This document shows, in pieces, positions 1-64,000 of a stretch of DNA of 64,000 nucleotides. Positions within the stretch are counted from its first letter, which is position 1; each line of letters begins with the position of its first letter. The notes under the pieces are model-generated. The model saw nothing but the letters and a program-made list of their open reading frames with translations, made no database searches and was not told where the DNA came from. Source of the stretch: Planctomycetota bacterium (GTDB taxonomy: Bacteria; Planctomycetota; Phycisphaerae; Phycisphaerales; SM1A02); assembly GCA_009926625.1 (NCBI GenBank), contig RFON01000001.1, forward strand, positions 62,001 to 126,000. The letters run 5' to 3'. Position numbers and translations under genes: made by a program.

Positions 1-564
1 CACAGGCGGACAGAGTTGATACGCGGCGCTGACGCAGGGCGCATCCCAACTGACCGAGCAACAAGTTGGCAGCAGTTCGCAGATCGTGCTGCAGCACGAG
101 GGGATGTTGCAGCCTGGCGTGCTGTGAGCGGCAAAGCAGTCGCCAAGCCCGCCCGATCCACAGTCAACTGGTGGGGGAGGACTGCATACGGAGGAGGCAA
201 TCACGGCACACTGACCATCCCAAGTCGTGGTGCAGCAGAACGAATCGACTTGGCAGACGGAAGCGCAGCAGATCGGATCTTGGCATCCTGGTGGAGCATG
301 CGCGGTGAAGCAGTTTCCGGTCGCGCCGTCTGGACAGGTCTGCGCAAACGCTGCTGTGGCGAACGAGGCCGCCAAGGCACACCCCAGAACACGCGGGGAG
401 ACCGATCGAACGGACCGAGCAAAGCGTGCAACACGCTGGACGAACTGATTGCGTATCACGCGGCTCATGGCAAACCTTTCGGCGAAGCATGCACTTTAGC
501 CGCAGTCAATGCAATCTCAAGGCGGGAGATTCGCACGCGCAAACAAAAACCCCCTCGGCCGTAG
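1..564 (+). CDS. Doubtful reading frame, 5' end outside the window
   Basis: The frame is open from the first base to a TAG at 562-564; the first start-like codon inside the window is TTG at 16. The C-terminal part (NTLDELIAYHAAHGKPFGEA) looks protein-like. Codon use is weaker than in neighbouring genes, third positions are not strongly GC, and I recognise no domain. The stop lies inside the hairpin of the terminator serving the opposite-strand gene, which would be unusual for a real gene. It may be the tail of a gene to the left, a degenerate gene, or a chance open frame. No other frame in 1-549 looks better, so this stretch is otherwise without a supported gene. Confidence 0.22.
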   Translation, partial: HRRTELIRGADAGRIPTDRATSWQQFADRAAARGDVAAWRAVSGKAVAKPARSTVNWWGRTAYGGGNHGTLTIPSRGAAERIDLADGSAADRILASWWSMRGEAVSGRAVWTGLRKRCCGERGRQGTPQNTRGDRSNGPSKACNTLDELIAYHAAHGKPFGEACTLAAVNAISRREIRTRKQKPPRP

Positions 565-576
565 GCGCCGAGGGGG
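550..576 (-). terminator. Rho-independent terminator
   Basis: A perfect 10-bp GC-rich stem (CCCCCTCGGC at 550-559 with GCCGAGGGGG at 567-576) encloses a 7-base loop. Read on the minus strand it is followed by a T-rich tract, the complement of AAACAAAAA at 541-549. It therefore ends transcription of the secreted-protein gene whose stop codon is at 624. On the plus strand there is no T tract, so it is unlikely to work in that direction. Confidence 0.9.
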
Positions 577-623
577 TGTGATTTCGAATCGCAGATGAAC
601 TCAGACGATCTGGATGCCAGAAC

Positions 624-3302
624 TCAGGGGCATGCGCCCCATGAGCCGAGCATGATCGTCAGGTCGGTACCACCAGTGGTTCCGTCGCCGTCGAGGTCAG
701 CGCCACCCGTGCCCCACGAACTGAGCAGGGCGGTCAGGTCTGTTCCACCGACGACGCCATCGTTGTCGATGTCAGCTGGGCAGTTGGAACCGCACTGCTG
801 ACCATTGGCAACGGACACATTGAGCGTGCCTGTACCGAGCGCGGTTGTGGCGGAGTATCCGCCGACCGCCACGATGTAGTCCACTCCGCAGGCAAGTTCG
901 GCCTCCATGATGGAGGTGAAACCAGCACAGCCAGTCCCGTCGTCATTGCACGCAACCACGGTGCTCAGATCGCACGATGTCTGGATCGACAGCCGTGTGT
1001 CATGATTTGCCGTGTTGCATGTCGAGAACGTGTAGAGACCGCTCTGCTCAGGCGAGAAGACAAAGAACACGCAATTGAAGTTGGTGTCCGTGCCGAACTG
1101 GCCCATGTCGCAGAGACCCGCGTAGTCGAGGTCGACCGTGGCTCCCGTGCGGGAGAACGCATTGTCGCCAGCAACCAGGGTGAGCGGATCGCCGCAGGTG
1201 AGTCCCTGCCCGCCGCCACCACCGCCGCCGCCCTCATTCGTGATGATGAAGGTGCCGCTGCCGAACCCAGCCGCTCCGTACGCACCGATACGAATCTTGT
1301 AGGTGGTCCCGGAGGTAGCCGCGAAGCTCACCTCGGAAACCAAACCGCAGGAGTCGTCGTTGCAGGCAACGGGAACGCCAAAGTTGCAGTCCGCATAGAT
1401 GTCCAGGCGGGTGTCGAATGTCGCGCCTCCGCACAGCGAGACCTTGAAGGTCGATGTTGCAGGGGCCGCGAAATCGAACCAAACATCGTTGTAGAAGGCG
1501 CCTCCAAATGCACCGCAGGACGCATCGGTCGGATTTGGTCCGTCCGTCGTTGAGCCCGTGGTGCTGAAATCGTTGGAGCCAAGGACTGCCGCGATTGCGT
1601 CGCTGCAGTTGTCGTTCTCAGGACCAACTGGAGCACCCTGAGAAATCTCGAGCACTGAAGCGCCCGTGTCGCCACCCCAACCACCCACACGGATGATGTA
1701 GGTGCCAACGCTCAGGAATGTGCTCAACTGCGACGAGAAGTTCGGACAGCCTGGGCCATCGTCATTGCACGCCAGCAGCGAGCCGCCAGCATCGGGACAG
1801 CCGTCCCAGACTTCGATTCCCGTGTCCATGGTGCCTGCCGTGCAGGTTTCGAAGGTGTAGCCATCCTCCGCGGTGACCGTGAACGAATAGAACACATCCT
1901 TCGTGAACGCCGTGCCTTGGAAACCACATGTTGGCTCGCCAAACTGCGTGCTCGCCGTGGTGTTATCGAAGGCATTGCTGCCGATCGTTGCCACCACTGG
2001 AGCGTCGCACGTGTCGCCCGCGGGCGGAGTGAAATCGCACGAAGTGGATGCAACAGTGATTGTGTACTCGTTGCCGAGCGCGAATCCGCATGGGAACTCG
2101 GCAAACTGGCTTGGGAGGCACACCACGTAATAGTCGCCAGGCCCGAGGCACGCGGTCAGCGTGCTTGGGCAGTTACCCGTGCTGACGGAGCCCACGATGG
2201 TGCAGCCTGGATTCTCGACGATCGCGCAGAACGACGGGAGGTTGCTGAAGAGACTCAGCGTCAACTCCGTACCGCTTGCGACAGAGAATGTGTACCAGTC
2301 CGTGTCGCGCAGCGAGGTGCTCGCCCAGAAAGTGCCGGAGACGGAGCCGTTGAGCGAATTCAGTGGCTCGTTCGCGCCGCCACCGTTGCAACCGCCGTTG
2401 CTGTCGTCACCGCAGGCTTCTTGCTCGACTTGTGAACCCGCAGGGATGTCGCAGCTGCCGCCGCCGCACGCCTCGCACAAAGTCGCAGCCTGGTTGGCGC
2501 AAATCTGATCCCACTCAGTCGCGCAGCAGTACGGGTCTGCGGCGCACACGGTCTCACAGCAGGTCTGGTCGGCGCAGCCAGTCGTACCTGGATTTGCCAC
2601 GCAGCAGTCGCCGCCTGAGCCGCATCCGCCACCACCGCCGCCACCGGCGCAGGCTGGGCAGAGGGTCGCGGCTGCGTCGGCGCAGAACTGATCCCACTCT
2701 GTCGCGCAGCAGTACGGATCAACCGCACACACCGTATCGCAGCAGGTCTGATCAGAACAGCATGTGGTGCCGGGGTTGGCGACGCAGCAGTCTCCGCCGC
2801 CGCCGCCGCCACCGCCACCGCCACCCTGGGTCAGGGCCATCGTTCCAGGTCCGCCAACCGTCGTCGCGCTGTACACGCCGACGGCGATGTAGTACGCAGT
2901 GCCTTGGGATGCCGAGAATGTCAATTTGCTCGAAAAGTTCGCACAGCCCGCTCCATCGTCGTTGCACGCGATCACTGTGTCCGCGGTGCAGCCCGTCTGG
3001 ACCGACAGTCGTGTGTCGATTCCTCCAGCCGTATTGCAGGTTGAGAGCGTGAAAACATCAGTTGCGGTTGCAGTCCAAACAAACCAAACCGCGTTGAAGT
3101 TGGTATCCGTGCCGAACTGGCCCATGTCGCACAACCCCGCGTAGTCGACGTCCACGGTGGCTCCGGCATTGTTGTAGGCATTGTCGCCGACGATTGCAGC
3201 AACGGCTTGCGCGCACGAAGCGCCACCTTGGGCACTTGCGATTGCAGCGGTACATGTCGCCAGCGATCCAGCTACCACCCACAAAGTTCGATTGTTCAAC
3301 AT
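624..3302 (-). CDS. Secreted multidomain protein with PPC-like domains, Cys-rich modules and C-terminal dockerin-like repeats
   Basis: 892 residues. The ATG at 3302 follows GGAGAAAG (3307-3314) by 4 bases. Residues 1-24 form a signal peptide. About five beta-rich domains of the bacterial pre-peptidase C-terminal type follow, with recurring F-T-L-S-T-C, D-T-R-L and ACNDDG motifs. After the first comes an 11-Gly linker and two Cys-rich modules (about residues 171-217 and 230-277, with CC, DPYCCATEWDQ and ATLC motifs). The last about 50 residues hold two dockerin-like calcium loops (DIDNDGVVGGTDLT and DLDGDGTTGGTDLT). No catalytic domain is visible, so a structural, adhesive or matrix role outside the cell is inferred. 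The first and last PPC-like domains are nearly identical over a 20-residue core. It is monocistronic, with its own terminator. Confidence 0.85.
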   Translation of the reverse strand: MLNNRTLWVVAGSLATCTAAIASAQGGASCAQAVAAIVGDNAYNNAGATVDVDYAGLCDMGQFGTDTNFNAVWFVWTATATDVFTLSTCNTAGGIDTRLSVQTGCTADTVIACNDDGAGCANFSSKLTFSASQGTAYYIAVGVYSATTVGGPGTMALTQGGGGGGGGGGGDCCVANPGTTCCSDQTCCDTVCAVDPYCCATEWDQFCADAAATLCPACAGGGGGGGCGSGGDCCVANPGTTGCADQTCCETVCAADPYCCATEWDQICANQAATLCEACGGGSCDIPAGSQVEQEACGDDSNGGCNGGGANEPLNSLNGSVSGTFWASTSLRDTDWYTFSVASGTELTLSLFSNLPSFCAIVENPGCTIVGSVSTGNCPSTLTACLGPGDYYVVCLPSQFAEFPCGFALGNEYTITVASTSCDFTPPAGDTCDAPVVATIGSNAFDNTTASTQFGEPTCGFQGTAFTKDVFYSFTVTAEDGYTFETCTAGTMDTGIEVWDGCPDAGGSLLACNDDGPGCPNFSSQLSTFLSVGTYIIRVGGWGGDTGASVLEISQGAPVGPENDNCSDAIAAVLGSNDFSTTGSTTDGPNPTDASCGAFGGAFYNDVWFDFAAPATSTFKVSLCGGATFDTRLDIYADCNFGVPVACNDDSCGLVSEVSFAATSGTTYKIRIGAYGAAGFGSGTFIITNEGGGGGGGGQGLTCGDPLTLVAGDNAFSRTGATVDLDYAGLCDMGQFGTDTNFNCVFFVFSPEQSGLYTFSTCNTANHDTRLSIQTSCDLSTVVACNDDGTGCAGFTSIMEAELACGVDYIVAVGGYSATTALGTGTLNVSVANGQQCGSNCPADIDNDGVVGGTDLTALLSSWGTGGADLDGDGTTGGTDLTIMLGSWGACP

Positions 3303-3612
3303 TGATCTTTCTCCAGTGATTAGGAAGTTCTCAAGAACCCACTTTGAAACGGCCGTTTGGGAATTCGATCGACTGCTTCAGCATCATGCATTCGACACGC
3401 CGACGAACAACCCGCAGTAGGGGCACACGCCCCCAAACTGACAATAACCTAACGAGGAAACAGGGCTGGGCAAGTCAGGCAAACGATTTCTGAGCAAATC
3501 CGTGAACCGACCTAGCTGCGGGACTGGGTCTCGGCGGAGCCCCCTTAGCCCCCAAAGCCCCGCTTTGTGGTGCGAAGCCGATGCATACTCAGATGCCTAC
3601 TCAGATGCGTCC
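3303..3612. other. Intergenic region with 12-bp repeats
   Basis: This 310-base gap separates the stop of the CvpA-like gene (3613) from the start of the secreted-protein gene (3302); both read leftward. It must hold the latter's promoter, but I cannot pick -35/-10 boxes with confidence. Near its right end are three imperfect 12-bp tandem copies (ATGCATACTCAG, ATGCCTACTCAG, ATGCGTCCTCAA) at 3581-3616. A weak 5-bp hairpin AAAGC-CCC-GCTTT sits at 3554-3566. No convincing coding frame is present. Confidence 0.5.
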
Positions 3613-5262
3613 TCAATAGTCCGCTCGCGCCTCTCCCGCCTTGAGGCTGCACCGAGCAACTGGGATCTTTCCCACCCGCAAACCACGGATTTCAGAGCCA
3701 ACCGGCACGATAAAGATGAGGCGAAGGGTGTTCTCGCCAGATGTGGGTTGCGGCGGAAGGGAACCCACATTCGGGATCGGTTTCGAGGGTTCAAAGGTGA
3801 TTTCCACATCCTGCTGGCGTTCCCAAACGAATCCAACGGGCCGATAGCCCTTCCCCTTGGAATCAACCAGTTCGAGGGGCGAACCATCCGCCGCATCCTT
3901 CACCTTGGGATTGCGGTCACCCCAGATGTCCATGCCGTCTGGCCTTCGCGACACATCAACCATCACGATCGTGGTGCCTGGCTGACACAGGAATCCTTTG
4001 ACCACAAGCGACCGCGAGATCGCGACTGCAGCACCCTTGGGAAAGGTGCTCGTGCCGCCAGAGATGAAGTTGCCGTTATCAGTGGTCTTGTACTGCAGCG
4101 ACTTCACATCATTGGTGCTGAGTGAGACGGGTCGGAGAGTGTTGATGACCGCGACGAGGTCCTGCGCATCAAACACGAATCCACCGCCCTCCTTGACCGC
4201 ATCGATCGCGTGGGTCGCCACATCAGTTTGGCTTCCAGTGAGGCGTGCGACGCCGCCAGCTTCATTCACAACAGGCAGCGTGAAACGAAGCCCCTTCAGG
4301 AAGAAGTTCATCTCTCGAGGCACTGCACCCGCGGGAGGATCGAACAGCAGCACAAAGGTCCCCGACTGTTGAGCGGGGGGTGTCGTGGCGTAGTTTCCCG
4401 GATCCTCGAACGAGTAGGTGCGGGTCGAGCCGTCCTCAAGCGGCTGATTGAACCGACTCGGGTGCATCACCTTCGGGCGGGAGGACATGTCGGCCAATCG
4501 GGCTTGCGCCGACGAAAGAATGAACTGCCCCTGATCAAACGCCTTGGTGTCGACGGTGAACTTCACCGCGTAGGCCCCAGCGCCGTTTGGTCCACCAGAA
4601 GGATCGAACACCAACTCGAGCCCCGTTACCGAGTCGGGCGGGATGGTCGTTCGCGCATCGCCCTTCTTGTAAGTGTCCTTATGAAGACTGAGAGCCATGG
4701 AAGCGAGGTCGGGCTGGCTCGAGGCAAACGACCCCTTTCCCATGGGGGCGAGTCCGCCGCGTGAGACGGTTGCGAAGAACGATTCGGTGAGTTTCGGTGC
4801 GTCCACCCACAGTCGATTCTGGGGTGCTGGCTGTCCGCTCTTCTTTGCATCGCGTGCGTAACCGGTGAATTCCAGAAGGTCGGTGGGACCCTGGATGAAG
4901 CCGCAGGCAATCACGACGATCCCAACGGTGAGGACGCCCGAAACGATGCCAGCCGCCGCGCCAATTGCCATGCTGGCATACTTCTGCAGCGGGATGTCGA
5001 AGGGAACGAGCTTGTCGCTTGCGATGCGAAGCACCAGGAGAAGCACGGCAAAGACCAGTCCGAGCGTCCACCCCCAGGCATAGTTGTCGAATGGGCCGCC
5101 ACCGAGCAGGAAGTTCACGACAATTGGTTCCCACACTGCGAATGCGAGCGCGCCAGCAACAATCACGCAGAGGCAGTGCAGCACCGCGCTCAATGCTCCT
5201 TGGCTGATCCACCAATAGGCGATGAAGCCGATTGCGCCAAGGACAAGCACATTGAGGATCAC
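3613..5262 (-). CDS. CvpA-like membrane protein with large C-terminal domain
   Basis: 549 residues from a GTG at 5262, whose GTGA overlaps the stop of the upstream PilB/GspE-like gene, so the two are translationally coupled. The first about 130 residues contain four hydrophobic segments with the layout of the CvpA family (colicin V production protein-like): a short N-terminal helix, a glycine-rich loop (LLGGGPFDNYAWGW) and a long GAAAGIVSGVLTVGIVVIAC helix. The remaining about 400 residues are soluble, beta-rich and unrecognised, with no signal or catalytic motif. Typical CvpA proteins are about 160-200 residues, so this is an extended version. Its place behind pilT and a PilB-like gene suggests a role linked to that envelope machinery, but this is inference from context only. 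Confidence 0.6.
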   Translation of the reverse strand: MILNVLVLGAIGFIAYWWISQGALSAVLHCLCVIVAGALAFAVWEPIVVNFLLGGGPFDNYAWGWTLGLVFAVLLLVLRIASDKLVPFDIPLQKYASMAIGAAAGIVSGVLTVGIVVIACGFIQGPTDLLEFTGYARDAKKSGQPAPQNRLWVDAPKLTESFFATVSRGGLAPMGKGSFASSQPDLASMALSLHKDTYKKGDARTTIPPDSVTGLELVFDPSGGPNGAGAYAVKFTVDTKAFDQGQFILSSAQARLADMSSRPKVMHPSRFNQPLEDGSTRTYSFEDPGNYATTPPAQQSGTFVLLFDPPAGAVPREMNFFLKGLRFTLPVVNEAGGVARLTGSQTDVATHAIDAVKEGGGFVFDAQDLVAVINTLRPVSLSTNDVKSLQYKTTDNGNFISGGTSTFPKGAAVAISRSLVVKGFLCQPGTTIVMVDVSRRPDGMDIWGDRNPKVKDAADGSPLELVDSKGKGYRPVGFVWERQQDVEITFEPSKPIPNVGSLPPQPTSGENTLRLIFIVPVGSEIRGLRVGKIPVARCSLKAGEARADY

Positions 5263-6968
5263 GACTTCTCTCCCTTCTGGGCAGTGGTTCGCGCGGGTTG
5301 GGGCTTCCCTGCCACGGGTGCCGATGGAGCACTCGGCTTTGCAGGTGTGACCCGCGGGGCGAACGCGCGGGCAACCTCATCGAGGCTCGTTTCGCCCGTT
5401 CGAACCTTGTAGAGCGCTGCTTCCTGCGCACTGGGAGCGCGGTGCGCTCGGCGCATCTGCTGGTACGCGTTCACGACATCACCCGCGGTGAGCAACTCGA
5501 CCGCTCGTTCATCGGGGCGGACGACTTCGTAAGCACCGCTGACCCCGACAAAGCCGCTGCCTTGGCATTCTGGGCAAGGGACGACTTGATTCTTCACCTG
5601 AACCTGTCCGCCCATCTTGTACAGCGTGAGGACCTTTCCCGCCGGGGCTCCCAGACGCTTGGCTTGATCTGCAGTCGCCTCGAATGGCTGTCGGCACTTC
5701 TTGCAAAGGAGGCGAACGCCCCGCCCAGCAATCACTGCTCGAAGTGCCTTTGCTGCCGCGGCATTGTCATTGGCGCCCTTGAGGTAGTGCGCGACTGCAG
5801 CGGCGCCGCTCTCGGCTGGGATGAGCGCATAGAAAATCGTGTTCGCGCTGTTTGGGTTCACAAGCACAGGTGCAAGACCTTGCTCGGCAAGGTCCGAGAC
5901 GAGCAAGACATTCGGCCCGCGCCGAACGACCGACTGCACGGTGGTTGCGTAGTCCGCTCCATCCGTGCCCATGCTCCATTCGTTGTGGGTGACGCCTTCC
6001 AACTTGCGTTCCACAAACTTTTCGACGGTCTTGATGTCCATCGTGTAGGGATCGTGGCGCTGCACGAGAGCAAGTCCGAGCGTCGTGAGTCCGTTGCTTG
6101 GCGGCACCGCAACAATGACGACGCCTCCCGCAATCTTGTCGGTCGCTTCACGAATGGCTTGCAACTGTGCGGGCAGGAAGCCCATCTCATCGAGCTTCTT
6201 CGTCAACTGCCTTTCGCGGTCATGCTCGATGCGCAGGGTCTGTCCGGCCGTAGAACCCCAGCTCGTGATGCGGAACACTTGGACGCTGTCGCCTGCGCGC
6301 ATGCCGAGTGTGGCGACCTGTCGGCGTCGGCGCTCCTTGGTGTCGAGCCCCGCGGCCTCCTTCAGGTAATCGATGACCTTTTCTGATTCCGCAGACGGGA
6401 TCGTCGAAACCTTGCTGCGCATCGTGTCGACGACTCGAATCACGGTGTGCCCCTGCGGACCCGGCACGAGTTCAACCCTCGAGGCGCGAGCAGGCAGCGA
6501 TGGGACGACGATCTGTTCTGCGGCGAGGTGCACGGGAAGCCGCGGGTCTTCTCGCGACGGCGGCTGCAATTGCTTGCCCTTGCCGTCCTGAAAGACGACC
6601 GTGACTTCGCCGAGCGCCTTCCGCGCTTTCCGAGCCGCGCTTGCCGCTGCCCACTTGCCCGCGAGCAGATCGAAGTGCTCCGACGGGGGCAGGCGTGCGT
6701 CGCGGTACTTCCAGTACCCAAAGAGCGCGCCACAATAGAGCAGCAGCATCAGGGGGAACCCAAGCCAGAACCAAGGAAGCAACAGCACGCACGCGATGCC
6801 AAGGACAAGGACCGTGAGGTTGATCCCAGCCCAGACATCCGGCATGAAGCGTCGCCGACGGGCGTCTTGCTCGACCACGCTCGAGATCACGAGCGAAAAC
6901 GGCACCGCTGCCGCAAACAAGAGCAGCGGCTTGTAGATGGAGATGAGGAAGTGGACAGAGGGTTGCAC
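5259..6968 (-). CDS. PilB/GspE-like protein with degenerate ATPase motifs
   Basis: 569 residues if started at the GTG at 6968, 46 bases after the pilT stop; the frame is open to 7079, so the start is uncertain. Two N-terminal membrane segments (about residues 10-75) are followed by a region colinear with secretion/pilus ATPases of the GspE/PilB family. The Walker A site reads VPPSNGLTTLG instead of GPTGSGKTTTL, so the catalytic Lys is gone. The Asp box reads TVEKFVE instead of TIEDPVE, Walker B is NVLLVSDLAE, and the His box is not recognisable. The zinc-binding pairs typical of GspE/PilB are kept (CKKC and CPECQGSGF, about 60 residues apart). It is probably a membrane-bound structural or regulatory partner rather than an active motor. 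Confidence 0.65.
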   Translation of the reverse strand: MQPSVHFLISIYKPLLLFAAAVPFSLVISSVVEQDARRRRFMPDVWAGINLTVLVLGIACVLLLPWFWLGFPLMLLLYCGALFGYWKYRDARLPPSEHFDLLAGKWAAASAARKARKALGEVTVVFQDGKGKQLQPPSREDPRLPVHLAAEQIVVPSLPARASRVELVPGPQGHTVIRVVDTMRSKVSTIPSAESEKVIDYLKEAAGLDTKERRRRQVATLGMRAGDSVQVFRITSWGSTAGQTLRIEHDRERQLTKKLDEMGFLPAQLQAIREATDKIAGGVVIVAVPPSNGLTTLGLALVQRHDPYTMDIKTVEKFVERKLEGVTHNEWSMGTDGADYATTVQSVVRRGPNVLLVSDLAEQGLAPVLVNPNSANTIFYALIPAESGAAAVAHYLKGANDNAAAAKALRAVIAGRGVRLLCKKCRQPFEATADQAKRLGAPAGKVLTLYKMGGQVQVKNQVVPCPECQGSGFVGVSGAYEVVRPDERAVELLTAGDVVNAYQQMRRAHRAPSAQEAALYKVRTGETSLDEVARAFAPRVTPAKPSAPSAPVAGKPQPARTTAQKGEKS

Positions 6969-7014
6969 GGCGAATCTGTCGTTCGATGCTGGGTCGGGAC
7001 GCTTGAAGCGTCTG

Positions 7015-8154
7015 TCAGGTGATTCCCTTGAGGCGCATCTGGAGTTCTTCCGGTCGGGGCGTGGATTCGATCGCCACACGCTGATGCACCATCTCGCTCT
7101 CGACGAGTTCCACCAGCGCCGATGTGTAGTCGATCATGCCCTCGTCCTTGCCAGCCTTGATGATCTCGAGCAGGTCGCCTTCGCGCGCATCAAGGATGTA
7201 CTTCTGCACGATGGGGGTATTCAACAAGATCTCCAAGGCAGGCACACGCGCGATCTCGGGCTTCAAGGTCGGCAACAGCTTCTGGTAGATGATCGCGCGA
7301 AGGTTGTACGCGAGCAGTTTGCGGATCTGGTCTCGTTCGCTTTCCGGGAAGAGGTCGTAGATGCGCCCAAAGGTCTGCCATGCGCTCGACGCATGGATCG
7401 TTCCAAAGACAAGGTGCCCAGTTTCCGCAGCGCGCACGGCCGCCTCGAAGGTTTCGTAGTCGCGCATCTCGCCCACGAGGCAGATATCGGGGTTCTCCCG
7501 CACGAGCGCACGCAGGGCATCGTCGAAGTTGGTGCAGTCGATGCCGATCTCGCGCTGGTTGATCGTGGCTTTCACATCCGTGAAGATGTATTCAATCGGA
7601 TCTTCGATGGTGACGATGTGCACCTTCTTGCGTTCGTTCACGTACTGCAGCATCGCGGCGATCGAAGTGCTCTTGCCCGATCCGGTTACGCCGGAAAAGA
7701 GGATGAGCCCTTGCGCAGCCATCGAGATTTCACCGAGGCTCGTTCGCAGCCCAAGTTCCTCGAAGGTCTTGATGCGGCTGGTGATGAGTCGCGCGGCAAC
7801 GGCTGGTCGACCGCGCGCCATGAAGAGGTTCACGCGGAATCGTCGCCCTTGGTCGAAGTCGAACGCAAAGTCCATCGACCCGTGACGGCGGAAGTGGTCA
7901 AGCTGATTCGGATCGAGGATGTCCTTGGCGACCTGGAACATCAGGTCCTCGGTGACGGGCGGGGAGGTCAGGTCCTTCAGCGCGCCGCGGAATCGGATGC
8001 GCGGCGGCAGCCCCGCTTTGACGATGAGATCGCTGCCCTCCACCTTGATGATCGCGGCAAGCCAGGAATTCCACGCCTTGCGCCCCTCGCCCGCTTGGGT
8101 TCCGCGGGTATCGGTCGGGACAGGGGTGATGAGTTCTTTTCGCGAAACGCTCAC
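7015..8154 (-). CDS. pilT: PilT-family pilus retraction ATPase
   Basis: 379 residues from the proposed GTG at 8154, preceded by GGAA about 10 bases upstream. The frame is open to 8388, but a start further up would run into the divergent guaB. All motifs of an active hexameric motor are present: Walker A GVTGSGKSTS, Asp box TIEDPIEYIF, Walker B DICLVGEMRDYETFEAA, and His box GTIHASSA. A PAS-like N-terminal domain with the RFRVNLF motif precedes them. PilT depolymerises type IV pili from the cytoplasmic face of the inner membrane. Neither a pilin nor PilC/PilQ is in the window. It heads an operon with the degenerate PilB-like protein and the CvpA-like protein. Confidence 0.88.
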   Translation of the reverse strand: MSVSRKELITPVPTDTRGTQAGEGRKAWNSWLAAIIKVEGSDLIVKAGLPPRIRFRGALKDLTSPPVTEDLMFQVAKDILDPNQLDHFRRHGSMDFAFDFDQGRRFRVNLFMARGRPAVAARLITSRIKTFEELGLRTSLGEISMAAQGLILFSGVTGSGKSTSIAAMLQYVNERKKVHIVTIEDPIEYIFTDVKATINQREIGIDCTNFDDALRALVRENPDICLVGEMRDYETFEAAVRAAETGHLVFGTIHASSAWQTFGRIYDLFPESERDQIRKLLAYNLRAIIYQKLLPTLKPEIARVPALEILLNTPIVQKYILDAREGDLLEIIKAGKDEGMIDYTSALVELVESEMVHQRVAIESTPRPEELQMRLKGIT

Positions 8155-8262
8155 AGTTGGATGCTTCCAAGGAGGGGAAGGGAACAGCGTAGCAGGATTG
8201 CCGCCTATGGCATCCACTGATTCACCCTTGACGCGCGTCGTCGAGTCGGGGATCATCCCCCA

Positions 8263-9744
8263 ATGGAGCACAAGATCATCCAAGATGGCATCACCTTCGA
8301 TGATGTCCTCTTGCTGCCGCGATACAGCGGTGTTGTCCCCGATCAAGTCGACACATCCACGCGCCTCACGCGGCGAATCTCGATCCACCTGCCGTTCGTG
8401 TCAGCGCCGATGGATACGGTGACCGAGGCGCCGCTTGCGCGCGCACTTGCACAAGAAGGTGGCATCGGCATCATCCACAAGAACATGCCGCCCGAGCGGC
8501 AGGCGGCTGAAGTCGCCAAGGTCAAGCGCAGCGAGAACGGGGTCATCGTCGATCCCGTCACGCTGAGTCCGACCGAGTCCATTGGACGGGCACTGGCGCT
8601 GATGAGCGAGCAGGGGGTGAGCGGATTTCCCGTCACCGAGGATGGATCACGCCGCGGCAAGCTCGTGGGAATCCTGACGCGACGCGACATGCGCTTCATG
8701 GCGACGCGCGCAGATGGGGCGACGGTCGCGCAGACAATGACTTCGCGCAACCTGGTGACTGGCAGTTCGGCGACGACGCTCGAGGACGCGGAGCGGATCA
8801 TGATCGAGGCGCGCGTCGAGAAGTTGCCGCTGGTCGATGCACAGGGGCGGCTGACGGGGCTCGTGACGATGCGCGACATCGACAACACGCGGCGCTTCCC
8901 GCGCGCGTGCCGCGATGAACGCGGGCGGCTGCGCGTCGGTGCATCCATCGGCGTTCGTCAGTTCGATCGAGCGGAGGCGCTGATTGCTGCCGAAGTGGAC
9001 GTGATCGTGGTGGATACGGCACACGGTCACAGCGCCAATGTGATTGAAACGGTTCGGGAGCTCAAGCGTTGCCGCGGGTCGGTCGAAGTGATCGCGGGCA
9101 ATGTCGCGACGGCGGATGGTGCGAAGGCATTGATCGATGCAGGTGCCGATGCAATCAAGGTTGGCATCGGTCCTGGGTCCATTTGCACGACGCGAGTTGT
9201 CACTGGGGTCGGGGTTCCGCAGGTGACGGCGATCTTCAATGCGGTTTCTGCTGCCGATCCGATTGGCATTCCAGTGATCGCCGACGGCGGCATCCGCCTC
9301 TCTGGCGACATCGCCAAGGCCGTCGCTGCGGGAGCGAGCAGCGTGATGATGGGCGGGCTCTTTGCGGGGCTCGATGAGAGCCCCGGCGAACTGGTGCTGC
9401 ACAGCAACCGACGCTTCAAGGCCTATCGCGGGATGGGCAGCGAAGGAGCCATGTCAGCGGGGAGCGCAGACCGATACAGCCAAGCGAACTCACGGAAGTT
9501 CGTGCCTGAGGGTGTCGAGGGGCGGGTGCCGTACCGCGGCTCGCTGGCGGATTTCGTCTACCAGATGGTCGGCGGGCTGCGAAGCGCCATGGGGTACTGC
9601 GGCTGCGCAACGCTCGAAGAACTGCGAACACAGGCGAGGTTCGTTCGGGTCACTGCGGCGACCGTCGTGGAGAATCATCCTCACGACATCCAGATCACGA
9701 AGGAGTCACCGAACTACTCGCGCGGTGCGATGGGTGAAGGCTGA
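8263..9744 (+). CDS. guaB: Inosine-5'-monophosphate dehydrogenase
   Basis: 493 residues, the usual length. It converts IMP to XMP with NAD+, the committed step of GMP synthesis, in the cytoplasm. The TIM barrel ([19 protein letters not shown]) is interrupted by two CBS domains (about residues 95-215) that commonly sense adenine/guanine nucleotides. The catalytic loop [13 protein letters not shown] places the active-site Cys at residue 308. The flap ([10 protein letters not shown]) and the phosphate-binding IADGGIR are intact. It is divergent from pilT with a short shared upstream region and appears monocistronic, followed by a tRNA on the other strand. Confidence 0.97.
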
Positions 9745-9787
9745 ACCGATCGCGCTGTCGCTGCTGCGCATCCGTGCGCTTGTCAAG

Positions 9788-9873
9788 TACCGGCGACAGG
9801 AATCGAACCTGCACGAGGTGTGAGCCCCAATGGATTTTGAGTCCATCGCGTCTGCCAGTTCCGCCACGCCGGC
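9788..9873 (-). tRNA. tRNA-Leu (anticodon CAA)
   Basis: 86 bases. The acceptor stem GCCGGCG/CGCCGGT closes with one terminal G-T pair, the anticodon stem-loop is ATGGA-CTCAAAA-TCCAT with CAA at the anticodon, and the T arm is CAGGTTCGATTCCTG. A class II variable arm is present, as expected for leucine. The discriminator is A, and the terminal CCA is not encoded (the DNA continues CTT). Confidence 0.95.
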
Positions 9874-9963
9874 GTGGGAGGGCTGCGCAGGATAGCAGCC
9901 GCGTTGCCGCTGCTGTTCGGTTCATCCAGAGTTGCCGAGCCCCTGTAACCTTTCGTGCTAACC

Positions 9964-11034
9964 ATGGCGCGTCGTTTCATGAGATTCAATCGCGCGAGCG
10001 TCGTGTGTTCGGTGACCATGTTGGCAGTCCTGACTGCGCCTTCATTCGCGGTGGATGTGGCTCCGATTTGCACGCCCATGGGTGGCGAGCCGCTGCAAAG
10101 CACCAGCATCCTGTCGCCGATCAGCCCGCCTGCGCGGGAGATTCACTCGCTTGCGGCGCTCGTCGTCGGCGTGTGCGCAGCGATCTTCATCGTGGTGGAG
10201 GGAGCGCTCCTGTGGGCGATCATCCGTTACCGTCGCCGCGCGGGCGATCGCGGCGAGCCAGTCCAGGTGTTCGGAAGCAACCCCATTGAACTGGCCTGGA
10301 CGGTCATCCCGCTGGTCATCGTGTTCGTGCTTGCGCTCGCGACCGTCCGCACGATCAAGGATGTGCAGCGCACCGAACCGCCAGCAGGCGCGCTGACCGT
10401 CGATGTCATTGGGCACCAGTGGTGGTGGGAGTACCGCATTGCAGATGAGGACGGCGGTCCGCCAGTCGTGACGGCAAACGAACTCGTGGTGCCTGTGGGG
10501 CGCCCCGTGTGGCTGCGGCTTGCATCTGCGGATGTGATCCACTCCTGGTGGGTCCCAGCGCTCAACGGAAAGACTGATCTCGTGCCCGGCCGATTCAGCA
10601 ACACCTGGTTCGAGGCGGAACAGCCAGGAACATTCCTCGGGCAATGTGCGGAGTACTGCGGAACGCAGCACGCCAACATGCTGTTGCGGGTGCGGGCCGT
10701 CGATGATGCTCAGTTCGAGTCGTGGCGAACGGCGCAAGCCGCGCCCGCGCGGGACCCAGCATCGTTCGCTGCGGGCCATTCCATTTTCCTGCGTTTGGCG
10801 TGCATGAATTGCCATGCAATCGACGGCTCGAGTTCGGGAGCGTTCGGACCCAATCTCACCCACCTCATGAGCCGAGAAACGATCGCGGCTGGCATGGCAC
10901 CGCTCAACCGCGACACCCTTCGCGCCTGGCTTGTCGATCCGCAGCAGTTGAAGCCAGGCTGCAACATGCCAAGCCTGCAGTTGACCGATCCTGAACTCGA
11001 TGCGTTGGTGGATTACCTTTCTTCGCTGAACTGA
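9964..11034 (+). CDS. ctaC: Cytochrome c oxidase subunit II with fused cytochrome c domain
   Basis: 356 residues from the ATG at 9964; an in-frame GTG lies at 9955 and an ATG at 9979, and no strong ribosome site decides between them. A signal peptide is followed by two membrane helices (about 50-120) and a cupredoxin domain with the complete Cu-A site (GQCAEYCGTQHANM, Cys-x3-Cys-x3-His-x2-Met). A C-terminal class I cytochrome c domain has one heme site (CMNCH) and a distal Met region, making this a caa3-type subunit II. It receives electrons at the outer face and passes them to subunit I. First gene of the nine-gene respiratory operon. Confidence 0.95.
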   Translation: MARRFMRFNRASVVCSVTMLAVLTAPSFAVDVAPICTPMGGEPLQSTSILSPISPPAREIHSLAALVVGVCAAIFIVVEGALLWAIIRYRRRAGDRGEPVQVFGSNPIELAWTVIPLVIVFVLALATVRTIKDVQRTEPPAGALTVDVIGHQWWWEYRIADEDGGPPVVTANELVVPVGRPVWLRLASADVIHSWWVPALNGKTDLVPGRFSNTWFEAEQPGTFLGQCAEYCGTQHANMLLRVRAVDDAQFESWRTAQAAPARDPASFAAGHSIFLRLACMNCHAIDGSSSGAFGPNLTHLMSRETIAAGMAPLNRDTLRAWLVDPQQLKPGCNMPSLQLTDPELDALVDYLSSLN

Positions 11035-11067
11035 ACCGAATCGGACTGAGAGAACGCGAGACACGAC

Positions 11068-12744
11068 ATGGCAATCGCCGGACATGCCGAACCACTTCCA
11101 AGCTCCCTGACGCTGGGTGCTCGCGTGCACTCGTGGGTGGTGTCCGTCGATCACAAGCGGCTCGGGATGATGTATGTGGGGTTCGGACTGCTGTTCTTCC
11201 TCGTCGCAGGGCTCGAAGCAGCGGCGATGCGCGCACAGTTGGCGCGTGCAGGATCGCAACTGATCGACCCAACCACATTCAATCAGCTGTTCACCATGCA
11301 CGGCACCACCATGGTGTTCCTCGTCGGCATGCCGATCCTCCTCGGCATGGCGAACTACCTCGTGCCGCTGATGATCGGTGCGCGTGACATGGCGTTCCCG
11401 CGGCTGAACGCCTTCGGGTTGTGGCTCTTCATCTTCGGAGCGTTGCTGCTGTACTACTCGTACATCGGCGCGCAAGGGCTGTACGGAACGTCCGCGGCGC
11501 CCGATGTCGGGTGGTTTGCCTATGCACCACTGACCTCGCGCACCTATTCGCCCGGCAACTCCACGGACTACTGGATTCTCGGCATCATGGTGAGCGGGTT
11601 CGGAAGCATCACGACCGCGATCAACCTGATTGCCACGATTCTCGTGATGCGATGCCCAGGAATGACCCTGCTGCGCATGCCGCTCTTCCCATGGATGATG
11701 CTGGTGACCAGCGTGCTCGTGCTGATCGCCGTGCCCGTGCTCACGGGCGCTCAGGCGATGCTGCTCCTCGATCGTTCGTTCGGGGCGCACTTCTTCGACA
11801 CGGAACAGGGTGGATCTGCGGTGCTCTGGCAGCATCTCTTCTGGTTCTTCGGGCACCCCGAGGTGTACATCTTGGTGCTGCCTGCGTTCGGGTTCCTCAA
11901 TGAGATCGTGCCCGTGTTCAGCCGCAAGGTCGTCTTCGGTTACTCGCTGATGGTGGCCGCGACCGTTGCAATCGGGTTCATCTCGCTCGGGGTGTGGGCG
12001 CATCACATGTTCGCGCTCGGACTCTCGCCGGAGATGAACTCATTCTTCGCGGCGTCCACCTTCCTCATTGCCGTGCCGACTGGGATCAAGATCTTCACCT
12101 GGCTCGGCACGATGATCGGTGGACGCATCGAGTTCGCGACTCCCATGCTGTTCGCCACCGGGTTCCTTGCGATGTTCACCTTCGGAGGGTTGACGGGCAT
12201 CATGCTTGCGGTGGTGCCGTTCGATTGGCAGTTGTCCGACAGCTACTTCGTCGTCGCGCACTTTCACTATGTGCTTTTCGGCGGAACGGTCTTCGGCATC
12301 TTCGGCGCGATCTTCTATTGGTTCCCCAAGGCAACCGGCCGCATGCTGAGCGAACGGCTCGGGCGCTGGTTCTTCTGGATCCTGTTCCTCGGCTTCAACC
12401 TCACCTTCCTGCCGATGCATGTGTCAGGCATCCTCGGAATGCCGCGGCGCATCTACACCTTCCAACCCGACCGCGGATTGGATCTGTGGAACCTGCTGTC
12501 AACTGCTGGAGTTGCACTGCAAGCCGCAGCGCTGCTGCTCTTCCTTTGGAATGTGGTGCATTCGCTGCTGCGCGGCAAGCCCGCGGGCAACAACCCGTGG
12601 AACGCTTGGACCCTGGAGTGGGCCACGAGCAGTCCGCCGCCCGACTGGAACTTCGACCGCATTCCGACCGTTGGATCCGCGCGTCCGCTGTGGGATGTTG
12701 CGAACCCGCATGATCCCGATCCATCACCGGAGGCACACGGATGA
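11068..12744 (+). CDS. ctaD: Cytochrome c oxidase subunit I
   Basis: 558 residues with the 12-helix core of an A-type heme-copper oxidase. Heme a ligand His lies in MHGTTM, the Cu-B/cross-link site is GHPEVYI, and the Cu-B His pair is in WAHHMF. The K-channel region is TFLIAVPTGIK and the heme ligands lie in VAHFHYVLFGG. D-channel residues are suggested by NYLVP. It reduces O2 to water and pumps protons. It starts 33 bases after ctaC and its stop overlaps the ctaE start (ATGA). Confidence 0.97.
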   Translation: MAIAGHAEPLPSSLTLGARVHSWVVSVDHKRLGMMYVGFGLLFFLVAGLEAAAMRAQLARAGSQLIDPTTFNQLFTMHGTTMVFLVGMPILLGMANYLVPLMIGARDMAFPRLNAFGLWLFIFGALLLYYSYIGAQGLYGTSAAPDVGWFAYAPLTSRTYSPGNSTDYWILGIMVSGFGSITTAINLIATILVMRCPGMTLLRMPLFPWMMLVTSVLVLIAVPVLTGAQAMLLLDRSFGAHFFDTEQGGSAVLWQHLFWFFGHPEVYILVLPAFGFLNEIVPVFSRKVVFGYSLMVAATVAIGFISLGVWAHHMFALGLSPEMNSFFAASTFLIAVPTGIKIFTWLGTMIGGRIEFATPMLFATGFLAMFTFGGLTGIMLAVVPFDWQLSDSYFVVAHFHYVLFGGTVFGIFGAIFYWFPKATGRMLSERLGRWFFWILFLGFNLTFLPMHVSGILGMPRRIYTFQPDRGLDLWNLLSTAGVALQAAALLLFLWNVVHSLLRGKPAGNNPWNAWTLEWATSSPPPDWNFDRIPTVGSARPLWDVANPHDPDPSPEAHG

Positions 12745-13331
12745 CGCAACTGGTTGCACCGCTTCCGCAGGTGTGGCGTCCCGACCGTGCAAAGGTCGGC
12801 ATCGTCTGTCTCATCGTGGTGGAGAGTTGCATCTTCCTGACATTCGTGGTCGCGTACCTGTTTTTCATCGGCAAGAGTTCGAACGGTCCGCAGCCGGCGG
12901 ATGTGCTTGATCTGCCTCCCGTGATCATCAACTCAGTCGCGCTGCTGTCGAGTTCATGGACCGTCGTCCTCGCCGTCCGTTCACTTGAGCGCGCGAAGCA
13001 CGGGGCGTTCCTTGGATGGCTGCTCTGCACGGTGCTGCTCGGTGGGTTCTTCGTCGCCGGCACCGCGCGCGAGTGGAGTGCGTTGATGACGGAGGACCGA
13101 CTCTTCATCTCGACCAACCTGTTTGGGACGACCTTTTACTCGCTCGTTGGACTGCATCTGCTGCACGTGGTCGTCGGGCTCGTGCTGCTGTCAGGCATCC
13201 TGCTGCTTGGGATCGGTGGACGCGTGCGACAGTCCCATGTGAACGCGGTCGACATGGTCAGTTGGTACTGGCATTTCGTCGACGCGGTGTGGGTGGTTGT
13301 CTTCATGACCGTTTACGTGATCGGACGCTGA
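12741..13331 (+). CDS. ctaE: Cytochrome c oxidase subunit III
   Basis: 196 residues with five predicted helices, the short bacterial form. Conserved features include VVESCIFLTFVVAYLFFI near the N-terminus, the Glu-His-rich GLHLLHVVVGLV helix, and the C-terminal SWYWHFVDAVWVVVF motif. It stabilises subunit I and its proton uptake. Its ATG overlaps the ctaD stop, and the next gene begins 8 bases after its own stop. Confidence 0.93.
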   Translation: MTQLVAPLPQVWRPDRAKVGIVCLIVVESCIFLTFVVAYLFFIGKSSNGPQPADVLDLPPVIINSVALLSSSWTVVLAVRSLERAKHGAFLGWLLCTVLLGGFFVAGTAREWSALMTEDRLFISTNLFGTTFYSLVGLHLLHVVVGLVLLSGILLLGIGGRVRQSHVNAVDMVSWYWHFVDAVWVVVFMTVYVIGR

Positions 13332-13339
13332 GGGACACC

Positions 13340-14194
13340 ATGGTTGATCATGCATCCAAGCGCGGCACGGGCGAGTCAGTGAGTGGTGCCCCCGATCAGT
13401 TGCCGTATTCGACGGCGATTCCAGAGCCGACCTCAGGTCCGCTTGTCACCGCTGCCGGCGTGACACTGCTTGCCGCTGCGCTCGTCACCAACTTCTGGGT
13501 GTTGGCCTGTGGTGCGGTGATCCTGTTGGTTGGACTGGTGGTGTGGTTCCGAAGTGTGTTCCCATCGGAGCGGCTCGAGGCGATTCCTTCGAGTGCGAAT
13601 GCCGCGCCCGATGCGGACTACCGCGTGCCGCGGCGGGACAACCGTGAACGAGTCGCGTACCCAGCCGAGGTGCATTCGATGGGTGTTGGTATCCGTGGCG
13701 GATTGTTCGGTGGCGTTGCCATGGCCGTGGTGGCGTGTGCATGGGGGGTCGTGACGCACGGCAGTGTGTGGATGCCGATCAACCTGCTCGTGGGCGTGCT
13801 GATTCCAGGCGTGGAGGGAAGTGATCTCGAGACGCTGCGGGCGTTCCATGCAGGATGGTTCGGGGTTGCCGTAGTCATCCACCTGCTGCTGTCGATTGCG
13901 GTCGGCGCGCTCTACACAACTGCACTTCCCATCGCTGCGAACCGCCCGCTTCTTGCGGGCGCCATCGTGATACCAGTGATCATGAGCGGCGTTGTGTGGG
14001 CCACGATTGCAACCGTCAATCCTGCGCTTCAGCAATACATCTCATGGCCCTGGTTCATCGCGAGCCAAGTTGCCTTTGGAGTCGTGTGCGGCGGTTGGAC
14101 CAGCACACGCGCTCGAGTGCCTGCGATGCGCGGACGCTCGTTGGCGCAGCGGCTCGGTATTGAGCGCGGGGGTGGCGCTGGGGGTGTTGCATGA
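13340..14194 (+). CDS. Unknown membrane protein in the oxidase operon
   Basis: 284 residues from the ATG at 13340. Two helices lie near the N-terminus (about 35-75), in the place where a subunit IV-like gene often sits. After a charged loop (DYRVPRRDNRERV) come about four further helices (about 120-265), including MPINLLVGVLIPGVEG. No cofactor motif is visible. Its stop overlaps the start of the diheme cytochrome gene. It could be an accessory or structural subunit of the oxidase/bc assembly; I do not recognise the family. Confidence 0.75.
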   Translation: MVDHASKRGTGESVSGAPDQLPYSTAIPEPTSGPLVTAAGVTLLAAALVTNFWVLACGAVILLVGLVVWFRSVFPSERLEAIPSSANAAPDADYRVPRRDNRERVAYPAEVHSMGVGIRGGLFGGVAMAVVACAWGVVTHGSVWMPINLLVGVLIPGVEGSDLETLRAFHAGWFGVAVVIHLLLSIAVGALYTTALPIAANRPLLAGAIVIPVIMSGVVWATIATVNPALQQYISWPWFIASQVAFGVVCGGWTSTRARVPAMRGRSLAQRLGIERGGGAGGVA

Positions 14195-14898
14195 GCGTGT
14201 TGCGTGTCGGCTTCATCGTGTGTGCTGTCGTGATGTGCGGCGCGAGCGTTCTGTCGACGGCCGCGTGCGACCGATTGCCAGGTCGTCCCGCGGTGGAAGC
14301 GGTCGCTGCAGAAGGGACAGCCGAGTGGACGACGCAGGTGTTCAACACCAGTTGCCGTGGCTGCCATGCGCAAGGGAAGGAGGGGTCCGCGGTTCCGCTG
14401 ATGGATTCCGAATACTGGCGCGCGGCAACCGATGCGCAGGTGGTTCGTGCTGTGCTCGAGGGGCAGGGCGTTCTGATGCCAGCGTTCGGTCCAGCGGCGG
14501 GCGGACCGTTCACGCCATCGCAGGCGAACGCGCTCGCGAGTGGAATGCGAGCGTTGTGGGGTGGCGGCTTGAAGCCGTCAACGGCGATCTCTGGGACCGT
14601 GCAGGCGGGGAGCGCGGACCGAGGAAAGTCGGTGTTCGAAACCGCTTGCGCAAGTTGCCACGGCAGCGCCGGCAGCGGCGGCAGCGCTGGCAGCGTGACC
14701 GATCCGATGTACCTGCGGCTCATTTCGGATCAGGGACTGTGGACCGCTGTGGTTGCTGGGCGTGCAGCGCTTGGCAGTCCCGCATGGAACATGCCCATGC
14801 CTAATCGACCGAGCGGGCTGGCTTCCGCGGAAGTCGCGGATGTGGTTGCCTATCTTTCTTCACTGCGTCCGCGCAGTGCATCGGAGTTGAAGCCATGA
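14191..14898 (+). CDS. Diheme cytochrome c, probable lipoprotein
   Basis: 235 residues with two c-type heme sites, CRGCH (about residue 55) and CASCH (about 150), each followed by a class I cytochrome c fold. The N-terminus has a hydrophobic segment ending in LSTAAC, a plausible lipobox, so it may be anchored at the outer face of the membrane. A Gly-Ser-rich loop (SAGSGGSAGS) follows the second heme. Position between the oxidase and bc genes suggests it carries electrons from the Rieske/cytochrome b complex to the Cu-A subunit. Both ends overlap neighbouring genes by 4 bases. Confidence 0.9.
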   Translation: MSVLRVGFIVCAVVMCGASVLSTAACDRLPGRPAVEAVAAEGTAEWTTQVFNTSCRGCHAQGKEGSAVPLMDSEYWRAATDAQVVRAVLEGQGVLMPAFGPAAGGPFTPSQANALASGMRALWGGGLKPSTAISGTVQAGSADRGKSVFETACASCHGSAGSGGSAGSVTDPMYLRLISDQGLWTAVVAGRAALGSPAWNMPMPNRPSGLASAEVADVVAYLSSLRPRSASELKP

Positions 14899-15491
14899 GC
14901 GACCCATCCGAAACGCGCGACGGAAATGCTGCCCCGAATGCAAGCGGCGCCAAGCCCTGCGTGAACTGCGGCTGCGCTGGGAAGGGGACGGGGAGCCGTG
15001 TGAACGGTGATGCGCGCCGCGGATTCATGTTCCGATTCGGTGCTGCGCTGCTTGGGGTTGGTGGAGCCATTGCTGCCGTGCCGATCCTTGGAACACTGCT
15101 TGCGCCGGCGCGGCGACAGGCGAGCGCATGGGTCTCGCTTGGAAGTGCCGATGCGTTTCCGGCTGGGCAAACGCGCTTCGCAACCTTCCTCAACCCGATC
15201 CGACAACCGACCGATGGCGACGCAGCAAAGACTGCCTGCTGGGTTCGCTGCATCAGCCCTGGGAAGTTCCAGGTGTTTGCCGTGAACTGTGCGCATCTTG
15301 GCTGCCCAGTTCGGTGGTTTGCGCAGTCGCGACTCTTCATGTGCCCGTGTCACGGCGGCGCGTACTACGAGGACGGTTCGCGTGCAGCGGGACCGCCGCC
15401 GCGCGGGCTCTTTGAATATCCATGGAAGATCGACGGAGGCAACCTGCTCATCGAAGCGGGGCACCTTCCTGGACTGGAGCAGTCCACATGA
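14895..15491 (+). CDS. Rieske iron-sulfur protein of a cytochrome bc complex
   Basis: 198 residues. The [2Fe-2S] site is complete: CAHLGC and, 15 residues later, CPCHGG, giving the two Cys and two His ligands plus the disulfide Cys pair. An N-terminal twin-Arg-like sequence (ARRGFMFRFG) precedes a single hydrophobic helix, consistent with Tat-dependent insertion. A Cys-containing CVNCGCAG stretch before the helix is unusual for the family. It oxidises quinol at the outer site of cytochrome b. The start overlaps the cytochrome c gene and the stop overlaps the cytochrome b gene. Confidence 0.94.
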   Translation: MSDPSETRDGNAAPNASGAKPCVNCGCAGKGTGSRVNGDARRGFMFRFGAALLGVGGAIAAVPILGTLLAPARRQASAWVSLGSADAFPAGQTRFATFLNPIRQPTDGDAAKTACWVRCISPGKFQVFAVNCAHLGCPVRWFAQSRLFMCPCHGGAYYEDGSRAAGPPPRGLFEYPWKIDGGNLLIEAGHLPGLEQST

Positions 15492-17008
15492 ACCAGACGA
15501 GTCCGTCGCGGCTGATCGGCGCGGCAGTCGATTGGGTCGAGGCGCGCACCGGCGCGATCGCCTTCATCGCACCGCTGCTTACGCATCATGTGCCGCGCAA
15601 CGCGAAGTGGTGGTATGTCTTCGGCAGCGCCACGCTGATGTTCTTCACGATCCAGATCGTGACGGGCGTGTGCCTCGCGACGCTGTACGCGCCAAGCGCA
15701 GCGGAGGCGTGGGAGAGTCTCCGCTACATCGATGAACAGGTGCCGTTTGGATGGATGCTGCGCGCGCTGCACGGCTGGTCGAGCAACGCGATGGTCGTGA
15801 TGATGGCGATCCACATGTTGCAGGTCTTCCTGCACGCCTCGTACAAGTTCCCGCGCGAGCTGAATTGGGTGACGGGCGTGTTCCTGCTGTTCACCGTGCT
15901 TGCGTTGGCGTTCACGGGGCAAGTGATGCGCTGGGATCAGGATGCATATTGGGGACTGGGCATCGGCGCATCGATCGCTGACCGCATTCCAGTCTTTGGC
16001 AATCAGGTTCGCGGACTGCTGCTCGGCGGACCGATCATCGGCGGTGAAACGCTGAGCCGTTTTTTTGCGCTGCATGTGTTCGTGCTGCCGGGCGCGGCGA
16101 TCGGCTTGGTCGGTTTGCATCTTGCGCTCATCATGAAGAACGGCATCAGTGAGATGCCAAAGCCAGGGGAAACAGTCGAACCGGCGACCTACCGCGAGCG
16201 CTACGAGAAGCGCATGGAGAAGGACGGCGTTCCCTTCTATCCAGACGCGGCGCAACGCGACATGGTGTTCTGCGGCGCGTGCCTCGTGCTGCTTGTGGTG
16301 CTCGCAGCCGTGTATGGACCGTTCGGCCCGGGCGGTCAGCCTGATCCGACGCTGATCGACACGAATCCGCGCCCTGACTATCCGTTCCTGTGGATCTTCG
16401 GCGCAGTGAGCCTCCTTCCGCCGGCATCGGAAACGGCCGTCATGTTGGTTGCACCGCTCGTTGGAGTGCTGGTGCTGGTTGCAGTGCCGTTCCTCTCGAA
16501 CGCCGGCGAACGCGCGCCGAGCAGGCGCCCAGGCATGGTGCTGATCGCGTCGCTTGCCGTGATGGCGATTGCAGCGCTCACATGGGAAGGCAAGACCAGT
16601 CCATGGTCGCCCGTGATGGACGGTTGGTCTGCGCTGCCAACGCCTGGACACTTCATCGATGGGAGAACGCCGCTGCAGGTTCAAGGCGCGAATGTGTTTC
16701 AATTTGCGCAGTGCCGAAACTGCCACTCGCTCGATGGGCTTGGCGGTGAACGCGGTCCTGCCCTCGATGCCATCGCGACCCGCATGACGCCTGACCAATT
16801 GATGCGGCAGATCCAGCAGGGTGATGGAAACATGCCAGCGTTCGGCCGCAATCTCGACAGTGCACAGATGACCGCCCTGGTGTCGTTCCTCACCACGCTC
16901 AGACCTGATTTCGAGGCGCCCGCGATGATTCCTGGAGCGCAGTTGCCGCTTCCAGTGCGGTCGATGCCAGGCGAAGTGACGACGCCCGTTGCGGCTGGGA
17001 CGCGGTGA
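15488..17008 (+). CDS. Cytochrome b fused to a C-terminal cytochrome c domain
   Basis: 506 residues from the ATG at 15488. The first four helices carry two His pairs for the two b hemes: LHGW...AIH with 13 residues between, and LHVF...LHL with 14, the cytochrome b6-type spacing. Subunit IV-like helices follow, where the quinol-site motif PEWY appears as PDYP (in NPRPDYPFLW). After further helices a cytochrome c domain begins with CRNCH (about residue 412) and has a Met-containing distal loop (GNMPAFGR). The fused heme would accept electrons from Rieske and hand them to the oxidase. The start overlaps the Rieske stop and the stop overlaps the next GTG. Confidence 0.93.
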   Translation: MNQTSPSRLIGAAVDWVEARTGAIAFIAPLLTHHVPRNAKWWYVFGSATLMFFTIQIVTGVCLATLYAPSAAEAWESLRYIDEQVPFGWMLRALHGWSSNAMVVMMAIHMLQVFLHASYKFPRELNWVTGVFLLFTVLALAFTGQVMRWDQDAYWGLGIGASIADRIPVFGNQVRGLLLGGPIIGGETLSRFFALHVFVLPGAAIGLVGLHLALIMKNGISEMPKPGETVEPATYRERYEKRMEKDGVPFYPDAAQRDMVFCGACLVLLVVLAAVYGPFGPGGQPDPTLIDTNPRPDYPFLWIFGAVSLLPPASETAVMLVAPLVGVLVLVAVPFLSNAGERAPSRRPGMVLIASLAVMAIAALTWEGKTSPWSPVMDGWSALPTPGHFIDGRTPLQVQGANVFQFAQCRNCHSLDGLGGERGPALDAIATRMTPDQLMRQIQQGDGNMPAFGRNLDSAQMTALVSFLTTLRPDFEAPAMIPGAQLPLPVRSMPGEVTTPVAAGTR

Positions 17009-19275
17009 ACGCGCTCGCGGGCGCCGTGCGCTGGAACCTTGATCCATGGCTCGTTGTGCCGATGGGCGTGTTGGCACTGGCCTACATGCGTGGGCTGCGG
17101 GGGCTGATCGGGCGTCGCGGCTTTCCAGTCTGGCGGCCATGGTGCTTCGCGGCTGGGTTGGTGGTGCTGTTCGCAGCGCCCGCATCGCCGATCGATTCGC
17201 TCGGTCACCTGCTGCTGTCGTTTCACATGCTTCAGCACTGGCTCCTCATGATGGTGGCCGTGCCGCTGCTGCTCCTTGGTTCCGCCGGCATGGTGGTGCT
17301 GCGCGGCCTGCCAAGTCGCGTTCGGCGTGACGCGCTTGGACCATTCCTTGCCAGTCCGTCCTGTCGGCGCGTGATGCGAGCGCTCGTTCACCCGTTCACG
17401 GGGTGGACCGCACTCCTGATCGCAACAGCGGCATGGCACATGCCGGCGCTCTATCAGGCTTCACTTGAGCGGGAGTGGATTCACAGGATGGAACACGCGT
17501 CGTTCATCGCTGCATCGGTGCTGTTCTGGTATCCGCTGATTGCGCCGTGGCCATCGCGTCGTGTGTGGCCAAGCGCCGCGTTCGTCGGTTACCTGTTGGC
17601 GGCGGACTTGCAGAACACGGTGTTTGCAGCCATCCTGACTTTCTCGGAGCGAGTGCTCTATCCCGTGTACGAGCCGACGGCGGCGGCGTTCAACTGGTCG
17701 GCACTTCGTGATCAGCAGCTTGCGGGAGCGATCATGTGGACCGGCACGCAATTGATCATGCTGCCCACGGCGCTCCTGTTCCTCCGCCGCGCTTTGCAGG
17801 GCGATCCAGCGGAGCCGCTGGTGGTGAGGCGGCGTGCTGCGCCGCGTCAACGGGCGTTTGACCTGCTGCGAACACCCGTGATTGGAAGCATCCTTCGAAG
17901 CCGCCGCGCGCGCGGCGCGCTGCGCTGGACAGCCTTCGCAGCAGCAATCGCCGTGATGGTGGACGGATGGTTCGGCCCGCAGGATGCACCAGCGAACTTG
18001 GCAGGCACGATCCCTTGGACGCATTGGCGTGGCATCGCCGTGCTCGCACTGCTCGTGGGCGGCAATGTGCTGTGCATGACATGTCCGCTCGTGGCGGCGC
18101 GCAATGTGCTCCGCCGTGTGTGGGTGCCGCGACTGCGCTGGCCGCGCGCACTCGCAGGGAAGTGGATCGCGGTGGCGCTGGTGGTTGCCTGGCTCGTGGT
18201 GTACGAGGCGTTCGACCTCTGGGCTACGCCCGCGGGTACGGCTTGGGTGATGCTGGGGTTCTTCGTCGCTGCGCTGTTGGTGGACGGCCTGTTTCGGGGA
18301 GCCGTGTTCTGCAAGTCCATCTGCCCGATCGGGCAGTTCCAGATGGTCCAGTCGGCGATCTCGCCGCTCGGCGTGTCGGTGCGCGATGCTTCGATGTGCC
18401 GACGATGTGAAACGCAGGAGTGCATTCGCGGTGCGGAACCGCGCGGAGGCTTGGTGCCGCTGCGCGTGGCGGTGCCGGGCTGCGAACTTGAGCTGTTCCA
18501 GCCAGCAAAGCGCGGCAATCTCGACTGCACATTCTGCCTCGACTGCGTTGATGCGTGCCCCCATGGGAATGTCGCGCTGCAGCCCATTCGAGTGCGCGAT
18601 TCCCTCGCATCACCCGCATGGGGTTCGTCGATTGGGCGAACGGATGGACGCATCGACCTGTCGCTGCTGATGCTCGTCCTTGCCTTTGGAGCGTTCACGA
18701 ATGCTGCAGCGATGACTGGTCCATGGCTCGATCTCGCGGATTCGATGAGCGCCCGCTTGGGGCTTGGAACGCCGACGCTCATCGAGGCGGCGCTGGCATT
18801 CATCGGTGTGTGTGTGTTGCCGATGTGTGCTGCGCTGATCGCATCGGTTGCGAGCGCACGACTGGGCGGCGGCGGTTGGCTTGGGAACTTCTGCCTTGGC
18901 GCACATGCGTTGGTCCCGATCGGCGCGACGATGTGGTGTGTGCACTGGACCTTCCATCTCGCGACAAGCGCACAAACTGCACTGCCCGCATTTCAGCGCG
19001 CGATGCTCGACCTTGGCGTGAACTGGTTCGGTCAGCCAGAGTGGGCGCAGTCGTGCTGCGTTCCAACGCCCGCATGGCTGCTGCCGATGGAGCTGCTGTT
19101 GCTGCAGGCTGGGCTGCTGTGCAGCGGGTGGATCGCATGGCGTCAGCGTGTTGAGCGAAACGAGGCTCGCCCCGTGCGTGCGAGCCTGCCATGGTGGGCG
19201 TTGGCGGTGGGATTGTGGGCTTGGGGCACTTGGATTGTCCTTCAGCCGATGCAGATGCGGGGGACGGCGCTGTGA
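17005..19275 (+). CDS. CtaG-type oxidase assembly factor fused to a NapH/CcoG-like polyferredoxin membrane domain
   Basis: 756 residues from a GTG that overlaps the cytochrome b stop. Residues 1-265 match the caa3 oxidase assembly factor CtaG: about seven helices with conserved HMLQHWLLM, WHMPALY and HRMEHASF segments, thought to help copper delivery. From about 290 a second membrane domain begins, with NVLCMTCP and FCKSICPIGQF (about 435-445), a CRRCETQEC cluster (about 465) and a classical 4Fe-4S motif CTFCLDCVDACP (508-519). This resembles NapH/CcoG-type iron-sulfur membrane proteins. Further helices fill 560-756. Fusion of copper assembly and iron-sulfur electron transfer is unusual; the second domain may reduce copper or cysteines during oxidase maturation. 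Confidence 0.85.
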   Translation: MNALAGAVRWNLDPWLVVPMGVLALAYMRGLRGLIGRRGFPVWRPWCFAAGLVVLFAAPASPIDSLGHLLLSFHMLQHWLLMMVAVPLLLLGSAGMVVLRGLPSRVRRDALGPFLASPSCRRVMRALVHPFTGWTALLIATAAWHMPALYQASLEREWIHRMEHASFIAASVLFWYPLIAPWPSRRVWPSAAFVGYLLAADLQNTVFAAILTFSERVLYPVYEPTAAAFNWSALRDQQLAGAIMWTGTQLIMLPTALLFLRRALQGDPAEPLVVRRRAAPRQRAFDLLRTPVIGSILRSRRARGALRWTAFAAAIAVMVDGWFGPQDAPANLAGTIPWTHWRGIAVLALLVGGNVLCMTCPLVAARNVLRRVWVPRLRWPRALAGKWIAVALVVAWLVVYEAFDLWATPAGTAWVMLGFFVAALLVDGLFRGAVFCKSICPIGQFQMVQSAISPLGVSVRDASMCRRCETQECIRGAEPRGGLVPLRVAVPGCELELFQPAKRGNLDCTFCLDCVDACPHGNVALQPIRVRDSLASPAWGSSIGRTDGRIDLSLLMLVLAFGAFTNAAAMTGPWLDLADSMSARLGLGTPTLIEAALAFIGVCVLPMCAALIASVASARLGGGGWLGNFCLGAHALVPIGATMWCVHWTFHLATSAQTALPAFQRAMLDLGVNWFGQPEWAQSCCVPTPAWLLPMELLLLQAGLLCSGWIAWRQRVERNEARPVRASLPWWALAVGLWAWGTWIVLQPMQMRGTAL

Positions 19276-19799
19276 TGCGAGTGCATGTGTTGCTGTTGCC
19301 GCTGCTGTGCGCCGTCGATGCCGCGCTGATCCATCACGCTGCGGCGGATGGCGGCGCGGTGGTGGACCGCGGTGCGTGGGGTGGTGGGCATTTCGTCCTC
19401 TGGGTGAACCCTGCGCCGCCAACCGCAGGGCCTGCGGAGTGGACGCTGCTTCACACGCCTGCTCCGACGACTGCTCCTGCGACTGCTCCCACTTCGATGC
19501 GGTTCGCGCTTCGACTTGAAGGTGACGGCGGTGCGTGGCAGGAGGGGAACTTCGACCCTGCAAGTGAGGGCAGTGTGATGCACACATGCAACACCACGCT
19601 GCCGTTTGCTGGTGAGTGGACGGTGACCCTGAAGTGCGACCGACCTGACTGGCCAACGCACACAGTTGCGATTCGAGTTCAGCCCGCACCCGCTGCATGG
19701 CAATCTGCGCTGCCGTGGATGGTCCTGTGGATTCCCGCTGCATGTCTCGTCGTCCTGCGGGAGTCACTGGCCGCGCGACAGCGCCGCACAACACACTGA
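19275..19799 (+). CDS. Small exported protein with C-terminal membrane anchor
   Basis: 174 residues from the ATG at 19275, which shares one base with the stop of the CtaG fusion. An N-terminal signal-like helix is followed by an extracytoplasmic beta-rich domain (FALRLEGDG, GEWTVTLKCDRPDW) and a C-terminal helix (MVLWIPAACLVVL). The layout and its place after a CcoG-like domain recall FixH-type accessory proteins of copper/oxidase assembly, but I see no diagnostic motif. Last gene of the respiratory operon. Confidence 0.7.
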   Translation: MRVHVLLLPLLCAVDAALIHHAAADGGAVVDRGAWGGGHFVLWVNPAPPTAGPAEWTLLHTPAPTTAPATAPTSMRFALRLEGDGGAWQEGNFDPASEGSVMHTCNTTLPFAGEWTVTLKCDRPDWPTHTVAIRVQPAPAAWQSALPWMVLWIPAACLVVLRESLAARQRRTTH

Positions 19800-19815
19800 C
19801 CGTTATGCTCGCGCC

Positions 19816-20949
19816 ATGGGTTCTGCTGAGACACACATCCAGTCGAGTCGGCCGCGGCCGAACGACACTTCCGATGATCTACGGCGTTTCTCGACGCTCG
19901 ACGAGATGGAGGCGGTTGCCAGCACGCGGCTGAGCGAGATGGCGCACGCGTACTTCGTGGGTGGTGCGGGCGATGAGTGCACGCTTGGAAGGAATCGAAG
20001 CGCTTGGGCAGAGATCGATGTCTGGCACAAGGTGCTGGTGGATGTGTCGAATCGCTCGACTGCGTGCACGCTGTTCGGCCGCCCATGCAAGATGCCGATC
20101 CTGGCCGCACCAACGGCGCTCCACAAGCTTGCGCATGCCGATGGTGAATGCGCGACCGCGCAAGGCTGTGCAGCGGCGGGCGTTCCCATGGTGATCAGTT
20201 CGCTTGCGTCAACTTCGATCGAGGCGATTGCAGCTGCCGCGCCGTGTCCGCTGCTGATGCAGGTGTACCTCGGACAGGACCGAGCGCTTGGGCGCGACCT
20301 GATCGCGCGCGCGGAGGCAGCAGGCATCGTTGGATTCCAACTGACGGTTGATACGCCCGTGTGGGGACTTCGCCACCGCGAACTTGCGAGTGGGTTTCAC
20401 ATTCCACCTGGAATGGATGTCGTCAACCTGCGCGGCACTGGGGGAGGCGCTGCGGCGTCGGGCGTGGGCATTTCGCAGGTGCTTGGCTGGACCATCTCGC
20501 CATCGGTGACGTGGAAGGATCTGGAGTGGGCGTGTGGGCTCACCTCGTTGCCGGTGTTTGCCAAGGGCATCTGCCGCGCTGATGATGCACAGCGTGCGAT
20601 CGACGCGGGCGCGCGCGGCGTGATTGTCAGCAATCACGGCGGACGGCAGCTTGATGGCGCACCTGCCACGGCGCGTGCGCTGCCGGGCGTGGTCCGTGCG
20701 GTCGCTGGTCGCGTCCCTGTGTTCGTGGACGGGGGCGTTCGCCGCGGCATCGATGTGCTGCGGGCACTCGCGCTTGGCGCCACCGCTGTGCAAGTGGGGC
20801 GTCCCGTTCTCTGGGGGCTCTCCTGTGGCGGCGCGGCGGGCGTTTCGCGCTGCTTTGAGATCCTGCGCGATGAACTGGACCGAGCGATGGCGCTTGCGGG
20901 CTGCCCCGATGTCGCGAGCGTTCGCGGGGACCTTCTGCGGCAAGATTGA
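19816..20949 (+). CDS. FMN-dependent alpha-hydroxy acid dehydrogenase (lactate/glycolate oxidase family)
   Basis: 377 residues from the ATG at 19816, a typical family length. The TIM barrel shows the N-terminal FSTLDEMEAVA, substrate/FMN motifs PILAAPTALHKLAH and MQVYLGQDR, the TVDTPVWGLRHRE strand, KGICRADDAQRA, and the active-site SNHGGRQLDGAPAT with the catalytic His. FVDGGVRRGIDVLRALALGA binds the FMN phosphate. It oxidises a 2-hydroxy acid such as L-lactate or glycolate to the 2-oxo acid; which one cannot be told. It lies 16 bases after the respiratory operon and could share its transcript, feeding electrons to the chain. Confidence 0.9.
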   Translation: MGSAETHIQSSRPRPNDTSDDLRRFSTLDEMEAVASTRLSEMAHAYFVGGAGDECTLGRNRSAWAEIDVWHKVLVDVSNRSTACTLFGRPCKMPILAAPTALHKLAHADGECATAQGCAAAGVPMVISSLASTSIEAIAAAAPCPLLMQVYLGQDRALGRDLIARAEAAGIVGFQLTVDTPVWGLRHRELASGFHIPPGMDVVNLRGTGGGAAASGVGISQVLGWTISPSVTWKDLEWACGLTSLPVFAKGICRADDAQRAIDAGARGVIVSNHGGRQLDGAPATARALPGVVRAVAGRVPVFVDGGVRRGIDVLRALALGATAVQVGRPVLWGLSCGGAAGVSRCFEILRDELDRAMALAGCPDVASVRGDLLRQD

Positions 20950-20975
20950 ATCGCGCGTCTGATGGGGGGGATGCG

Positions 20976-20991
20976 AGCCAAACGTTCGGCT
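20976..20991. promoter_or_regulatory. Near-perfect 16-bp palindrome upstream of imuA
   Basis: AGCCAAACGTTCGGCT is symmetric at all but one base pair position. It lies 26 bases after the hydroxyacid dehydrogenase stop and about 57 bases before imuA. It may be an operator or part of a processing/termination hairpin; no T tract follows. Confidence 0.4.
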
Positions 20992-21028
20992 TCGGCTTGA
21001 CCGATCCGTCTTCGCCCATACCCTAACA

Positions 21029-21044
21029 GATACCAAACGGTATC
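21029..21044. promoter_or_regulatory. Candidate SOS-type operator before imuA
   Basis: A perfect inverted repeat, GATACC-AAAC-GGTATC, ends 4 bases before the imuA start. imuA-imuB-dnaE2 operons are usually repressed by LexA, so this palindrome in the leader is the best operator candidate. It does not match the Escherichia coli, Bacillus or alphaproteobacterial LexA boxes that I know. No lexA gene is in the window. Confidence 0.5.
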
Positions 21045-21048
21045 GGTC

Positions 21049-21900
21049 ATGGCTGGCATTCCAGACGAGATTCGGCAGCGTGCAGCACTTCTGGTGCAGT
21101 CGTCATCGGCATCGCTTCCTGCGCTGCGATGCACCGCGGGTAAGGACTCGCATGATCGGCGCAGCGACGGCGCATCCGATGAACTCCCCCTGGAACTTGG
21201 CGTGGTGCATGAGTGGATGTGGCGCGAGTCGACGCGCCATGCCACATGGACCGTTCCGCATGGCGTGATGATCGCGCTCTGTTGGCGGATGCTTGCATCG
21301 GCATCGGATGGGCGCGTGGCGTGGATCGGGCGGCACGCATGGCCCGTCCCGCGTGCATGCGTTCGAAGTGATGGCTCTCGCCAACTGCTCGAGCGTTCAC
21401 TCTTCGTCGATCCAGGCGCGTCGAGTTCCTGCGATGAACGCATCTGGGCGGTCCAGCAGTCGCTCGGATGCGATGGCATCTGTGCGGTGGTGTTCGATGG
21501 CAGCGGATGTGCAATGGTTGCCAGTCGTCGACTGCAGTTGGCGGCTGCCCGCGGTGACGGACGCCCTGCAGTGCTTGCCATGGCGGTTCGTCCATGGCAT
21601 GAACGCCTCTGCCCAAGCGCAGCTGCGACGCGCTGGGCCGTGGCACCTGCGCCGCCGACGACGCAAGATGCTGCTTTGGATGAACGCGGCGAAGTGCCCG
21701 TCTGGCAAGCGGAACTGCTGCGCGCGCGCGGGGCGCTGGCGCATGCGGTCGGACAGTGCACGCACCGAATCGAAGCAACATGGTCTTGGAGCGGCGCATC
21801 GGATCGCAGTGATGCTTCGAATGCATGCGTCGACATGCGCCATGATGTGCGCCATGATGTGCGCGGGGATTTGCGCGGGAATCGGCGGCCGCAACCATGA
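21049..21900 (+). CDS. imuA: ImuA-like protein of the error-prone mutasome
   Basis: 283 residues. The sequence is weakly conserved, but the GVVHEWM and HGVMIALCWRML segments and the position directly before imuB fit ImuA, a RecA-fold accessory protein of inducible mutagenic repair. No clear Walker A motif is present, as is common for ImuA. The C-terminus contains Asp-Arg-rich short repeats (MRHDVRHDVRGDLRG) from a 12-bp DNA duplication. Its stop overlaps the imuB start (ATGA). Confidence 0.75.
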   Translation: MAGIPDEIRQRAALLVQSSSASLPALRCTAGKDSHDRRSDGASDELPLELGVVHEWMWRESTRHATWTVPHGVMIALCWRMLASASDGRVAWIGRHAWPVPRACVRSDGSRQLLERSLFVDPGASSSCDERIWAVQQSLGCDGICAVVFDGSGCAMVASRRLQLAAARGDGRPAVLAMAVRPWHERLCPSAAATRWAVAPAPPTTQDAALDERGEVPVWQAELLRARGALAHAVGQCTHRIEATWSWSGASDRSDASNACVDMRHDVRHDVRGDLRGNRRPQP

Positions 21901-23399
21901 TCGCCCAACACGCCATGACTGCTCCGCGGCGGCGCATGCTGGCGGTGGCGTTCCCGCGCTGGACTGCGGAGTGTGCGCGTCGCACTGCGCGGCGGCAGGG
22001 CGCTGCGATTTCTCCCGACGCGGCAGTGCTGGTCGTGACCGAGTCGCATGGCGTGCGCACCGTGCACGACTGCTGCAGGCATGCGGCGTCGCTTGGCGTG
22101 ATGCGCGGCATGTCGCTCCTGCAGGCGCGCGCCATCTGCAGCGGTCCTCGGACGGAACTGCCGCACATGCCCGAACGCGATGCATCGATGCTTCGTGCCT
22201 GTGCGGTCTGGTGCCAACGCTATTCGCCCATCACGATGCTCGAGCCGAGTGCAGGGATTCCGGTGGTGCTCATCGACATCACGGGCTGCGAGCGGATTCA
22301 TCCATCCGAACCGGCGCTGGAACTGCAGGTGCGCCGCGCGATGCACGCGCGTGGGTTCACTGCACGCACGGCGTGCGCACCGAATGCGGCGGCAGCCGTT
22401 GCGCTTGCCACCGCGCGCCATGCACCGCATGCCGCGCGGACCATCGATGCATGCCCCGTGCGCTGCTTACGGCTCGATCGCAAGGTCATCGAGCGGATGC
22501 ATGAGGTCAACATCCGCCGCGTTGGCGATCTGCTGCGCTGCACCCGTGCAAGCATCGCATCGCGCTTCGGCGCGCCGACGCTGCTGCGTCTCGATCAGGC
22601 ATTCGGGCGCACGGAACAGCACATCGCACCACTCCGCCCACGCCCGCTTCCTGCGGTCGAGCGGATCTTCGATGGTCCGGTCGCGGCACTCGATGCCCTG
22701 CAATTCGCGACGCAGGAACTCATCGGCGAACTGTGCGTTCAACTGCATGCACTTGAACGCGGTGCGCGGGAGATCGAGCTAGTGGCCGACTGCGCGGATG
22801 CGCCACGATGGACGCGGCGGCTGGTGTTCGGCGCGCCGAGTGCGAATGCGCGTCACATGATGGGCATGCTCGCGCCGTCGCTTGAGCGGATGAAAGCGGG
22901 GCTTGGCGTCGAGCGGCTGCGGCTCGCGGCGCTTCGGATGGGACGCATGATGCGGCAGGAAGCGCTCGGCGAATGGATCGACACGCTGTGTGCACGCCTT
23001 GGTGACGGCGCCGTCATGCGCTGTGGACTGGTGGAGGATCATCGGCCGGGGCGTGCCTCGCGATGGCTTCCCGTCCTTCGGCATGGCTTCGATCTGCGCG
23101 CCACGGCGCAGGCGGTGCGTGTGCGTGTCGTGCAGGCATGGCGACCATCGCTGCTGCTTCCACGCGCTGAAATGGCGAGCGTGGAAGTGGGGAGTGGCGG
23201 GTCGGTGCGTTGGCGTGGCGAATGCCGCACGGTGCTTTCGTGGCATGGACCCGAACGCATCGCACCGCCGTGGACCGCGGTCGGTGCAATGGCACCCGCC
23301 GAGGGTGGCGATTTCTGGCGTGCGCAGTGCGCCGATGGACTCTGGCTGTGGCTGCGCAGGACGAGCGATGGCTGGATGGTGCTCGGCAGTTGGAGTTGA
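21897..23399 (+). CDS. imuB: ImuB, catalytically inactive Y-family polymerase-like protein
   Basis: 500 residues. Family landmarks include the N-terminal AVAFPRWTAECARR in place of the metal-binding Asp strand of active Y-family polymerases, the VVLIDITGCERIHPSE palm segment, the helix-hairpin-helix region (RRVGDLLRCTRASIASRFG), and the little-finger domain with PLPAVERIFDGPV. The catalytic carboxylates are missing, as in known ImuB. It acts as a scaffold linking the beta clamp, ImuA and DnaE2 at damaged DNA. It overlaps imuA by 4 bases, and dnaE2 follows 4 bases after its stop. Confidence 0.9.
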   Translation: MIAQHAMTAPRRRMLAVAFPRWTAECARRTARRQGAAISPDAAVLVVTESHGVRTVHDCCRHAASLGVMRGMSLLQARAICSGPRTELPHMPERDASMLRACAVWCQRYSPITMLEPSAGIPVVLIDITGCERIHPSEPALELQVRRAMHARGFTARTACAPNAAAAVALATARHAPHAARTIDACPVRCLRLDRKVIERMHEVNIRRVGDLLRCTRASIASRFGAPTLLRLDQAFGRTEQHIAPLRPRPLPAVERIFDGPVAALDALQFATQELIGELCVQLHALERGAREIELVADCADAPRWTRRLVFGAPSANARHMMGMLAPSLERMKAGLGVERLRLAALRMGRMMRQEALGEWIDTLCARLGDGAVMRCGLVEDHRPGRASRWLPVLRHGFDLRATAQAVRVRVVQAWRPSLLLPRAEMASVEVGSGGSVRWRGECRTVLSWHGPERIAPPWTAVGAMAPAEGGDFWRAQCADGLWLWLRRTSDGWMVLGSWS

Positions 23400-23403
23400 A
23401 CGC

Positions 23404-26400
23404 ATGTCTGCAACGCACGCCGAACTGGATGTGATGAGCAACTTCTCGTTCCTCGAAGGGGCAAGTCACCCCGAAGAGTTGGTCGCATCCGCTTCGGAAC
23501 TCGGGTACGAGTCGATTGCCATCGCCGACCGCTGCACACTTGCCGGTGCGGTCCGCGCGCATGTGGCTGCGCGTGCACACGGCATCGGGCTCTGCATCGG
23601 TGCGCGCCTCACGCTCTGGACGGGTGCACCGCCTGTGCACCGCCGCACAGGCGGCGCTGCGGAGGAGCACACGATCGAGATCGCTGCGTTCGCCACAGAC
23701 CGTGCTTCCTACGCCGGACTCTGCCGCGCCATCACGGCAGGGCGGCGACATGAATGCGGCGATGAGGCTGGCGTTGTTCGGCGCACCGACTGGCATCTGT
23801 CGCTGCATGATTTCCTTGAGCATGCAGCGGGGCTTGAACTGATCATCCTTCCACCGCAGGATCTGACGCTGCTTTCGCAATCCACCCTCGAGGTCGTGCG
23901 CGGCATCGCGGCGCGCGCGCACGGGCGTGTCTCGCTCGCCGTGCTGCGCGCAGGCGAAGCGGAAGAGCACACGCGGCTTCGCATATGCGTGTCCCTCGCG
24001 CAGGCATGCGGCATTCCAGTGGTCGCCACACAGGGCATTCGCTTCCATGTGCCGAGGCGCCGTCCGCTGCATGAAGTACTGACCGCCATCCGCCTCGGGA
24101 CGACTGTTGCAGGCATCGGGCTTGAATCCCTGCCGAATGCCGAGCGTCACCTGCGTTCTCCGTCGGTTCTGCACGAACGCTGGCGTGACCTTCCACACGC
24201 GCTCACGCATGCACGCGCCATTGCGGATCGCTGCCGTGGATTCAGCTTGGCAGAACTGCGCTACGCCTATCCACGCGAGTGCAGCTGCGGCGAACCGTCA
24301 CAGGTCCGCCTGCAGCGTCTGGCGGAGCAGGGGGCACGCGAGCGCTACCCACAGGGCGTTCCATCTGATGTGCACGAACAACTGTTGCGTGAACTTCAAC
24401 TGATCGATGAACTGCACTATGCCCCGTACTTCCTCACCGTGCATGACATCGTGCAGGATGCGCGCCGACGCGGCATTCTCTGTCAGGGGCGCGGCGCTGC
24501 GGCGAACAGCGTCGTGTGCTACTGCCTGGGCGTCACGGCGGTCGATCCCGCACGCATCCGACTGCTCTTCGAGCGGTTCATCAGTCGTGAGCGGCGCGAG
24601 CCACCAGACATCGACATCGACTTCGAGCATGAACGACGCGAAGAGGTGATCCAGGGCATCTATGCGCGCTATGGCAGGGATCGTGCTGCGCTCTGTGCAG
24701 CGGTGGTGTGTTACCGAAGGCGGCTTGCACTGCGCGAGACTGCCAAGGCACTTGGATTCTCATCCGATGCGATCACGCGGCTCTGCAACGGACTCTCCCA
24801 TCGGAGCGACGATGGGGATGTGCGTTCCATCGGCTTCGATCCGGATGCGCCATCCATGCGGCTGCTGCTGGCGCTGAGCGCAGAACTCGAGGGATTCCCA
24901 CGGCACTTGATGCAGCACCCGGGTGGATTCGTGATCACGGACGACATGTTGTGCGAATCCGTACCGATCCGCAATGCGTCGATGGATGCGCGTTCGATGA
25001 TCGAGTGGGACAAGGATGACATCGATGCCATCGGCATGATGAAGGTGGATGTGCTTGGGCTGGGGATGCTCACCTGTATCCGAAAGGCACTCGCACTGGC
25101 GGGGCAGCCTGTGCGAGCCGTCGACGGGGGAACAACCGTTCGCGAATTGGCACTGCATCAGATCCCGCCCGATGATCCGGCCACGCACGACATGCTGTGC
25201 AGTGCCGATACGGTCGGCGTCTTCCAGGTGGAAAGCCGCGCCCAGATGGCGATGCTGCCGCGCCTTCGACCGCGCAACTACTACGACCTCGTGATCGAAG
25301 TCGCGCTTGTGCGGCCCGGACCCATTCAAGGGGACATGGTGCATCCATACCTCCGCCGTCGCGCGGGCCTTGAGCACATGGAGTATCCGAATGATGCTGT
25401 TCGGAAGATCCTGGAACGAACGCTCGGTGTCCCGCTCTTCCAAGAGCAGGCGATGGCGCTTGCGATCGTTGCGGCGGGGTTCACCCCGGGCGAGGCGGAT
25501 GAACTGCGACGCTCCATCGCGGCATGGAAACGCAGCGGACCGCTGCTGGAATGCTTCCGTCAGCGACTGGAAGGTGGCATGCTTGCACGCGGCTATTCAC
25601 GGAACTTTGCGGCACAGGTGTTCACGCAGATCCAGGGCTTCGCCGGCTACGGATTTCCCGAGAGCCATTCCGCAAGCTTCGCGCACTTGGTGTACGCCTC
25701 GGCGTGGCTGCGCCGCCATCACATTGCAGCGTTCACGGCGGCGCTCCTGAACAGTCAGCCGATGGGTTTCTATGCACCATCGCAGATCGTGCAGGATGCG
25801 CGGCGGCATGGTGTGGAGGTTCGTCCCATCGACATTCTTGCGAGCGACTGGGACTGCACGCTCGAAGGGGGCGTGATGCGATCGACGGTCGGGCTGCCTC
25901 CGCAGTCATGGGGTGTTGGCGGTCCCGCGCTGCGTCTTGGACTTCGGATGGTCCGCGGACTCGCAGCCGCAGACGCACAGGCACTCCTCGCCGTGCGCGG
26001 CGGGGCAGCAGCACGCAGCAGCGTCGAGGCACTCCAGCGGGCGAGCGGCGTGTCGGCGCAGGCGCTGCAACTGCTTGCGCGTGCCGATGCACTGCAAGGC
26101 ATGGGACTTCGGCGACAGGCTGCTCTCTGGCAGGTGCAGGAACTTGGTCGCATGCCGCCTTCACTGTTCAGCCTGGCTGCGATCGATGCGCCGCGGATCA
26201 AGACCGATGCGCATCGCTGCGGATCGGATCTGGAGTCGTCCGAAGGGCTGTTTGCCGATCCGCCGCGCGATGAACTGCCATGCTTCAGCCAAGCGGCGGA
26301 GGTCGCTGCCGACTACAGGCAGAGCGGATTGTCGCTGAAGTCACATCCGTTGGCGTTCATTCGTCCTGCGCTCAAGCGGCGCGGCGTCACGCCCTGCGGT

Positions 26401-26685
26401 GCGCTGCTCGACAGCGGCGTGCACCCGGATGGAACGCGCATGGCCGTGGCGGGGCTCGTCACCATGCGACAGCGTCCATCGACTGCAAAGGGAATCGTGT
26501 TCATCACCATCGAAGATGAGAGTGGATCAGCGAATGTCATCGTGCGCCCCGCCGTGTGGGAGCGCCACCGCGTGATCGGCCGCATGGCGCACGCACTCGT
26601 GGTGCAAGGCGCACTGCAGCGTCGCGGCGAGGTCGTTCACATCATTGCATCGGAACTGGAGCCGGCAGTGCTTCGCTGGCGATGA
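23404..26685 (+). CDS. dnaE2: Error-prone DNA polymerase III alpha subunit DnaE2
   Basis: 1093 residues, normal for DnaE2 and shorter than replicative DnaE1. An N-terminal PHP domain (residues 1-260, starting near MSNFSFLEGASHPEELV) precedes the polymerase palm with catalytic PPDIDIDFEHERREEV near residue 400, fingers motifs (MQHPGGFVI, MKVDVLGLGMLT), and a C-terminal OB fold (AVAGLVTMRQRP, FITIEDESG). The C-terminal tau-binding region of DnaE1 is absent. It performs translesion synthesis in the SOS response together with ImuA and ImuB. Start ATG at 23404. Confidence 0.95.
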   Translation: MSATHAELDVMSNFSFLEGASHPEELVASASELGYESIAIADRCTLAGAVRAHVAARAHGIGLCIGARLTLWTGAPPVHRRTGGAAEEHTIEIAAFATDRASYAGLCRAITAGRRHECGDEAGVVRRTDWHLSLHDFLEHAAGLELIILPPQDLTLLSQSTLEVVRGIAARAHGRVSLAVLRAGEAEEHTRLRICVSLAQACGIPVVATQGIRFHVPRRRPLHEVLTAIRLGTTVAGIGLESLPNAERHLRSPSVLHERWRDLPHALTHARAIADRCRGFSLAELRYAYPRECSCGEPSQVRLQRLAEQGARERYPQGVPSDVHEQLLRELQLIDELHYAPYFLTVHDIVQDARRRGILCQGRGAAANSVVCYCLGVTAVDPARIRLLFERFISRERREPPDIDIDFEHERREEVIQGIYARYGRDRAALCAAVVCYRRRLALRETAKALGFSSDAITRLCNGLSHRSDDGDVRSIGFDPDAPSMRLLLALSAELEGFPRHLMQHPGGFVITDDMLCESVPIRNASMDARSMIEWDKDDIDAIGMMKVDVLGLGMLTCIRKALALAGQPVRAVDGGTTVRELALHQIPPDDPATHDMLCSADTVGVFQVESRAQMAMLPRLRPRNYYDLVIEVALVRPGPIQGDMVHPYLRRRAGLEHMEYPNDAVRKILERTLGVPLFQEQAMALAIVAAGFTPGEADELRRSIAAWKRSGPLLECFRQRLEGGMLARGYSRNFAAQVFTQIQGFAGYGFPESHSASFAHLVYASAWLRRHHIAAFTAALLNSQPMGFYAPSQIVQDARRHGVEVRPIDILASDWDCTLEGGVMRSTVGLPPQSWGVGGPALRLGLRMVRGLAAADAQALLAVRGGAAARSSVEALQRASGVSAQALQLLARADALQGMGLRRQAALWQVQELGRMPPSLFSLAAIDAPRIKTDAHRCGSDLESSEGLFADPPRDELPCFSQAAEVAADYRQSGLSLKSHPLAFIRPALKRRGVTPCGALLDSGVHPDGTRMAVAGLVTMRQRPSTAKGIVFITIEDESGSANVIVRPAVWERHRVIGRMAHALVVQGALQRRGEVVHIIASELEPAVLRWR

Positions 26686-26709
26686 CTGCGTCAGCGTCCT
26701 GAGGGGGTG

Positions 26710-27990
26710 TCAACGCTGTGGTCGCCCGCGATTCGCCACGCGTGTCTGCAGCAGGATGTCCGTGGGACCGGCCACGCCGCTCGACACCTTCGTCTTCAGA
26801 CTGCACAGCGCCGTCACCGTCGCGAGGGTCGCCGAACCAGGGGGGGTCGGACGGAAGATGTTCAGTTCATGCGTGATCGGAATCCTCTGTTCCCAGTCCG
26901 CATCCGTCCCAAATCCACTCCATCGCTGCTCGAGAGGCGCACGAACTCCAACGCCGCCACGCACACGATCAGGATCGAACGGGATCCATCCACACTGCGG
27001 CAACCACACTTCGCCCCACACCGTCAGCGTCTTGTCCGAAGCACTCTGCATCGGCCCATCATCCTCGTTCGCAAGACCGATCACGACGCGCGCCGGCAGT
27101 CCAGCCGAACGCAGCAGCGCGACGCAGATGCAGGTGAGATCGGCAACCGTACCTTGCTGCTCGCTGAGTGCCGTACTCGCACCGCGAACTTCGACTCCGC
27201 GCGTGAAAACACCCAGCGGGCTCCCTTGGCGAAAGTTCGGATTTCGCAGCGACTGGCTGCCTGCACGCACGCACGCCTTTGCAACAGCAAGCGGAGGCGC
27301 GTCAGCACCACACGCGGCGCGCACCGAATCCCGAAGCGGTCCGAGCATCGCATCGGCTGGGTCGATCCCAGCAGATGCAGCGCGCCAGCGTGCAAGTTCT
27401 GCTGGCCATGACTGGGGCCATCCGATCCCCATCGCCGCAGACTCATCGAGTGCGACCGAAAAGCACTCGACCGTCCACTCAAGGTCAAGCATCACCTGCA
27501 TGCCCGTATCAGGTCCGATGGGCAAGCCCATCGGTGTGCGGTCGACATCTGGAATGGGCACCTCGACCCGCGATTCAGCCCCTGGACGCTGCATGATCGT
27601 CAACGGAGTGAGCCTCGGCGCGATCGGCCTTTGGTTGATGTTCATCCGAGCAGCGAACGAACGAACATCCGCGACGGACCAAGTGTCGAGCAAGGTGACG
27701 GGAATCTGGATCGCCTCGGACACATTCTCGGGAACCACCAGCGGCGGCAGCGAAACGGTCAACTGCACTCCCCACACCCGAGAGGTGGTGCGGCGCAGCG
27801 CCCCGAGCGGCGGACGACCGTCGGGTGCGGAGGCCGGCTCTGTTTGCGCAAGCGGCAGCTCGAGCGGCGCCTCGACGCCTTGCGCCATGCCCGCCATGGT
27901 TGCCATGGCAGCCGCTGAAAACGCAAGCAGCCAGATCGATCCGCATCCCCGCGAGCGAGCGATTGCCACTCGACCAGCCATGGGCATCAT
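26710..27990 (-). CDS. Transglutaminase-fold exported protein lacking the catalytic residues
   Basis: 426 residues from the ATG at 27990 (ATGATG), overlapping the permease stop. A signal peptide (about 1-40) is followed by a region of no known fold and then a transglutaminase-like core. CVALLRSAGLPARVVIGL matches the ALLRAxGIPARxVxGY signature, and GEVWLPQCGWIPFDPD the HAWxEVYxPxxGWxxFDPT signature. In register, the usual active-site Cys is Val and the His is Thr or Val, while the Asp of the FDP motif is kept. It may be a binding protein rather than a protease or amidase. It is convergent with dnaE2. Confidence 0.75.
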   Translation of the reverse strand: MMPMAGRVAIARSRGCGSIWLLAFSAAAMATMAGMAQGVEAPLELPLAQTEPASAPDGRPPLGALRRTTSRVWGVQLTVSLPPLVVPENVSEAIQIPVTLLDTWSVADVRSFAARMNINQRPIAPRLTPLTIMQRPGAESRVEVPIPDVDRTPMGLPIGPDTGMQVMLDLEWTVECFSVALDESAAMGIGWPQSWPAELARWRAASAGIDPADAMLGPLRDSVRAACGADAPPLAVAKACVRAGSQSLRNPNFRQGSPLGVFTRGVEVRGASTALSEQQGTVADLTCICVALLRSAGLPARVVIGLANEDDGPMQSASDKTLTVWGEVWLPQCGWIPFDPDRVRGGVGVRAPLEQRWSGFGTDADWEQRIPITHELNIFRPTPPGSATLATVTALCSLKTKVSSGVAGPTDILLQTRVANRGRPQR

Positions 27991-28820
27991 GAGATGAAGA
28001 CCGTTCGCGCTCCGGTCACCAACAGGTAGAGCGTGCCGAAGAACTTCGCGAGCACGAGATTGATGATGATGATCGCGATGAAACTCGAGACGAAGCTTGC
28101 GGTGGCAGCGCGGCCGACCCCTTGCGCTCCCGCCGAACAATTGAACCCCTTGTAGCAAGAGATGAACCCTATGGCCCCGCCGAAGGCAATCGACTTCAGC
28201 AGTCCAGACACTGGATCCCACCACTCGAGCACCAGAGCCGTGAAATACCAATAGTCGGCGCTTGGGACGCCGTACACACCGACCGTCACGAACCACGCCC
28301 CCCATGCACCGAGCAAGTCGGAGTAGATCGTCAGGAGGGGGGTCATGATGATGCAGGCGACAACCCGAGGCGCCACAAGGATGCGAAGCGGATCGGCATC
28401 CATGGCGCGCATCGCATCCAACTGTTCGGTCACGGCCATCGTTCCAAGCTCTGCCGCCAGAGCGCCACCCACTCGACCAGCAACCATCACGGCAGCCAGC
28501 ACGGGCCCAATCTGCTTGGTGACAGAGATGTTGATGACGCTTCCAAGCCGCGACTCTTGGCCGAGCGCGGCGAACTGCGCAAACCCCTCGAGCGCCAAGA
28601 TCATGCCAATGAACGCGCCTGTGATGGCAACGACTGGGATGCTTGCCACGCCAACGGCGTAGAGTTGCGGCCCAAGGAGCGACCACCGAAGGCAGCGGGC
28701 GGGAGCCGCCACGAAGCGCGCACTCACATCACCCACAAACCTGACGAATCGACCGAATTCGCTCGTCGAGTCGCGTACGAACCAGCCAAAGCGCGCAATC
28801 TCTTGGTACACAGGCTGCAC
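27987..28820 (-). CDS. mlaE: MlaE-family ABC transporter permease
   Basis: 277 residues from a GTG at 28820. About six helices show the MlaE signatures: the EFGRFVRFVGD interface helix, AITGAFIGMILALEGF, the EQLDAMRAMDADPLRILVAPRV coupling motif, and the GFNCSAGAQGVGRAATASFV loop. MlaE transports phospholipids between outer and inner membrane with an ATPase (MlaF) and an MCE protein (MlaD); neither is in the window. Start of the coupled gene downstream overlaps its stop. Confidence 0.92.
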   Translation of the reverse strand: MQPVYQEIARFGWFVRDSTSEFGRFVRFVGDVSARFVAAPARCLRWSLLGPQLYAVGVASIPVVAITGAFIGMILALEGFAQFAALGQESRLGSVINISVTKQIGPVLAAVMVAGRVGGALAAELGTMAVTEQLDAMRAMDADPLRILVAPRVVACIIMTPLLTIYSDLLGAWGAWFVTVGVYGVPSADYWYFTALVLEWWDPVSGLLKSIAFGGAIGFISCYKGFNCSAGAQGVGRAATASFVSSFIAIIIINLVLAKFFGTLYLLVTGARTVFIS

Positions 28821-28898
28821 CGTTGTTACGGTAGCAGTTTCTCCAGAACAGACTTGCCGAGAAACAGTTCGCGTGTGTGCCGTGAACCTCCGTGAACC

Positions 28899-31169
28899 TC
28901 AAGGAGGGCAGACGCCCCAAGCCGCGAGCAGGGCCGTCAGGTCTGATCCACCGACGATTCCATCATTGTCAATGTCGCCTGTGCCAGAGTTGGCCCAGTT
29001 GGCAAGCATGATGGTGAGGTCCGTGGCATCAACATTGCCCGACGCATTGAGATCGCCAGTGCAGGATGCCTCTTCGCAGTCCTGACCGTCAACGCCCGGC
29101 GTCTCATTGCCGGCAGCCTGGTTGTCTTCAACAATGAACAAACCGATGTTCCAACAGCCAGTGTCTTGGCAGCGCCAGATATGACCAGGGACATACGGTC
29201 CATCAGGCCCAATCCGATTTGGACCATAGGCATATTCGGTGCCTGACGGAGGAACGACCGACGACTCGATCAGCGCGATCGTGTCCACGACCTCGACCCA
29301 TGGCGTGAGGTCGAACTGACCATCGTCGTTCGTGTCGAGATCTCCGCCGAGCGTTCCAGTCCAGCCACGAACGAGCATGATGGTGATGTTGTCGCTGTTC
29401 TCGATCCAATCGCTCGCAAGGTTCGCGCCGCCCGTGCCTCCGCCATTGCCAACATCGGGATTGACGGCTGGATTGCCAACAAGCAGGGTTCCGTCGGTCG
29501 GGATCGCGAAGCCCGCGAGCGAACGAACGCGCTCGACCACTCCGCTTCCGAGCGTCGACGCTCCGTCGCCGATGATCACGATGGAAAGGCCAGTGAGCCC
29601 CGCGCCTGGAGTGCCCGAAAGTTCAATGAACTCCAGGGTGTCGGTGCCTGTCATGTCGATGCGGATTTCGTTCAGGCGAACGTCGCCGGACTCGCAAGAA
29701 CTGGTCGAGGTCGAGCATGTCGTCGCGGCTTGAGTGACGCAATCGGCGTCCCAACCAGTCGAGCAGCATGTTGGATCGACCAAGCAAACGGCGGTGCAGC
29801 AGTTGACATCCTCACAGTAGGGATTCGCATGCGGAACCGTGCAAAGCCCGGTGCCTGCTTCACCGCACTCAAACACTGCCCCCGCGCTGCAAGCGCGGTT
29901 GGGACCACCGGGGGTGTCGCCACCCGCCGCGAAATCGAACGCGCCGACTCGCCACTCGCCACTTGGTTCGCAGCGGTACGCGTGACCCGCACTGTAGGTG
30001 CCCGTGAGGGTGACATCGGCTGGGATGAGGTCCGTCGCATAGCTGCAGTCAGTGTCGTAATAGCCCATCACCACGATGCTGCAAACGACCTCGGTCCAAG
30101 GCGCTGCATCCAAGGTGCAGTTCCCGTCAACATCGAGGTCCGCGCCGAGTGCCCCAGTCCAACCCCGCACCACCAGATGGGTGCGGCGGGTTGAGTTGTC
30201 CTCGAACTTCAGACCGTCGGCCTCGGTGACGAAATCCACCTCGGAGATCGTGGTGGTTGGCTCGGCGATCACCAGATATCCGTCGCTTGGAATCACTGCT
30301 CCGTCGAGAGCCAATGCCATTTCCACGACGCCCTGGTAATCGGCTGGAAGTGTCGCAGTTGCCGCCTGATCACCGAGCACCACATAGGTGAGCCCCACCA
30401 ATGAGCTGCCAGGTGTTCCCGTGAACTCGATGTATTCGTTGTTGTCGTCACCAGGCATCTTGGTGCGAAGTTCGCTGAACACCAAGGTGCCGCCACCACC
30501 GCCGCCGCCACAGGTGGGATTGGACTCGCCGGCCGTGTCTGCCGGGTCCGCTGGATCGCTCACGCCAACATTCCAATTGTTGTTGTTGGAGCATCGCCAG
30601 ATGTGCGCAGGCGTCGCCGATCCTGCGGGTCCGACGCGGGTCGCCGAGTAAACAAAGTCGCTTGTGACGCCATCTGGTGCAGAGGTCGACACCAGCGCAA
30701 CGGAGTCGAGCAGCCCGCTCCACGGCGTCACATCGATTGTTCCGTCGAAGTTCGTATCGATGGTTTGCCCGTCAACGCCCGTGAACGCAGACACCAGAAG
30801 GAAGGTGACATTGTCGGGGTTCTCGAGGTTCATCACTGCCACTTGGTCGGGAGTGCCGAACTGGTAGGTGGACTCCGCCACAACGAACACGCCCGATGCG
30901 CCGATCGTTCCCTGCAGAGCAACCACTGCTTCAATCTTGCCGTTCTGCGCTGGTGGCGCTGCGAAGTCGTCGTCACCGACCACCACAACGAAGAGCCCCG
31001 CGAGCGATGTGCCGGCTGCCCCACGAACTTCGATGTATTCGCTCAGGTCGAGCCCTGGCTGGTCAACGCGAATCTCACTGAAGGAAACCTGAGCAAGGGC
31101 ATCCGAGCCCAGCACACAGGAAGCGGCAACTGCACAGGACACGATCGACCGATTCATTCGGGGGGTCAT
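28899..31169 (-). CDS. Secreted protein with three lamin-tail-like domains, a Cys-rich module and dockerin-like repeats
   Basis: 756 residues from the ATG at 31169 (MTPRMNRS; a second ATG lies at 31157). GGAGAAAG (31177-31184) sits 7 bases upstream. The signal peptide spans residues 1-26. Three repeats begin VSFSEIRVDQPG, LVFSELRTKMPG and VRLNEIRIDMTG, each continuing to EYIE or EFIE, a GxxGxSLxGL-type turn and VVVGDD-like strands, which resembles lamin-tail domains. A Cys-rich module like those in the protein at 624-3302 lies before the third repeat. The C-terminus carries two dockerin-like loops (GDLNASGNVDATDLT, GDIDNDGIVGGSDLT). No enzyme motif is visible; an extracellular structural role is inferred. 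Confidence 0.85.
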   Translation of the reverse strand: MTPRMNRSIVSCAVAASCVLGSDALAQVSFSEIRVDQPGLDLSEYIEVRGAAGTSLAGLFVVVVGDDDFAAPPAQNGKIEAVVALQGTIGASGVFVVAESTYQFGTPDQVAVMNLENPDNVTFLLVSAFTGVDGQTIDTNFDGTIDVTPWSGLLDSVALVSTSAPDGVTSDFVYSATRVGPAGSATPAHIWRCSNNNNWNVGVSDPADPADTAGESNPTCGGGGGGGTLVFSELRTKMPGDDNNEYIEFTGTPGSSLVGLTYVVLGDQAATATLPADYQGVVEMALALDGAVIPSDGYLVIAEPTTTISEVDFVTEADGLKFEDNSTRRTHLVVRGWTGALGADLDVDGNCTLDAAPWTEVVCSIVVMGYYDTDCSYATDLIPADVTLTGTYSAGHAYRCEPSGEWRVGAFDFAAGGDTPGGPNRACSAGAVFECGEAGTGLCTVPHANPYCEDVNCCTAVCLVDPTCCSTGWDADCVTQAATTCSTSTSSCESGDVRLNEIRIDMTGTDTLEFIELSGTPGAGLTGLSIVIIGDGASTLGSGVVERVRSLAGFAIPTDGTLLVGNPAVNPDVGNGGGTGGANLASDWIENSDNITIMLVRGWTGTLGGDLDTNDDGQFDLTPWVEVVDTIALIESSVVPPSGTEYAYGPNRIGPDGPYVPGHIWRCQDTGCWNIGLFIVEDNQAAGNETPGVDGQDCEEASCTGDLNASGNVDATDLTIMLANWANSGTGDIDNDGIVGGSDLTALLAAWGVCPP

Positions 31170-31248
31170 AAAAAGTCTTTCTCCGTACCGCAGGGGGGGG
31201 ATTCGAGGACAACAAAAACTGGCGCGAACGAGCGGGTAACCAACCGAC

Positions 31249-31272
31249 CTCCGTGACCCACGGGTCATGGAG
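31249..31272. promoter_or_regulatory. Long palindrome in a leader region
   Basis: CTCCGTGACCC-AC-GGGTCATGGAG is an 11-bp inverted repeat with one G-T pair and a 2-base centre. It lies about 80-100 bases before the lamin-tail-like gene start and beyond the stop of the OmpA-type gene. It has no following T tract on the minus strand, so an operator is more likely than a terminator. Confidence 0.45.
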
Positions 31273-31428
31273 ACCACAACTACAGACCCCAATCTAGTCC
31301 CAAACAGAGGACAATGCCATTTAAATTGCGCAAATTTGAGGAGCCGAGGCACCCAACACCAAAGGCAGGAGGGTTCCTCGATTCGTACGAACCTCCTCCG
31401 AACCTGCCGCCGGAACTACCCCACGAAC

Positions 31429-32316
31429 CTATTTAGTCGGTTCATCATCGACTGTTTTGGGTGCAACTGCGGGGGTTGCTGCTGCGGGAGCGGAAGTCGA
31501 TGGCTCCACGGCCATTGAGGTTGGGACGAAGTACGGCATCAGATAAACGTCGACGCGTCGATTCTGCGCAGCACCGCTCGGACCATTGGCAACGAGCGGC
31601 CGATACTCGCCGTAACCAGCAATCAGGAACCTGTTCGCCGAAACACCGTCCTTATTGAGCGCATCGCGAACAGCGATGGCGCGGTGTGCCGACAAGTGCA
31701 TGTTGGTCGGGTGCTGAGCCGCTGACTTTCGAATCGGGACATTGTCCGTGTGCCCGACGACCACAACCTCGAACGGAGCCGCATCAGAGGAGTTGAGAAT
31801 CGGCGCAAGGGCCTTCAGTGCCGCGACTGCACTGGGCTTCAGCCCAACCGATCCTGGGTCAAAGGTGAAATCGGCAGCGAAACGAATCATCCCCCGACGC
31901 TCGTCGAACTGGAGCAAATCCGGATACATCGCCGCGAGCGCGAGGAGCGACTTGTTCAGTTCATCTGGAAGTGGACCACCGCTCATGTTGCCGACCTTCT
32001 TCAGCAACTCCTCATAGTCGGCGAGCAACTTGTCAACATCAACATTCTGCCCCTTGCGCAGCGCGTCGAGCGATGCAAGATCACCCGAGGCTTGCGCCAA
32101 CTGCGATCGAAGTCGCGACTCGTTGGCGCGGCAGGTGTCAAGATCGCCTTGCGTTCGAAGCAACTGCTGCTGCTGCGAGCGATAGGCAAGTTCCAGATCG
32201 TTGTACTTTTCCTGCGGCACACATCCCGGCAGCACGGCAAGCGCCAGTGCCGAAACAGCAAGTGCGGTCAGGGATGAAGAGCGAGTGAGCCAAGTCGACG
32301 CGTCCATTGCGTTCAT
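31429..32316 (-). CDS. OmpA/MotB-type peptidoglycan-binding lipoprotein
   Basis: 295 residues from the ATG at 32316. A signal peptide ends in the lipobox LPGC, so the protein is probably lipidated. A coiled-coil-like segment rich in Gln, Arg and Leu (about 38-95) leads to an OmpA C-terminal domain with FTFDPGS, VVVVGHTDNVPIR, NMHLSAHRAIAVRDAL and GYGEYRPLVANGPSGAAQNRRVDVYL, which binds peptidoglycan. A low-complexity Ala-Pro tail follows. The TDN and NRRVD motifs are intact. It likely tethers outer layers to the cell wall; similar to MotB/OmpA proteins but without a MotB transmembrane helix. Confidence 0.9.
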   Translation of the reverse strand: MNAMDASTWLTRSSSLTALAVSALALAVLPGCVPQEKYNDLELAYRSQQQQLLRTQGDLDTCRANESRLRSQLAQASGDLASLDALRKGQNVDVDKLLADYEELLKKVGNMSGGPLPDELNKSLLALAAMYPDLLQFDERRGMIRFAADFTFDPGSVGLKPSAVAALKALAPILNSSDAAPFEVVVVGHTDNVPIRKSAAQHPTNMHLSAHRAIAVRDALNKDGVSANRFLIAGYGEYRPLVANGPSGAAQNRRVDVYLMPYFVPTSMAVEPSTSAPAAATPAVAPKTVDDEPTK

Positions 32317-32442
32317 AGGGGTAACCTCCGTGTTGAACAGGAGTATAGGGGAATGTCGCGTGCGATGGGGCGTTCGATGCGCGCAAGAGCCAATCTGAAC
32401 GAAATTTGGAAGGTTGTCGGCAGAATCCCGATAGAATGTGGT

Positions 32443-32883
32443 ATGGCAAGTTCCCCGAGTCTTGAGCCCGATGCGGCGGCAATCAAGGCAGCCGCTGGCC
32501 CGTACCCCATCGACGCCCTGCGCTTCGTGCAGGCGGGCTTCGGGCATGCAGCCAAGTCGGATGCCGAGTTGAAGGGACGCGCGGAATCCGTTTTGCTGAC
32601 CGAACTTGACCGCCCAGAGCGGCACATGAGCGGGCAGCACCTCTGCTTCCGCCTCGCTGAGTTCGCCATCGAGCAGTATGGACTCATGGCCCCGCTGGTC
32701 CTGAGACGCTGGAACATCGAGCGAACGGACGACTTCGGGCGAATCGTGTACGCGCTGATCGACCTTGGATACTTGCGCAAGTCGCCCGATGACTCGATCG
32801 ACGACTTCCGCGCCGTCTATGACTTCGCTGAGGTCTTTGGGGACGACCGCCTTCGCCAGTTTGTTGGCGGGACCGCCAACTGA
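32443..32883 (+). CDS. Small conserved protein, planctomycete/verrucomicrobial type
   Basis: 146 residues from the ATG at 32443. It contains PYPIDALRFVQAGFGH, GQHLCFRLAEFAIEQYG and DLGYLRKSPDDSIDDF. I recall this pattern from an uncharacterised family found mainly in Planctomycetes and Verrucomicrobia (named Minf_1886 in annotation), but I cannot confirm it here. It has no signal or membrane segment and is probably cytoplasmic. Its stop overlaps the start of the AI-2E family gene (TGATG), so the two are coupled. Function unknown. Confidence 0.8.
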   Translation: MASSPSLEPDAAAIKAAAGPYPIDALRFVQAGFGHAAKSDAELKGRAESVLLTELDRPERHMSGQHLCFRLAEFAIEQYGLMAPLVLRRWNIERTDDFGRIVYALIDLGYLRKSPDDSIDDFRAVYDFAEVFGDDRLRQFVGGTAN

Positions 32884-34244
32884 TGCTGCCATCTGACGGC
32901 AGCGATGAGCGCCCAACTTCGGGGCAGCCCAAGCCGATCCCGAATCTCGCTCGCCTCCACATTTGGCAGGTCCAAGCCTTCCGAGACTTGCTCGTGATCG
33001 CCGTGGTGGTTGGGGTGGTGTGGGCGGGCTATGCCCTCCGATTCGTCACGGTGCCATTGCTGCTGGCATTCCTGTTGGCCTACCTCGTCGAACCGCTCGT
33101 GCGGTGGATGTGCCGCGTGCTACGGATGTCGAGGAGTGTTGCAGTCACATCGCTGCTGGCCACATGTGGCGTTGCCATCGCGGCTGGACTGCTGTTGGTC
33201 GTTCCGACTGTAGTGAGGCAAGCGGAAGATGTGGTGGACAAACTCAAGGGGGGGCAGTTCGACGCTTGGATCGACAAGGCTGAAGCGGTCCTGCCGGCGG
33301 AGTACCGCGCCGAGGTCAAGCGGGTCCGCGCTTGGATTTCACTTGAGAAGAGTCCACTGCCGAGCCAAGGGAATGTGAATGCGCCAGATCAGCCCTCTGC
33401 AGAGGGTGCAAATGCCCCAGCGGGCGCGCCGTCGCCTGGCTCGGTTGCCACTCCACCGAGTGCAACAACGAGTGCCGCTGCAACGCCCCCGCCCACGGAC
33501 GCCAGTGCGGGAGAGATCACCGCGACTTTCTCGAAGGCCCTCCTGAGCCCAACAACCTACGACACGCTCGACAAGCTGGTCGGCCTGTCGGGACTGTTGT
33601 TCGCGGCGGTGCTCATCCCGTTCTACTTCTGGTTCTTCAGCGTGTCGTTCCCGTCCGCTGTTGAATTCCTTGGGAGCCTGGTGCCGAATGCCCAGCGCGA
33701 GCGTGTGTTTGAACTTGCTTCGGAGATGGATGCGGCGGTCGCAGGTTTCGTTCGCGGGCGAATCCTGATCGCGCTTGGGATGGGCGTGATGTTCGCCATC
33801 GGTTGGTGGATCAATGGTGTTCCGTATGCGCTGACGCTTGGAATGCTCGCAGGGGTGCTGTCGATTGCGCCGTATCTCGGAATCGTGGTGCTCGTGCCGG
33901 CGATCGGACTGCTCGCTGCGCAGCAACTACAGATTGCCGATGAGTCGCAGCGGCTCGCCTGGTACTGGATCTTTGGCGGACCGCCGCTGGTGTATGTGAT
34001 TGTTCAGTCGATCGAGGGCTATGTCCTGACGCCGATCTTTTCTGGGAAGGCAACCAACCTCGGCCCGGTGTCCATCTTCGTGGCGGTCCTCGCAGGGGCA
34101 AGCGTGGCCGGGCTCTACGGGATGTTGCTGGCGATTCCCACCGCAGCCTGTGCCAAGATTCTCGTTCGCGAAACCGTGATGCCGTCGCTGCGGCGTTGGA
34201 CCGAAGGCAAGTCGTCGGACTTCCTCCCGCTTGACCGAGAGTGA
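32883..34244 (+). CDS. AI-2E family membrane protein
   Basis: 453 residues with about eight helices. The N-terminal pair (VIAVVVGVVWAGYAL, VPLLLAFLLAYLVEPLVRWM) and the C-terminal bundle (GVPYALTLGMLAGVLSIAPYLG, EGYVLTPIFSGKATNLGPVSIFVAV) match the AI-2E/PerM family of exporters and antiporters. Between helices 3 and 4 is an Ala-Pro-Thr-rich insertion (about residues 160-210) not usual for the family. Substrate is unknown. Convergent with ffh. Confidence 0.88.
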   Translation: MLPSDGSDERPTSGQPKPIPNLARLHIWQVQAFRDLLVIAVVVGVVWAGYALRFVTVPLLLAFLLAYLVEPLVRWMCRVLRMSRSVAVTSLLATCGVAIAAGLLLVVPTVVRQAEDVVDKLKGGQFDAWIDKAEAVLPAEYRAEVKRVRAWISLEKSPLPSQGNVNAPDQPSAEGANAPAGAPSPGSVATPPSATTSAAATPPPTDASAGEITATFSKALLSPTTYDTLDKLVGLSGLLFAAVLIPFYFWFFSVSFPSAVEFLGSLVPNAQRERVFELASEMDAAVAGFVRGRILIALGMGVMFAIGWWINGVPYALTLGMLAGVLSIAPYLGIVVLVPAIGLLAAQQLQIADESQRLAWYWIFGGPPLVYVIVQSIEGYVLTPIFSGKATNLGPVSIFVAVLAGASVAGLYGMLLAIPTAACAKILVRETVMPSLRRWTEGKSSDFLPLDRE

Positions 34245-34258
34245 TTCGCCCGAGGGAG

Positions 34259-35725
34259 TCAGCGCTTCGGTCGCTGCTTGAACTTTGGTTTGGAGGGACC
34301 GCCGATGCTCCGTGGCATGGAGCCACCAGGCATCCCCATCCCCCCAGCGCCCGCCATCTCGCGCATCGCTCCAAGGCGGCCGAGCATGCCTCCGCCGCTC
34401 ATCTGCTTCATGACCTTCTGCATCATCTCGAACTGGCGCGTCAGTTTCGTGACATCGTGCGCTTGCGTGCCGCTGCCTGCAGCAATGCGTCGCGCGCGAC
34501 TGCGGTCGATGCTTGCTGGCTGCGTCCGCTCTGCGCGGGTCATCGAAAGGATCATCCCCTCCATCCGATTGAACTGACCTTCGTCAATATCCACATCCTT
34601 GAGCATGGACCCGACGCCTGGCAGGAGTCCCATGACTTGCTTCAGTGGTCCCATGCGGCGGATGGACCGCATCATCGAGAGGAAGTCGTCCATGGACAAC
34701 TGCCCCTTCGCCATCTTCTCGGCGGCGGCAGCTGCTTCGCGCTCATCGACCTGCTCCTGCGCCCGCTCCACCAACGCAACGACATCGCCCATGCCGAGGA
34801 TTCGCCCCGCCATGCGCTGCGGATCAAAGGTGTCGAGTCCATCCCATCGCTCGCTGACGCCGACGAACTTGATGGGTGCGCCAGTCACCTTGCGAACCGT
34901 GAGTGCGGCACCGCCGCGCGTATCGGAGTCGAGTTTCGTCAGGATCACGCCATCGACCTGCAGCCGTTGGTGGAACGCCTTCGCGCTGTTCACCGCGTCC
35001 TGCCCAGTCATCGCGTCCACCACGAGCAGGCGCTCGTGTGCCTCGACTGCGCGGTCGACGGATTCGAGTTCACGCATCAGCCGGTCATCGACATGCAAGC
35101 GGCCAGCGGTATCCACGAGGACGACATCGAAGCGTTCGCTCCTTCCACGCTTGATCGCCCGCTGGGCCACCGCGATGGGGTTGCCTGGGGCCTTGCCAAG
35201 TTCATCCCCGCAGGCATCAGGCTCTCCATGGAACGCGATGCGGGTTCCAGGCACGGCCGCTGCGGCACCGTCGATCACGATGCGCAACTGCTCGACCGCT
35301 GCGGGGCGCTGGAGGTCACACGCGGCGACCAGCACGCTCCGCCCGCGCTTGGCGATCCATGCAGCAAGCTTGCCGCATGTCGTCGTCTTGCCTGCACCCT
35401 GCAGTCCACACAGCAGGATGACGGTTGGTCCGGGCTCGACGAATGTGAGTTCCGAGGCCTTCTCGCCCATCAATGCAACCAGTTTTCGGTGCACGATGCC
35501 GACCATTTGCTCGTCCGGCTTGAGACTCGAGAGCACCTGGGTGCCGAGCGCATCCGCGAGGACTTCCGCACAGAATGATCGCGCGACATCCTGGTGGACA
35601 TCGGCCTCGAGCAGCGCCGTCTCGACGGACTGCATCGCGTCCCTGACATTCGATTCGGAAATCTTGCCGCGCCCCGCGAGCGTTCGCAGCGCACTCGACA
35701 GTCGATCAGTCAGTGAGTCAAACAT
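34259..35725 (-). CDS. ffh: Signal recognition particle protein Ffh
   Basis: 488 residues. The N domain (about 1-85) is followed by the G domain with GLQGAGKTTTCGKLA (about 106-120), ACDLQRPAAVEQL, DTAGRLHVDD and ILTKLDSDTRGGA. The Met-rich M domain (about 300-488) ends in a Gly-Met-rich tail (GGMGMPGGSMPRSIGG). It binds the 4.5S RNA, recognises signal peptides on ribosomes and docks with FtsY through GTP hydrolysis. The 4.5S RNA gene was not found in the window. It may be co-transcribed with polX, whose gene lies upstream by 12 bases from the next stop-start junction. Confidence 0.96.
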   Translation of the reverse strand: MFDSLTDRLSSALRTLAGRGKISESNVRDAMQSVETALLEADVHQDVARSFCAEVLADALGTQVLSSLKPDEQMVGIVHRKLVALMGEKASELTFVEPGPTVILLCGLQGAGKTTTCGKLAAWIAKRGRSVLVAACDLQRPAAVEQLRIVIDGAAAAVPGTRIAFHGEPDACGDELGKAPGNPIAVAQRAIKRGRSERFDVVLVDTAGRLHVDDRLMRELESVDRAVEAHERLLVVDAMTGQDAVNSAKAFHQRLQVDGVILTKLDSDTRGGAALTVRKVTGAPIKFVGVSERWDGLDTFDPQRMAGRILGMGDVVALVERAQEQVDEREAAAAAEKMAKGQLSMDDFLSMMRSIRRMGPLKQVMGLLPGVGSMLKDVDIDEGQFNRMEGMILSMTRAERTQPASIDRSRARRIAAGSGTQAHDVTKLTRQFEMMQKVMKQMSGGGMLGRLGAMREMAGAGGMGMPGGSMPRSIGGPSKPKFKQRPKR

Positions 35726-35737
35726 CTCGGTTTGATC

Positions 35738-37513
35738 CTAGCGCGCCATCAACGACGGGCGAACGCCTCGCTTGTTGCGCAGCCAGCTGTGCAACGCCTG
35801 TGGATCCCACGCATTCACGCACGATGTTCGCATCAATCCTCCTCGGCGCGCGGTTGCCACGCCGTACCGAAGATTTCCTGCATCCTCGGCACCGTGGATG
35901 TCGCAGTCAATCGCAACAAGTGCGCCGGCGCCAACGGCGATCTTCACATGCGTATCGCGAAGGTCCAGTCGGCTCCAATGGCAGTTCACCTCGAGCGCAG
36001 TGCCGTGCTCCGCGGCGGCGGCGGAGAGTTCGTGCATGTCAGGGGAGAGCCCCTCGCGCCCAAGAAGGATGCGACCCGTCGGATGACCGATGATGTGGAC
36101 GAGCGGGTGTTCGATCGCCCGCAGCAGGCGTTTCGTCGCTGCGGCTGGTTCCTGCCGAAGCGCGGCATGAGGGCTCGCGACAACGAGATCAAGAAGCGCG
36201 AGTGTCTCATCGTCATAGTCGAGACGACCATCCGCGAGGATGTCCACTTCGCTCCCCGCGAGGAGGCGAAGCGTTGGAAAGTCATCCTGCGCCGCGCGAA
36301 TGGCGTCAATGTGCCGCCGCAATCGCTCCACGCTGAGTCCATTGGCCTGCGCACTCGCCTTGCTGTGATCGGTGATCGCGAGCGTGTGAAAGCCGCGCGA
36401 GACAGCAAGCGAAGCAAGTTCGTGGATGCTGAGCGATCCGTCGCTGGCGGTCGTGTGCGCATGCAACTCGCTGCGCACATGCGAGACATCAACGAGGTCG
36501 GGGGGAGGCTGATCGAAGTCGCCGCCGTGCAGTTCGCGGAGTTCGGGTGGCCAGCAGTGAAGCCCAAGCGCTGCATAGATGGATTCCTCGTTGCTTGCAG
36601 CGACCAGTGAACCGACTGGTCCATCCGCAGCCTTCGGCGCTTCGTGCAGTCCGTACTCGTTCAACCGCATGCCTGCCGCGATGGCCCGTTCCCGAAGGAA
36701 CACATTGTGGTCCTTGCTGCCAGTGAAGTAGAGCAGGGCGGCGCCGAACACCGCGTCGTCAACGATCCGCAAGTCCACCTGCATGCCGCCCGTCAACAGC
36801 GCGGAGCAGCGGGTGTCCCCATGTGCGAGCACGCGCTCGATGAACGGAAGCTCGAGGAACGCTTGGCGGACGGCTTCGTGGTTGTCGCAGCTCACCAGCA
36901 GATCGAGATCGCCGACCGTTTCACGCCCGCGCCGCGCACTGCCGGCGAATGCGGCCTGTCGGACACCCGCTGTCGTGCGGAGCACCGTGAGCATCGACTC
37001 GGCAATTGGCACAGCCTGTCCAAGTCGAAAGCGCAGTGGCTGCGATCCGGCCACCTCGTGCGCTGCAACGGCTGTGCGAAGATTCTCGATGGTCTTCGCT
37101 CCCATGCGTTCCACAGTGGCAAGTGCGCCCGAGTCGATGGCGCTCTTCAGCGACTGCAGATCGGTGACATTGGCCTTGTTCCAGAGCAGGTGCACTGTCT
37201 TCGGTCCCACGCCCTGCAGCGTGAGCAGTTCGAGCAGCCCCGCGGGAACCTCGCTGCGGAGGCGCTCGAGTTCATCGATGCGTTGGGTGGTTGCCAGTTC
37301 GACGATCTTCGCCGCAATGCTCTCCCCGAATCCCTCCACCTTTCGAAGCGCCGCTGGATCGCTCTGGGCAAGCGCACCAAGGTCCTGCACCTCCGATTCC
37401 GCAACGCGTGCCGCCTTTCGGTAGGCGTTCACCTTGAAGGCATTGGCACCCGTGATGTCCAACAGGTCGGCGATGGCGGTCAGGGTGGCTGCGATCTCGG
37501 CATTCGTTGGCAC
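35738..37513 (-). CDS. polX: DNA polymerase X with C-terminal PHP nuclease domain
   Basis: 591 residues from a GTG at 37513, chosen because GGAGGTG (37519-37525) lies 5 bases upstream. The N-terminal helix-hairpin-helix 8-kDa domain (ITGANAFKVNAYRKAARV, VEGFGESIAAKI, LQGVGPKTVHLL) precedes the pol beta palm with GSARRGRETVGDLDLL and MQVDLRIV, supplying the three catalytic Asp residues. From about 340 a PHP domain begins with ELHAHTTASDGS and contains TLAITDHS. Bacterial PolX fills short gaps in base-excision repair, and its PHP domain has 3'-5' exonuclease activity. It is followed by ffh. Confidence 0.93.
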   Translation of the reverse strand: MPTNAEIAATLTAIADLLDITGANAFKVNAYRKAARVAESEVQDLGALAQSDPAALRKVEGFGESIAAKIVELATTQRIDELERLRSEVPAGLLELLTLQGVGPKTVHLLWNKANVTDLQSLKSAIDSGALATVERMGAKTIENLRTAVAAHEVAGSQPLRFRLGQAVPIAESMLTVLRTTAGVRQAAFAGSARRGRETVGDLDLLVSCDNHEAVRQAFLELPFIERVLAHGDTRCSALLTGGMQVDLRIVDDAVFGAALLYFTGSKDHNVFLRERAIAAGMRLNEYGLHEAPKAADGPVGSLVAASNEESIYAALGLHCWPPELRELHGGDFDQPPPDLVDVSHVRSELHAHTTASDGSLSIHELASLAVSRGFHTLAITDHSKASAQANGLSVERLRRHIDAIRAAQDDFPTLRLLAGSEVDILADGRLDYDDETLALLDLVVASPHAALRQEPAAATKRLLRAIEHPLVHIIGHPTGRILLGREGLSPDMHELSAAAAEHGTALEVNCHWSRLDLRDTHVKIAVGAGALVAIDCDIHGAEDAGNLRYGVATARRGGLMRTSCVNAWDPQALHSWLRNKRGVRPSLMAR

Positions 37514-37518
37514 CGTGC

Positions 37519-37525
37519 CACCTCC
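37519..37525 (-). promoter_or_regulatory. Strong Shine-Dalgarno site for polX
   Basis: GGAGGTG on the minus strand, 5 bases before the GTG at 37513. It decides this start over an upstream in-frame codon at 37570, which lies within the tRNA-Arg gene. Confidence 0.8.
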
Positions 37526-37543
37526 GATGAGCTTGGGGGAAAA

Positions 37544-37617
37544 CGCGACCAGCAGGACTCGAACCTGCAACCCCGAGCTTCGTAGGCTCGTGCTCTATCC
37601 AATTGAGCTATGGTCGC
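37544..37617 (-). tRNA. tRNA-Arg (anticodon ACG)
   Basis: 74 bases. The acceptor stem GCGACCA/TGGTCGC is perfect, the anticodon stem-loop is CGAGC-CTACGAA-GCTCG, and the T arm is GCAGGTTCGAGTCCTGC. The discriminator is G, and CCA is not encoded. The A at position 34 is normally converted to inosine. Its 5' end overlaps the last 10 bases of nuoN. Confidence 0.95.
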
Positions 37618-39251
37618 TCCGAAGCGGTCGATGATAGCGAAGCCGCGGCCGAGGCCTTGGCTTGATCGGCAGAGGAAGCCCCAGCGGGGAGCTTGGTGGT
37701 CACGGTGGTGATGTCGCGCGAAGTGACTTCAGCTGACTCGACAAGCGCATTGACGAAACCAGGCAGGAGGACCGTCCCAACTCCAGCGACAACCGCAGCG
37801 ACCCATGGCCAGCGGCTCGGCACCAGCGTGACCTCCTCGCTGCGCGCCGAGGGCGGGGCAACCAGCGGCACCGTGGCCAATCGCAAGTAATAGAGCGCGC
37901 TGATGGCGCTGTTGATCACGGCGATGACCACGAGGGCGAACTGGTCCGCTTCGAATGCAGCGACAAACAGGTAGACCTTCCCGAAGAAACCGAGGAAGGG
38001 GGGCAATCCCACCAGCGATGCCGCAGAAACTGCCAGCATCCACGCCATGACGGGCTGTTTCTGGCGAAGCCCAGCCAGGTCGTTCATCTCGTTCACCTCT
38101 TCGCCTCGGCGCTCCAGCGCGGCGAGCGCTGCGAAAGACGCGGTCGTCATGACGCCATAGGTGAGCAAGTAAAAACTGATCGCCTCGATGCCCACGCCGC
38201 CTGAGAGGAGACCGATGACGAGGTATCCAGAGTGCGCGATCGAGCTGTAGGCGAGCATGCGCTTGACGGAACTCTGCAGCAGCGCCGCCACATTGCCCAG
38301 CGTCATGGTGAGCACTGCAACCATCCACAGCACGGCGGTCAGTGGCGTTGGCAACCCCGCGTAGGGCACGCGAACGCCATCACCGTCGACGAGGGAATGA
38401 CCGGTCCACCCAACGCAAGCGAGCAGAACGGCGAGGACCACGAAGCCCGCAACCTTCGGCACGAAAGCCAGGAAGGCGGTGACATGCGTTGGTGCGCCCT
38501 CGTACACATCGGGTGCATAGAAGTGCATCGGCACAGCGGTGATCTTGAAGCAGAAGCCAAGCACCGCCAGGATGAGTCCCGCGAGGGCCATGGCATCGAT
38601 GCCGCTGCCGGCCGCTTGGGCCGCGAGAGCAGTTTGGATGCCCTGCAATTCCAGCGAGCCCGTCGACCCATAGATCAATGCAAATCCATACAGGAACACC
38701 GCCGTGCTGAGCGCACCAAGGAAGAAGTACTTGATGGCCGCTTCGCCGCTGCGCCGCGATGAACCGCCAACGGCAACCATGATGTAGGTGGGCAGCGACA
38801 CCAGTTCGACAGCGAGGAAGATCCAGATGAGGTCTGTCGCACTGCAGAGCAGCATCGCACCGATCAGGCTGAAGAGGAAGAACGCATGGAACTCTCCCGC
38901 AACGACTCGCTGCGGATCAAAGATGGTTCGGCCGCGCGCAACGGCTGCCTCGTAGCCGCGGTCGACCGATCCAGCCGAAACCAAGACGAGCAGGATGCCG
39001 ACACCCGCAAGCAATGGCTTGATGAAGGCGCCAAGCATCGGCAGCACCAGTTGGGCCTCGACTGCGCGGGGCTCCGTCCAGGTGAGTGGCATCATCACCA
39101 GTGCGGCGATCAGTGCAAGGCACGTGAAGATGGGAAGGAACGCTCGCACGGCATGGCGCCGCGACAGCCCGAGCACTGCCGCAACAACTGCGGCGGCAAA
39201 CAACAGGATTTCTGGCGCAAGCAGCGTCAATCGTGGTCCGATGGAGTCCAT
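37608..39251 (-). CDS. nuoN: NADH-quinone oxidoreductase subunit N
   Basis: 547 residues, one of the three antiporter-like proton-pumping subunits of complex I. About 14 helices carry the conserved MAVGGSSRRSGEAAIKYFFLGALSTAVFLYG, KITAVPMHFYAPDVYEGAPT, FVPKVAGF and LQSSVKRMLAYSSIAHSGY segments, with the helix-7/8 and helix-12 Lys residues of the pump. The C-terminal tail is low-complexity (PAGASSADQAKASAAASL), and its TAG stop lies inside the downstream tRNA-Arg. Its ATG overlaps the nuoM stop (TAATG). Confidence 0.95.
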   Translation of the reverse strand: MDSIGPRLTLLAPEILLFAAAVVAAVLGLSRRHAVRAFLPIFTCLALIAALVMMPLTWTEPRAVEAQLVLPMLGAFIKPLLAGVGILLVLVSAGSVDRGYEAAVARGRTIFDPQRVVAGEFHAFFLFSLIGAMLLCSATDLIWIFLAVELVSLPTYIMVAVGGSSRRSGEAAIKYFFLGALSTAVFLYGFALIYGSTGSLELQGIQTALAAQAAGSGIDAMALAGLILAVLGFCFKITAVPMHFYAPDVYEGAPTHVTAFLAFVPKVAGFVVLAVLLACVGWTGHSLVDGDGVRVPYAGLPTPLTAVLWMVAVLTMTLGNVAALLQSSVKRMLAYSSIAHSGYLVIGLLSGGVGIEAISFYLLTYGVMTTASFAALAALERRGEEVNEMNDLAGLRQKQPVMAWMLAVSAASLVGLPPFLGFFGKVYLFVAAFEADQFALVVIAVINSAISALYYLRLATVPLVAPPSARSEEVTLVPSRWPWVAAVVAGVGTVLLPGFVNALVESAEVTSRDITTVTTKLPAGASSADQAKASAAASLSSTASERP

Positions 39252-40894
39252 TACGGCACCCCTCCAGCCGTTGAGGCGCTCACGACGCCAGGGGAAACGG
39301 CATCCTCCGACACCGCCAATGCCTCGCGCTCCTTGAGTCGTCGGACTTCATCGGGATAGTTCGCGAGCATCCGCGTTGCGCAAGGCTCGATCGCCTTGAG
39401 CATCGGCTGCGGCTGGACGCCCAGCCAGATGCATGCGATCGCAAGCGGGGTCAGTACCAGGATCTCCCGCGCACTCAGATCGCGCGGCAGGCTGCTGTGC
39501 GCAGTCGAGTGGTCGTGTGCAGCATCGTGGTGCGGTTCTCGCAGCGGTCCCCACACGATCTTGCCAAGCAGGATCAGCAAGTACATCGCGGCCATGATCA
39601 ATCCGAGACCCGCAATCACCGCGAAGCGCGGACCGAGGAGCCCTGGATACCCGCTCTGCCCATCGTGCTCCGCAATGAAGGTGCCGCCGAGGCACAGGAA
39701 CTCGCCGATGAATCCGTTGAGCCCAGGCAGGCCGATGCTGGCGAAGGTGAACAGCACCATGAAGCTGGCCCACACTGGCATCTTCTTGGCGAGTCCTCCA
39801 AGCACATCGGTGTCCTTCGTGTGGTAGCGCTCGTAGAACATGCCGATGCAGAGGAACAGCGCACCTGTCGAGAGTCCGTGGTTCACCATGTAGAACACGG
39901 CGCCTTCTGCACCGACAGGATTGAGCGCAAACAACCCAAGCATGCAAAGACCGAGGTGGGCGACGGATGAGTACGCAATTAGTTTCTTCGCATCCGTCTG
40001 AACCCAACAGATGAGCGACGCATAGATGATCGCGATGATCGAGAGGACTGCCACAACCACCATGAGTTCGGCTCCGCCGGCAGGTGCCATCGGCAGCGCA
40101 AAGCGGTAGTTGCCGTAGGTGCCGAGTTTCAGCATCGCCGACGCGAGAATGACGGATCCAGCCGTGGGTGCCTGATCGTGTGCGAGCGGCAGCCATGTGT
40201 GCAAGGGGAACAGCGGCACCTTCACGGCGAACCCGATCATCAGCGATGCAAAGAGCCAGTACTGCGCGCTTGCCGGCAGTCGCACGGCGGTGGCCGTCAA
40301 GGCATCGATGTCGAATGACCAAGCTCCGCTGGAGACGCGCTGTTCCCACGCGACATAGATGATCGCGGCGAGCATGAACATCGATCCAAGGAAGGTGTAG
40401 ACGAACATCTTCACCGCAGCGATGCGACGCTCGGTGCCGCCGTACACCCCGATCAGGATGGTCATCGGCACAAGCGTGAACTCATAGCCCACATAGAACA
40501 GGATCGCATCGCGCGCTGCGAAGGCCAGGATGATCGATGCGCCGAGCAGGAGGAACCAACCGTAGTACTCCCTGACGCGCTCGGTCACTGCGGTGAACGA
40601 GCCGATGATGCAGAGTGGCATCAGGAATGCGGTGAGCAGCGCAAGCAGAAGTGAAACGGTGTCGAACCCGACCGAGAGGCGGATGCCCGCAGCGGCAAGC
40701 CAGGCGGATCCGGGTTCGAGAGGGTGATGCTGACCGTTGTTCCATGCGGGGAACTCGAATGCGAACAGCGCGAGTGCAGCCAACGATCCGAGCGTCGCAA
40801 GCAGGGAAATCCACTTCGAGAGTCGGGGCGATGCGATCGCCACGAGGGCTGCACCGACCACTGGCATCAAGATGCTTGTCCAGATCAGCGACAT
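39251..40894 (-). CDS. nuoM: NADH-quinone oxidoreductase subunit M
   Basis: 547 residues from the ATG at 40894 (a TTG at 40903 overlaps nuoL and is less likely). Antiporter-like fold with YVGYEFTLVPMTILIGVYGG (pump Glu), FAVKVPLFPLHTWLPLAHDQAPTAGSVILA (pump Lys and the HTWLPxAHxxAP signature), and DAKKLIAYSSVAHLGL. Second proton-pumping antiporter subunit of complex I, between L and N. The start follows the nuoL stop by one base. Confidence 0.95.
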   Translation of the reverse strand: MSLIWTSILMPVVGAALVAIASPRLSKWISLLATLGSLAALALFAFEFPAWNNGQHHPLEPGSAWLAAAGIRLSVGFDTVSLLLALLTAFLMPLCIIGSFTAVTERVREYYGWFLLLGASIILAFAARDAILFYVGYEFTLVPMTILIGVYGGTERRIAAVKMFVYTFLGSMFMLAAIIYVAWEQRVSSGAWSFDIDALTATAVRLPASAQYWLFASLMIGFAVKVPLFPLHTWLPLAHDQAPTAGSVILASAMLKLGTYGNYRFALPMAPAGGAELMVVVAVLSIIAIIYASLICWVQTDAKKLIAYSSVAHLGLCMLGLFALNPVGAEGAVFYMVNHGLSTGALFLCIGMFYERYHTKDTDVLGGLAKKMPVWASFMVLFTFASIGLPGLNGFIGEFLCLGGTFIAEHDGQSGYPGLLGPRFAVIAGLGLIMAAMYLLILLGKIVWGPLREPHHDAAHDHSTAHSSLPRDLSAREILVLTPLAIACIWLGVQPQPMLKAIEPCATRMLANYPDEVRRLKEREALAVSEDAVSPGVVSASTAGGVP

Positions 40895-40895
40895 G

Positions 40896-43052
40896 TCACT
40901 CAAACCCTCTCAGCCAGACCCATGCCATCCAAGCGAGCACCAGCGCGACGCCCGCCACCATCGAGACCGCGTAACCCTGCAGCGCACCGCCGTACAGCGG
41001 CCGGAAAAGCTTGCCAGCTGCGATCGGGATTCGCGCGATGCCATCGACGAGCACGCCGTCAAGGAAATGCTTGTCGCCGAAGTGCAGCACTTGTGACCCG
41101 AGCCATAGCGGCAAACGGAAGAGCCCGTGATAGATCTCGTCGAAGAACCACTTGCGTTCCATGCAGACGGGCAGCCAACGGGTGAACACATTGCCCATGA
41201 GTGCGCGGCGCAGAGCATCGGCGGAAGCTCGAGACATGAGATGCAGCCACGCGGCAACAAGGATGCCGCCGATCGACGCCGTCGCGCCAACCACGAGCAA
41301 TCCCGTGTGCGCTTCCATACCAAGCACCGTGTGGTGATCGCCGCTGCCCTCCGCTGCATGCGCGACCACCTGCGCACCCGCCGCAGCGCTCGACCCAGCG
41401 ATCATCTGCTGCGCCCAGTTGACGCCGTGCGCAAAGGCTTCGTTGTAAGCGGGAAATCCAGCCGCAATCGTGCCGACTGCCAGCAGGAACAGGACAGTCG
41501 AGATCGCCCACTTTGGAGCATGCGGGTGGAAGCCGTGGGCTGCCTTGGCCTTGGGTGGGTTGCCATGTCCATGCGCGTTATGCGCGTCATGCGCGTCATG
41601 CGCGTCATGCGCAGCGTCACCGTGATGTCCATCTGCTGCGGGCTCGAAATGCACGGGGCCGCAGCAAACGCGGAACCACACACGGAAGGTGTAGTAGGCG
41701 GTGAGCGCAGCGGTGAACAGTCCCATCCACCCGAGGAACACGAAGTCCCAGCGCGAACTGGTGAGCGCCTTCAGCAGGATCGCATCCTTCGAGAAGAAGG
41801 CAGCGGTGTAGGGGAACGCGGCAAGCCAGAGGCAACCGATGAACATCGTCCAGGACACAAGCCTCCAGCCTGGGATGTGACGGAGCCCGCTGAGCTTGCG
41901 CAGATCCAACTGCCCAGCGAAGCCGTGCATGATGGCTCCTGCCGTCAGGAAGAGCAGCGCCTTGAAGAATGCATGCGTGAAGGTGTGGTAGCAGGCACCG
42001 AAGGTGGTGCCGACGCCAAGGCCCAAGAACATGTAGCCCAGCTGTGAAATCGTCGAGTAGGCGAAGACGCGCTTGATGTCGTACTGCGCCATGCCGATCG
42101 TTGCCGCAAGCAGTGCCGTGCCGCCACCGATCCAAGCGACGGTCGCGAGCGCATCGGGATGAAGCGCAAAGAACGGATACATGCGCGCGATCAGGAAAAC
42201 TCCGGCGGTCACCATCGTGGCCGCGTGGATGAGCGCCGAGACGGGCGTGGGCCCCTCCATCGCATCAGGCAGCCATGTGAACAGCGGGAACTGCGCGCTC
42301 TTTCCGAATGCGCCAAGCATCAACAGGAATGGAATCAGCGAGATGTCCCAGTCGACGACCGTTTGCCCGCCGGCGTTCATGGCTTGGAACAGCTGCGAGT
42401 ACTGCAGCGTGCCGTAATTCGCCCACAGCATGAAGATGCCAAGCGCAAGGCCGAGATCGCCGATGCGGTTCATGATGAACGCCTTCTTGGCAGCCGCGAC
42501 CGCCGCGGGGCGTTGGTAATCGAAACCGATCAGCAGGTAGCTCGCGAGTCCAACGCCTTCCCAGCCGAGATACAGCATCACGAGGTTGTCGCCCATCACG
42601 AGCGAGCCCATGGCGAACAGGAAGATGCTGATGCCGAAGAAGAAGCGCGCATAGCCAGCGCCCTTTTCCGTTTCCATGTACTCGCTGGCATACAGCGCAA
42701 TGAGCGTGCCGAGCCCAGTGACGAACAGCATCCAGAAGAGCGTGAGCGAATCGATGTACAGCGCACAGGGTGCCGTGAACTGCTGGAATCGTCCATCGCC
42801 CCAGGCGAACGACATCCACTCGAAGATCGGTACCTGGACCGGTCCCGTGTAGGCGTTGTAGGCACGCACGACGATGACGAACGACGCAGCAAGCGCTAGC
42901 ACCGTGATGAACGCCGGCAACTTTCCAGGAAGGCGCGCTGCGGCGCAGACCGCACAAAGTGCGGCAGACAGCAGGGGAAGCAGCAGCGCCCAACCGATCC
43001 AAGCCAACTCGGGTGCGACGACAGCCTGCGGGATGGTGAACTCCGCGCTCAT
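40896..43052 (-). CDS. nuoL: NADH-quinone oxidoreductase subunit L
   Basis: 718 residues with the ATG preceded by GGGAGAA. It shows LGWEGVGLASYLLIGF, the FGKSAQFPLFTWLPDAMEGPTPVSALIHAATMV signature, YDIKRVFAYSTISQLGY and FKALLFLTAGA, covering the pump Lys and Glu residues. The long lateral helix and the C-terminal anchor are present. A His-, Asp- and Ala-rich loop (about residues 475-515, DAAHDAHDAHDAHNAHGHG) is inserted before helix 15. Overlaps nuoK by ATGA. Confidence 0.95.
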   Translation of the reverse strand: MSAEFTIPQAVVAPELAWIGWALLLPLLSAALCAVCAAARLPGKLPAFITVLALAASFVIVVRAYNAYTGPVQVPIFEWMSFAWGDGRFQQFTAPCALYIDSLTLFWMLFVTGLGTLIALYASEYMETEKGAGYARFFFGISIFLFAMGSLVMGDNLVMLYLGWEGVGLASYLLIGFDYQRPAAVAAAKKAFIMNRIGDLGLALGIFMLWANYGTLQYSQLFQAMNAGGQTVVDWDISLIPFLLMLGAFGKSAQFPLFTWLPDAMEGPTPVSALIHAATMVTAGVFLIARMYPFFALHPDALATVAWIGGGTALLAATIGMAQYDIKRVFAYSTISQLGYMFLGLGVGTTFGACYHTFTHAFFKALLFLTAGAIMHGFAGQLDLRKLSGLRHIPGWRLVSWTMFIGCLWLAAFPYTAAFFSKDAILLKALTSSRWDFVFLGWMGLFTAALTAYYTFRVWFRVCCGPVHFEPAADGHHGDAAHDAHDAHDAHNAHGHGNPPKAKAAHGFHPHAPKWAISTVLFLLAVGTIAAGFPAYNEAFAHGVNWAQQMIAGSSAAAGAQVVAHAAEGSGDHHTVLGMEAHTGLLVVGATASIGGILVAAWLHLMSRASADALRRALMGNVFTRWLPVCMERKWFFDEIYHGLFRLPLWLGSQVLHFGDKHFLDGVLVDGIARIPIAAGKLFRPLYGGALQGYAVSMVAGVALVLAWMAWVWLRGFE
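41571..41615. repeat. 9-bp tandem repeat inside nuoL
   Basis: Five tandem copies of ATGCGCGTY (the last degenerate, ATGCGCAGC) encode Ala-His-Asp/Asn triplets on the minus strand. This creates most of the His-rich loop of NuoL. Copy number changes would stay in frame. Confidence 0.9.
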
Positions 43053-43429
43053 GATTCTCCCAAGTCAGACCAGACTTCAGCGCTCAGCGTCTCGCGGCGT
43101 CTGTGAAGGAGGACGACAAGTCCAAGCGCCAAGGCTGCCTCGGCGGCGGCGACGGTCAGGATGAAGATGACGAACACTTGCCCAGAGACATCCATGTGCA
43201 TGCGCGCGAAGGTGATCATCGCGAGGGCTGCTCCTTGGAACATCAGTTCTGTGCAGAGGAACATGATGATCATGTTGCGGCGCACCATGAACCCGACGAG
43301 CCCGATGACGAACAGGAGCGCGCTGATCGCAAGCGAGATCGAGATCTGTGCGCCAGATGCCGCTGAAAATGCTTGCCCGATGCCCTCGAGCGCGGCTGAT
43401 GCGAGCGCACTGGATGGCAGTGCCGTCAT
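43049..43429 (-). CDS. nuoK: NADH-quinone oxidoreductase subunit K
   Basis: 126 residues with three helices, about 25 longer than usual at the N-terminus. The buried Glu residues of the coupling helices are present in FLCTELMFQGAALAM and TVAAAEAALALGLVVLL. It forms part of the proton path next to subunits A, J and H. It overlaps nuoL and nuoJ by 4 bases each. Confidence 0.93.
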   Translation of the reverse strand: MTALPSSALASAALEGIGQAFSAASGAQISISLAISALLFVIGLVGFMVRRNMIIMFLCTELMFQGAALAMITFARMHMDVSGQVFVIFILTVAAAEAALALGLVVLLHRRRETLSAEVWSDLGES

Positions 43430-44409
43430 CCTCTGCTCCTTGTGGGTGAGGCTTCGCCGCCAGCAAGCCGGTCGAGGCCCGCGAGCGCGCGGCGCTCATC
43501 GTCCGCCAATTCCGATTGTCGTCGCGCGAGCACGACTGCTCCGAGCATCGCCATCAGCAGGATCACGCCCGCCAGTTCCAAGCTGACGGGAAAACGCGTC
43601 ACGAGCGACATGCCGACGCGCGAAGTGTTGTCGGGCAGCAGGCTTGGCGAAAGGATGAGGTCGCTCGGCGCATCGGCATCGTTGCGCTTGACGGAGACAA
43701 CAGCAGTGAAGTCGCGCTGCGCCTCGATCCACTGTCCATTGGACCGCGGCACGACGCTGGACACCTGCGGATCGATTCGCCGCGCACGTTCCAAGAGAGC
43801 GTCGGGCATCCGACCGAGGTCATTCCAACCACGCGCGACCGCCGCGGATTGATCAACAGCCGAATCGGCGGTGCTGCGGGGAGGCGCGAAGATCACCGAC
43901 CCAAGCACCGCAAGAAGGACGAATCCGCAAGTCACGGCAGCCGCGGGTTCCCGCGCCACTCGGTCGTATTCCACCGCGTCGGCTCCGCCCGTGTCGGAGG
44001 GGGACTGCTGCGCGAGCATGAGCACGAACAGGTAGGTGATCAGGATCGCTCCCGCGTACACGATCACCAGTGAAAACGCGACGAATTCGGCACTGAGAAG
44101 CACATACAGCGCGGCACCGCTGATCACGACGAGCACGAAGTAGAGCGCGCTGTACACGGGTCGGTGGTGGGTGATGACTCGAACCGCGGCGGCCACGGAG
44201 ATGAATGCGCAAAGTGCAGTCATCCCCACATTGCCGAGTGCGCTCTCTGGAACGGGAATCGCGCGAACGATGGTGACCAGGATCCAAGCAATGGATGCGA
44301 GCCCAAGCACCGTCCCTGCGGTGCGCACCTTTCTCGCGCCTGGCAGCAGCAGCATGAGAAGTGCCACGGCAGCAGCAGCACATGCGGCATAGAAGATCGT
44401 CGGGACCAT
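43426..44409 (-). CDS. nuoJ: NADH-quinone oxidoreductase subunit J, long form
   Basis: 327 residues from the ATG at 44409, against about 165-200 in most bacteria. The first four helices contain HHRPVYSALYFVLVVISGAALYVLLSAEFVAFSLVIVYAGAILITYLFVLML, the conserved core with the pi-bulge helix. About 110 extracytoplasmic residues rich in Asp, Ser and Arg are inserted before the last helix (LELAGVILLMAMLGAVVL). First gene of the nuoJKLMN cluster; subunits A-I are not in the window. Confidence 0.9.
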   Translation of the reverse strand: MVPTIFYAACAAAAVALLMLLLPGARKVRTAGTVLGLASIAWILVTIVRAIPVPESALGNVGMTALCAFISVAAAVRVITHHRPVYSALYFVLVVISGAALYVLLSAEFVAFSLVIVYAGAILITYLFVLMLAQQSPSDTGGADAVEYDRVAREPAAAVTCGFVLLAVLGSVIFAPPRSTADSAVDQSAAVARGWNDLGRMPDALLERARRIDPQVSSVVPRSNGQWIEAQRDFTAVVSVKRNDADAPSDLILSPSLLPDNTSRVGMSLVTRFPVSLELAGVILLMAMLGAVVLARRQSELADDERRALAGLDRLAGGEASPTRSRG

Positions 44410-44531
44410 GAGAGTGTGACTGCTCGCTCGAAAGAATGAGGGTATGAACGCACATCCATGTGCGCGGCGACGAAAGATAGGGGCGATCGTCCGAACCTGC
44501 AACGAAGCAGGGCACTACCATTCACTGCGGC

Positions 44532-45149
44532 ATGTCCGCGCTGCGCCGAACTTTGCCCAACGCCATCACGCTGGCGAGGCTTGTCCTTGCGCTGGCATTC
44601 TTCTGGGTTGCGGGCAGCCTCGACACTGGCGATGCCGCTGACCCGACCCGCGCATGGGTGGCAGTGTGGATGTTTGTTGTCGCTGCCTTGAGCGACATCC
44701 TCGATGGCTACTTGGCGCGGCGATGGCAGGTTGTGACGACCTTTGGCCGCATCCTCGATCCTGTGGTGGACAAGGTTCTCGTGATCGGCGGGCTCATCCT
44801 CCTGTGCGCAGCGCCACTTGCTCCCGCGAGCCACGTTGTTCCATGGATGGTGATCCTGGTGGTGACCCGCGAACTGCTCGTCACCAGTGTGCGGGCCGTG
44901 CTCGAAGCGCAGGGGATCTCTTTTGCCGCCGATCGTTTCGGGAAGTTCAAGATGTTCGTGCAGTGCGTCGCGGTGCCGTTCTGCCTCGGTGCAGCGGCCA
45001 TTCCGAACCTTCGCCAGAGCAGCGCCTTCATGCAGTCGACCGATGCACTTGTGTGGCTGATGGTGGCGGTGACCGCTGGAAGCGTTCTGCCCTACCTGCT
45101 GCGTGCGGCGGTGATCTTGCGGTCGAATGTCGTGGGACGCGCAGCATGA
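44532..45149 (+). CDS. pgsA: CDP-diacylglycerol-glycerol-3-phosphate phosphatidyltransferase
   Basis: 205 residues with about six helices. The CDP-alcohol phosphotransferase motif is complete: DILDGYLARR followed by FGRILDPVVDKV (D-G-x2-A-R-x8-G-x3-D-x3-D). It makes phosphatidylglycerophosphate from CDP-diacylglycerol and glycerol-3-phosphate, the first step to phosphatidylglycerol and cardiolipin. Its stop overlaps the start of pgpA (ATGA), which catalyses the next step. Divergent from nuoJ. Confidence 0.93.
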   Translation: MSALRRTLPNAITLARLVLALAFFWVAGSLDTGDAADPTRAWVAVWMFVVAALSDILDGYLARRWQVVTTFGRILDPVVDKVLVIGGLILLCAAPLAPASHVVPWMVILVVTRELLVTSVRAVLEAQGISFAADRFGKFKMFVQCVAVPFCLGAAAIPNLRQSSAFMQSTDALVWLMVAVTAGSVLPYLLRAAVILRSNVVGRAA

Positions 45150-45706
45150 CAAGCGGGCAGCGAATGCCGAAGGCTGGGCTTGGCTTCTGGCGGACAGCGG
45201 TCGTCACCTCGTTCGGGCTTGGCCTCCTTCGTCCTGCGTCGGGTTCGTGGGGCTCACTCCCGCCGCCCGCGCTGGTGCTTGCGCTGGTGTGGTTGGAGCT
45301 GCCTTGGTGGAGCGTGACTGTGATGCTTGCTGCGCTCGCCGCACTCTCGACGATCGGATGCATCGCTTTCGGCGACGCTGCAGAGCAGGCATTCGACGCG
45401 AAGGATCCGTCATCGGTCGTGCTCGATGAGACTGCAGGCTGCGCAGTCACATTGTTGGCAGTGCCCTGGTGGATGGTCCTCACGAGCGACGGCAGCGCAC
45501 TCTCGCGGGCCGCACTGATTGGAGCCGTCGGCTTCTTCTTCTTCCGAGTCTTCGATGTCTGGAAGCCAGGATTCGTCAGCGACTTGCAAGCGCAGCGGGG
45601 CGGATGGGGAATCGTGCTCGACGATCTTGCTGCAGGCGCATGGGCGTGGCCGCCCACGATCATTTCATGCGCGGTGGCACTGCGGATGTTCCCGGTTGTC
45701 GGCTGA
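45146..45706 (+). CDS. pgpA: Phosphatidylglycerophosphatase A
   Basis: 186 residues from the ATG at 45146. Conserved motifs are GLGLLRPASGSWGSLPPP, DETAGCAVTLLAVPW, FFRVFDVWKPG and GIVLDDLAAG, with acidic residues expected at the metal site. It removes the phosphate from phosphatidylglycerophosphate, completing phosphatidylglycerol synthesis at the membrane. Overlaps pgsA. Confidence 0.9.
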   Translation: MTSGQRMPKAGLGFWRTAVVTSFGLGLLRPASGSWGSLPPPALVLALVWLELPWWSVTVMLAALAALSTIGCIAFGDAAEQAFDAKDPSSVVLDETAGCAVTLLAVPWWMVLTSDGSALSRAALIGAVGFFFFRVFDVWKPGFVSDLQAQRGGWGIVLDDLAAGAWAWPPTIISCAVALRMFPVVG

Positions 45707-45760
45707 TCCCAGGCGCAGCAGCGCGCAGGCGCGAGAGCCCGTGCACGAGTGCGAGTGCCG

Positions 45761-46222
45761 TCAGAGCGGCCGCACGGTGCGCATGTCGTTGCGCGACTCA
45801 AGGACGGTACGGAGGTTGCACAAGTACCAGCGCCAACTCTCACCGTCCTCGGCCATGGCGATCAGCGACTCCGCTTCCGCGGCGATCGGGCCCATCCGCA
45901 GAATGACCTCGGCGCCCTCCTCCACCGCCGGCTTCACCGTCCAATCGATTGGAATCGTGTGGTCACCGCTTCGCGCAGGCCACGCCCAGGACACGCTGCC
46001 GCCCGCATCGAAAGCGGTGATCCCGATGGTGAGCGTTCGGCGGAACTTCCGATCCCAACCCAACACGATGGAACCGCCGGCCCGAAGATCAATGCGGGCC
46101 GCAACAGGAAACCAGCGGGTCAGTCCAGCTTCGGTCGTCAGTGCGGCAAACACCTCCTCGGGATGCGCAGCAATGGTCTCGCGCAGCACCGTCCACACAC
46201 CCTGTTCGTCCTGTACCACCAT
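45761..46222 (-). CDS. SRPBCC-fold (AHSA1-like) protein
   Basis: 153 residues, with GGAGTAACG directly before the ATG at 46222. The pattern TIAAHPEEVFAALTTEAGLTRWFPVAARIDLRAGG followed by SVSWAWPA and a C-terminal long helix fits the AHSA1 branch of the START/Bet v1-like fold, which binds small hydrophobic ligands. No catalytic residues are assigned to this branch. Probably cytoplasmic; ligand unknown. It lies just downstream of lysA with a 44-base gap. Confidence 0.85.
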   Translation of the reverse strand: MVVQDEQGVWTVLRETIAAHPEEVFAALTTEAGLTRWFPVAARIDLRAGGSIVLGWDRKFRRTLTIGITAFDAGGSVSWAWPARSGDHTIPIDWTVKPAVEEGAEVILRMGPIAAEAESLIAMAEDGESWRWYLCNLRTVLESRNDMRTVRPL

Positions 46223-46266
46223 CGTTACTCCTTCGTTCTCAACCCTTCATGCAAACGCCGACACGC

Positions 46267-47556
46267 TCATGCAGTCTCATGACGAATCAAATCTTCATAC
46301 GACTCGCGCGAACGAATCGTTCGGTGCGAGGTGCCGTTGACCAACACCTCGGCCGGCAGGGGATGACTGTTGTAGCGGCTCGCCATTGCCATTCCATAGG
46401 CACCGGCGGTGAATACTGCCAGAAGATCGCCCCGTTGGACGGGCGGCAGCAGGCGGTCCTCGGCGATGAAATCGCCCGTTTCGCAGAGGGGCCCCACCAC
46501 TTCCGTACGCACAAGCCCTGGAAGCACAAGTTCCCGCGCGCGCCGCTCGGGGACAAGTCCTGCAGCGGGCTCGGTCGGCCAGACAAAGTGGAACGCCCCG
46601 TAGTGGGACGGGCGGAGGAGGGCGTTCATGCCCGCATCGCAGATTGCAAAGCGCCGGTCGCCCGATTGCTTGACATACTCCACCCGCGTCAGCAGGATGC
46701 CGGCATTCGCCGCGATGGTTCGACCTGGCTCGAGAACGATCCGTAGCCCCGCCTTCACGCGGTCGTGCAGCAAAGGCACGATGGCTGTGGCATAGTCCGC
46801 CGCAAGGGGTGATTGGTCGCTCTCGTAATCCGCACCGAATCCGCCTCCAAGGTCAAGTGTGTCGATCTGGAAGCCGCGGCGCGCAAGGTCATCGATCAAT
46901 GCCAGTGCCTTTCGCACGCTCTCGAGGTACGGCGCGGTGGTGTAGACCGGCGAACCGATGTGCAGGTGGATGCCCGTGAGCGCGATGTGGGGATTGCTCC
47001 CAAACGCATCGAAGAACGCGACCGCACGCTCAAGGTCCACGCCGAACTTGCTTTCGCGCTTGCCCGTGGTCGTGTAGCGGTGCGTTTTCGGGTCCACATC
47101 TGGATTCACGCGCAGCGCCGCACGGACGCGCACGCCGAGTCCCTGCGCAATCCTCGCGAGGTTCTCGCACTCCATCTCGCTCTCGACGTTGAACAGTCCG
47201 ATCTTCGCTCGCAGCGCACTCTCGATCTCGCGGTCGCTCTTGCCGACGCCTGCGTACACGATCCGCTCGGGCGGAACACCTGCGCGGCCTGCGCGGAACA
47301 GTTCGCCTCCCGATACCACATCCATCCCGGCCCCGAGTGATGCGAGCAGCGACAACACTGCGACATTCGAACAGCACTTCACGGAGTAGCAGATGAGCGG
47401 ATCCAGGTCTCGGAACGCTGCGTGCAGGCGCGTGTAATGCTCGCGCAGCGTGCACGACGAGTAGATGTAGCACGGTGTGCCAACGGCTTCGGCAATGCTG
47501 GGGACCGGCACATCCTCACAGTGCAGCGAACCGTTGATGTAGCGGAAGTGGTCCAT
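46267..47556 (-). CDS. lysA: Diaminopimelate decarboxylase
   Basis: 429 residues. A PLP-dependent alanine-racemase-type barrel with the cofactor Lys in CYSVKCCSNVAVL (near residue 60), LTGIHLHIGSPVY, the Gly-rich DLGGGFGADY phosphate loop, EPGRTIAANAG, and CDAGMNALLRPSHYGAFH near the C-terminus with GPLCETGDFIA supplying the substrate Cys. It converts meso-diaminopimelate to lysine, the last step of lysine synthesis. In the motif following the Lys, CC replaces the usual AN. Appears separate from neighbouring genes in function. Confidence 0.95.
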   Translation of the reverse strand: MDHFRYINGSLHCEDVPVPSIAEAVGTPCYIYSSCTLREHYTRLHAAFRDLDPLICYSVKCCSNVAVLSLLASLGAGMDVVSGGELFRAGRAGVPPERIVYAGVGKSDREIESALRAKIGLFNVESEMECENLARIAQGLGVRVRAALRVNPDVDPKTHRYTTTGKRESKFGVDLERAVAFFDAFGSNPHIALTGIHLHIGSPVYTTAPYLESVRKALALIDDLARRGFQIDTLDLGGGFGADYESDQSPLAADYATAIVPLLHDRVKAGLRIVLEPGRTIAANAGILLTRVEYVKQSGDRRFAICDAGMNALLRPSHYGAFHFVWPTEPAAGLVPERRARELVLPGLVRTEVVGPLCETGDFIAEDRLLPPVQRGDLLAVFTAGAYGMAMASRYNSHPLPAEVLVNGTSHRTIRSRESYEDLIRHETA

Positions 47557-47600
47557 GCGAGGGACGAGTCAGGCGAAGCATAGGTGCGCGGGCGCAGGGA

Positions 47601-48425
47601 TCAGGCAGTGGTCTGCGGTTGTTGCGGCGCTGGCTTGGCAGCATCCTTCGGGCGCATCTGGAACGCCCATCCGCCGAGGGCGAGCGCTCCACCGAGGAAC
47701 ACCCATCCGAGCGGATGCGCTGGCGATCGCACTGCGGGGATCCATGCTTCCATCAGCGGCAGACCGCAGCCGAGCAGGAGCATCGCACCAAGAACAGCCG
47801 CCGCCGCTGCGTTGGCCGCTTTCGCAAACAGCAGGCCGATCCCAAGACCCACGGCCGCGCCAGCAGCCGTTGCCGCGATGAGAAAGGTGCGCGTCGGTCC
47901 AGGCACACCATCGAGTCGTTCCATGAGCAGCACATGGAGTCGTCCGCCCGCTCCTGCGAGCGCAGGAAGCGTTCCATCCAATCGCGACTGTCCGCGTGCA
48001 TCGCCCACGATCTGCCACACGGCACCGCTGAGGCCACTGCGCGCGGCGCGGATGGACTGCCGTGCTTGCGCTTGGGTGCCGATGGCGTGAACGGAGTCCG
48101 CTTGCATCGGCAGTTGGGTGGGTGCGACGCCGCGTTCCACCAGGACGCCAGCGAGCAATGTCAACAGCACGGCACATGCGGCAGCAAAGCCGATCGCCAC
48201 AGCCAATCGCACGAAGAGCGCGCCGAGTGCAGCGCCAGCGACTGCGCTCAGTCCAGCACCGACGAGCGGGTGCCAGTCTGGCAGCACCGCTGCCTGCACG
48301 AAGCCGCCCGCCATCCATCCAAGAAGCGCACCAGTCAGCGCGGCAACGAACGGCAGCAGTGCGCCGCCGCACAGGATGAGCACGCACCCAATGACAGCAA
48401 GAGCCAGAAGCACGAGGGATGCCAC
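47601..48425 (-). CDS. Polytopic membrane protein of unknown function
   Basis: 274 residues from a GTG at 48425. About three to four Ala-, Gly- and Leu-rich helices lie in the first 95 residues, followed by an extracytoplasmic or cytoplasmic loop (about 95-175, with [21 protein letters not shown]) and three more helices to the C-terminus. The tail ([16 protein letters not shown]) is low-complexity. No ligand or catalytic motif is visible, and I do not recognise the family. It lies upstream of lysA on the same strand and is divergent from the YyaL-type gene. Confidence 0.75.
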
Positions 48426-48495
48426 GACTACAGTATCGGCCCTTGGTGCTGCTTCACTTTGCCATTGCTTCCCGAACTCCGCAGGTCACCTCGTG

Positions 48496-50721
48496 ATGGC
48501 AAACCCGCAGCCGTCCCGCGAACGCCTCGCCGGCAGCAACAGCCCGTATCTGCTGCAGCATGCCGCCAATCCGGTCGACTGGTGGGTGTGGGGCGGTGCT
48601 GCGTTCGAAGAAGCAAGACGGCGAGATGTCCCCATCCTGCTGTCCATCGGTTATGCGACTTGCCACTGGTGCCATGTCATGGCGCGGGAGAGTTTCGAAT
48701 CGGAAGGAACGGCCCAGCAGATGAACGCGCATTTCGTGTGCGTGAAGGTGGACCGCGAGCAACACCCAGCCGTTGACGACCTGACGATGCAAGCGTGTCA
48801 GTTGTTCACGGCTGCAACCGAAGGACGCGCCAGCGGGGGGTGGCCGCTGACCGCGTTTCTCGAACCGCGGGAGGGGCGGCCATTCTTTGTGGGCACCTAC
48901 TTTCCGCCGACGCCCGCGTTTGGTCGCGCGAGTTTTTCCCAGGTACTCCGTGCGATCGCCGAAGCATGGGCGACGCGGCGAAGCGATCTGCTTGAGCAGG
49001 GTCGCCGCTTGTCCGATGCGGTGGTCGATGCCCTCGCGCGAAGCGACGCGCCGCAGTCCATTCCAGTTGGGGCGCTCGCGCGGGCGCGAGAGGCGCTCTT
49101 GCGATCGTTCGATGCGGTTGAAGGCGGCTTCGGCGGCGCACCGAAGTTTCCGCAGCCCTGCTTGATCGGGCTGCTCGCTGGAGATCCAAGCGCATCGGCG
49201 CAGAACGCGGTCCACCACACGCTGACGCGCATGGCGCTCGGCGGCATCCACGACCATGTGGCTGGCGGGTTTCATCGGTATGCCGTGGACGACACTTGGA
49301 CGGTGCCGCACTTCGAGAAGATGCTGTACGACCAAGCGCTCCTCACGCCCCTTTACGCGAGGTTCGCCGTGGCATCGGACGACGCCTGGCTTCGAGGCGT
49401 CTGTGAACGCACCCTCGAGTTCGTCGACCGCGAACTCTCGCTGCCAGCTGGCGGTTTCTTCTGTGCACTCGATGCCGATGTCGATCACAGAGAGGGAGCG
49501 GGGCATGTCTGGCAACCCTCCGCAGCGCGCGAGTCGCTCGAGTCGAGCGGGTTGAATGAGGCTGACTGCGCCTTCGTCCTTGCTGCGCTTGGACTCGACG
49601 ACCCACCGAACTTTCGGGACCCGCATCACCCCGAAGACCCGCCGGCATGGGTGATTCGGTGCACACATCCGTCGCTGGCAGTCGACGCGCGCGTGCAACG
49701 CGGGCTCGAGGCGCTGCACCGCACGCGACGCGGTTGGGCGCAGCCGATGCGTGACGACAAGGTGCTCCTCTGTTGGAACGCGCTCATGATCAGCGCGCTT
49801 GCTGAGTGTGGGGTGACGCTTCAGCGCGCTGCGCACATCGAGCGTGCAGCGTCTGCGCTTCGGTGGACATTCGATCACCTGCGGACTGGCGGTCACTGGC
49901 AACGCTGCTGGCGCGAGGGACACGCATCGACGGATGTTGCCCTCGAAGATCTCGCGGCCCTCGTCATGGCATGCGTACGAGTGTCCGATGCAACAAGCGA
50001 CACCGCATGGCTGCAGCGCGCACGCGAGGTGTACGCGCACGCGCGCGGCATGTTCTTTGCCGAAGCGAACGCTCGCTGGAGCGATGCACGCGAGGGCACT
50101 TCGCTCCTGTATGTCCGCCCATCATCGCTCCACGATGGCGCAGTGCCATCAGGTACAAGCCTCATGCTGGATGCGCTGACCGCCCTTGTGCTGCGAGGCG
50201 GAAGCGAGCAACTGAGGAACGATCTCGTGCGCAGTGTTCGTGCGATCGCTGTCACATTCGACCGCACACCGCTGGCGATGGCCTATGCGCTGCCATTGAT
50301 GGACCACTGGTCAACGGTGCTTCCCGAAGTCTTCACTGGCGACAACCGTGCAGTAACCCCAACAGCTGATCGCGCGCGGTCCAGCCTTGGGATCGAAGCC
50401 TGGACGAGCGGCGGAAGGCTTTGGATCAGGGTCCCAGCGGGGCTCGAGGTGCGTTCCACGGATCAGCAGGTCGGCGGACTCCGCGTCATCGGCGGGGATG
50501 GCAGCGCGATCGCGGTGCGTGCACATCACATCGCGCGAAGTGATGCGGATGGCGGATGGCTGCAGGGAACTGTCGAACTGGTCAGCAGCGAGCTGGTGCA
50601 GCAGGCACGCGTGTCGCTACGACTCAGTGCGTGCGGGAACGGCGTGTGCCATGCGGAAGAGTCCATCGAACTTGTCTCCATGGCAGAGGCAGGGAACGGA
50701 TTGGATCCTGCGACGACCTGA
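48496..50721 (+). CDS. YyaL/SSP411-type thioredoxin-domain protein
   Basis: 741 residues from the ATG at 48496 (a GTG lies directly before it). The N-terminal DUF255 thioredoxin-like domain ([56 protein letters not shown]) holds a CHWCH motif in place of the usual CxxC. The remaining about 560 residues form an alpha/alpha toroid ([38 protein letters not shown]) like that of glycosidases and epimerases. Biochemical role is not established in the family. A downstream asparaginase-like gene follows after 20 bases. Confidence 0.93.
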
Positions 50722-50741
50722 TCGGCGGAAGTGACTCACCC

Positions 50742-51257
50742 ATGTTTCAACTCCTCATCATCTCGACTGGCGGCACGATCGAAAAGACATACTGCGAACT
50801 TGCAGGCACGATGGCCAACCAAGTGAGCGTGCTTGATGTCATGCTTGCATCACTGCAGCTTCCAGGCGTTCAGGTCGAACGACTGCCGCTCATGAACAAG
50901 GACAGCTTGGAGATGACAGCGGAGGATCACCAGCACATCGTGCGTGCCGCGGTCGACGGGGCGCGGCTCCATGACGGCATTGTCATCGTGCATGGGACCG
51001 ACAGGCTCGCCGTGACGGGCGAAGCGCTGCACGCGCGCTGGGTGGAGCCACCTGCACTACGCGTGCCCGTCGTGTTGACGGGAGCGATGCGCCCCTGGGA
51101 ACTCCGCACGACGGATGCGCTCCAGAATCTCACCGAAGCGATCATGGCGACCCAACTCCTGCCAGCTGGTGTGTACGCCGTGCTGCATGGGCAAGCGCTC
51201 AAGTTCCCCGGCGTCCAGAAGGACATCGACCGCGGGACATTCGTTGCCGGCGGGTGA
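50742..51257 (+). CDS. Single-domain asparaginase-like protein
   Basis: 171 residues, about half the size of normal L-asparaginases (about 330). Only the N-terminal domain is present, with the first catalytic loop ISTGGTIEKTY, the second VIVHGTDRLAVTGEAL, and VPVVLTGAMRPWE. The C-terminal domain that completes the active site across the dimer is absent, and no remnant follows before smc on the other strand. It may be a stand-alone member of the one-domain family or a truncation; the frame ends cleanly in a TGA. Confidence 0.8.
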   Translation: MFQLLIISTGGTIEKTYCELAGTMANQVSVLDVMLASLQLPGVQVERLPLMNKDSLEMTAEDHQHIVRAAVDGARLHDGIVIVHGTDRLAVTGEALHARWVEPPALRVPVVLTGAMRPWELRTTDALQNLTEAIMATQLLPAGVYAVLHGQALKFPGVQKDIDRGTFVAGG

Positions 51258-51268
51258 TGTGATTCCGA

Positions 51269-54200
51269 TCAGTTCTGCGACGCAGCGCGCGAAATGCGCT
51301 CGGCCGCGTTCTCCGATTCGTCAGCCCGCTCCAGTTCGTCGGCAACAACGGAATCGGCGATCCGCCCACCCGCACCGACCTGTTCGAAGCGAACGGTCAC
51401 ACGCTTGGATACCCCGCGCTGTGGCATCGTCACACCGTGAAGTCGATGGCATGCCTGCATCGTGCGCTTGTGATGGGTGATGACGATGAAGTGGCTCTGA
51501 TCGAGGAATCCGTTGAGCGCGTGGCAGAACCGCTCCACATTCGCCTCGTCAAGTGCGGCATCGACTTCGTCGAGGATGCAGAAGGGGGCTGGCTTGCTCT
51601 TGAAGATGGCCAACAGAAGCGCCACCGTCGTCATCGACTTCTCGCCGCCGGACAGTTGCGTGATGACACGCGGCTCCTTGCCGGGTGGCTTTGCACGAAT
51701 CTCGATGCCCGATTGCAGCCAATCCACTTGGCCATCCTCGCCAGGCAGCAGGTACATGTCTGCACTGCCGCCACCAAAGAGCCGGCGGAACATTCCCTGT
51801 GTTCCACCGAAGTTCTCCCGAACGGTGTTGAATGTTTCCTCGAAGCGCACACGGCTCGTTGCATCGAGTTCAGCGACGAGGCGCTCAAGGTGTCCCTTCG
51901 CCGAATCGATGTCGACGAGCTGGTTCGCCATGTCAACGGTGCGTGTCTCCAAATCGTTCAGTTCCGTCATCGAATCGAGGTTGACATTGCCGAGCGAGCG
52001 AATCTCCTCGCGAAGCTGCTCTGCTTCCTGCACCGCAACGGAACGATCCGTCAGCACAAACGCACCCGACGCGCGCTCCGCGATGTGCGAATCCCACAGC
52101 GTCTCCAGTTCCACCCCAAGCTCCTCGCGAGCCTGACCGAGCAGCGTGTCAAGGCGCATCGCGCACTCGCGCCGCGCCAGTTCCGCCTCACTCCACGCTC
52201 GCTCCCTGTTGGCAGCCTGCTCGCGCACCTCACGCAGCGACTCGCCCGCCCGATCGTTCGCCATGACCGCCTCCGAAAGGGTCTGGGCAAGATCCGCGAG
52301 CTGAACCGCGACAGCATCATGTCGCTGCTGGGAAGCGGTGACCTGGGCGCGCGTTTCCGTGATCGATTCCTCGAGCGTCTCGATGTGCGCCTCGCGCCGA
52401 CGCAACTGGTCCTCGGCGGTGACCCGCTGGCGCTGCGTTTCGCCAAGCGCAGTTTCCGTCAGCGACCATTCGCTGCGCGCAACCTGTAACCCGCTCGATG
52501 CCGATCCCAGATCAAGCTTGGCAGTCCCGAGCGCCTCCTGCGCCGCGTCGAGGCGCGCCTGCGCAGTTGATGCCTCTGCGCGAGCCTTGGATGCATTGTC
52601 GTCCGCGGCAGCCAGTTCCGTCGCTGCCGCGTCGATGCGAGCAGTGATCTGTGCCAACTCGTCCTGGGCTGTGGCAAGGCGCCGCGCAGCCTCCGACTCA
52701 CTGAATCGCTGCGTGGCACGCTCGCGTTCGAGGCGCGTCATCAACTGCTCCGCCCGATCAGCCTGGAACTCCGCTTCGATGGATGCGCGCCGCGCAATCT
52801 GCAGGTCACGGTCGAGCCCGTCCGACCGCTCCTGCGCTGCGCTTCCAAGCGCTGCAACCCTGCTTGCCTCCGCCTGCACTTCAGCCATGCGCGCCGCGAG
52901 CACCTGCGCGGACTCTGACAGTTCGGTCAACTCTGCACGGCGAATGACGGAGCCGCCGCCGCCGCTTCGCAGCTTGCCGACGGTCACCGCTCCGAGCGAG
53001 TCCACCACATCACCGGCGACCGTGACGCAGCGCGTTCCAGGCCCACCCTCGGTGCAGCGTCGCTGTGCCTCTTCCACATCCTGCACGAGCCACACGCCGC
53101 CGAGCAGCGAATCCACGAGTGCTTGAACACCGCCCGAGACGCGCACAACTGACGAGAGGGCTCGCGCCCCCGTCAGCGCTGCGGGCGCAGCAAACGCTGA
53201 ATGAGTCGCCGCTGGAACAAAGGTCACACGCCCATCGAGTTCGCGCGCATGGGCGAGCAGGGGAAGCGCCGACAGCGCGGGCGCATCCACGACAAGGCAT
53301 TCGAGCCAGTTTCCGAGCACCGCCTCCACGGCAATCGCATGCGTTCGATCGGTCGACAGGAGATCGCCGAGCGCACCTCGCACGCCAGGGAACCGCTGGG
53401 AATCGGCAAGGACGGAGCGTGCCGCACCGCCAAGTCCTTCGCGCGATGCCTCCATCTCCTCGAGCAGCGCACGGCGACTTTCAATGCGAGTGCGTTCTTC
53501 ACGAAGCGCCGTCAACCGCTCGGCGATGCCCACGCCCTCTTCGCCGTAACTCTCCACCGACCGCAATTCGGCCGTGACCTGCTCCTGCAGTTGGTCGGCG
53601 CGTGCCTGCGCCTCCATCTGCCGAGCACGCGCCGCATCGCGCGCGATCACCTGCGCCGCAGCCTCGCGCTCCAGTTCGCCACTGCGCGACTGCAAACGCT
53701 CGGATTCTGCGGCCACGCCCTGCACGCGCTCTTGGGCCGCATGGCGACGCGCCTCAAGTCGCGCACTTTCCCGCTCGAGCGTGAGGTGCTGTTCACGCCA
53801 CTGGAGGTCCGCGCTGCGGGCGGAAGCGGCATCAGCCGCGCATGTCGAGCGCGCCTCTTCCAGCGCACCCATGCGTTCCTCGCACACGCGCACCTGTTCG
53901 CCGGCGCGCACAACGCTCTCCTTCAGTTGCTCGAGCGCCGCGGCATGTTGTGCGACCCGCGCATCAAGCGCTCCCATGGCAGCCGCATCCTGCTGCAGCG
54001 ATGCCCGCGTGTCGCGAATGGCAGACTCCGTGAATTCGATCCGCTGTTGCAACTGCTTGATCGCCGCAGCCGCCTCAAGGCGGTCGCGCTCGAGGCGCTG
54101 TTGCTGCACCATGATCGCATCTCGAGCGGCTTCCCGCTCACGCTTCTCGTGCTCCGCCTGCTCAATCGCAGCCGAAAGCCCATCGCGCGCAACGGCGGCA

Positions 54201-55063
54201 GCATCGACAGCGGACCCGCACTCAGCGAGCCGATTGCGCTGCTCGTGATACTGGTCGAGGATGACGGCCGAGCGAAGTGCCTTGCGCCGCGCGTCCAGTT
54301 CCACGAAGCGTTTCGCCTTCTCGGCCTGCCCTCGCACGATGCGAAGTCTGCGCTCCGCCCCAGCCAACTGTTCGCGGATCACAACGAGGTTCCGTTCCGC
54401 AGCTTCCAGTTTGCGCGCCGCTTCGTCCTTGCGTGCACGGAACTTTGCCACGCCCGCCGCCTCCTCGAGAATCGCGCGTCGCTCGGCGGGGTTCGCCTCC
54501 AGGAGCGCTGCGACCTTGCCTTGTTCAATGATGGAGTACGCATCCGTCCCGATGCCCGTATCCATGAACAGTTCCTTGATGTCGCGCAGCCGCACCTTTC
54601 GACCGTTGATCAGGTACTCCGACCGACCATCGCTGTAGAGGCGACGCGTCACCTCGACCTCATCCGCGTCAACAGGCAGGGCACGGTGCGATACTTCATG
54701 ACGCCGCACGAAGGTCGTCCCAGCTTCCGAGCCCACCGACTCCCCATCATCGAGCGTTCCGTCCGCGTCCCCGCGGCTCCGCTCAATCGGCGCTGCAAGA
54801 ACAGGATTCTCGAACACCAGCGACACCGTTGCCGAACCCATCGGCTTGCGCACGGCGCTTCCCGCGAAGATCACATCGATCATGGCACCGCCGCGCAGGC
54901 TCTTCGCGCTGCGCTCGCCAAGCACCCACTTGATTGCATCGACGACGTTGCTCTTGCCGCAGCCGTTGGGACCGACGACACCGATGATCGGTTCATCGAA
55001 GCGGAACTCCGTGTGATCCGCGAAGCTCTTGAATCCGCTGAGAACGAGTTTGGATAGTCTCAC
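51269..55063 (-). CDS. smc: Chromosome segregation ATPase SMC
   Basis: 1264 residues from a GTG at 55063 with AGGAGGT 4 bases upstream. The N-terminal half-ATPase shows [17 protein letters not shown] and Walker [21 protein letters not shown]. Two long coiled-coil arms flank a hinge ([12 protein letters not shown] to [19 protein letters not shown], about residues 545-690). The C-terminal half has the [18 protein letters not shown] signature and Walker [19 protein letters not shown]. It organises and segregates the chromosome together with ScpA/ScpB, absent here. C-terminal low-charge extension ([19 protein letters not shown]). Confidence 0.96.
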
Positions 55064-55067
55064 GCCG

Positions 55068-55074
55068 ACCTCCT
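55068..55074 (-). promoter_or_regulatory. Shine-Dalgarno site for smc
   Basis: AGGAGGT on the minus strand, 4 bases before the GTG at 55063; it decides this start over a TTG at 55081. Confidence 0.8.
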
Positions 55075-55136
55075 GTCGCAACGCTGCGGGCTCATCGTCC
55101 GTGAAGAGCCGCCCCGACCTAGGGCTTCAGCACTAC

Positions 55137-57002
55137 TCACCTCGGCACACTACCCGATTTTGGATCACTCTTGGCGGGTTTTCCGCCACTTGCGGGAATG
55201 CCCTGCGTCGGCGTCAGCCCAGGAACCAACGAAGCGGCAGCAGCGGGTTGGTCGGTCGTGACCTCCTCGTCCTCGACGAACTCCGGCCGATCGGTTCGCT
55301 CCGCCTCTTGCCCTGCCTTCGCAATCGCAGCGATGATGCGGTCCTGTTCCACCTTGAACGCCGCGGGAATCGCCCCTTCCGAGGACAGCGCATAGATGGC
55401 GCCGATGGTCTCGCTGTAGGTCATGCCCGCACCGGGCGCGGGACGATCGACCGACTTGGTGTGGCCGAAGAAGCGGATCAACTCGGGCAGCTTCAGTGAC
55501 GCCTTGTCCACCCGCGGTTCCACTCCGGGAGCGGGGCGGAAGAAGATTGTCGCGAAGTCATCGCCCGCATCGACCTTGATGAGCAGGTTGCCATCCCATG
55601 CACGCAGACTCATCGGCGAGGTCAGCGTCTGATCGCTGCCGAACACGGCGATCGAAGGCTTGCCGGACTGGGACACATACACCATCGGATGCTGGCTTGG
55701 CACCACATCAAGACGGAACTTCTCATCGACCATGCTGCTCGAGATGATCGGATCGCCTCGCTTGAGCAGGACCTCGTACGCAGCCAAGCGAATGTCGATG
55801 TCGCTGTCCTCGAGCAGCGGCCGCAAGCCAAGGTCGATCGACGGGTTGATGCTCATTCGCTCGAGCAGGCGGATCGCTGGCACGCGGAGTTCCGCGCTTC
55901 CAGATGTAGCCATCGCAAGCAGCGGGGGGACCACGAGCGGATCGTCCAATCGTGCCCCAGCTTGCAACGCAGCAAATCGCGGCTGCTCTTCTGGGTAGTC
56001 GTACAGCGGACGAATCGACGTGAGGCTCTTGGGACCGAGCGCCTGCCAGCGCATGCTGGCGGCTTGCGCGCCACCAGGGTTGTTCACCACGGCGCGCGCA
56101 ATCTCCGACGCAGTCGCATCGATGGGTCCGACATTGATCGAGGTATGGCGCAGCATCTCCACGAACTCGTCGCTCCTCGAATGCCAGGACGGCGGAACAT
56201 CGACCGTGATCAACTCGCCGGTCCTGCCCTGCGCCGTTTCACCGCGCTGGCGCGGTTCCCTCGGGAAGTTCGAGTTGATGGCGCTCGCAATCAGCCTCGC
56301 GCGCGAATGGCTCGGCGTTGCCATCACCAACTTCACTGGAAGCGACTTCAGCGTCTTGCCGCCGTTGAGAACCCGTCCGCTCAACTGATTGACCAGCGAC
56401 TGCGCACGATCGGAATCATCCGCAAACGGATTCACGATGATGGGGCCCTTCGCCTCGGCGACGGCTCGAACCTCACGGCTGCCCACGAGCAGCACCCCAG
56501 GGCGCAGTCCAGTCGTCCACAGTGTGCCGCCCTCCAAACTTGTCGTGCTCGTTCCTGGTGATGCGTACACGCGCACATCGAATGCGGTCCCCTTCGGTGC
56601 GCCGGCGGGAACCACCCCCTCCACGATCACGATGGCAGTGTTTTCCGAGTTCAGCAGTTGTTCGGGCTGCATGCCGCCAAGCCCCTCGCTCTTGTCGCCG
56701 ACGCCGTAGCGGAGCATTTCAGTCAGGATGTATTGCCGCACTTCGGCAGGTGCGGTGCGGCTTCCAGTCCCATTCAGTCCCACCACGAAGCCGTAGCCGC
56801 GGACAATCACCGGCTGATAGCCAACAACCACCGTTTCACTCGCCACCGTTCCGCGCATGATCGGATCGACATCGAGCGGAATGGGCGGTCGTTCCGCGCG
56901 TTTCGGTGCAACGGTCGGATCGGCTCGCTCGATGTTTGAACACGCCCCGACCGCAACGACAAGAAGGGTGGCAACGGAGCGCAGGAGGGGCAACTTGCAC
57001 AT
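55137..57002 (-). CDS. FlgI-like lipoprotein with C-terminal extension
   Basis: 621 residues from the ATG at 57002. The signal peptide ends in VGAC (Cys at residue 21), a likely lipobox. The next about 300 residues resemble the flagellar P-ring protein FlgI: GYGFVVGLNGTGSRT, NTAIVIVEGVVPAGAPKGTAFDVRVYAS, and SLEGGTLWTTGL. About residues 340-420 then look like helical repeats (ALQAGARLDDPLVVPPLLAMA, LRVPAIRLLERMS, RLAAYEVLLKRGD), followed by an unrecognised beta-rich part and a Pro-Lys tail. FlgI is about 350 residues and not lipidated, and no flagellar gene is nearby. A ring-like envelope role is possible. It may share a transcript with smc, 73 bases on. Confidence 0.75.
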   Translation of the reverse strand: MCKLPLLRSVATLLVVAVGACSNIERADPTVAPKRAERPPIPLDVDPIMRGTVASETVVVGYQPVIVRGYGFVVGLNGTGSRTAPAEVRQYILTEMLRYGVGDKSEGLGGMQPEQLLNSENTAIVIVEGVVPAGAPKGTAFDVRVYASPGTSTTSLEGGTLWTTGLRPGVLLVGSREVRAVAEAKGPIIVNPFADDSDRAQSLVNQLSGRVLNGGKTLKSLPVKLVMATPSHSRARLIASAINSNFPREPRQRGETAQGRTGELITVDVPPSWHSRSDEFVEMLRHTSINVGPIDATASEIARAVVNNPGGAQAASMRWQALGPKSLTSIRPLYDYPEEQPRFAALQAGARLDDPLVVPPLLAMATSGSAELRVPAIRLLERMSINPSIDLGLRPLLEDSDIDIRLAAYEVLLKRGDPIISSSMVDEKFRLDVVPSQHPMVYVSQSGKPSIAVFGSDQTLTSPMSLRAWDGNLLIKVDAGDDFATIFFRPAPGVEPRVDKASLKLPELIRFFGHTKSVDRPAPGAGMTYSETIGAIYALSSEGAIPAAFKVEQDRIIAAIAKAGQEAERTDRPEFVEDEEVTTDQPAAAASLVPGLTPTQGIPASGGKPAKSDPKSGSVPR

Positions 57003-57150
57003 GGCGGATTGATGCTCGTGGCGGGGAAGCCCTTTGACGATACATCAGGGCGGTGGTCTGACTGACGCAACCCCTTCGCAATCGGGCGGCGCGAGCGAAG
57101 AATTCTCCAGTGCGAGTTGCACTGCGCGCCGCTGCGTTTACCATTTTTGC

Positions 57151-58185
57151 ATGGGACAGACACAGTCTCGTTGGTCTTGCATCGGTGGAGCAGCGATGGT
57201 CTTTACGGCAGTTTCCTGCGCCAATGCTGGCTCGGCGTGCCGCAGTGATCTCGTCGTGGACGGTGCAACGAATGGACTCGATCTGACGGCGCTCCTTGGT
57301 GCGTGGTCCACCGATGGCGGTTCGAGCGGCTGCGACATCGACGGCGACGGTGTTGTGGGCGGTTCCGACCTCACGATCCTGCTCGGTGCATGGGGAGACT
57401 GCCCAACGAATCCACTGCCATGGGCTGAAGTCCTGCAGTGGAATCCGCCAGCATCCATCGTGACGGATCCTGCCATCCGAAGTGCAGTGCGCTCGCTTGA
57501 TCTTCCATGGTTGGTGCGTGACTGGTATGCCCAGGTGGAACTTGTCCTCGTGCCTCCAGGTTCCTTCCAAATGGGGCGAAGTCTCGGCGACACGGAGGGC
57601 TACTCATCCGAGTTGCCGCGACACTGGGTGATTTTGACTGCGGGCTTCTACATCGGGCGAACCGAAGTCACGCAGGAGCAGTGGTTGCGGGTGATGCCAT
57701 TCAATCCAAGCCAATCGGCGAATGACCCCGATGCAGCAGGGCGCCCAGTCGAAAATGTCTCGTGGAATCTCTGCGAGCAGTTCTGCCTCGCAACAGGGAT
57801 GCGTTTCCCCACCGAGGCCGAGTGGGAGTACGCGTGCCGAGCGGGCACCACGAGTTCGCGCTACGGACCGCTTCTCGAGATTGCTTGGTGCTTCGACAAT
57901 GCATGGCAGGCGACGCGCTCTGTCGGTCTGAAGGCTCCGAATGCCTTCGGTCTTCATGACACCATTGGCAATGTCTACGAATGGGTGCAGGATTGGTACA
58001 CGCCGTTCACTGCGGATGCAGTCACCGACCCCACGGGGGCGGTTGACGGTGTGGAAAAGGTGATGCGCGGGGGATCGCACGGCTCGGGATCGGAGAAGTG
58101 TCGGGCTTCGCGCCGTGGAACAAACGCCCCTGCGAGTGCGAGCCCTGTCCTCGGGTTCCGCATCGCCCGCGCGGCGGTTCCTTGA
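57151..58185 (+). CDS. Secreted SUMF1-like protein with N-terminal dockerin-like repeats (first copy)
   Basis: 344 residues from the ATG at 57151. A signal peptide (about 1-27) is followed by two dockerin-like loops (VVDGATNGLDLTALLGAWS, DIDGDGVVGGSDLTILLGAWG) and, from about 120, a formylglycine-generating-enzyme-like (SUMF1) domain: LVLVPPGSFQMGRS, FYIGRTEVTQEQWLRVM, RPVENVSWNLCEQFC, RFPTEAEWEYACRAGT, GNVYEWVQDWY and KVMRGGSHG...KCRASRR. The Cys pair of true formylglycine-generating enzymes after the RGGS motif is not seen, so a binding or C-type-lectin-like role is more likely. First of two tandem paralogues, divergent from the FlgI-like gene. Confidence 0.85.
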   Translation: MGQTQSRWSCIGGAAMVFTAVSCANAGSACRSDLVVDGATNGLDLTALLGAWSTDGGSSGCDIDGDGVVGGSDLTILLGAWGDCPTNPLPWAEVLQWNPPASIVTDPAIRSAVRSLDLPWLVRDWYAQVELVLVPPGSFQMGRSLGDTEGYSSELPRHWVILTAGFYIGRTEVTQEQWLRVMPFNPSQSANDPDAAGRPVENVSWNLCEQFCLATGMRFPTEAEWEYACRAGTTSSRYGPLLEIAWCFDNAWQATRSVGLKAPNAFGLHDTIGNVYEWVQDWYTPFTADAVTDPTGAVDGVEKVMRGGSHGSGSEKCRASRRGTNAPASASPVLGFRIARAAVP

Positions 58186-58271
58186 TCGCGTTCGAAGGCT
58201 TCCGTGCGATTGTTGTGTGAATTTTTGTGTCCAGCGTTGGCAAGACTGACACCATGGGCTAGGTTTTCGAA

Positions 58272-59375
58272 ATGATCCCAATGTCGACTTATCGTGGCTT
58301 CTCGTCTCTCCGATCCGTGGTTGCGGTGTTTGGCTCCGCGGTCGGGCTCGTATGCACCCCTGTGCTCGCAGACTGCCCTGGAGATGTGAACGGCGACAAT
58401 GCGGTCTCGGGCACCGATCTCAGTGTGGTGCTGTCCGCTTGGGGCAGCGACGGACAGGGGCAGTTCGATGCCGACCTGAACAACGATGGAACCGTCAACG
58501 GATCCGATCTCACTTTGGTTCTCGGCAGTTGGGGAACCTGCATCACCGTTCCCGAGTGGGGAACGCTCATCGAGGCGGCACCAGACCCATCCGTGATCTA
58601 CGACCCAGCGATCCGACAGGCGATCTTGGAAAGCGGATTCGCTTGGCGAGTGCGCGACAATGCGACACAGATGGAAATGTTGCTTGTTCCAGGTGGCAGT
58701 TTCATGATGGGATGCCCAACCGCGAGCGGCTGCTATGCGGACGAGTACCCACTTCATTCGGTGACCATCAGCAGCAGCTTCTACATGGGCCGATTTGAAG
58801 TCACCCAGGCTCAGTGGATCGCGCAGATGAACTACAACCCGAGCTACTTCCAGGCACCGCAGTTTCCAGGCTCGATGGATCGCCCAGTCGACTGGGTTTC
58901 TTGGAACAACATCCAAGGGTTCATGAACGCCACGGGGATGATGTTGCCGACGGAGGCCCAGTGGGAGTATGCGGCGCGAGCGGGAACCACGACCACCTAT
59001 CACGGCACCGCAGCACAGCCCGAGGGCTCCGATGATCCAGCAATCTTGCCGAGCATTGCTTGGTACAACACCGTTCCAGGCGACGCGTTCTATGGAACTC
59101 AGGTTGGCGGCGGCAAACTGGCCAACGGCTTTGGTCTCCACGACATGACGGGAAATGTGTGGGAGTGGGTGCGCGACCGTTACGCGGCCGACTATTACTC
59201 GTATAGCCCCGTGATCGATCCTGCTGGACCCTCTACTGGTGGATACCGACCAATCCGAGGTGGTGGCTGCGGCTACGACGCCGATTCATGCCGCATCTCC
59301 GCACGCGGCGAGGGCCCCACATCCTTCGCGCACGGCATGATCGGGTTCCGCGCGATCCGCCCGAACGACAGCTGA
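58272..59375 (+). CDS. Secreted SUMF1-like protein with N-terminal dockerin-like repeats (second copy)
   Basis: 367 residues; an ATG at 58281 (MSTYRG) could also start it. Signal peptide to about residue 34, then two dockerin-like loops (GDVNGDNAVSGTDLS, ADLNNDGTVNGSDLT) and a SUMF1-like domain with MLLVPGGSFMMGC, FYMGRFEVTQAQW, RPVDWVSWNNIQGF, LPTEAQWEYAARAGT, GNVWEWVRDRY and RPIRGGGCG...SCRISARG. Here too the formylglycine Cys pair is not evident. Domain order and motifs match the upstream copy, so they are tandem duplicates that have diverged. 86 bases separate them. Confidence 0.87.
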   Translation: MIPMSTYRGFSSLRSVVAVFGSAVGLVCTPVLADCPGDVNGDNAVSGTDLSVVLSAWGSDGQGQFDADLNNDGTVNGSDLTLVLGSWGTCITVPEWGTLIEAAPDPSVIYDPAIRQAILESGFAWRVRDNATQMEMLLVPGGSFMMGCPTASGCYADEYPLHSVTISSSFYMGRFEVTQAQWIAQMNYNPSYFQAPQFPGSMDRPVDWVSWNNIQGFMNATGMMLPTEAQWEYAARAGTTTTYHGTAAQPEGSDDPAILPSIAWYNTVPGDAFYGTQVGGGKLANGFGLHDMTGNVWEWVRDRYAADYYSYSPVIDPAGPSTGGYRPIRGGGCGYDADSCRISARGEGPTSFAHGMIGFRAIRPNDS

Positions 59376-59411
59376 TGTTCGCGCGGCGACACTGGTCTCC
59401 GAAGATTTCAA

Positions 59412-59485
59412 TGGGCGCTACAGGATTCGAACCTGTGACCCCTGCCATGTAAGGGCAGTGCTCTAGCCAGCTGAGCTAAGCGCCC
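59412..59485 (-). tRNA. tRNA-Val (anticodon TAC)
   Basis: 74 bases. The acceptor stem GGGCGCT/AGCGCCC is perfect, the anticodon stem-loop is CTGCC-CTTACAT-GGCAG, and the T arm is ACAGGTTCGAATCCTGT. The discriminator is A; CCA is not encoded. Confidence 0.96.
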
Positions 59486-59530
59486 GACGCTGCTGAAAGC
59501 GTAACCGACACACGTTCGTTGTGGCAGCGC

Positions 59531-62500
59531 TCACGCCCCTGGCGCGTCCGGCATGATCAGGTCCGCCAAGACGGTTCGAAGTGCCTGCGCCATTTCCGCG
59601 GCAACTCCGTAGCGGTCGGCGGGGCGCTTGGCGAGCGCACGCAGACACACGCGCTCAAGCGATTCGGGAATGGTCGGCACGAGCGCACGCGGCGCGGGAG
59701 GTTCCGCATGAATCACCTGCTCGAGGACTTCCTTGCGCGACCCACCGACGAAGGGTCGCCGCCCAGTGATGAGCGTGTAGAGCACCGCACCGAGTCCGAA
59801 GATGTCCGCACGCCCATCGACCGTCGCGGACTCGCCGCGCGCCTGCTCGGGTGACATGAACGCGGGCGTTCCGGCAAGCGCTGCACCGCCGGCGGCATCC
59901 GCGGTCGACAGCACGAGACCGAAGTCCGCGATCAATGCGCGCCCATCCGCATCCATCAACAGGTTGCTCGGCTTGACATCGCGGTGGACGAGCCCCCTCC
60001 GGTGCGCCGCGTGCAGCGCATCAGCCACCGATGCCACGATCGCCACGGCCTCGCGAAGCGGCAGTCGCTTCGTCTTCGTCAAGGTCTCGAGGTCAGACCC
60101 GCTGATGAACTTGCAAACGACAAAGCAGGGGTGTTCAACCGACGAGCCGACGTCGTACACGGGCACGACCCCTGGATGATCGAGCGCCGCCGCGGCGCGC
60201 GCCTCGCGGAGGAAATCCTGGACTTGACGCTCGGTCGACACCATGGTGCGACGCGGCACCTTGACGGCGACATGTCGTTGCAACTGGTCGTCGAACGCGA
60301 GGAACACGCTGCCGTAGCTGCCCGACCCGAGCAGCCGTTCCACCCTGTAGCGACCGACCTTCTTCGGCACCTCCACATCGTCGGCCCCCGACCCTGACTG
60401 CCCCGAAGAGGATCCACTCCCCGCACTCGGCTGCACTTCGGCACTCGTGGCATCGACCGACGACGAGCCGGGTGGAACCAGCTCGGCGCGCGTCGGTGCG
60501 AGGGATCGGGCTGCCGACGGGATCGACTGCGAAAGCGCCACCTTCGAGAGCCACGATCCTGTCGGGAACGCGTAGGGGCGGAACTTTTCGTGCGAGCCGG
60601 CATCCTCCTGATGCAACAGCGCGCGCTGCGGACCGAGTTTGCTTGCAGCGGGGGAGTCAATCAGCGTGCTCGAGTCCGTGGCGCTCACTTGGAAGAGCGC
60701 CCGCCAGGAGAACTCCCGCAGCGCGTTTCGATCGACCGAGCGCGCCAAGTTTGTTGCGCTGTCGACTGTCACGAGCACATGAACCCCCACGGTTGGACCG
60801 TCGCGGAGAATCTCCGCAAGCAGCTTGTCGCCGCTGACGGCCGCGGAACCACTCGAACCAAACCCATAATCGTCTTCGTTTCGACGCAGCGAGCGGAAGC
60901 GGTGCAGTCCATGGATGACGAGCAGGATGGTCTCCAGCCTCGACTCACCCGTTGCGGCACGGCGGCGCACTTCCTCGGCAACATGCATCAAGAGCGCGTC
61001 CGCCTCGCGGATTCCTCCACTGTCGCCGCGCAGTCCCAGCTCGCGGCGCAGTCCAGCAAGCTTGTCGCATGCCGCGTCATCCACGGGCGTTCCGTCAAGC
61101 AGAACGACCCGCGCATCCGATCCACACTGCGCCGCCACCGAGACCAAGGCCGCGGCGGCAACGCCAGCGGATGCGTCTTCGCGCTGTCCAACAACCAACA
61201 TGTTGCTTCCCGACTGTCGGCGCAGCGGAACCGATGTCGGCTCTTGGATGGCTACGGCATCGCCAAGCCACAGCCGCGGCGCGAGCAGCACTTCGTTGCC
61301 TCGCCGATTCGCCGCCTGCAGCAGCAGGGCATTCGCCTCGAGCAAGGCGGGAGCGCTCCCCTCGAAAACGATCATGGGCGGGCGCGGGGCGCAGGGGTGT
61401 GACTGCTCGAGCGCGCGCACATCATCGAGGAGGCGGTCACGGTCGGCATCCGCAAGCCACACGACTTGGAAAGGGTTGTTCCCCTCCACGAGACCGCCGG
61501 CATCGTTGTAGATGGCTTCGCCGGGGCGGGACAACAAGCGAGCCGCGACATTGTCGTCCGCGAGGATCAACTGTGAATCGGCTTCGTTGCACTGCAAAGC
61601 GATTCGTACACCCATCTGCCCCATCGTTGCCCGTGCAATCGAGTACGCACCGCCGAGCGTCTGCGAGCCGAGCACCACATGGATCCCGAATGCGCGTCCT
61701 TGCCTGACGAGTCGGTCCAACAGCAGACCCGACTCCTCGGACACCTTGTCGTCTTCCGTGAACAGTTCTTGGAACTCATCGACAATCAGAAGTGTCCGCG
61801 GCATCCGCTCGGTCGGACGCAGGCGCCGGAATCCAGCGAGGTCTTGGACGCCGACGGCACGGAACAGGTCACCGCGCGTGCGCAACTCCGTGTCGAGCCC
61901 ACGAAGCACGGACAGTCCAAACTCCCGGTCACTCTCGACGGCGACCACACGCGCGTGCGGCAGCCCGTGGGCCGCGTAGGTGCGGAACTCGACACCCTTC
62001 TTGAAATCGATGAGCCACACATCTGCCTGATCGGGCGAGAAGCGCAGCGCAAGATTGGTGATCAACGCATGCAGCAGGGTTGACTTGCCCGAACCCGTCT
62101 TGCCGGCAATCAGCGCGTGCTGGCTTGTCCCCACGCCCAGAACCAGCGATTGCAGGCGCGTTGCGCCAGACCGGCCCAGCGGAACGGTGATCGAGTCGTC
62201 GGTTGTCTCGGACCAAAGCCTCCCTGGTGTCGGCGCGATGACCGCGAATGGCACCTCGACGCGCTTCGCGCGCTTGGCCGACGCCGCAATGCGCTTCAGC
62301 AGCGCCGTGGCTCGGTCGTTGGAAGGGGGCGATCTCGCCGTGAACGGAAAGGGCTCGAGCGGTGTCCCTACGACGGAAAACCGTTCGGACTTCCACACGA
62401 GGTTGAGCGCGCGCGCTCGCAGTTCGCGCATGTCCAAGTCACTTGGAACGGACTGCCGCGTGTCGCGCAGGAGGAGCGTGAACACGCCACACCGTGCGCC

Positions 62501-64000
62501 ACTGGTGATCACGCTGTTGAGACGCCGGATCGCAGCCTCGCTCAGCCCCGCCGGAAAGTCCGCCATCACGAGAAATCGATAGGGCTCCGCGATCTCCCCC
62601 GCCTGTCGGTTGTACGCCGCGAGGTCCGCATACTCGTTTCGCAGGAACTTCTGTATGACCGTTTCCATGTGCTCGCAGAGATCGGTCAGTCGCTGCTCCA
62701 TCTGGCGCTGTTCAGTCCAGATGCGCTCGCCCACCAAGTGCTCCGCTTCATCGCTGAGGTGCATGAACGCTGCGAAGCTCTCGCCAAGCCCCACAGGATC
62801 GAAGATGGTGAATCGCGCCTTGCCCGGCGGCAGCATCGTAAGCAGCCGCAGCATGGCCTCCTGCAGCAGCGCAACGCCAGCCTCGCGACCCTCCATCCCC
62901 GCCTCGAGAAGCAGCGATGCCTGCGTCGGAATGGAAAGCGTCACGGGGACATGCATGATCCGCGGAGTGCCCGCAGGCCACGCGAGGTCCGGGGAGACAG
63001 GCAGGGCTCCCTTGACGCCACTCAGCGGGATGGTGATGTGTCCGAGGCTGACCGCACTTCGGGGTTCCGAAGCGCCATCAAAGCGCTCCCACGATGGATC
63101 GCTCCAAGGAAGGAACTGGCGTCGTTCGATTTCGCCGAGCCGTTGGAGGTCTCGAACCACCTGCCCCTGCGCAGTGTGCCAGTCGTTCCGCAGCGCAGTA
63201 CGACGCGCCTCCACCACGGCGCTGATTTCCCGCGCGCGTGTGGTGTGGCGATCCACCTCACGCCCGAGCGTCATCGCATGCCGCGCATCGACTTGTGCCC
63301 GAGCATCTTGGACCGACTTGGCTAAGTTCGACTTGATCTGCGCCAACTGCCCATCGTTCTTGGCGCGCAGCTCAGCCGCGGCTGCCTGCACCCGCTCGAG
63401 GCGGTGCGGCAATTGCGCCTGCAGGGCCGCGCGTCGCTCCGCCAGGGCACTTCGCACGCTCGCGACTTCCTGTTGATGGCGCAGTGAAGCAGCCTCGGTC
63501 AACCGCTCCCGCGTGTCATCGCTCCATCGCAGGGTCGCAGCAAGCAGCTGCTTCAGGCGCTCGCCTCGGTCCGCCACCGCCTGTGCGGTACCGCGCAGTG
63601 AACGACCCGCTGAGAAGAAGATAGCCCCCTGCAAGAGCGCAGAAAGCGCCAGCGCACCGATCACGATGAGTGGTCCAGTCATCTCTGCCCAGCCGACCGT
63701 CAGGGAGACAGCGCCGGCGGACAGCAGCACCACAAGGAGCAGGCACGCCGCGTGGGCAATCTTGTTCCGCAGGATCAGGGCGAACGACATGCGTCGGACA
63801 CTCACGAAGAGTTCGTCCGCGACGGATGCCTCGGCGGCGAACGCCGCCATGGGGTCGGCACCGAGCGCCGGCGAGGATCCATCTGCGTTCTCCGTTGGCA
63901 TCACCAGCGCGCGCCCAAGGAGGTCGCGAGCTCGCATCAGTGTTTCATGTGCACCGTCAAACATCGATTGGAGTTGCTGCTTTCGCTCCTGATGCTCCTT
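59531..64000 (-). CDS. FtsK/SpoIIIE-type ATPase fused to a C-terminal Hanks-type Ser/Thr kinase (5' end outside the window)
   Basis: At least 1477 residues from an ATG at 63964, but the frame stays open to the window edge (KEHQERKQQLQS before that Met), so the protein is probably longer. Two helices (about residues 70-115) are followed by a coiled coil (about 120-270). Then comes an FtsK/SpoIIIE motor with Walker A IAGKTGSGKSTLLHAL (about 622-637), WLIDFKKGVEF, and Walker B TLLIVDEFQELF (about 725). A second ATPase-like domain (about 860-1140) has a degenerate P-loop (VVGQREDASAGV). After a Gly-Ser linker, a complete kinase (about 1205-1460) shows GSGSYGSV, HVAVKV, HRDVKPSNLLMD, DFGLV and GTPAFMSPEQA. 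The tandem motor layout recalls EssC/EccC of type VII secretion. Confidence 0.88.
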   Translation of the reverse strand, partial: KEHQERKQQLQSMFDGAHETLMRARDLLGRALVMPTENADGSSPALGADPMAAFAAEASVADELFVSVRRMSFALILRNKIAHAACLLLVVLLSAGAVSLTVGWAEMTGPLIVIGALALSALLQGAIFFSAGRSLRGTAQAVADRGERLKQLLAATLRWSDDTRERLTEAASLRHQQEVASVRSALAERRAALQAQLPHRLERVQAAAAELRAKNDGQLAQIKSNLAKSVQDARAQVDARHAMTLGREVDRHTTRAREISAVVEARRTALRNDWHTAQGQVVRDLQRLGEIERRQFLPWSDPSWERFDGASEPRSAVSLGHITIPLSGVKGALPVSPDLAWPAGTPRIMHVPVTLSIPTQASLLLEAGMEGREAGVALLQEAMLRLLTMLPPGKARFTIFDPVGLGESFAAFMHLSDEAEHLVGERIWTEQRQMEQRLTDLCEHMETVIQKFLRNEYADLAAYNRQAGEIAEPYRFLVMADFPAGLSEAAIRRLNSVITSGARCGVFTLLLRDTRQSVPSDLDMRELRARALNLVWKSERFSVVGTPLEPFPFTARSPPSNDRATALLKRIAASAKRAKRVEVPFAVIAPTPGRLWSETTDDSITVPLGRSGATRLQSLVLGVGTSQHALIAGKTGSGKSTLLHALITNLALRFSPDQADVWLIDFKKGVEFRTYAAHGLPHARVVAVESDREFGLSVLRGLDTELRTRGDLFRAVGVQDLAGFRRLRPTERMPRTLLIVDEFQELFTEDDKVSEESGLLLDRLVRQGRAFGIHVVLGSQTLGGAYSIARATMGQMGVRIALQCNEADSQLILADDNVAARLLSRPGEAIYNDAGGLVEGNNPFQVVWLADADRDRLLDDVRALEQSHPCAPRPPMIVFEGSAPALLEANALLLQAANRRGNEVLLAPRLWLGDAVAIQEPTSVPLRRQSGSNMLVVGQREDASAGVAAAALVSVAAQCGSDARVVLLDGTPVDDAACDKLAGLRRELGLRGDSGGIREADALLMHVAEEVRRRAATGESRLETILLVIHGLHRFRSLRRNEDDYGFGSSGSAAVSGDKLLAEILRDGPTVGVHVLVTVDSATNLARSVDRNALREFSWRALFQVSATDSSTLIDSPAASKLGPQRALLHQEDAGSHEKFRPYAFPTGSWLSKVALSQSIPSAARSLAPTRAELVPPGSSSVDATSAEVQPSAGSGSSSGQSGSGADDVEVPKKVGRYRVERLLGSGSYGSVFLAFDDQLQRHVAVKVPRRTMVSTERQVQDFLREARAAAALDHPGVVPVYDVGSSVEHPCFVVCKFISGSDLETLTKTKRLPLREAVAIVASVADALHAAHRRGLVHRDVKPSNLLMDADGRALIADFGLVLSTADAAGGAALAGTPAFMSPEQARGESATVDGRADIFGLGAVLYTLITGRRPFVGGSRKEVLEQVIHAEPPAPRALVPTIPESLERVCLRALAKRPADRYGVAAEMAQALRTVLADLIMPDAPGA

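Follow-up and report, generated by a model that had tools for sequence, protein, structure and literature searches.

In the EccC motors of type VII secretion systems (T7SS) the first ATPase core is active and the later ones are degenerate. These machines are repeatedly accompanied by kinases, pseudokinases and FHA domains, and the EssB/YukC protein of T7SSb is a separate pseudokinase. For Gram-positive bacteria, the part of Garrett et al. 2024 (PMC11217815) used here presents T7SS subtypes that have separate kinases, phosphatases and FHA proteins. A description nearer to the present locus stands in a table footnote (Zhang et al. 2012, PMC3482391, Table 1 footnote 6), which records for planctomycetes and some other phyla a solo WXG accompanied by a YueA-like ATPase with three FtsK domains, of which the middle one alone is active, and calls these systems mobile. 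This footnote was the only mention of the planctomycete WXG100-motor group that we found in the open-access literature, and our literature search turned up no planctomycete in which export by this system has been reported.

Here we describe a gene at the edge of a 64,000-nucleotide stretch of planctomycete DNA (the window, bases 62001-126000 of a 237,882-base contig; coordinates past its end continue the window numbering). Its product is probably the motor component of a minimal, type VII-like export apparatus of the Planctomycetota, and one small clade has a Hanks kinase added to that motor.

A motor and a kinase share one reading frame

The frame is open from position 59531 to the window edge at 64000 and runs on uninterrupted for a further 441 bases to a GTG start codon at 64441 (minus strand), which overlaps the TGA of the preceding gene; with this extension the product has 1636 amino acids, not 1477. 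The original prediction had placed an FtsK/SpoIIIE ATPase, membrane helices, a coiled coil and a Hanks kinase in a single frame that leaves the window. The start has now been located beyond that edge and all of these elements are present, as judged by Pfam, hydropathy and sequence motifs and, for the coiled coils, by eye (Table 1). The chain contains charged, coiled-coil-like sequence (again by eye) on both sides of the hydrophobic segments at residues 220-279, which form two membrane helices, followed by three FtsK-like ATPase cores, a Ser/Gly linker and the kinase. In Pfam, both FtsK_SpoIIIE (E 2e-27) and Pkinase (E 7e-40) were matched. The codon pattern of the linker is coding-like (GC3 0.77), and third-position GC stays steady from the motor through the linker into the kinase.

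Table 1. Features of the motor-kinase locus, in window numbering.
Feature	Position	Strand	Details
WXG100 gene	65265-65537, past window	-	90 aa; upstream in motor operon; PF06013
Helical-hairpin gene	64662-65255, past window	-	197 aa; same operon
Small WXG100-like gene	64438-64665, past window	-	75 aa; same operon
Motor-kinase gene	59531..64000 within window, on to 64441	-	single frame; 1636 aa
Two adjacent membrane helices	63605..63784	-	residues 220-279; hydropathy
Charged coiled-coil-like stretch, membrane to ATPase cores	63152..63604	-	residues 280-430; by-eye sequence reading
First RecA-like core, degenerate, no P-loop	62252..62959	-	residues 495-730; AlphaFold2 model
Second RecA-like core, FtsK/SpoIIIE ATPase, motifs intact	61400..62191	-	residues 751-1014; PF01580 and model
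Walker A, GKTGSGKS	62081..62104	-	motif in middle core
Walker B, LLIVDEFQE	61766..61792	-	D and E nearly invariant in motor alignment A1
Third RecA-like core, degenerate	60557..61363	-	residues 1027-1295; model; homologues end here
Ser/Gly/Pro-rich linker, motor to kinase	60356..60541	-	residues 1301-1362
Hanks-type Ser/Thr kinase, complete, PknB-like	59600..60349	-	residues 1365-1614; Pfam, profiles, motifs
Kinase catalytic loop, HRDVKPSN	59963..59986	-	sequence motif
Kinase DFG motif	59918..59926	-	sequence motif
tRNA-Val (UAC)	59412..59485	-	downstream neighbour of motor in congeners read

The motor contains three RecA-like cores and resembles EccC and EssC

An AlphaFold2 model of residues 440-1636, computed from an alignment of this motor with 53 others from different genomes, is confident for residues 440-1305. 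This confident region holds three RecA-like cores, with Walker A and B motifs in the middle core only: seven of the eight Walker A positions are identical across all 54 aligned motors, the eighth being K or R, and the P-loop is absent from the first and third cores across the family. The end of the third core marks the limit of the region common to all relatives. The two-ATPase tandem proposed originally was right in that an intact and a degenerate core are present, but the cores number three; the segment singled out as a possible second core, residues 860-1140 (about 1019-1299 in the full protein), adopts a degenerate RecA-like fold in the model. Beyond the motor, the kinase part of the model has low confidence because the relatives lack a kinase, and the identity of this domain therefore rests on its sequence.

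Against secretion-family profiles the motor scores 108.5 (EccCa), 107.8 (EccCb) and 89.7 bits (EssC), compared with 41.2 bits for chromosomal FtsK. The three secretion scores stay below the curated NCBIfam cut-offs (509, 347 and 778 bits, respectively), as do those of the kinase-free related motors. A profile of the motor family built on alignment A1 found its best match in EccC (4nh0, E 9e-39), with ESX-5 EccC5 and YukB also matched, and the solved structure ranked first by Foldseek was the cytoplasmic part of EccC (4nh0, E 6e-32), followed by EccC/EssC ATPases 2 and 3. VIA-align superposed the tandem ATPases 2 and 3 of EccC/EssC with Z 28.5-28.8 and an rmsd of 6.6-6.7 over 489-500 residues, while the active core alone reached its highest Z on FtsK with DNA (31.4, rmsd 2.3, 272 residues). 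By sequence, then, the match is to EccC core 1, whereas the model superposes on EccC/EssC cores 2 and 3 and the active core is the middle one.

The proposed likeness to EssC/EccC is thus supported by the profiles, by the fold (4nh0) and by a WXG100 gene upstream. The alternative raised alongside it, a conventional chromosome-segregation FtsK, is contradicted by a score of 41 bits against an FtsK equivalog cut-off of 1566 and by the genome's ordinary FtsK, a separate gene on contig C29 (PF01580 208.7 bits versus 86.4 for the motor-kinase).

A conserved four-gene operon with WXG100 partners

The operon runs in the order WXG100, helical hairpin, small WXG100-like and motor, the last three genes being joined by stop/start codon overlaps. 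The WXG100 protein matches PF06013 with 38.1 bits (Pfam cut-off 27.3), and its gene is the only one found above that cut-off in the genome. In its homologues the hallmark position mostly reads WRDQ instead of WXG and the C-terminus ends in RKAxRIEEYLQQR; a C-terminal YxxxD/E signal was found in none of 60 WXG100 homologues and in 3 of 64 small proteins. The 75-residue protein shows a weak WXG100 likeness in Pfam and a convincing one by family profiles (39 of 40 matches). The 197-residue protein is predicted to form a single long helical hairpin and has no informative PDB match; its candidacy as a further WXG100 relative was rejected, as iterated searches drifted and an hhalign profile comparison gave 4.8%.

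The expectation that upstream genes might reveal the rest of the system was borne out by this three-gene set. As for the partners suggested in that direction, the WXG100 gene is there, but no FHA or phosphatase genes were found in the operon, and two FHA genes lie on other contigs of the genome. Searches for YukD and YukC/EssB gave no match at E 1 in this 91%-complete genome.

The motor is present in 153 of the 181 family genomes; across the phylum, about 60 of the 392 genomes sampled have it with a match at E 1e-60 or better. The kinase-free operon also occurs in a culturable relative, Singulisphaera acidiphila (L093). We counted operons in the planctomycete loci fetched plus the window's own, keeping those in which 2.5 kb or more of sequence precedes the motor (n=64): small genes precede the motor in 57 of these loci, and all three occur in the same order in 49. 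No further conserved neighbour gene was seen in the loci compared. The WXG100 trio is missing upstream of the motor in seven loci (L067, L070, L071, L082, L090, L098 and L105), two of which (L070 and L071) have a topoisomerase I-like gene directly 5' of the motor.

These observations describe a minimal four-gene operon that resembles a type VII secretion system and is conserved across Planctomycetota. Among the features tested, the ATPase is of the FtsK/SpoIIIE type, anchored in the membrane and built from several RecA cores in a row, a WXG100 protein is encoded with the ATPase (here and in the 57 loci), and the combination given by Zhang et al. 2012, three FtsK cores with the middle one active plus a WXG gene, is found as well. 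On present evidence, the system would work like a type VII system, but by these features it is neither T7SSa nor T7SSb.

The kinase is an inherited addition to the motor

All canonical kinase motifs are kept in the C-terminal domain: the G-loop, VAVK, HRDVKPSN, DFG and SPEQ (APE-like). A fused kinase was found in none of more than 200 other related motors, and across the phylum over 100 motor loci besides this one lack it; in the 153 motor-bearing family genomes, all listed matches stop by residue 1349 save that of the present genome. The search of planctomycete genomes for this domain order accordingly returned motor plus kinase here only, and the idea that the two constitute one system does not hold, as the motor is kinase-free in all other relatives examined and the copy in a sister species is broken.

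In the five congeners scanned, tRNA-Val follows the motor, and here the kinase sits between them. The motor tree unites this species with its two nearest congeners, G400 and G406, in one fully supported clade without resolving the branching order within it. In G406 (motor 82% identical) a clean stop is followed by the tRNA, with no kinase. In G400 (motor 80% identical) the stop is followed, before tRNA-Val, by two correctly ordered pieces of the kinase, which are 79% and 75% identical to the fused kinase in DNA and have lost the N-lobe and catalytic loop to deletion. Motor and fragments are about equally diverged, so the kinase, fused or separate, predates the parting of the two species; G400 has lost the linker. 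Across two in-frame blocks, 25 of 38 differences between the G400 fragments and the fused kinase are third-position changes, which points to past selection on the protein, and it follows that the kinase was probably under selection for much of that time. As judged from these sequence comparisons, the kinase is a real, inherited addition and not part of the core machine, and the best reading is that one subclade acquired it at the C-terminus of the motor and that some of its members have since lost it.

Among the 181 family genomes, the nearest relative of the fused kinase shares 60% identity with it and makes up the N-terminal part of a 1525-residue protein of a related genus, which continues with an nSTAND1 NTPase and an FGE-sulfatase-like end (L177:5485-10059). 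The ten other kinases detected in the present genome are at most 40% identical to it. Because of this difference, we derive the fused kinase, by sequence identity, from a lineage of kinases in the wider family rather than from a recent duplication in this genome.

Several side observations concern the same genes. The related genus encodes two kinase-nSTAND1-FGE proteins of more than 1500 residues (L177:5485-10059 and L178:2501-7117), which are possible signalling or conflict proteins. In the window, two FGE-sulfatase-like genes (57034-58185 and 58272-59375, plus strand), one with a dockerin, lie between tRNA-Val and a FlgI-like gene, and the protein whose kinase is closest to the fused one also has this FGE domain at its end. 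Relatives of these genes occur in the two sister species, and most of the congeners read outside the clade have motor, tRNA and FlgI-like gene in direct succession. In two loci a separate kinase gene lies 450-550 bases downstream of the motor (L089:11716-13158 and L097:11534-13045), perhaps by chance and perhaps as a second association. A general linkage of kinases to motors was considered and rejected: separate kinases lie within 8 kb of some motors, but their positions are scattered and kinases are common, and the pattern looks like chance.

Discussion

By analogy with EccC/EssC, the motor would form a membrane-anchored ring in which the middle core would hydrolyse ATP and the other cores would bind partners, with the WXG100 hairpin proteins as the likely cargo through the motor, or its gate. 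The kinase would be an accessory addition to a core machine that works without it. Tethered past the last core by a flexible linker of 60 residues, it could reach the motor subunits, their partners and the Ser-rich linker, and would phosphorylate the motor, the linker or the WXG100 partners, so adjusting transport. Such tuning would be optional, because the core machine lacks a kinase elsewhere and a sister species has lost it. It is a tentative but serious proposal that, in this Gram-negative phylum, a type VII-like motor bears an active kinase of its own and so unites in one chain transport and phosphorylation of the machine or its WXG100 cargo; we found no report of a fused kinase on such a motor in the open-access literature.

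It is somewhat doubtful that the kinase is instead a passenger, whose gene landed between motor and tRNA-Val, has no role in the motor and is being lost. Its occurrence in one species, its breakage in G400 and absence from G406, the ten other kinases of the genome and the retention of a kinase-free motor everywhere else would all fit, but the frame is intact through motor, flexible linker and kinase, every catalytic motif is kept and differences from the G400 remnant fall preferentially on third codon positions. For the operon as a whole, a non-secretion membrane translocase or scaffold that handles other cargo (e.g., DNA or envelope material), with the WXG100-like hairpins as adaptors, is unlikely. 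YukD, YukC and the YxxxD/E signal were not found, the top structural score of the active core is FtsK with DNA (Z 31.4), and conservation is housekeeping-like with fixed synteny; however, EccC/EssC is preferred to FtsK both by the profiles and when all three cores are compared together, the pairing with WXG100 proteins is conserved and a normal FtsK is present elsewhere in the genome. It is very improbable that the locus serves anti-phage defence as a module that pairs a kinase with an FtsK-like ATPase (MADS Mad6 and Mad8), as the PADLOC profile matches (mad6 E 2e-59, mad8 E 2e-23) represent general kinase and ATPase similarity, and the operon is stable, nearly universal in the family rather than patchy, and has no further conserved neighbour. 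Finally, although the fusion is seen in one genome only, an assembly join or frameshift that glued a separate kinase gene onto the motor, named originally as what would undo the prediction, deserves next to no credence, because G400, assembled independently, retains pieces of this kinase in the corresponding position, and the frame and codon pattern run unbroken through the linker.

We therefore retain the reading of a minimal type VII-like export motor with a joined kinase. The four-gene WXG100-motor operon, nearly universal in one planctomycete family and spread through the phylum, is a candidate for an export system in Gram-negative bacteria, with no known substrate or outer-membrane route, and the same-chain kinase together with the kinase-free sister species offers a natural test of how phosphorylation affects such a motor.

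The closest solved structures to the motor by sequence profile are those of T7SSa EccC and T7SSb EssC/YukB, with which it shares several FtsK-like cores in a row after the membrane helices and a WXG100 gene in the operon. It differs from them in missing the curated cut-off of each of the three families, apparently in having a degenerate first and an active second core, in the absence of FHA domains, in an operon context where YukD/YukC were not found and in the kinase that follows its last core. EssB/YukC likewise places a kinase fold beside the EssC motor, but here the kinase motifs are intact and lie on the same chain. T7SSc and T7SSd (TscD, TsdD; the part of PMC11217815 used here) also link an active-looking Ser/Thr kinase to a WXG100-EssC-type machine; those kinases are separate and Gram-positive, and we found no motor-fused kinase in that part of Garrett et al. 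2024. The Pkinase-nSTAND1-FGE protein (L177:5485-10059) has the most similar kinase domain found, yet lacks both a motor and a WXG100 operon. The group of PMC3482391 agrees with the present system in phylum, solo WXG100 partner and three FtsK-like cores with a catalytic middle one, but no kinase is mentioned there, and the systems called mobile in that account are here syntenic and nearly universal in the family; to that description the present analysis adds the helical-hairpin and small WXG100-like genes.
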